Shown here: positions 1-20,785 of the stretch, piece after piece
Layout: the number at the start of each line of letters is the position of its first letter
How positions within the stretch are numbered: position 1 is the first letter of the stretch
Assembly: GCA_902385025.1 (NCBI GenBank)
Contig: CABMDX010000293.1
Coordinates: forward strand, 1-20,785
Length of the DNA: 20,785 nucleotides
Direction: 5' to 3'
Origin: an uncultured archaeon
GTDB lineage: Archaea > Halobacteriota > Methanosarcinia > Methanotrichales > Methanotrichaceae
Position numbers and translations under genes: made by a program
The notes under the pieces: model-generated
Databases searched by the model: none
What the model saw: the letters and a program-made list of their open reading frames with translations, nothing else
What the model was told of the DNA's origin: nothing

Positions 1-125
1 ACCAGCAAAATCTGTCCTATCTCGATATTTTCTATCTCCTCTTTGGTGCGGGCAATGGGCATTGGGCAGAAGAGGCCCACGCAGTCCAGCTCTGCATCAT
101 GAGTTAATTTCTGATCCGTTCTCAA
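1..125 (-). CDS. tusA: TusA-family sulfurtransferase, 5' part only (runs off the left edge)
   Basis: Reading leftwards from a TTG at 125 gives 41 codons with no stop before the edge. The N-terminal signature of TusA/SirA-like sulfur carriers is visible: a hydrophobic beta strand, then LDCVGLFCPMPIART, with Cys20 in the CPMP motif as the expected persulfide-bearing residue. In this family the cysteine relays sulfur for tRNA thiolation or molybdenum and iron-sulfur cofactor metabolism; the partner cannot be told here. An in-frame TAG at 134-132 limits the start, and TTG at 125 is the only start codon before the motif. GGAGG at 132-128 precedes it with an unusually short 2-nt spacer, so the exact start is uncertain. 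The gene is divergent from the DUF2193 gene. Confidence 0.8.
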   Translation of the reverse strand, partial: MRTDQKLTHDAELDCVGLFCPMPIARTKEEIENIEIGQILL

Positions 126-399
126 AACCTCCTATCTTTGGCCAACGCTTGCCAAATTCATCCCCCAAAAATAAACGCATTCAGTTCGCCTGATGCATAT
201 TGATGTGATTTATTCTATAAGTATCTTCTTGCGGCATTTTAGGACTATACAATATACATCATAAACCGAAAAATTTATACTCAATCAACGTATATTAGTT
301 ATCGAAGTATCATCTGGAATTTGGGTGCATTCATGGCCAACTAGCACCTTTTTCAAAATTCTGCGGTACCAGATATTCAACAGAAATTTGGTGAACTTT
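126..399. promoter_or_regulatory. Divergent intergenic region between tusA-like gene and DUF2193 gene
   Basis: AT-rich gap with no gene of its own. For the rightward gene, a purine-rich BRE-like stretch (266-273) runs into TTTATA at 274-279, predicting transcription from about 303 and a leader near 95 nt; a second AT-rich element (GTATATTA near 290) is an alternative. For the leftward gene, two minus-strand TATA-like elements are visible, CTTATAGA (221-214) and GTTTATTTTT (176-167). GGTGA at 390-394, five bases before ATG 400, is the ribosome binding site that fixes the DUF2193 start. Promoters are read by eye only. Confidence 0.45.
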
Positions 400-1899
400 A
401 TGTCTGAATTGTATAGAAAAATCATAAATGAAGCCCTCATGGCTCAACATGCGGACGTCGAGACTGTAAAAAGTAAACGCGGCAGTAACTTTGTAGTTGA
501 GGATACCAGAGCCTATGTAGATGTCGTCAATAAGATGAAGGCGATGGAGAATCAGTCTAAATCCGTTTTTAAGCTTCATGTGGACTCGGTAAATGCTCAT
601 TTCAATGTCCTTTCCTCACTTACAAAGAGCATCCGGCCTGAGGACGACCCATTCGTAGAACATTACCAGACCCCGGCCATTCTGGAAATCATCTGCGAGG
701 AGGATGAGCGGTTCAAAAAGAGCCTGGAGGCCTTCATAGGCGCAGTGGGAAAAGCTGAAGCGCTGATTGGCCTGGAGGCGGCCAGGAGGTATGGCGGCTT
801 TTACGGCCCAACTTGCGTGGTGGACTTCGCCCTGATCCCGGGCAGCACGAGCAATGTTGTCAATCGAATATTGAATACGGTCGACATTCCCGATGCGCAT
901 AAGCAGGCCATCCTTGCAGCCAAATCCTGGGGCATGAATACCTCTTACGGCATAGGCGAGGTATTTTCAAATCAGGTGGAGAAGGGAGCAACCCTGGCAG
1001 AGGCTGTGAAACGAGAGATCGAGGAAGTCAAATACATCTACGAGAGCCCCATCGAGGCGCAGGGCAAGCTGATGGACGCCTTCGGCCACAAGTCCTTCGA
1101 TGTGCGACAATACATGTCCCAGTACAAGAAGAGGATGACCGCTACGGTTAAGGAGGCCATGAATGAGGGCGTTCATTACGGCAATATCCTGACCGTTCCC
1201 GCTTATTGTGTGGGGGATATCTCTCACCATATTGCTCAATCCACATTCAATATGTGCAAAGATGATGTGATCATGGCCGTGATCGATGCGACAACACAGG
1301 TAATGGACTCAACACTGAATAAAGCCGTAGACAAAATTAAAAGCGAGTATCAGCTCTTGAGCCTGGCCACAGGCTCTTCGGCTGCGGCTGTGGAGTATAT
1401 TCTGGAGCTGGATGGCTTCAATGCCATAATGGTCGTGGATCTGCTCACCAAGAGATTCCACAATTACGTCCAGCTCTATCCCACCCGAGGCGCTGCGGCT
1501 GAGCTGCACAACTGCGACTTCATGGACATGATCTACCGCGGCTGGAAGGTCCTTGACAGGTCCATGAGGTTAAGAAACGGCCTTGGCGGCAGGCTGGTTC
1601 CAAAAGTCTCGGGCTTTGATATTGACTTGGAGCCGATTCACCAGAATGAGGTCCTCATGAACCCGCAGCGCTATGCTTATCCTGCCTGCGCCATAACCGT
1701 CAGGTTCTCTGCATTGATGAGGCTGGCCGACTATCCATGTCTTCTCACCAGCGAGCCGGTGACTGCAACGATGATGACCAATATCATCGCCCTGCATAAA
1801 GAGACACCTGCATCACCAGCAAGGGTCTGCAAAGGCTGCGCCTCAGCGTCGTTGGTCGACTTCAGGCATGCCTATTGCCAGTACAGAGAGGCAGTATAA
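400..1899 (+). CDS. DUF2193 family protein (methanogen-associated, function unknown)
   Basis: A 499-residue soluble protein that I recognise as the DUF2193 family, known mainly from methanogenic archaea and without an established reaction. No signal peptide or membrane segment is seen. The body is mixed alpha/beta with recurrent glycine- and alanine-rich stretches (for example ATGSSAAAVEYI), and the C-terminus carries VCKGCAS and a final Cys-containing tail, which might bind metal. The start at ATG 400 is chosen over an upstream GTG at 325 because GGTGA sits five bases before it and the protein then begins MSELYRKI, a normal soluble N-terminus. A hairpin-plus-T terminator follows the stop codon and DUF2180 lies 56 bases downstream. 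Conservation in methanogens suggests a link to C1 or energy metabolism, but this is inference only. Confidence 0.85.
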   Translation: MSELYRKIINEALMAQHADVETVKSKRGSNFVVEDTRAYVDVVNKMKAMENQSKSVFKLHVDSVNAHFNVLSSLTKSIRPEDDPFVEHYQTPAILEIICEEDERFKKSLEAFIGAVGKAEALIGLEAARRYGGFYGPTCVVDFALIPGSTSNVVNRILNTVDIPDAHKQAILAAKSWGMNTSYGIGEVFSNQVEKGATLAEAVKREIEEVKYIYESPIEAQGKLMDAFGHKSFDVRQYMSQYKKRMTATVKEAMNEGVHYGNILTVPAYCVGDISHHIAQSTFNMCKDDVIMAVIDATTQVMDSTLNKAVDKIKSEYQLLSLATGSSAAAVEYILELDGFNAIMVVDLLTKRFHNYVQLYPTRGAAAELHNCDFMDMIYRGWKVLDRSMRLRNGLGGRLVPKVSGFDIDLEPIHQNEVLMNPQRYAYPACAITVRFSALMRLADYPCLLTSEPVTATMMTNIIALHKETPASPARVCKGCASASLVDFRHAYCQYREAV

Positions 1900-1903
1900 A
1901 AAG
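1895..1903 (+). promoter_or_regulatory. TATA box overlapping the DUF2193 stop codon
   Basis: TATAAAAAG is a strong archaeal TATA match and contains the TAA stop codon of DUF2193 (1897-1899). Spacing predicts a transcript starting around 1921-1928, just after the terminator hairpin and about 30 nt before the DUF2180 ATG. It would let DUF2180 and aqpM be transcribed independently of DUF2193. Confidence 0.5.
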
Positions 1904-1904
1904 A

Positions 1905-1932
1905 GGGGCAAATCGAATGCCCCAATTTTTTT
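1905..1932 (+). terminator. Hairpin plus T-tract terminator after DUF2193
   Basis: A perfect 6-bp stem, GGGGCA (1905-1910) paired with TGCCCC (1918-1923), encloses a 7-nt loop and is followed directly by AA and seven T residues (1926-1932). This has the form of an intrinsic terminator. It lies between DUF2193 and DUF2180. Confidence 0.65.
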
Positions 1933-1955
1933 GATAAAAAATATGCGAGGAAATT

Positions 1956-2165
1956 ATGAAATGCTCTCTCTGTTCTCTGGAAAAAAAGGATGCTGATGCT
2001 GTGGCGATATGCATAGTCTGCGGAATGGGCGTCTGCATGGACCATCTGGTTAGGGAGGAGGTGGACGTTTGGGAAGGCGGTTATCCCTTCCCAGCCAAGA
2101 AGCTGAAGCGAAAGCTTCCCAGAATACTGTGCAGGCCCTGCTACTCCGTCTACCATGAGGGATGA
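1956..2165 (+). CDS. DUF2180 family small zinc-finger-like protein
   Basis: A 69-residue protein of the DUF2180 type, a small cysteine-rich family of methanogens with no known function. Cysteines occur as CSLC near the N-terminus, CIVCGMGVC around residues 22-30, and CRPC near residues 60-63, with a His (DHLV) between them, so a two-site zinc ribbon or treble-clef-like fold is likely. The tail between the finger halves is basic (KKLKRKLPR), compatible with nucleic acid or protein binding. GAGG about seven bases before ATG 1956 supports the start. The aquaporin starts three bases after its stop, so the two are very probably co-transcribed and may be translationally coupled. Confidence 0.8.
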   Translation: MKCSLCSLEKKDADAVAICIVCGMGVCMDHLVREEVDVWEGGYPFPAKKLKRKLPRILCRPCYSVYHEG

Positions 2166-2168
2166 AAA

Positions 2169-2906
2169 ATGTCCTTGATGAAGAAATCCATGGCAGAGCT
2201 GGTGGGAACGTTTCTGCTGGTATACTTCGGGGCAGGCTCTGCGGCCATTACGCTTATGATTGCCCGGGGCGAGAGTCCTCCCAACCAATTTAATATCGGC
2301 ATAGGTGCCCTTGGCGGTCTTGCCGATTGGCTGGCCATCGGAATGGCCTTTGCCATAGCTATCGCTGCCTCCATTTATGCTTTGGGCAGGATCTCAGGGG
2401 CACACCTGAATCCAGCGGTCACGATCGCCCTGTGGGCTACGAGACGTTTTCCTGCCCATGATGTCGGGCCTTATATTGCCGCTCAGCTCTTGGGCGCAGC
2501 GCTTGCCAGCTTTCTCTTTGCAGCAAGCGTGGGCATGGATGCAGTCAGAGTTGGCGGGCTGGGTGCGCCGGCTCCCTTCCCAGGCATAAGCTATGCCCAG
2601 GCGATTCTCGCTGAGGCAATAGGTACGTTTCTGCTCATGCTGACCATCATGGGAGTGGCTGTGGACGAGAGGGCTCCGCCTGGATTTGCCGGCCTGATAA
2701 TCGGACTTACCGTAGGCGGAATTATCACCACTACCGGAAACATTGCCGGAGCATCACTTAACCCAGCCAGAACCTTTGGGCCGTACCTGGGGGACTATAT
2801 ACTTGGACAAAATAGCCTCTGGCAATTCTTTCCCATATACGTTATAGGGCCAGTAGCCGGAGCTTTGATTGCAGCCTTTCTCTATGACTTCTTATGCAGA
2901 GATTGA
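2169..2906 (+). CDS. aqpM: MIP-family aquaporin (AqpM-like)
   Basis: A 245-residue integral membrane channel with six hydrophobic segments and two half-helix pore loops. Both signature motifs are intact: SGAHLNPAVT (NPA at residues 81-83) and GASLNPART (NPA at 198-200) with the selectivity-filter arginine R201. The second motif continues RTFGP rather than the Asp typical of glycerol facilitators, which favours a water channel. Length is almost the same as archaeal AqpM (about 246 residues), which passes water and glycerol poorly and has been proposed to pass small gases. Start at ATG 2169, three bases after the DUF2180 stop, with GAGGGATGA upstream; ATG 2178 is an alternative. Likely an operon with DUF2180. 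Confidence 0.92.
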   Translation: MSLMKKSMAELVGTFLLVYFGAGSAAITLMIARGESPPNQFNIGIGALGGLADWLAIGMAFAIAIAASIYALGRISGAHLNPAVTIALWATRRFPAHDVGPYIAAQLLGAALASFLFAASVGMDAVRVGGLGAPAPFPGISYAQAILAEAIGTFLLMLTIMGVAVDERAPPGFAGLIIGLTVGGIITTTGNIAGASLNPARTFGPYLGDYILGQNSLWQFFPIYVIGPVAGALIAAFLYDFLCRD

Positions 2907-2933
2907 GGCTGCATATAACATTTTGCGAGCGAT

Positions 2934-2959
2934 TTTGCGATTGCTGCAAAGTTTTTATA
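2934..2959 (+). promoter_or_regulatory. Weak terminator hairpin merging into the oxidoreductase operon promoter
   Basis: TTTGC (2934-2938) can pair with GCAAA (2946-2950) around a 7-nt loop and is followed by five T residues (2952-2956), a weak terminator for aqpM. The same T-run is the front of a TATA-like box TTTTTATA (2952-2959) preceded by the BRE-like GCAAAG, predicting transcription from about 2983 and a leader near 60 nt for the 2-oxoacid oxidoreductase. The overlap of the two signals is visible; function is inferred. Confidence 0.4.
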
Positions 2960-3043
2960 GGCAGCAAGCTACAATAATATAATACTTGAATTCGCGGCAT
3001 ATGTGGAAGCATTAGCTTGAGTGAATCCCTGAAGGAGATGAAG

Positions 3044-4732
3044 ATGGATAATTTTTCAACGCTTATTGGTGGTATAGCCGGTGATGGCATAAATGAGGCA
3101 GGCATCACCGTAGCTCGCCTCTTTTGTCGCCTTGGCTATAACATTTACATGTACTATGACTACCCCTCTCTCATCAGGGGCGGACATAATTTCTCTCTGG
3201 TCAGAGCTTCGAGCAAGAAGATTGCGGCTCATATGGACCAGATCGATATCCTCATAGCTCTTAACCAGGAGACCATAGAAAAGCATGCAGTCCGCCTGAA
3301 GGACAGCTCCTTTGTGATTTATGATGCGGATAAGGTAATGCTTGAAGGCATAACGCAGAAGGGCTGCGGCCTTCCCATCACATCCATCCTGAAGGAGGCT
3401 GGGGCTCCGGCTGTCATGAAGAATACCTGCATTTTAGGTGGATACTGCAAGGTTGTCGGTATAAACTGGTCCATCCTGGAAAGTGTCTTGAAAAAGCATA
3501 TGGAAAAGAAATTGGAGCAGAATCTGCTTGTGGCCCGCCAGGGCTACGACCAGGCAATAGAGTCTTATCGCATAGATAGTCTCTCCAGCAAAATAGAGCG
3601 AAATCCCCTTCCCATCATAACTGGCAACCAGGCCATCAGCCTGGGGCTGATAAAAGCAGGCCTTGGGGCATACGTCGCTTATCCCATGACTCCGTCTTCC
3701 AGCGTGCTGGACTTCATGGCAAAATTTGGCCCACAGTTTGGCATAAAGGTTATTCATCCTGAGAATGAGATTGCGGTGATGCTCATGGCCCAGGGATTCG
3801 CCTATGCCGGGGTTAAGTGCGCAGTAGGCACCTCGGGCGGCGGCTTTTGTCTCATGACCGAGGGCCTGAGCCTGGCTGGTATGGCCGAGATACCGGTGGT
3901 CGTGGTCATGGTTCAGAGGACTGGACCTTCCACCGGCCTTCCCACCTATACTGGGCAAGGTGATCTGAACTTCATTTTAAGCGCCGGTCAGGGCGAGTTT
4001 CCCAGATTCGTGGTTGCGCCCGGCGATGCCGAGGACGCCTATTATTGGTCGGCTGTTGCATTGAACATGGCCTGGAAGTACCAGGTGCCCTCCTTTATTC
4101 TCTCAGATAAGATCGTCAGCGAGAGCCAGTACAACTTTGAATTGGCAGGAGCTGGAACTGTGGAGGAAGAGGCCACGCAGCAATGGAGCGGTCAGGGAAA
4201 ATATCAGCGTTACAGCTTTACCGACAACGGCGTCTCGCCAATGGCTTTTCCTCCTCAAAAAGGCCAGGCAATAAAGACGGACAGCTACATGCATGACGAA
4301 TTCGGCATAACCACCGAGGACGCCATGCTCAATAAGAAGATGACCGACAAACGCCTGCTAAAAGAGCGCTACCTGGCCGATGATCTGGAGCGATATGAGG
4401 CCGTGAAGGTTCTGTCAGAAGGGAACGGAGAAAGTGCAAAAACTGCATTGCTCTGCTGGGGCTCAAACAAAGGCGTCTGCCAGGAGGCGGCGGAGAAGCT
4501 CGGCCTAAGGGCCATTCAAGTGCTGGTCCTCTCCCCCTTCCCTGCCAAGCAGCTAAAGGATGCGCTGCAGGGCATCGAAAGGCTGGTTGCTGTGGAATGC
4601 AATGCCACGGCACAGCTTGCAAGGCTTGGAGGCTTTTTTGGCTTTGAGATCGATGACCGGATTTTGAAGTATGATGGAAGACCGTTTTCGCTAAATGATC
4701 TGGAATCAGAGCTTGGGAGGAGAGGAATATGA
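3044..4732 (+). CDS. 2-oxoacid:ferredoxin oxidoreductase, fused gamma-alpha subunit
   Basis: A 562-residue subunit of a CoA-dependent 2-oxoacid:ferredoxin oxidoreductase, which interconverts a 2-oxoacid plus CoA with an acyl-CoA, CO2 and reduced ferredoxin. Residues 1 to about 185 form the gamma domain (GGIAGDGINEAG, then YPSLIRGGHN). From about 190 the alpha pyrimidine-binding domain follows, with YPMTPSSSVLDF at 213-224 and the GTSGGGFCLMTEG stretch near 262-274; the C-terminal third contains the transketolase-C-like domain. Fusion order and length match two-subunit archaeal enzymes. Start at ATG 3044 is set by GGAG six bases upstream; TTG 3017 and ATG 3038 would add residues outside the family pattern. 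The stop overlaps the beta start as ATGA. Substrate (2-oxoglutarate, pyruvate or branched) cannot be fixed from sequence alone. Confidence 0.9.
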   Translation: MDNFSTLIGGIAGDGINEAGITVARLFCRLGYNIYMYYDYPSLIRGGHNFSLVRASSKKIAAHMDQIDILIALNQETIEKHAVRLKDSSFVIYDADKVMLEGITQKGCGLPITSILKEAGAPAVMKNTCILGGYCKVVGINWSILESVLKKHMEKKLEQNLLVARQGYDQAIESYRIDSLSSKIERNPLPIITGNQAISLGLIKAGLGAYVAYPMTPSSSVLDFMAKFGPQFGIKVIHPENEIAVMLMAQGFAYAGVKCAVGTSGGGFCLMTEGLSLAGMAEIPVVVVMVQRTGPSTGLPTYTGQGDLNFILSAGQGEFPRFVVAPGDAEDAYYWSAVALNMAWKYQVPSFILSDKIVSESQYNFELAGAGTVEEEATQQWSGQGKYQRYSFTDNGVSPMAFPPQKGQAIKTDSYMHDEFGITTEDAMLNKKMTDKRLLKERYLADDLERYEAVKVLSEGNGESAKTALLCWGSNKGVCQEAAEKLGLRAIQVLVLSPFPAKQLKDALQGIERLVAVECNATAQLARLGGFFGFEIDDRILKYDGRPFSLNDLESELGRRGI

Positions 4733-5583
4733 ATCCTATGGATCTCGCCACCTACGGCAAGAATACCTGGTGCCCGGGATGCGGCAACTTTTCCATCCTG
4801 AGTGCCATAAGATCCGTCCTGGCAGAGCTGGACGGGCAAATGCAATCGATCGAGAATGTGGTGCTGGTCTCCGGCATCGGTTGCCATGCCAAGATTGTAG
4901 ATTTGATGAATGTAAACAGCTTCTATTCCATTCACGGCCGAGTGCTGCCCGTGGCCACGGCCATCAAACTCGCCAATCCCGATCTGACTGTGATCTGCTT
5001 TTCCGGGGATGGTGACAGCCTTGCTGAGGGGCTGGATCATCTTGTATTCGCTGCAAAAAGGAACATCGATGTGACACTTATCTTGCATGACAATCGGGTT
5101 TATGGTCTGACCACCGGCCAGTTTACACCCACCTCTCCCCTGGGCTTCAAGGGCAAATCCACGCCCAATGGATCTTTCGAGCATCCACTAAATCCGCCCG
5201 AGCTGATGCTTGCCAGCGGTGCAACCTATATTGCTCGCGGATACACTCATGGCATAGGTCTTCTGCAAAAGCTGTTTCGGGAAGCGATTTTGCACAAAGG
5301 CTTCTCATTCGTGGACGTTCTGCAGGTCTGCGTTTCTTACAATAATTTGTATGAGGCTTATAACAAGAGAACGTATGAACTGAAGGATCATGACGCTAGC
5401 AGCTATGAAGAAGCCCAAAAAGTGATACGCTCCTGGAACTACGATGGAAGCGACGTGCCCATACCGTTAGGCAAGTTCTATGAGGCCGATGCCCGGCGCC
5501 TGGATCAGGCCTATCGGGGATCTATGCCGAATGCTTTAGACAGGGACAATAGTATCTCGGAACTGCTGGAAAATTTCATTTAG
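4729..5583 (+). CDS. 2-oxoacid:ferredoxin oxidoreductase, beta (TPP-binding) subunit
   Basis: A 284-residue catalytic partner of the preceding subunit. It binds thiamine diphosphate through GDG (residues 93-95) and the downstream Asn in HDNRVYGLTTGQ (Asn122), the classical TPP/magnesium motif. Four cysteines, C15 and C18 in WCPGCGNF, C52 in GIGCHAK and C201 in LQVCVSY, sit where this enzyme family ligates its single 4Fe-4S cluster. There is no separate delta ferredoxin subunit in the window, so electrons probably pass directly from the beta cluster to free ferredoxin. Its ATG overlaps the alpha stop codon (ATGA), indicating coupled translation. The rubredoxin gene begins 37 bases downstream and may be on the same message. 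Confidence 0.92.
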   Translation: MNPMDLATYGKNTWCPGCGNFSILSAIRSVLAELDGQMQSIENVVLVSGIGCHAKIVDLMNVNSFYSIHGRVLPVATAIKLANPDLTVICFSGDGDSLAEGLDHLVFAAKRNIDVTLILHDNRVYGLTTGQFTPTSPLGFKGKSTPNGSFEHPLNPPELMLASGATYIARGYTHGIGLLQKLFREAILHKGFSFVDVLQVCVSYNNLYEAYNKRTYELKDHDASSYEEAQKVIRSWNYDGSDVPIPLGKFYEADARRLDQAYRGSMPNALDRDNSISELLENFI

Positions 5584-5620
5584 AGTAGATTAGAAGATCA
5601 ATGGACAGGTGAATGAAAAA

Positions 5621-5782
5621 ATGGATAAATACGTATGCACGGTCTGCGGCTATGTCTACGATCCGGAAAAGGGAGACTCCTCTTCTGGCATTGCTCCTGG
5701 AACTGCCTTCGAGGATCTTCCCGAGGACTGGATCTGTCCGGAATGCGGCGTGGGCAAAGAGCAGTTTAAGAAAATGGAGTAA
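5621..5782 (+). CDS. Rubredoxin
   Basis: A 53-residue protein with the full rubredoxin pattern: CTVCG (C6, C9) and CPECG (C39, C42), which hold one iron in a FeCys4 site, plus the conserved YDPEKGD turn and the PEDWICP aromatic core. Length is exactly that of classical rubredoxins. It is a soluble one-electron carrier, in anaerobes commonly the donor to oxygen- and peroxide-reducing enzymes. AGGTGA at 5607-5612, eight bases before ATG 5621, fixes the start. The ferritin begins four bases after the stop, so the two are almost certainly co-transcribed, pointing to iron and oxidative-stress handling. The gene overlaps a longer meaningless frame that extends into ferritin. Confidence 0.95.
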
Positions 5783-5786
5783 TGAT

Positions 5787-6326
5787 ATGCTCAGCGAAAA
5801 GATGAATGAAGCTCTCAATGTTCAGGCCAACAGAGAGCTGTACTCCTCCTATCTCTATCTCTCCATGTCCTACTATTTCGAATCGATCAAAATGTCAGGA
5901 TTTGCCAGTTGGATGCGTGTTCAGGCAGGCGAGGAGCTGGTGCACACCTTGAAAATGCTCGACTACGTGGCAGAGGCCGGCGGAAGGGCCAGGATGATGG
6001 CAGTAGAAGCTCCTCGCTTCTCCTGGGACTCGCCAGAGCAGGCTTTCCAGCATGTTTGGGATCATGAACGCATGGTGACCGGTCTCATTCATGCGCTTAT
6101 GGGGGTGGCAATATCTGAGAAGGATGGAGCCACAAAGAATTTCCTGCAATGGTATGTGGACGAGCAGGTAGAAGAGGAAGAATCCTCAGATGCCGTCCTG
6201 TCGAAGGCACGGGCAGCGGGAAATGATGTGTCCAGGCTGCAGGCTGCAGACAGGGAACTTGGCCAGAGGCGCTTCAAATTTCCGCGTGGCTTCGAGATCT
6301 TTCCCAATCTGGCCATGCTGAAGTGA
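5787..6326 (+). CDS. ftnA: Ferritin (non-haem, FtnA-type)
   Basis: A 179-residue four-helix-bundle ferritin. The ferroxidase centre is complete and falls at the same numbering as bacterial FtnA: E17 in NRELYSSY, E50 and H53 in GEELVHTLK, E94 in DHERM, Q127 and E130 in DEQVEEE. It should oxidise Fe(II) and store it as a mineral core in a 24-mer shell. The start at ATG 5787 gives the normal MLSEKMNEALN N-terminus; the in-frame extension back to 5613 is the rubredoxin gene read out of frame and is discarded. Pairing with rubredoxin suggests electron delivery for iron release or detoxification, an inference from adjacency. The C-terminus (FPRGFEIFPNLAMLK) is slightly longer than many homologues. 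Confidence 0.93.
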   Translation: MLSEKMNEALNVQANRELYSSYLYLSMSYYFESIKMSGFASWMRVQAGEELVHTLKMLDYVAEAGGRARMMAVEAPRFSWDSPEQAFQHVWDHERMVTGLIHALMGVAISEKDGATKNFLQWYVDEQVEEEESSDAVLSKARAAGNDVSRLQAADRELGQRRFKFPRGFEIFPNLAMLK

Positions 6327-6780
6327 TATTTTATCTCGATGGGGTAAAGGGGGGTCAGGAAGACCGTATCCTAGGGGGTGCGGATGAATTGGCCCCTTGC
6401 CATTTCTCACTTGTGGAGTCGGTCAAAGGAAGCCTCTTGCCATCGCGCGTTCAATGATGGCAAAGAGCATTTTTTGTTTTTGGATTATCCTGCTCTAAAA
6501 TATTTGCACAATCGCCGTGCCCGATTTTGCAGTAAAATGACGAACAGATGCGCTCCCCACACATCTGCAGTCATCGCTTGATGGAGTTAGGAATAATCAA
6601 CTCACTTCTTAGTTATAAGCCTAACGATTAGTATGATTGAATATACCTAAATTTTTTGTTAATATCATGGATAATAGGAAATTCTTCATATTCATGCAAT
6701 TTGCTCATACAAGAAAAAGATTAAATAATACTAAACGCGATTATTGCCGCATATCTGCCGAATGGCAGAGAGGGATTGAA
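6327..6780 (+). promoter_or_regulatory. Intergenic region with promoter and leader of the secreted protein gene
   Basis: 454 bases without a convincing gene. A T-rich run near 6467-6481 (six T, G, five T) may end the rubredoxin-ferritin message. The right half turns AT-rich. A purine stretch (around 6711-6720) runs into TTAAATAA at 6721-6728, a plausible BRE/TATA giving a start near 6750; TAGTTATAA near 6610-6618 is an alternative further upstream. A 65-codon frame at 6384-6581 has a possible GGGGTG ribosome site but an unconvincing protein and is not called. Confidence 0.4.
6754..6775 (+). promoter_or_regulatory. Leader hairpin abutting the ribosome binding site of the secreted protein
   Basis: TCTGCC (6754-6759) and GGCAGA (6764-6769) form a perfect 6-bp stem closed by a GAAT tetraloop. 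The ribosome site GAGGGA (6770-6775) starts at the base after the stem, five bases before ATG 6781. It could protect the 5' end or tune translation of an abundant surface protein. Confidence 0.5.
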
Positions 6781-7770
6781 ATGGGACACTTTGCAGTCAA
6801 ATTAGGATCCGCATTAGTTTTGCTCATATTGGTTATGGGCGTCTCCCTGGCCGGGAACTTTGATTATAATCCGAATGATCAATATCCTGTGAAGCACAAA
6901 AATGACGTTACCAGTGATGTTTCTGGCACAGGCTATATGGTAGAATACACGAAGGTCAATACCAACAACCTCTCCATGATGGAGTATGCCCACGGAAGCG
7001 GTACTCTGGACCTTGCCGATGTTCTGTATGATGAGCAGAAGTCCACGGGCTTGGCTACTTATATTTACTATATCGATTATGATACTGGGCAGTGGAAAAG
7101 GGCCCTGCAATCAGCCAACAGCGCCATAACCTACACCAGACAGTATGATAATGTGCAGTCCCCCACCAGCTTTGCCTACGGAACCGGCTGGTATGCCGCT
7201 CATCCGGTAACCTATAACTCGCTTCTCAAGGATAAGAATGAAGCCAAGAGCTATCAGGAATCGGTTTCCATGCATAGACAGGTGGAATATGCGCGGGCAG
7301 TAAAGGGCGACATTGCTGTGGATATGAACTGCACAGGGCCAACGGCAACTACCAGTGGCGCAGGCACCATCAGCATGAAAACAGACGATGAGATAACCCA
7401 GGGTACCCTTCATGTGGGCGAGCTCATGGGCTTCCCCATGAAAAATGTCAAAACCACAAAGGTCGCGCTAAAGCAGGGCATAAAGGAGCCAATAATTCTG
7501 CTTGACAGTGACTATGTCGGTGATTTCAAGATTCAGAAGACCATGAAGGTCGGCATCACCAAATCGGCCCCCTCATGGATGGAGGACTGGCTGCCCTGCT
7601 GCAGCGGTAGTTTCTTTGATGTGCCGTCTTATAATTTCGAAAAAGAGCACGGCAGCCAGAAGGGCATATTCGATTGCACCTGCCGAAACACCTCTATCTC
7701 TACAATGCTTCCCAAGTGGAACACAACCCTGGCACAGTTCCCAACAGAGAAGTACCAATATAAGCCCTGA
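6781..7770 (+). CDS. Predicted secreted/cell-surface protein, unknown family
   Basis: A 329-residue protein with a clear Sec signal peptide: a short basic start, a hydrophobic core (residues about 9-23) and a likely cleavage after SLA (residue 24). I do not recognise the family. The mature part is rich in Tyr, Thr and Asn and contains four N-glycosylation sequons (N63 NLS, N183 NCT, N303 NTS, N314 NTT), and two cysteine pairs late in the chain, C273-C274 and C299/C301 (CTC), which may form disulfides or bind metal. There is no C-terminal membrane anchor. ATG 6781 is chosen because GAGGGA lies five bases upstream and the signal peptide begins there; upstream in-frame codons read through the leader. 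A poly-T run after the stop suggests a single-gene transcript. Confidence 0.8.
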   Translation: MGHFAVKLGSALVLLILVMGVSLAGNFDYNPNDQYPVKHKNDVTSDVSGTGYMVEYTKVNTNNLSMMEYAHGSGTLDLADVLYDEQKSTGLATYIYYIDYDTGQWKRALQSANSAITYTRQYDNVQSPTSFAYGTGWYAAHPVTYNSLLKDKNEAKSYQESVSMHRQVEYARAVKGDIAVDMNCTGPTATTSGAGTISMKTDDEITQGTLHVGELMGFPMKNVKTTKVALKQGIKEPIILLDSDYVGDFKIQKTMKVGITKSAPSWMEDWLPCCSGSFFDVPSYNFEKEHGSQKGIFDCTCRNTSISTMLPKWNTTLAQFPTEKYQYKP

Positions 7771-7791
7771 GGCAATCCGAGAGAGCTATTC

Positions 7792-7800
7792 TTTTTTTTT
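7792..7800 (+). terminator. Poly-T terminator after the secreted protein gene
   Basis: Nine consecutive T residues 22 bases after the stop codon, without a strong stem. Archaeal RNA polymerase can terminate on such oligo-U tracts alone. Confidence 0.6.
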
Positions 7801-8039
7801 GCAATTCGACTTTTTCTCGGGCGAGTCGTGCAATTTTAATTATCTTACTTCATGTCACAATTACCTTAAAAATATGTATCATTAATCTATTTCATTGAAA
7901 TAGTATCTTTAGTAGCATAAATTGACAAAATCTTTTATCACTAAAATCTACTTTTTAGTTTTGACCAAAATAGTTATTAACAAAAAATGATCACATCAAA
8001 CGAGAATGCAATTTAATACATCTAATATGAGGGATTGAT
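7801..8039 (+). promoter_or_regulatory. AT-rich upstream region of the substrate-binding protein gene, with a palindrome
   Basis: No gene is seen. A perfect inverted repeat, CTATTTC (7887-7893), ATT, GAAATAG (7897-7903), lies about 140 bases before the gene, and an imperfect one, TAGTTTTGACCAAAATAG, lies near 7957-7974. Either could be a regulator site, for example for metal response, but no known consensus is matched. A TATA-like TTTAATAC near 8012-8019 is close to the start codon. GAGGGA at 8029-8034 is the ribosome site, five bases before ATG 8040. Confidence 0.4.
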
Positions 8040-9143
8040 ATGAAAAAAAGGCTATTTTCGGCTCTATTAGTGCTTCAGGTTGCCGCGCTGCTTCTATGTG
8101 GCTTTGGCTGCGGTGCAGACTATCCGCTGAGCATAACCGACTCTGCCGGGAGGGAGATCACATTCTCTGCGCCCGTACAGAGAGTTATTGTGCTCAGCTC
8201 TGATGCTGCTGAGGCCATGGTAATGCTTGGGGCGGCAGATAAAGTGATCGGCGTCTCGGATAGCGTGCAAAAGAAGGGATATTACTTCCCCGAGCTAAAA
8301 AAGAAGCAGAGCATCGGCAAGTGGAATGCGCCCGACTATGAGATGATCGGAGAGCTCGCCAAGGGTGGCGAAGACAATATCGCGCCCGATATCATTGTAA
8401 TCGGCTACAGCTATCCTGACAAATCCTATGGCATTTTCGGCGTGGAAAAGGGACTTGCTCCTTTCAAGGATATCAAGGCTGTAGCTCTGGATTTCTATAA
8501 GCCCGAGAACATGACTCATGAGATCGAGCTACTGGGCAAGATCCTGGGCAAGGAAGATGCTGCTGCAGATTACATAAATTGGTATGACGAGAAGAGATCT
8601 CAGGTTGAGGCTGCTGTAGCCGATCAGAACATGCCCAAGGTCTATGCGGAATGGAGCTCCTCAGGAGATCTCTCCACGCTGGGCTCTGGCTCGGGTTTCG
8701 ACGGGGTTTTGAGCATTGCTCGTGGCTACAACATCGCCCGGAAGCTGAAGGATGCATATCCAAAGATCGGCTGGGAATGGGTAGTCTCCCAAAATCCAGA
8801 GGTCATAATCAAGAGGCAAACCCAGTCTTCAGACCAGAAGCAGCTTGGATGGCAGTCAGGACCTTCCTCAGATACCGTCATGCTTGAGACGGCAAGAAAT
8901 GAGGTTCTGGCAAGATCCGGAGCTAGCGGCCTGGCGGCGGTCAAATCCGGCCACGTGTATGTCATGGACTGGGATGTCTTGAACGGCCTTGACCAGGTAG
9001 TAGGCATAACATATCTGGCAAAATTGCTGCACCCTGATGTGGATCTGGACCCGGTGAGCGTTCACAAAGAATATCTGAAGCGTCTCGGCCTGGAGTATCC
9101 AGAGGGAAGGACTTTCGTCTACCCGGAGCTGAATAGCAATTAG
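8040..9143 (+). CDS. ABC transporter substrate-binding protein (iron-siderophore/corrinoid type)
   Basis: A 367-residue extracytoplasmic binding protein of the TroA/FepB/BtuF-like class III fold. An N-terminal signal (MKKRLFSALLVLQVAALLLC) ends in GFGCGADY, with a lipobox-like Cys at residue 24, so it may be a lipoprotein. The family opening then follows, ITDSAGREITFSAPVQRVIVLSS, with two Rossmann-like lobes joined by a long helix around residues 160-190 and the C-terminal GHVYVMDWD strand. Such proteins deliver Fe(III) chelates, haem or cobalamin to a FecCD-type permease. No permease or ATPase gene is nearby, so it is an orphan that must share a transporter. GAGGGA five bases upstream fixes ATG 8040. 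A terminator hairpin follows, so it is probably monocistronic. Confidence 0.9.
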   Translation: MKKRLFSALLVLQVAALLLCGFGCGADYPLSITDSAGREITFSAPVQRVIVLSSDAAEAMVMLGAADKVIGVSDSVQKKGYYFPELKKKQSIGKWNAPDYEMIGELAKGGEDNIAPDIIVIGYSYPDKSYGIFGVEKGLAPFKDIKAVALDFYKPENMTHEIELLGKILGKEDAAADYINWYDEKRSQVEAAVADQNMPKVYAEWSSSGDLSTLGSGSGFDGVLSIARGYNIARKLKDAYPKIGWEWVVSQNPEVIIKRQTQSSDQKQLGWQSGPSSDTVMLETARNEVLARSGASGLAAVKSGHVYVMDWDVLNGLDQVVGITYLAKLLHPDVDLDPVSVHKEYLKRLGLEYPEGRTFVYPELNSN

Positions 9144-9178
9144 TCAGGACATCTAAGTTGAAGGACGGTCCACATGTT

Positions 9179-9225
9179 GCCTGAGGCAGTGAAACGTCTC
9201 AGGCTATTTCTATTTTCTTTCAGAA
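9179..9225 (+). terminator. Hairpin and T-rich terminator after the substrate-binding protein gene
   Basis: GCCTGAGGC (9179-9187) pairs with GTCTCAGGC (9196-9204), nine pairs with one G-U, around an 8-nt loop, followed by a T-rich stretch (TATTTCTATTTTCTTT). It lies 36 bases after the stop and ahead of the convergent methyltransferase gene. Confidence 0.65.
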
Positions 9226-9230
9226 TTTTA

Positions 9231-9992
9231 TCATTTCATATAGAGAATGCCAATGCCTGCCCAGCCCTGTTTTCTATCCTCTATCAGCTCTCTGTAAGTA
9301 TAGCTATCCTTTATCTCTTTCCAGAATTCGCTTACACCATATTTTCCCTCTTTGGGATCCGCGATATCATGGAATGCAATAATGCCGCCTCTGGCTGATA
9401 GCGGGCTGTATACTGTGAAGTCTCTCTTGACTCCTGCATAGGAATGGTCGCCGTCAATGAAAAGGAGATCGATCTTCCGGCCCCTTAAAATGCTCTCCAC
9501 TTTTTCTCGGGTTGCGCTATCGTGGGAGTCTGCGCGCAGAAGGTGCACTTCTTGCTGCTTTTGTGCAAAGGATTTGTAAAATGGGGCCTTCCACTCAGGG
9601 TAGCCGCCTCGAAAGTCGCTGCTCATCAAATCGATGCTTATTATAAGGCAATCATCTGCCGCAACTCTGGTGAGAAGGAAGAGCGTTCCACCTCTGGCGG
9701 TGCCGATCTCAATGATCGTGCGCGGCCTCCTCTGATCCAGCACTTTTAATAGGTCCGTGATTTCGCTTTTTACTTGAAAGGGCCTGATAATGGAAAAGCC
9801 CCCATTGAAGGCATAATCCACTACCTCATCTATCCCGCGCTCCCTGGTATAAGATCCCATTCGTCGAGAGAATAATGGCGATGAAGCTAGCTGAATGGCA
9901 TTCAAAGAGGCGACAATAAGGAAGGAAATAATTCCCTCCTCTCGGACGATCTTTTGCGCTTTCCGGCAGTAACTGGTTAGCAGGTCTCTCAT
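9231..9992 (-). CDS. Class I SAM-dependent methyltransferase (Methyltransf_24 / CmcI-like)
   Basis: A 253-residue protein with the class I methyltransferase core: motif I EIGTARGGTLFLL for SAM, the acidic end of strand 2 (ISIDLMSSDFRGG), and LLFIDGDHSYAGVKRDF, a signature of the CmcI/Methyltransf_24 group, which includes sugar O-methyltransferases of polysaccharide clusters. The first 70 residues form a helical lead including a hydrophobic stretch (GIISFLIVASLNAIQLA). GGAGG six bases upstream selects the ATG at 9992 over in-frame starts at 10031 and 10115, which would run across the promoter. It is divergent from the PIG-L gene and shares its core promoter sequence, suggesting it acts in the same glycan-modifying process. 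Confidence 0.85.
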   Translation of the reverse strand: MRDLLTSYCRKAQKIVREEGIISFLIVASLNAIQLASSPLFSRRMGSYTRERGIDEVVDYAFNGGFSIIRPFQVKSEITDLLKVLDQRRPRTIIEIGTARGGTLFLLTRVAADDCLIISIDLMSSDFRGGYPEWKAPFYKSFAQKQQEVHLLRADSHDSATREKVESILRGRKIDLLFIDGDHSYAGVKRDFTVYSPLSARGGIIAFHDIADPKEGKYGVSEFWKEIKDSYTYRELIEDRKQGWAGIGILYMK

Positions 9993-10042
9993 AGGCGGCC
10001 TCCAAAGGAGCACGAGTTCCAGGTTATGCATCACTGGTGGTC

Positions 10043-10056
10043 TTATAACCTTAACT
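10043..10056 (-). promoter_or_regulatory. Core promoter of the methyltransferase gene (mirror copy)
   Basis: On the minus strand the sequence AGTTAAGGTTATAA followed by GAC forms a BRE/TATA element. The TATA part ends about 50 bases before ATG 9992, giving a predicted start near 10018. The same 14 bases occur inverted at 10133-10146. Confidence 0.65.
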
Positions 10057-10132
10057 CTGAAAGCACTCCAAACCAGATGAGCTTGCTTTAAGGATGCCGC
10101 CGTCTGCGGCACCATTGCTGTTTCCGGCGAAT

Positions 10133-10149
10133 AGTTAAGGTTATAAAAG
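10133..10149 (+). promoter_or_regulatory. Core promoter of the PIG-L/ATP-grasp/PHP operon (mirror copy)
   Basis: AGTTAAGGTTATAAAAG is a strong BRE plus TATA box. The predicted transcript start is near 10170 and the leader about 26 nt. GAGG at 10184-10187 is the ribosome site for ATG 10196. The first 14 bases are identical to the divergent methyltransferase promoter. Confidence 0.7.
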
Positions 10150-10195
10150 ACATCTCATCTCTATAGACAACTGTTTGCCCATTCGAGGACGATTT

Positions 10196-10825
10196 ATGAA
10201 GATCCTGATACTGTCACCTCATACCGATGATGCAGAGCTTGGCTCTGGCGGGACCATTGCCAAGATGATCTCAGAGGGGCACGAAATCCTCTGGGTTGTC
10301 TTTTCCATAGCAGGGGACTCTCTTCCCCAGGACCTGCCCAAAGATACCCTTAAAAGAGAGTTCCTGGAGGTGGCAGAACATCTGGGGATTCATGAGAATG
10401 GCTACCGGATTTATGATTTCCGGGTCCGGCACCTGGACGAAAAGAGACAGGAGATTCTGGAGGATCTGGTGAAGATCCGCCAGAGCTTTAGGCCCGATCT
10501 CGTCATCATGCCATCCTTAAACGATCGGCATCAAGATCACCAGGTTGTTTCCAATGAGGCGGTCAGGGCTTTCAAGATGCAGTCCAGCATAATTGGCTAC
10601 GAGCTGCCCTGGAATCATATAACCTTCGACACTAGCATGTTCGTGCGCCTTGATAAAAGCCATATTGAGACCAAGTTCAACTTGCTCTCTCATTACAGGT
10701 CTCAGTTCCAGGTGGGCAGAGGCTACTTCTCCTCGGAGTATGTCTATGGCCTGGCCAAGGTTCGAGGCACTCAATGCAACTCTGCCTATGCCGAGGCCTT
10801 TGAGGTGGTGCGGTGGATAATTTAA
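10196..10825 (+). CDS. PIG-L family (LmbE-like) N-deacetylase
   Basis: A 209-residue zinc-dependent deacetylase. The family's metal motif is at the N-terminus, SPHTDDAELGSGG (H9, D11, D12), and the second site is RHQDH (H112, H115). Characterised relatives remove acetyl groups from N-acetylglucosamine-containing substrates such as GlcNAc-PI, mycothiol or bacillithiol precursors and antibiotic glycosides. Here the substrate is unknown, but the neighbourhood is devoted to N-acetylated uronic acid sugars. Start at ATG 10196 is supported by GAGG eight bases upstream; an in-frame TTG at 10175 is less likely. The last 13 bases overlap the ATP-grasp gene, so translation is coupled. Confidence 0.9.
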   Translation: MKILILSPHTDDAELGSGGTIAKMISEGHEILWVVFSIAGDSLPQDLPKDTLKREFLEVAEHLGIHENGYRIYDFRVRHLDEKRQEILEDLVKIRQSFRPDLVIMPSLNDRHQDHQVVSNEAVRAFKMQSSIIGYELPWNHITFDTSMFVRLDKSHIETKFNLLSHYRSQFQVGRGYFSSEYVYGLAKVRGTQCNSAYAEAFEVVRWII

Positions 10826-11865
10826 CCGTGCTGGTGACGGGCTCTGGAGCGCCGGGCATCAAAGGGACGCTCTATTCCCTGCAGAATAACTTCGACCATA
10901 GAAAGATCAGGACGGTAGGCACGGATATTCGCAAAGACGCCGTCGGACGCTATCTCTGCGACAGCTTCTATTCCATTCCCAGGCCAAATAGCGAGGACTA
11001 TCTCTCCAGTCTCCTCTCCGTCTGCAAAAAGGAGCATGTTGCGGTCCTGCTTCCACAGAACACCGCCGAGCTCTCGATTCTGGCCAGGCATAAGCAGGAG
11101 TTCGAGGATCTGGGCACTGCAGTGGCCGTCTCAGACGCCGGTCCGATCAATGTGGCCAATGACAAGGGCAAGCTCCTGGCGGTGGCAGAGGAGATTGGCC
11201 TTCCTGTTCCCAGGTTCTTTCGGGCAGATAAAATGGAGGCCCTCCTGGCATACGCGAGGCGTCTCGGCTGGCCAGAGAAGCGCGTAGTAGTCAAGCCTCC
11301 AGTCTCCAACGGCATGCGTGGCCTTCGAATCATCGATGAGTCCCTAGATCTGAAGAGATCATTCTATGAAGAGAAGCCCACGAGCGTCCTATTGAAGATG
11401 AATGATCTGCAAAATATACTGGGTGAGAGCTTTCCTGCTCTGCTGGTAACGGAATTTCTGCCCGGAGAAGAGCTGACCGTGGATGCTCTCTCAGCCGGAC
11501 GGCTCACTGTGGTGCCAAGGACGCGCGATCGGATCACCTCAGGCATAACCTTTGATGGCACGGTGAAGGAGGACAGAAGCGTCATTGACTATTCCGAGAG
11601 GCTGAGCCGGAAAGTCTGCCTGAAATATGCCTTCGGCTTCCAGTTCAAGCTGGATGGCGAGGGCAGAGCGTGCCTACTGGAATCCAATCCCCGCATTCAG
11701 GGCACTATGGTGCTGGCCACCTTCGCTGGCGCGAATATAATTTACGGCGCTGTCAAGCATGCGCTGGGTGAGGAGGTTCCCGATTTCGAAATTAAATGGG
11801 GCACCAGAATACTGCGCTACTGGGGAGGACTTGGCATCAGGGAAGAGCTTCTGTGTGCGCTGTGA
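10813..11865 (+). CDS. ATP-grasp carboxylate-amine ligase (CarB-like fold)
   Basis: A 350-residue ATP-grasp enzyme. An N-terminal Rossmann-like pre-ATP-grasp domain (VLVTGSGAPGIKGTL, residues 6-20, then VGTDI) resembles carbamoyl-phosphate synthase large-subunit and PylC-type proteins. The ATP-grasp fold follows from about residue 115, with VVVKPPVSNGMRGLRI as the lysine/glycine loop, TEFLPGEELTVDAL, and the metal-binding LLESNPRIQGTM. Members join a carboxylate to an amine through an acyl-phosphate. GTG 10813 is preceded by GAGGTG, a strong ribosome site within the end of the deacetylase gene. The PHP gene begins 19 bases after the stop. A possible reaction is amide formation on a sugar amine or uronic carboxylate; this is inference. 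Confidence 0.87.
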   Translation: MDNLTVLVTGSGAPGIKGTLYSLQNNFDHRKIRTVGTDIRKDAVGRYLCDSFYSIPRPNSEDYLSSLLSVCKKEHVAVLLPQNTAELSILARHKQEFEDLGTAVAVSDAGPINVANDKGKLLAVAEEIGLPVPRFFRADKMEALLAYARRLGWPEKRVVVKPPVSNGMRGLRIIDESLDLKRSFYEEKPTSVLLKMNDLQNILGESFPALLVTEFLPGEELTVDALSAGRLTVVPRTRDRITSGITFDGTVKEDRSVIDYSERLSRKVCLKYAFGFQFKLDGEGRACLLESNPRIQGTMVLATFAGANIIYGAVKHALGEEVPDFEIKWGTRILRYWGGLGIREELLCAL

Positions 11866-11884
11866 ATCCAATAGGGGGAGCACT

Positions 11885-12508
11885 ATGAAGATTTGGCAGG
11901 AGCATGCTGGCCTCCTTCACAGGGGAGAGTGGCATGTTCACACCAGCTACACCGACGGCAGGCCAGGCGTCCTGGAATACTGCCGCAGGGCAGAGGAGTT
12001 GAAGATACCTCTCATCGCCTTTACTGAGCATGTCAGACGGAAGCTGACATACGACTTTGGCGGCTTTCTCTCCGATATTGATGCCGCCCGGGAAGAGTCT
12101 GATCTTATCATTTTATCTGGCTGCGAGGCCAAGGTCCTTCCATGCGGAGATCTTGATGTGGAGCCCGAGATCCTGGGAGAGGTGGACTATCCCATTTTCG
12201 CATTCCACTCTTTTCCTGCTGACCAGGAGCTATTTATCGAGAGCCTGAAAGCGGTGCTCAAAAGTCGGCGCGTCAACGCCTGGGCTCACCCCGGCCTATT
12301 TTTGGCCAGGAATCATCTGAATCTGGAGGAAGAGGATTTAAGCGAGCTTCTGAGGATAATGAAGGAGCATGATGTCCTGCTGGAGATCAATGCCAAGTAT
12401 CAATTGCCTCCCCAAAAGTGGCTTGCTCTGGCAAGAAGCATGGGCGTGCAGACCGTTCGGGGGTCGGATGTGCATTATCTTGAGGCGCTTGAAAGTTTGC
12501 GTCTTTAG
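11885..12508 (+). CDS. PHP-domain metal-dependent hydrolase
   Basis: A 207-residue single-domain PHP protein. The metal-ligand series of the family is present: HVHTSYTDG (H17, H19), FTEHV, GCEAKV, FAFHSF, WAHPGLF and GSDVHY near the C-terminus. PHP enzymes hydrolyse phosphoester bonds, as in histidinol-phosphatase and polymerase-associated phosphoesterases; the substrate here is unknown. ATG 11885 is chosen because a G-rich ribosome site (GGGGGAG) lies just upstream and the protein begins at the usual place for the family; the frame further upstream is the end of the ATP-grasp gene. It closes the three-gene plus-strand operon and converges with the glycosyltransferase 50 bases away. Confidence 0.85.
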   Translation: MKIWQEHAGLLHRGEWHVHTSYTDGRPGVLEYCRRAEELKIPLIAFTEHVRRKLTYDFGGFLSDIDAAREESDLIILSGCEAKVLPCGDLDVEPEILGEVDYPIFAFHSFPADQELFIESLKAVLKSRRVNAWAHPGLFLARNHLNLEEEDLSELLRIMKEHDVLLEINAKYQLPPQKWLALARSMGVQTVRGSDVHYLEALESLRL

Positions 12509-12558
12509 GGGATGGGTGCTGAAAGTTCGGATATTTTCGATGAGCAGTCAAAAAGATC

Positions 12559-13563
12559 TCACCCTTCAAGGCGCTCATAGATCTGCCTGATGGTGCTGTC
12601 ATTTTGCTCCCAGCAGTGCTTGTCCTGCCCTGTCAGCTTCTCGGGCTTACTATCCTTATAATTCCGAATGGCCTGCTCCATCTCCTCAGGATTGACCACG
12701 AACAGGTTCTTTCTCTTCTCTTCCGGAGAGATGCCGGTGGCGATGACTATCTTTCCCAGGCTCAGGTATTGATTGAGCTTCCAGATGCTTTTCTCTGTGG
12801 CATAAGGGGTTATTTCCGTCTCATCTGGAATTATGAGGCAGATCCGAGCCCGGCTCACCAGCTCTGCAACCTTCTGCTGGGGCTGCCAGCCAAAGAACCT
12901 GACGTTTTTCGGCATATTTCGCAGGTAAAATCTGGCAAATGGTCCGTCCCCCACAATCCAGAACCTCTCCTCTGGCATCTTTCTCGCCAGGCGGAGGAGG
13001 TTTCCGATTCCCTCCTGCCGGCTGATCCTGCCCACGAAGATTATGGCACCTTCGTCCTCCTTTGGCCGTTCAGCTCTGTCCTCTGTGTCTGCATAAGTCT
13101 GGAATTTCTTGGGCGGATAGTTGGGCACGATAAAGAGCGGTTTGTTCGAGCCTCCCGGATAGGAGGAGACCTTACGCCCCATGGGCTCATTGGGCGAGGT
13201 GAGGATATCGGCTCCCTCTGCCAGTTCATTCTCAAAGCCCTCGCAGATCTTTCTTGCCAGAGGGCCGAAGGTGATACCGGTCTCTATTGCCCAGGGCGAT
13301 CTGTAATCATATATCAGATGCCGGAAATATGGGCCTTTGAGCTTCGGCAGACCATGATAAATTAAATCCGGAACATTGAATAGGTGGACTGCGTCGGGCC
13401 GTTCCTTTTTCACGGCCTGCTTGACCCGCATGGCGATCGTTATCCAGTTTCTGGTTCCATAGAAAGGTACGACCACCTCATGGCCCTGGCTCTCCAGGGT
13501 CTTGCCGAAAAGCTTCAGTCTGGTGGTCTTCTCAGGCTGGTTGGCCAGCAGCAGGACTTTCAT
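12559..13563 (-). CDS. Glycosyltransferase (GT4-like, GT-B fold)
   Basis: A 334-residue glycosyltransferase with two Rossmann-like halves. The N-terminal acceptor domain begins MKVLLLANQPEKTTRLKLFG. The C-terminal nucleotide-sugar domain shows IIFVGRISRQEGIGNLLRLA, then FWIVGDGPFARFY and the region ATEKSIWKLNQYLSLGKIVIATGIS, typical of GT4-type retaining enzymes. No membrane segment is seen, so it probably acts at the cytoplasmic membrane face on a lipid-linked glycan. Its ATG overlaps the stop codon of the upstream dehydrogenase (ATGA), making it the last cistron of the six-gene sugar operon. It is the natural candidate to transfer the diacetamido-uronic acid made by that operon, though donor specificity is inferred. 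Confidence 0.87.
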   Translation of the reverse strand: MKVLLLANQPEKTTRLKLFGKTLESQGHEVVVPFYGTRNWITIAMRVKQAVKKERPDAVHLFNVPDLIYHGLPKLKGPYFRHLIYDYRSPWAIETGITFGPLARKICEGFENELAEGADILTSPNEPMGRKVSSYPGGSNKPLFIVPNYPPKKFQTYADTEDRAERPKEDEGAIIFVGRISRQEGIGNLLRLARKMPEERFWIVGDGPFARFYLRNMPKNVRFFGWQPQQKVAELVSRARICLIIPDETEITPYATEKSIWKLNQYLSLGKIVIATGISPEEKRKNLFVVNPEEMEQAIRNYKDSKPEKLTGQDKHCWEQNDSTIRQIYERLEG

Positions 13564-14735
13564 GCTGTTTTTTCCCGTCCTCTGCTAAAATTTAAATCGA
13601 AGGGGTCAAAGATCAGATCGGCTTCTTCCGGCTCAATGAAGCGGAGGCCCTTTGCTGCTATCTCTTCAGGGCTTTGCAGCGGATCGGAGACATAAACATC
13701 CAGCCCCTTTTGCACCAGCAGCCTGGCCAGGGCCATGTTTCTGCTGTGATAGAACTCCTTTACGCAGGCGCGAAATGTGATGCCTCTGATGCATATCTTG
13801 ATCTTTGCAAGCGGTTTGTCGATCTTCAGGCACTGGCGCAGGACTTCCTCAGCCCAGTACTGAATCATCTCGTCGTTGACCTCCCGTGCTGTGCGAAGCA
13901 GCCGGCAATGGCTGAAGCTTTCCTGCTTCTCCATCTCTTTAATGAGAAACCAGGGATATACAGGAATGCAGTGGCCTCCCACACCTGTGGAAGGCAGATG
14001 GATATGACAGTATTGATGGTTGGCATATTCCCTGGCCTCGAAGAAGTCGATGTCCATATCTTTGGCAATCTTGAGCAGCTCATTTGCCAGAGCTACATTC
14101 ACATCCCTGTAGCAGCCCTCCATGACCTTGATCATCTCTGCCACCCTGGCCGAGGAGACAAGATGCAGATTGGGGATGAACCTCGTATAGACCTGAAAGG
14201 CTTTCTGGCCGCTCTCTTCATCGGTGCCTCCGATTACTTTGGGAAACTCCCTCAGCCTGGAAAGGCTATAGCCCGTCATGATCCTCTCCGGGGAATAGGC
14301 AAGCGAGAAGTCCTCCTTTTCGAGGCCGCTGGATTGGCATAGCCAGCTCCTGACAGGCCCATCTGTTGTGCCTGGCGGAAAGGTGGTCTCCAGGACTACG
14401 AGATCTCCCTTTTTAAGGATCTTGCCAAGGCTTTTCAGGGCCTTTTCCATAATGGTGAAGTCGGGGTTCGCGCTCTGGTCCACGAAGAGTGGCACTATCA
14501 CTATGAAGGTGCGGCAGACGGCGGCGTCCTGGAAGTTTGATGTGGCTACCAGTTCCTTCCCTCCATGCTGAGCTATCAGCTCCTCAAGGCCCTCCTCCTC
14601 GGGAATGGGGTTTATCCCCTGGTTTATGAGACGGCAAAGCTCCTCGTTTATGTCCACGCCCATGACCTTGATGCCGCTGTCAGCCGCAACGGCTGCCAGT
14701 GGCAGCCCGGCTTTGCCAATGCCTATGATCGCGAT
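13560..14735 (-). CDS. wbpA: UDP-N-acetyl sugar 6-dehydrogenase (WbpA/WecC type) with no canonical start
   Basis: NAD-dependent four-electron oxidation of a UDP-HexNAc to the uronic acid. Visible motifs are IAIIGIGKAGLPLAAV (NAD Rossmann loop), MGVDIN, YSPERIMTGYS, EGCYRDVNVALANEL and the catalytic cysteine in GVGGHCIPVYPWF. The first ATG in frame (14663) lies after the NAD loop and would delete it. Upstream the frame is open to 14762, just after an in-frame TAG, but contains no ATG, GTG or TTG. The end given here, 14735, is an ATC codon that would yield a normal N-terminus; GAGG lies 11 bases before it. Alternatives are a +1 frameshift from the acetyltransferase, or a sequence error. The C-terminal domain is shorter than usual. 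The stop overlaps the glycosyltransferase start. Confidence 0.85.
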   Translation of the reverse strand: MAIIGIGKAGLPLAAVAADSGIKVMGVDINEELCRLINQGINPIPEEEGLEELIAQHGGKELVATSNFQDAAVCRTFIVIVPLFVDQSANPDFTIMEKALKSLGKILKKGDLVVLETTFPPGTTDGPVRSWLCQSSGLEKEDFSLAYSPERIMTGYSLSRLREFPKVIGGTDEESGQKAFQVYTRFIPNLHLVSSARVAEMIKVMEGCYRDVNVALANELLKIAKDMDIDFFEAREYANHQYCHIHLPSTGVGGHCIPVYPWFLIKEMEKQESFSHCRLLRTAREVNDEMIQYWAEEVLRQCLKIDKPLAKIKICIRGITFRACVKEFYHSRNMALARLLVQKGLDVYVSDPLQSPEEIAAKGLRFIEPEEADLIFDPFDLNFSRGREKTA

Positions 14736-14754
14736 CTCCGCTTTATCCTCAGAC

Positions 14755-15339
14755 TTATCTCGCTACCTTCCTTATCTGGACTTCCTTTCCGCAGGCTTTG
14801 CACTGATAGACCATTGCCTTTGAATCCTCTCTTTTTGGTTCTCTCAGTCTTTGGCCGCAGTAGCAGACCCATCCCTTCAGCCCGGCTGGATTTCCAGTGA
14901 CCAGAGCAAAAGGCGGCACATCCTCGGCCACCACGGACCCTGCACCGATGAGGGCATACTCTCCCACGGTAATGCCGCAGACAAGCGTTGCATTGGCGCC
15001 GATGCTCGCGCCCCTGCAGATGCGAGTAATAGCCACACGCCCCTCATCCCAGATGAATGCCCGCGGGTAGAGGTCATTGGTGAAGGTGGCGGAAGGGCCT
15101 ATGAAGACATCATCCTCGATGGTTACACCATTATAAACGGATACAAAGTTCTGGATCTTGACATTATTGCCGATCAACGCACCCGCATCAACATAAACGC
15201 TCTTTCCGATATTGCAGTTCATTCCGATTTCTGCGCCCATTCGCACATGGGCAAAGTGCCAGATCCGGGTACCATCCCCAATCTTATCGCTCTCAACAAC
15301 TGCCGTGGAATGGGCATAGAAGCTCTTTTGGCAATTCAT
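14755..15339 (-). CDS. wbpD: UDP-2-acetamido-3-amino-glucuronate N-acetyltransferase (WbpD/WlbB type)
   Basis: A 194-residue left-handed beta-helix enzyme built of hexapeptide repeats (for example IGDGTR, IGMNCN, IGNNVK, IEDDVF, IGANAT, IGAGSV). The motif PSATFTNDLYPRA with N88 is the signature of WlbB/WbpD, which acetylate the 3-amino group of UDP-GlcNAc3NA using acetyl-CoA. After the helix comes GNPAGLKGWVCYCG and a CKACG pair, a small zinc-ribbon-like C-terminal addition found in this subgroup. ATG 15339 starts six bases after the oxidoreductase stop. The C-terminus (KVAR then TAA) overlaps the open frame of the dehydrogenase, which matters for that gene's missing start. Confidence 0.88.
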   Translation of the reverse strand: MNCQKSFYAHSTAVVESDKIGDGTRIWHFAHVRMGAEIGMNCNIGKSVYVDAGALIGNNVKIQNFVSVYNGVTIEDDVFIGPSATFTNDLYPRAFIWDEGRVAITRICRGASIGANATLVCGITVGEYALIGAGSVVAEDVPPFALVTGNPAGLKGWVCYCGQRLREPKREDSKAMVYQCKACGKEVQIRKVAR

Positions 15340-15345
15340 GCTCTC

Positions 15346-16284
15346 TCACTTCCCTGGTCTGGAGCCCATTTTTATATGCAGCCCGGATTTAATCTGGTCG
15401 CAGATCCTCAGGTTCTTCAGGGCTTCGTCGGGTGTGACAGGGAAGCTCTTGCCGCTCCGAACGCAGTCCAGGAATGTCTTCAGCTCCACTTTCAGAGGCT
15501 CCACCTTATTGACCAGCACCTTCTCGATGATGTTCTCCTGCGTATAGCGCTCGTTTTCCACACCGTATTTGCCGGGCTTTCGGTAGATGTAGACTTCCTG
15601 AGTCATGAAGTCCCCTTCTGCCGTGAAGTCCTCTGCCTCGACATAGAAGGTTCGAAACTTCTTGGAGGATAGGCGGCTGGCCGATATGGCCACCACGGAA
15701 TCGCAAAAGACCGCCAGGGCTTCGCAGACATTGCCGCTTCCTGCGCTATGGATCTTGAGGGCTTCCTCGCCTGGGAAGAGAACATTGAAGACTATATCGA
15801 TATCATGGATCATGAGGTCTTCAACCACAGAGGCATCTGTGATGCGGCTTGATGTGGGGTTATGCCTCTTGATTGATACGTAGTCTGGCCTTGCGGCGAT
15901 CTTCTTGATCTCCTGCACGATTGGGTTGAACCTCTCGATATGGCCCACACCGACAACAATATCCTTTCTGCGAAGGATCGCCAGGAGCTCCTCGCCTTCC
16001 TTGACCGTGAGGGTGATGGGCTTTTCGATGAGGCAGCTCTTGCCCATGGCGATTGCCCTTTTGGCGGTCTCAAAATGATATTTGGTGGGCGTACAGATGC
16101 TGACCGCATCAACCATTTGCAGCAGTTCATCCTGTGAGCTGCAGATTGTGGCCAGGTCTCTGGCCCGCTCTGCGTTCTTTTGGAGCGGATCATAAACAAA
16201 AAGTCTGTCTACTCCTTTCAGCTCTGAGTAGACGCGCAAATGATTTCGGCCCATGGTGCCGACGCCTATTATACCGACATCCAT
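15346..16284 (-). CDS. wbpB: Gfo/Idh/MocA oxidoreductase, UDP-GlcNAcA 3-dehydrogenase type (WbpB-like)
   Basis: A 312-residue oxidoreductase with an N-terminal NAD-binding fold (VGIIGVGTMGRNHLRVY), the family motif EKPITLT containing the catalytic-region lysine, GVGHIERFNP, and MIHDIDIVF in the substrate domain. In the diacetamido-uronic acid pathway this enzyme oxidises C3 of UDP-GlcNAc uronic acid so the aminotransferase can install an amine; characterised homologues recycle NADH with 2-oxoglutarate. GAGGT lies about eight bases before ATG 16284, inside the spacer after the aminotransferase stop (3-base gap). Its stop is six bases before the acetyltransferase. The assignment to WbpB rather than another sugar dehydrogenase rests on operon context. 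Confidence 0.85.
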   Translation of the reverse strand: MDVGIIGVGTMGRNHLRVYSELKGVDRLFVYDPLQKNAERARDLATICSSQDELLQMVDAVSICTPTKYHFETAKRAIAMGKSCLIEKPITLTVKEGEELLAILRRKDIVVGVGHIERFNPIVQEIKKIAARPDYVSIKRHNPTSSRITDASVVEDLMIHDIDIVFNVLFPGEEALKIHSAGSGNVCEALAVFCDSVVAISASRLSSKKFRTFYVEAEDFTAEGDFMTQEVYIYRKPGKYGVENERYTQENIIEKVLVNKVEPLKVELKTFLDCVRSGKSFPVTPDEALKNLRICDQIKSGLHIKMGSRPGK

Positions 16285-16287
16285 GCC

Positions 16288-17391
16288 TCAGACCTCGAAG
16301 CCGTTCAGGGTATCTGCTATGTATTGAATTTGCTCTCTGGAGAGGGATGGATGAACGGGCAGGCTCAACACCTTTCGAGAGACATCTTCTGCCACGGGGC
16401 ACTTCTCCCTGCCGTATCCAAGATCGCGGTAGAGAGGCTGCTCGTATACGGCTTTGGGATAGTGCACAGCCGATCCGATTCCCCTGTCCTGCAGGTAATC
16501 CGTCAGCCTTTCTCTTGAAGCGGGAAAGTCGTCTTCCACCCTGACCACGTACTGGTGATAGACATGGCGCACATCCTTTGAACGGTATGGCGGGGTGATG
16601 CCCTTCGCCTTTATCGACAGATAGAGCATTGCTGCGTTGTCGATCCTTTTGGCGGTGAACTCCTCGAGCTTTTGAAGCTGCACGAGACCTATGGCTGCCT
16701 GAATATTCATCATTCTATAGTTGTAGCCCAGAGACACGTGATTGTATTTTCCCTCATCGCCGTGATTGCGCAGCAGGCGCAGCCTGGCAGCCAGAGCATC
16801 ATCATTGGTGGTGATCATGCCGCCCTCGCCTGTTGTCATGTTCTTGGTAGGGTAAAAGGAGAAGCAGCCAATGCCTGTTGAACCCACCTTCTTTCCCTGA
16901 TACTCTGCCCCATGGGCCTGGGCGCAGTCCTCTACCAATGCCAGATTATGGTCTTCGCAGATCTGCGAGACTGCCTTGAGGTCGAAGGGCTGGCCATAAA
17001 GGTGCACGCCGACAACCGCCCGTGTTTTGGGCGTGATCTTGCCTGCCAGATCATCGGGATCGATGTTGAAAGTCCTCGGATCCACATCGGCAAAAACCGG
17101 CTTAAGGCCCTGATAGAGAGCGCAGTTGGCAGTGGCGATGAAGGTGAAGGCAGGTGATATGACCTCGTCTCCTGGCTGAAGGTTTAGGCCTTTCAGAGCC
17201 AGGTCCAGGGCAATGGTGCCGTTGCTCACAGCAATGGAATCCCTCACGCCCAGGTACTCTGAGAACTCCTCCTCAAAACGCTTGACTTGCTCACCCTGGG
17301 TGAGCATGCCTGACCTCAGCACCCGAGAGACCGCTTCGATCTCTTCATTCCCAATTATGGGCCTGGCTATGGGAATAAAATCTCTCATCAT
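16288..17391 (-). CDS. wbpE: DegT/DnrJ/EryC1 sugar aminotransferase (WbpE-like)
   Basis: A 367-residue PLP-dependent aminotransferase. The PLP lysine is in FYPTKNMTTGEGGM, preceded by VEDCAQAHGA, whose Asp holds the pyridine nitrogen, and by GTIALDLALKGL; this is the standard DegT fold at standard length. It should transfer the glutamate amino group to the 3-keto UDP-sugar made by the neighbouring oxidoreductase. The start is taken as ATG 17391 (ATG 17388 follows it directly); an in-frame extension to 17472 runs into the upstream gene and is not family-like. No strong ribosome site is visible. The gap to the GlmU-like gene upstream is 29 bases and to the oxidoreductase downstream 3 bases. Confidence 0.9.
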   Translation of the reverse strand: MMRDFIPIARPIIGNEEIEAVSRVLRSGMLTQGEQVKRFEEEFSEYLGVRDSIAVSNGTIALDLALKGLNLQPGDEVISPAFTFIATANCALYQGLKPVFADVDPRTFNIDPDDLAGKITPKTRAVVGVHLYGQPFDLKAVSQICEDHNLALVEDCAQAHGAEYQGKKVGSTGIGCFSFYPTKNMTTGEGGMITTNDDALAARLRLLRNHGDEGKYNHVSLGYNYRMMNIQAAIGLVQLQKLEEFTAKRIDNAAMLYLSIKAKGITPPYRSKDVRHVYHQYVVRVEDDFPASRERLTDYLQDRGIGSAVHYPKAVYEQPLYRDLGYGREKCPVAEDVSRKVLSLPVHPSLSREQIQYIADTLNGFEV

Positions 17392-17420
17392 TTTATTCTT
17401 GTCTTTCGCCTTGAAAAGGC

Positions 17421-18620
17421 TTATTGTTTGGAAATGACCAGGCCTTTTAAAGTCGCTGCTGGCAGACCCCAAAATCCGGATTCGATGACAGTACCGGTAT
17501 AAATTGTGGTATTGATGCCCGTCCTACAATCATCTCCCATGATGGCGCCGAGCTTGCGTCTGCCGCTATCCACTCTCTCTCCCTTGATGAATGATTTGAT
17601 GTTTGACTTGTCATGGCGCAGATTGGAGCAGATGGTGCCTGCTCCAAAATTGCATCTCTCTCCTATGATGCTGTCTCCGACATAAGAAAGGTGGCCTATC
17701 TTTGTGCCGTTCATGATGGCGCTGTTTTTGACCTCCACAGCATTGCCCACGCGCACATCATCGCCTATGCAGGTTGTGGCCCGGATGAAGCAGTTGGGGC
17801 CAATGTCGCAATTCCCGCCAATCAGAACAGGGCCGATGATGTAGGCTCCGGAGCGAATGATTGTGCCCTCGCCGATGGACACATCTCCTTTCAGGACTGC
17901 GCCGGGCTCGATCTCTCCTCGGATTTCGGGCTTTGTGTCTTTGAGCAGGAACTCGTTTGCGGCAAGGATATCCCAGGGCCTGCCGATTTCCAGCCAATTT
18001 TTGAGCGTGACGATTCCAACCTTCTCCTGCGTGGCAAGCAGGTTCAGGCCGTCCGTCAGCTCGTACTCGCCCCGCTCAGATAGCGGCACAGCGCGCATGG
18101 CCTCAAAGATGCTTCTGCTGAAATGGTAGATGCCGGCGTTTGCAAGGTTTGATGGCGGCTTCTGGCTCTTCTCAACCACGGATCTGAAGATGCCGTTTTC
18201 CTGTAGGAAGACGCCGTATCTCTGGGGATCGGAGACCTCGATGGCAGAGACGGCATTGCCGGCGCAGGCCATGGACCGCAGGGCCTCTGCATCGGGAAGC
18301 ACATCTCCGTTCAGAACCATGAATCGATCCTCTGCCTTATCTTCTGCCGCCATGAGGGCATGGCCCGTGCCCATCTGCTTATCCTGAATCGCGTATTCTA
18401 TCTTCACACCCAGGCGGCTGCCGTCGCCGAAGTGGGAGCGGACATATTCTGCGCCGTATCCTACTACGATTACAAAGCTGTCCAGGCCCGCAGCCTGCGC
18501 CCTCTGGACGATATGCTCCAGAAATGGCTTTCCTGCTACGGGAAGCATGACCTTGGGGCGGCGGGCGGTCAGGGGGCGCATCCTGCTGCCTTCACCTGCG
18601 GCGAGAACTATTGCTTGCAT
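17421..18620 (-). CDS. glmU: GlmU-like bifunctional sugar-1-phosphate nucleotidylyltransferase/acetyltransferase
   Basis: A 399-residue two-domain enzyme. Residues 1 to about 235 are the nucleotidyltransferase, with the signature LAAGEGSRMRPLT, then KVMLPVAGKP, QMGTGHAL and LNGDVLPD for the metal and nucleotide. From about 245 a left-handed beta helix follows (IEPGAVLKGDVSIGEGTIIRSG) through SYVGDSIIGERCNFGAGT and NLRHDKSNIK to the C-terminus, matching archaeal GlmU-type proteins that acetylate GlcN-1-P and join it to UTP. The product UDP-GlcNAc is the precursor for the four enzymes downstream. ATG 18620 is the operon's first start codon; a TATA-like element and an inverted repeat lie upstream. 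Confidence 0.9.
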   Translation of the reverse strand: MQAIVLAAGEGSRMRPLTARRPKVMLPVAGKPFLEHIVQRAQAAGLDSFVIVVGYGAEYVRSHFGDGSRLGVKIEYAIQDKQMGTGHALMAAEDKAEDRFMVLNGDVLPDAEALRSMACAGNAVSAIEVSDPQRYGVFLQENGIFRSVVEKSQKPPSNLANAGIYHFSRSIFEAMRAVPLSERGEYELTDGLNLLATQEKVGIVTLKNWLEIGRPWDILAANEFLLKDTKPEIRGEIEPGAVLKGDVSIGEGTIIRSGAYIIGPVLIGGNCDIGPNCFIRATTCIGDDVRVGNAVEVKNSAIMNGTKIGHLSYVGDSIIGERCNFGAGTICSNLRHDKSNIKSFIKGERVDSGRRKLGAIMGDDCRTGINTTIYTGTVIESGFWGLPAATLKGLVISKQ

Positions 18621-18630
18621 GTGATTACCA

Positions 18631-18649
18631 CAACCTATGTCCTAGGTTG
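18631..18649. repeat. Perfect inverted repeat in the divergent promoter region (candidate operator)
   Basis: CAACCTA (18631-18637) and TAGGTTG (18643-18649) are perfect inverted arms around TGTCC. The repeat sits between the glmU start codon and the shared TATA-like element, where a bound protein would block at least the glmU operon. Confidence 0.5.
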
Positions 18650-18655
18650 CTGGAT

Positions 18656-18664
18656 CTTAAAAAG
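18656..18664. promoter_or_regulatory. TATA-like element shared by divergent glmU operon and regulator gene
   Basis: CTTAAAAAG on the plus strand reads CTTTTTAAG on the minus strand, so one AT-rich site could serve either direction. It lies 36-44 bases before the glmU ATG and 53-61 bases before the regulator ATG, both acceptable for archaeal promoters. Confidence 0.4.
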
Positions 18665-18716
18665 GCTTTGTCAAGAAACCGAAAATGCTTTAGAGTTATT
18701 CACCCTTCCTACGTGC

Positions 18717-19361
18717 ATGTTGGATGAGTTTGCTCGCTACTGTGCCTTGCAACGCGATCAGGCGCCGTTAGCCAATCTTCTGATCTACCTGAAACGAAAG
18801 GGCGGGTACGTACAGCTCAACCAGATCTGGCGAGAGCTGGGGCCTGCGGGCGGAGGCCCCTTCTGGAATCAGACCACCCTCATCAACAAGCTGGATAAGC
18901 TTGAGAGGCTGGAGGTGGTGACAAAAGAGCTTCGGATTCTGCCCTCTCCACGTGCCGAGGCCAAGAAGAAGACCAACACCTTCTACCGTCTGAGCCCGAC
19001 CACTCTCCTTTACCCTTACATCTTCGGCATGCTCAAGATTTACAGGGAAGAGCCGGATAAGTACTCCTCGGAGCTTGTGACAAAGCCCCTCGATCATTTA
19101 TGCGATCTTGTGGGTGGATCAGATTCCAGCGAAACAATGGTGGGCCGCGAGCTGGAGGTGGCAATGGAGCTGATTCGCGAGGTCTTCTCCGTGGGTGGCG
19201 ACGAGGTGAAGAGGATGATCCATGAGAGGATGGCGCGCAAAGGGATGATCAGGGATCGCAAAAGGGTGCCGCCAGCAGATGATCACGAGAAGGCAGCCAA
19301 GACAAAAAGAGGCAGAAAAAAGAAGAAAAGCGACGCCGTTATGGTGGAGCCGCAACTCTAG
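18717..19361 (+). CDS. Predicted winged-helix DNA-binding protein, unknown family
   Basis: A 214-residue protein that I do not assign to a named family. Residues about 15-75 look like a winged helix-turn-helix: APLANLLIYLKRKGGYVQLNQIWREL, then TTLINKLDKLERLEVVTKEL with a wing ending in the basic KKKTNTFYRL. The middle (about 85-160) is helical and may dimerise. The C-terminus is very basic (KTKRGRKKKKS), suited to nucleic acid contact. ATG 18717 is the best start; the same frame continues 357 bases upstream, but that part is antisense to glmU and spurious. No clear ribosome site is visible, so initiation is uncertain. It faces the glycan operon across a 96-base gap with an inverted repeat, consistent with a local or self-acting regulator. 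Confidence 0.65.
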   Translation: MLDEFARYCALQRDQAPLANLLIYLKRKGGYVQLNQIWRELGPAGGGPFWNQTTLINKLDKLERLEVVTKELRILPSPRAEAKKKTNTFYRLSPTTLLYPYIFGMLKIYREEPDKYSSELVTKPLDHLCDLVGGSDSSETMVGRELEVAMELIREVFSVGGDEVKRMIHERMARKGMIRDRKRVPPADDHEKAAKTKRGRKKKKSDAVMVEPQL

Positions 19362-19455
19362 CTCCACCGTTCTTTCTGAGTACTTTTGGCATCTATCAGG
19401 CATTGATGTCCAGGGTCAAGATGCCTAACATTGATCTTTGCAGCGAAGACGATTT

Positions 19456-19494
19456 TAAAAAGATTATGCGCAATGCGGGATATTTATTCCGCAT
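19456..19494 (-). terminator. Terminator hairpin spanning the stop codon of the FBP aldolase/phosphatase gene
   Basis: Bases 19473-19481 pair with 19486-19494 (nine pairs, one G-U) around a 4-nt loop that includes part of the minus-strand TAA. On the minus strand, TGCGCATAATC and five T residues (19460-19456) follow. The remaining spacer to the regulator gene (19362-19455) shows nothing else. Confidence 0.45.
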
Positions 19495-20611
19495 CCACGA
19501 ACCTGTTCTCCAGGGTCTTCATGACATGGGGGAGTGTGGTGTATTCCATGTCCTCCATGGGCAGCCTCTGCGGCTCGAAGGGGCCGTGTGCTCGCAGATA
19601 GTCTGTGATCTGCAGGCATCTCTGCCTTGTCAGGTCATAGGCCACGTCCTTGAAGAGATCGACAGGTCCCACGAAGTTGCCATAGGCCATCTGGAAGCCT
19701 GCGGCGATGACTCTGGGCGGGCCGTCGAATCTGGTGGGGTGTGCAGTCTCAAATGAGCAGGGCATAAGGGGGCCATTGTGGCTGCCGCGCATCCATCCGC
19801 TGACCAGGTGGCCAAGAGCAAAAGGCTCCAGCACCTCTCCGAGGGCCGGCAGGCCGGACTGGCATCTGACCAGGGCCACCGGGTCATCTTTGCCTACATA
19901 GGTTCCGGCTGTCTGGTAGAGCTTCTCCGTGCTCACCACGGCCACAGCTTCCTGCTCTGAGATCTTGCTGTTCGGCTTGCAGAATACTCTCTTGATCACA
20001 TAGCGGCTCTTGGCACCGATGAGAGCCAGAAGATCGTACATCTCGCCAGGGCAGTCCATGAAGACCTTCTTGTGCTCCATGATGTCCCAGACCTCGAAGG
20101 TGAAGCCATTGTGGCAGGCTGGATCGATTACGAGACCTGCTGTATTTAAGGGGTCCGCGAATATCTTGAAAATAGGCAGATTGAAGGCTCCGGGCTCGGT
20201 CTTGTCCATCATAAAGGCCACGACGGGCTCGCTGGTGCGTTCATTTATCTCCATCTCTGCTACGCCCGGTCCCATTCCACGAATATTGCCGCTGAAGGCG
20301 TCAGCCAGCAGATCCTGGCCAGCTCCGTAGAGCTTGAGTTTTTTGGCCTTTTCCGTAGCATCCTCGAAGGTCTCCCAGGCCAGGGCATGAATCTCGCCGT
20401 TGTCGCAGCCCTTTTTGTGGCTCATTATGAGCTCCAGGTCGTCGCCGCAGGCCAGCACCCTAAAGTCTATCAATGCCCCTGACTTCTTTGCTTCTTCAAG
20501 CTTTGACTCAGCCGTCTCGATCAATGCCGGATGGACCGAGGAGTGGCCGGGATAGCCACCCACATCGGCTTTGATTAAGCTGATTGTGATCTTTGTCGTC
20601 TCAAATCCCAC
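19484..20611 (-). CDS. fbp: Fructose-1,6-bisphosphate aldolase/phosphatase (archaeal bifunctional, class V FBPase)
   Basis: A 375-residue bifunctional gluconeogenic enzyme that condenses triose phosphates and then dephosphorylates FBP to fructose-6-phosphate. Family blocks are intact: ISLIKADVGGYPGHSSVHP, LACGDDLELIMSH, FSGNIRGMGPGVAEME, KTEPGAFNLPIFKIFADP and FDGPPRVIAAGFQ. The catalytic residues known from structures (Tyr229, Lys232 as Schiff base, Tyr348) map to Y238 and K241 in TYVGKDDP and Y357 in EYTTLP, a constant offset of nine. GTG 20611 gives the usual N-terminus but lacks a good ribosome site; an in-frame TTG at 20638 with GAGGTGA further upstream is an alternative. In a methanogen it feeds hexose and amino-sugar synthesis. 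Confidence 0.95.
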   Translation of the reverse strand: MGFETTKITISLIKADVGGYPGHSSVHPALIETAESKLEEAKKSGALIDFRVLACGDDLELIMSHKKGCDNGEIHALAWETFEDATEKAKKLKLYGAGQDLLADAFSGNIRGMGPGVAEMEINERTSEPVVAFMMDKTEPGAFNLPIFKIFADPLNTAGLVIDPACHNGFTFEVWDIMEHKKVFMDCPGEMYDLLALIGAKSRYVIKRVFCKPNSKISEQEAVAVVSTEKLYQTAGTYVGKDDPVALVRCQSGLPALGEVLEPFALGHLVSGWMRGSHNGPLMPCSFETAHPTRFDGPPRVIAAGFQMAYGNFVGPVDLFKDVAYDLTRQRCLQITDYLRAHGPFEPQRLPMEDMEYTTLPHVMKTLENRFVDAE

Positions 20612-20785
20612 CTAATGCTATTATGGTGACAATTGCCAATTTGGCTCCGCTCTCACCTCAATCTAAGTCCTATATTACTATTTTTGCGGGGAGGATTCCC
20701 CGGCGGAAGTTCTTATATCTGCCTGGAATCAATAGATTGCTGGCGATATAGTCCAAAAGCAAAATGTGCAGGACAAGAGCAACCT
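20612..20785 (-). promoter_or_regulatory. Upstream region of fbp to the right edge
   Basis: 174 bases without a recognisable gene. On the minus strand TAGTAATATA (20680-20671) is a possible TATA box, giving a leader near 35-40 nt that contains GAGGTGA (20659-20653). Nothing else is recognised. Confidence 0.35.

Follow-up and report, generated by a model that had tools for sequence, protein, structure and literature searches.

The nucleotide sugar dehydrogenase gene in the window, the whole stretch of 20,785 nucleotides analysed here, belongs to a surface-sugar operon and is an ordinary gene with ATG as its start in the genus; the missing start in the draft most likely comes from a base error, which makes the finding ordinary. 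The AAG codon that occupies the start site would, at a probability of about two in three, be a wrong consensus base in a fragmentary draft, with the living organism starting the protein normally. The window corresponds to contig C293 in a draft genome, 78.6% complete, whose 390 contigs add up to 2,278,623 bases, and the source organism is a Methanothrix-like methanogen. That the change at 14755 represents an error, and not a mutation of the living organism, is the most likely reading of the alignment with relatives, of the privacy of the change and of the further private lesions that this assembly carries. The features concerned are collected in Table 1.

Table 1. Positions of the dehydrogenase start region and of the neighbouring genes in the window.
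Feature	Position	Strand	Basis
Sugar-1-phosphate nucleotidylyltransferase/acetyltransferase (archaeal GlmU subfamily)	17421..18620	-	ORF, profile
Aminotransferase, upstream in cluster; ORF as listed, true start may be further in	16288..17472	-	ORF, profile
Oxidoreductase, upstream in cluster; best model UDP-N-acetylglucosamine 3-dehydrogenase, under its cut-off	15346..16284	-	ORF, profile
Hexapeptide-repeat sugar acetyltransferase; TAA 14757-14755, two codons before TGA of overlapping-gene relatives	14755..15339	-	ORF, profile, alignment
GGAAGG, ribosome-binding-like block, 9 nt before AAG codon	14766..14771	-	Script
In-frame TAG upstream of dehydrogenase frame	14763..14765	-	Sequence reading
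AAG codon, site of ATG start in 18/24 relative copies	14754..14756	-	Alignment with relatives
Nucleotide sugar (UDP-sugar) dehydrogenase frame, AAG to TGA	13560..14756	-	ORF and profile matches
Shorter dehydrogenase ORF from first in-frame ATG, without first part of NAD-binding domain	13560..14663	-	ORF list, Pfam
Glycosyltransferase-like gene, downstream; overlaps dehydrogenase stop as ATGA	12559..13563	-	ORF, profile

On the minus strand the in-frame TAG is followed by the codons CGA GAT AAG TCT GAG GAT AAA GCG GAG ATC GCG ATC ATA GGC (RDKSEDKAEIAIIG). As the sequence-only reading had claimed, neither inspection by eye nor a script found an in-frame ATG, GTG or TTG between this stop, which the script places 10 codons ahead of the motif's first isoleucine (ATC 14735), and the NAD-binding motif IAIIGIGKAGLP. 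The frame is open from 14762 to a TGA at 13562-13560 with no internal stop, and is 70-79% identical to its relatives. The first in-frame ATG lies at 14663, where the mechanical list of open reading frames begins the gene. The ORF from that position enters the PF03721 profile only at position 28 whereas the full frame enters it at position 2, and hence the shorter ORF loses the NAD loop, a consequence for automatic annotation that had been correctly foreseen; SEDKAEIAIIGIGK is a stretch within the full-length N-terminus.

The identity of the enzyme is supported by a score of 297.4 bits against the NCBIfam model TIGR03026 (nucleotide sugar dehydrogenase), which exceeds the curated cut-off of 189.8, and by matches to both the NAD-binding domain PF03721 (109 bits) and the central domain PF00984 (71.6 bits). 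Pfam reported no C-terminal domain of the family for this frame at E 0.001, and two models for UDP-N-acetyl-D-mannosamine dehydrogenase scored below their curated cut-offs (NF040825, 216.3 of 750 bits; NF008286, 222.5 of 459 bits). The gene belongs to a tightly packed minus-strand operon in which nucleotidylyltransferase, aminotransferase, oxidoreductase, acetyltransferase, dehydrogenase and glycosyltransferase follow in that order. Apart from this gene, the genome yields only one match to the enzyme, a distant paralogue with 29% identity that is closest to the UDP-glucose 6-dehydrogenase AglM, and the dehydrogenase gene is therefore single.

What do the relatives carry at this site? The named relatives are metagenome drafts labelled Methanothrix or Methanosaeta, with two assigned only by family or order. 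The set searched comprised 26 genomes of the genus, and the dehydrogenase was found in 25 of them, the window's own included. One copy cut by a contig end (G009) was left out, one genome (G022) contributes two copies, and a copy reported in two pieces (G006) was counted once, such that the sample consists of 24 copies, from 23 genomes other than the window's, in which the start can be read. All 24 have an ATG between 2 and 11 codons before the motif's first isoleucine, and in 18 it lies exactly 7 codons before that residue, at the codon that corresponds to AAG in the window; AAG itself occurs at the start site in none of the 24. The block GGAAGG stands 9 bases before the copy's own ATG in 13 of the 24 relatives (9 by script, 4 from printed lines). 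Ten loci of the named relatives with a visible start also have ATG throughout; judged by their junction DNA, these duplicate genomes already in the set and were left out of the counts. The sequence-only reading had itself named an ATG at the equivalent site in close relatives as the observation that would overturn its claim, and this is what the genus displays. A start-free run of about ten codons is not rare in itself; as judged from these alignments, it is the presence of ATG in all 24 relatives that makes the case.

The same comparison bears on the proposal that translation begins at ATC 14735, which had been put forward with a GAGG lying 11 bases upstream, or at some other codon nearer the motif. 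The GAGG is present at 14750-14747 with the spacing described, but it sits within the codons TCT GAG GA, which are coding in many relatives too, and the ATC is the codon of the motif's own first isoleucine, with an ATG upstream of it in every relative copy. Initiation at or near this ATC is accordingly extremely unlikely.

A second oddity lies at the same place, at the end of the acetyltransferase gene. In 8 of the 24 copies the acetyltransferase and dehydrogenase genes overlap by 8 bases (ATGTCTGA), and the last two residues before TGA in the overlapping acetyltransferases are Tyr-Val in 6 and Asp-Val in 2. The junction in the window reads GCG AGA TAA GTC TGA, while GAT TAT GTC TGA stands in the relative whose acetyltransferase is closest to the window's (L005/L021, 77%), so that TAA GTC TGA and TAT GTC TGA differ by a single base, at 14755. 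This one difference accounts both for the loss of the ATG and for the early TAA of the acetyltransferase, and the two oddities would most simply be the same event. The true start in the window's organism would then be an ATG at 14756-14754, 9 bases after GGAAGG, and the same wrong base would truncate the acetyltransferase by two codons, by placing TAA where a Tyr or Asp codon stands before GTC TGA in relatives. An indel in place of the substitution was also considered, in the form of a 2-base insertion into a CGAGATGTCTGAGG-like ancestor (as in L030); this is possible, but it is less economical in that the spacing would be 7 rather than 9 bases and the acetyltransferase would be without its (Y/D)V-TGA end. 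Among the explanations offered in the sequence-only reading, a sequencing error is thus the best supported, in the form of a base difference and not of the extra or missing base that had been envisaged.

The junction had also been suggested to permit a +1 slip at AGA-UAA-G that would yield an acetyltransferase-dehydrogenase fusion. The geometry of the frames allows for such a product, and an apparent +1 shift arrangement occurs elsewhere in the genus, at leuA. However, the acetyltransferase of the relatives terminates at its own stop codon, the dehydrogenase has its ATG in these relatives, and, measured from the acetyltransferase stop, the dehydrogenase start lies in all three possible frames, in 12, 5 and 7 of the 24 copies, with the window in the frame of the 12. 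A programmed +1 frameshift would be marked by a conserved shift site and by a conserved relative frame, whereas the relative frame differs among the 24 copies, and a fusion by this route is scarcely credible.

How plausible is a base error in this particular draft? To gauge this, 494 kb of the draft (81 of 390 contigs) was compared with ORFs from 1.2 Mb of the two-contig relative G001, which gave 158 aligned places, 115 starts and 39,838 aligned residues. Three conserved genes of the draft, otherwise intact, contain private stops that are missing from every other genus genome matched. The first is the gene for ribosomal protein L3, with an in-frame TAG at codon 23 (L071 2826-1825, contig C291) that is found in the draft only, among 22 matched genus genomes, with G025 not covering that part of the gene. 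Ribosomal protein L3 is taken to be essential and this is the only copy, which makes the TAG hard to credit as biology; it is probably a base error of the assembly. A reading of this TAG as pyrrolysine was rejected, as no match to pyrrolysyl-tRNA synthetase above cut-off was found in the incomplete draft. The second is a TAA in a gene that, from the look of its alignment, we take to be ferredoxin-thioredoxin-reductase/rubredoxin-like (L139 846-322, contig C20), present in 1 of 19 matched genomes, and the third is a TGA in a member of a repeat-protein family (L164 4118-4957, contig C25), for which the places listed in 24 genomes show no second stop. Together, the private stops in L3 and in the two other conserved genes make base errors likely in the draft, even if two of the three could be real mutations.

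These three events were reached by sorting the output by eye. Under the stricter filter the draft returned six rows with stops, of which those for L3 and the repeat protein were kept and four were dropped, namely two in a wrong frame on L151, one upstream of the likely start (L079) and one transposase-like at the edge of L173; the stop on L139 was flagged under a looser filter, was absent under the stricter one, and was added. The control direction, with G001, returned 13 rows with stops, 4 with starts and 2 with frameshifts; on inspection by eye its stop and start rows were put down to a wrong frame, to transposase-like sequence or to a position ahead of the real start. Frameshift rows show no excess in the draft (1, against 2 in G001). 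A hypothetical gene on the contig of the TAA lesion has an apparent frameshift (L139 1735-2260, contig C20).

Taking all three private stops as errors gives a rate of about 7e-4 per base (over the 39,838 residues, dropped places included), and at that rate the 115 starts should include approximately 0.19 lost ATGs, making one lost ATG unremarkable, though not predicted. In the draft, 5 of the 115 starts were flagged as lost. Two were rejected by eye as wrong-frame ORFs (L151:2198 and L131:1365), the leuA-like gene on L126 was set aside because its arrangement is shared across the genus, and a UPF0147-like gene (L151:10002) because the same ACG occurs in 9 of 22 genomes, which leaves the window dehydrogenase as the only private case. 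With a single private lost start, lost starts alone show no high error rate, and the argument rests instead upon the private stops.

The principal alternative to a consensus error is that the change is a real and recent start-loss mutation, through which the gene would be off or down, be it in the whole strain or in only some of the population, before further decay has had time to set in. In its favour, the change is private (0 of 24 relative copies), the remaining dehydrogenase frame is intact and the gene is single, the other match being the distant paralogue. Against this, the adjoining operon genes have open frames, the absence of the enzyme should disable the sugar pathway that it presumably serves, and the other private lesions of the assembly point to errors. 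Because the events are few and the rows were sorted by eye, the consensus error is held at the level given above, with a real start loss carrying appreciable weight as an unlikely alternative.

It is also conceivable that translation begins at a non-AUG codon, the AAG or another near-start codon, with the ribosome-binding block and coupling to the acetyltransferase stop directing the ribosome there. The GGAAGG block and its spacing are retained, and a precedent of a kind might be seen in the genus, where the UPF0147-like gene has ACG for ATG in 9 of 22 genomes, 3 of them without an upstream in-frame start; within that gene, however, an ATG stands at residue 18, and one family model begins at this residue. 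A conserved non-AUG start would require the absence of ATG, GTG and TTG to be shared, and no such shared absence was found among the 24 readable copies. The literature also disfavours the proposal: a bacterial study reports that IF3 tolerates nothing but Watson-Crick pairs at the first two codon bases (PMC10158994), and in archaea aIF1 is described as favouring discrimination against non-canonical starts (PMC6237735). A further paper (PMC9841429) gave general background only. Initiation at a near-start codon is on balance improbable. Its most specific form, that the change is real and that the Methanothrix ribosome starts at AAG with the RBS-like block and the overlapping stop overriding codon identity, is very doubtful.

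The small gene with the ACG (L180, contig C155, 10002-10271; L181-L201), presumably of the UPF0147 family, has this codon directly after GGTGATTCT, and the internal ATG offers an alternative start.

The leuA-like gene for 2-isopropylmalate synthase on contig C7 (L126 7690-9272), which is likewise without an in-frame start, came to light as a by-product. Matches were obtained in 23 genomes of the genus and the start region was read in 16 (loci L126, L115 and L202-L215). In 13 of these 16 the enzyme frame contains no ATG, GTG or TTG before IFDT, and in all 16 leaders a TTTATA box lies 28-31 bases before the ATG of a short ORF of 17-21 codons, the commonest form of which is MTHETSVGNRLLRRSFAC (5/16). 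The enzyme frame is +1 relative to this short ORF. Of the 26 genus genomes, 25 contain an exact copy of a 23-mer, GTGGGGAATCGTCTTCTACGACG, that spans two adjacent leucine codons of the short ORF, and none of 24 genomes from the family's other genera has it even when up to 2 mismatches are allowed, so that among the 50 genomes searched the apparent +1 arrangement seems confined to the genus. The placing of the short ORF makes it a candidate for a leaderless transcript, and the sequence CUU CUA C, with a slip at CUU-C inside the leucine pair CUU CUA, is a candidate site for a programmed +1 frameshift that would join the short ORF to leuA. A shortage of leucine could conceivably promote the slip. 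Four of 14 leaders were run against Rfam and gave one match, below the gathering score, and a limited search of the literature found nothing on frameshifting at leuA. This gene differs from the window dehydrogenase in that its arrangement is shared across the genus.

For the dehydrogenase there is little at stake beyond the warning that a gene caller would trim 31 residues and the NAD loop with them, and that where a draft is fragmentary an oddity of one base should be checked relative by relative. The leuA by-product matters more. If confirmed, it would mean that an archaeon controls leucine synthesis by a frameshift switch.

Set beside known systems, the window dehydrogenase resembles those described by TIGR03026, whose UDP-N-acetyl-sugar dehydrogenases we take to be of the WecC/WbpA kind, in that it adjoins an oxidoreductase, an aminotransferase and an acetyltransferase of a sugar pathway, and departs from them in having no start codon in the present assembly. 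In this latter respect it would be like the consensus errors of draft genomes, where a private single-base lesion lies in a gene that is otherwise intact and conserved, as with the private stop in the L3 gene of the same assembly.
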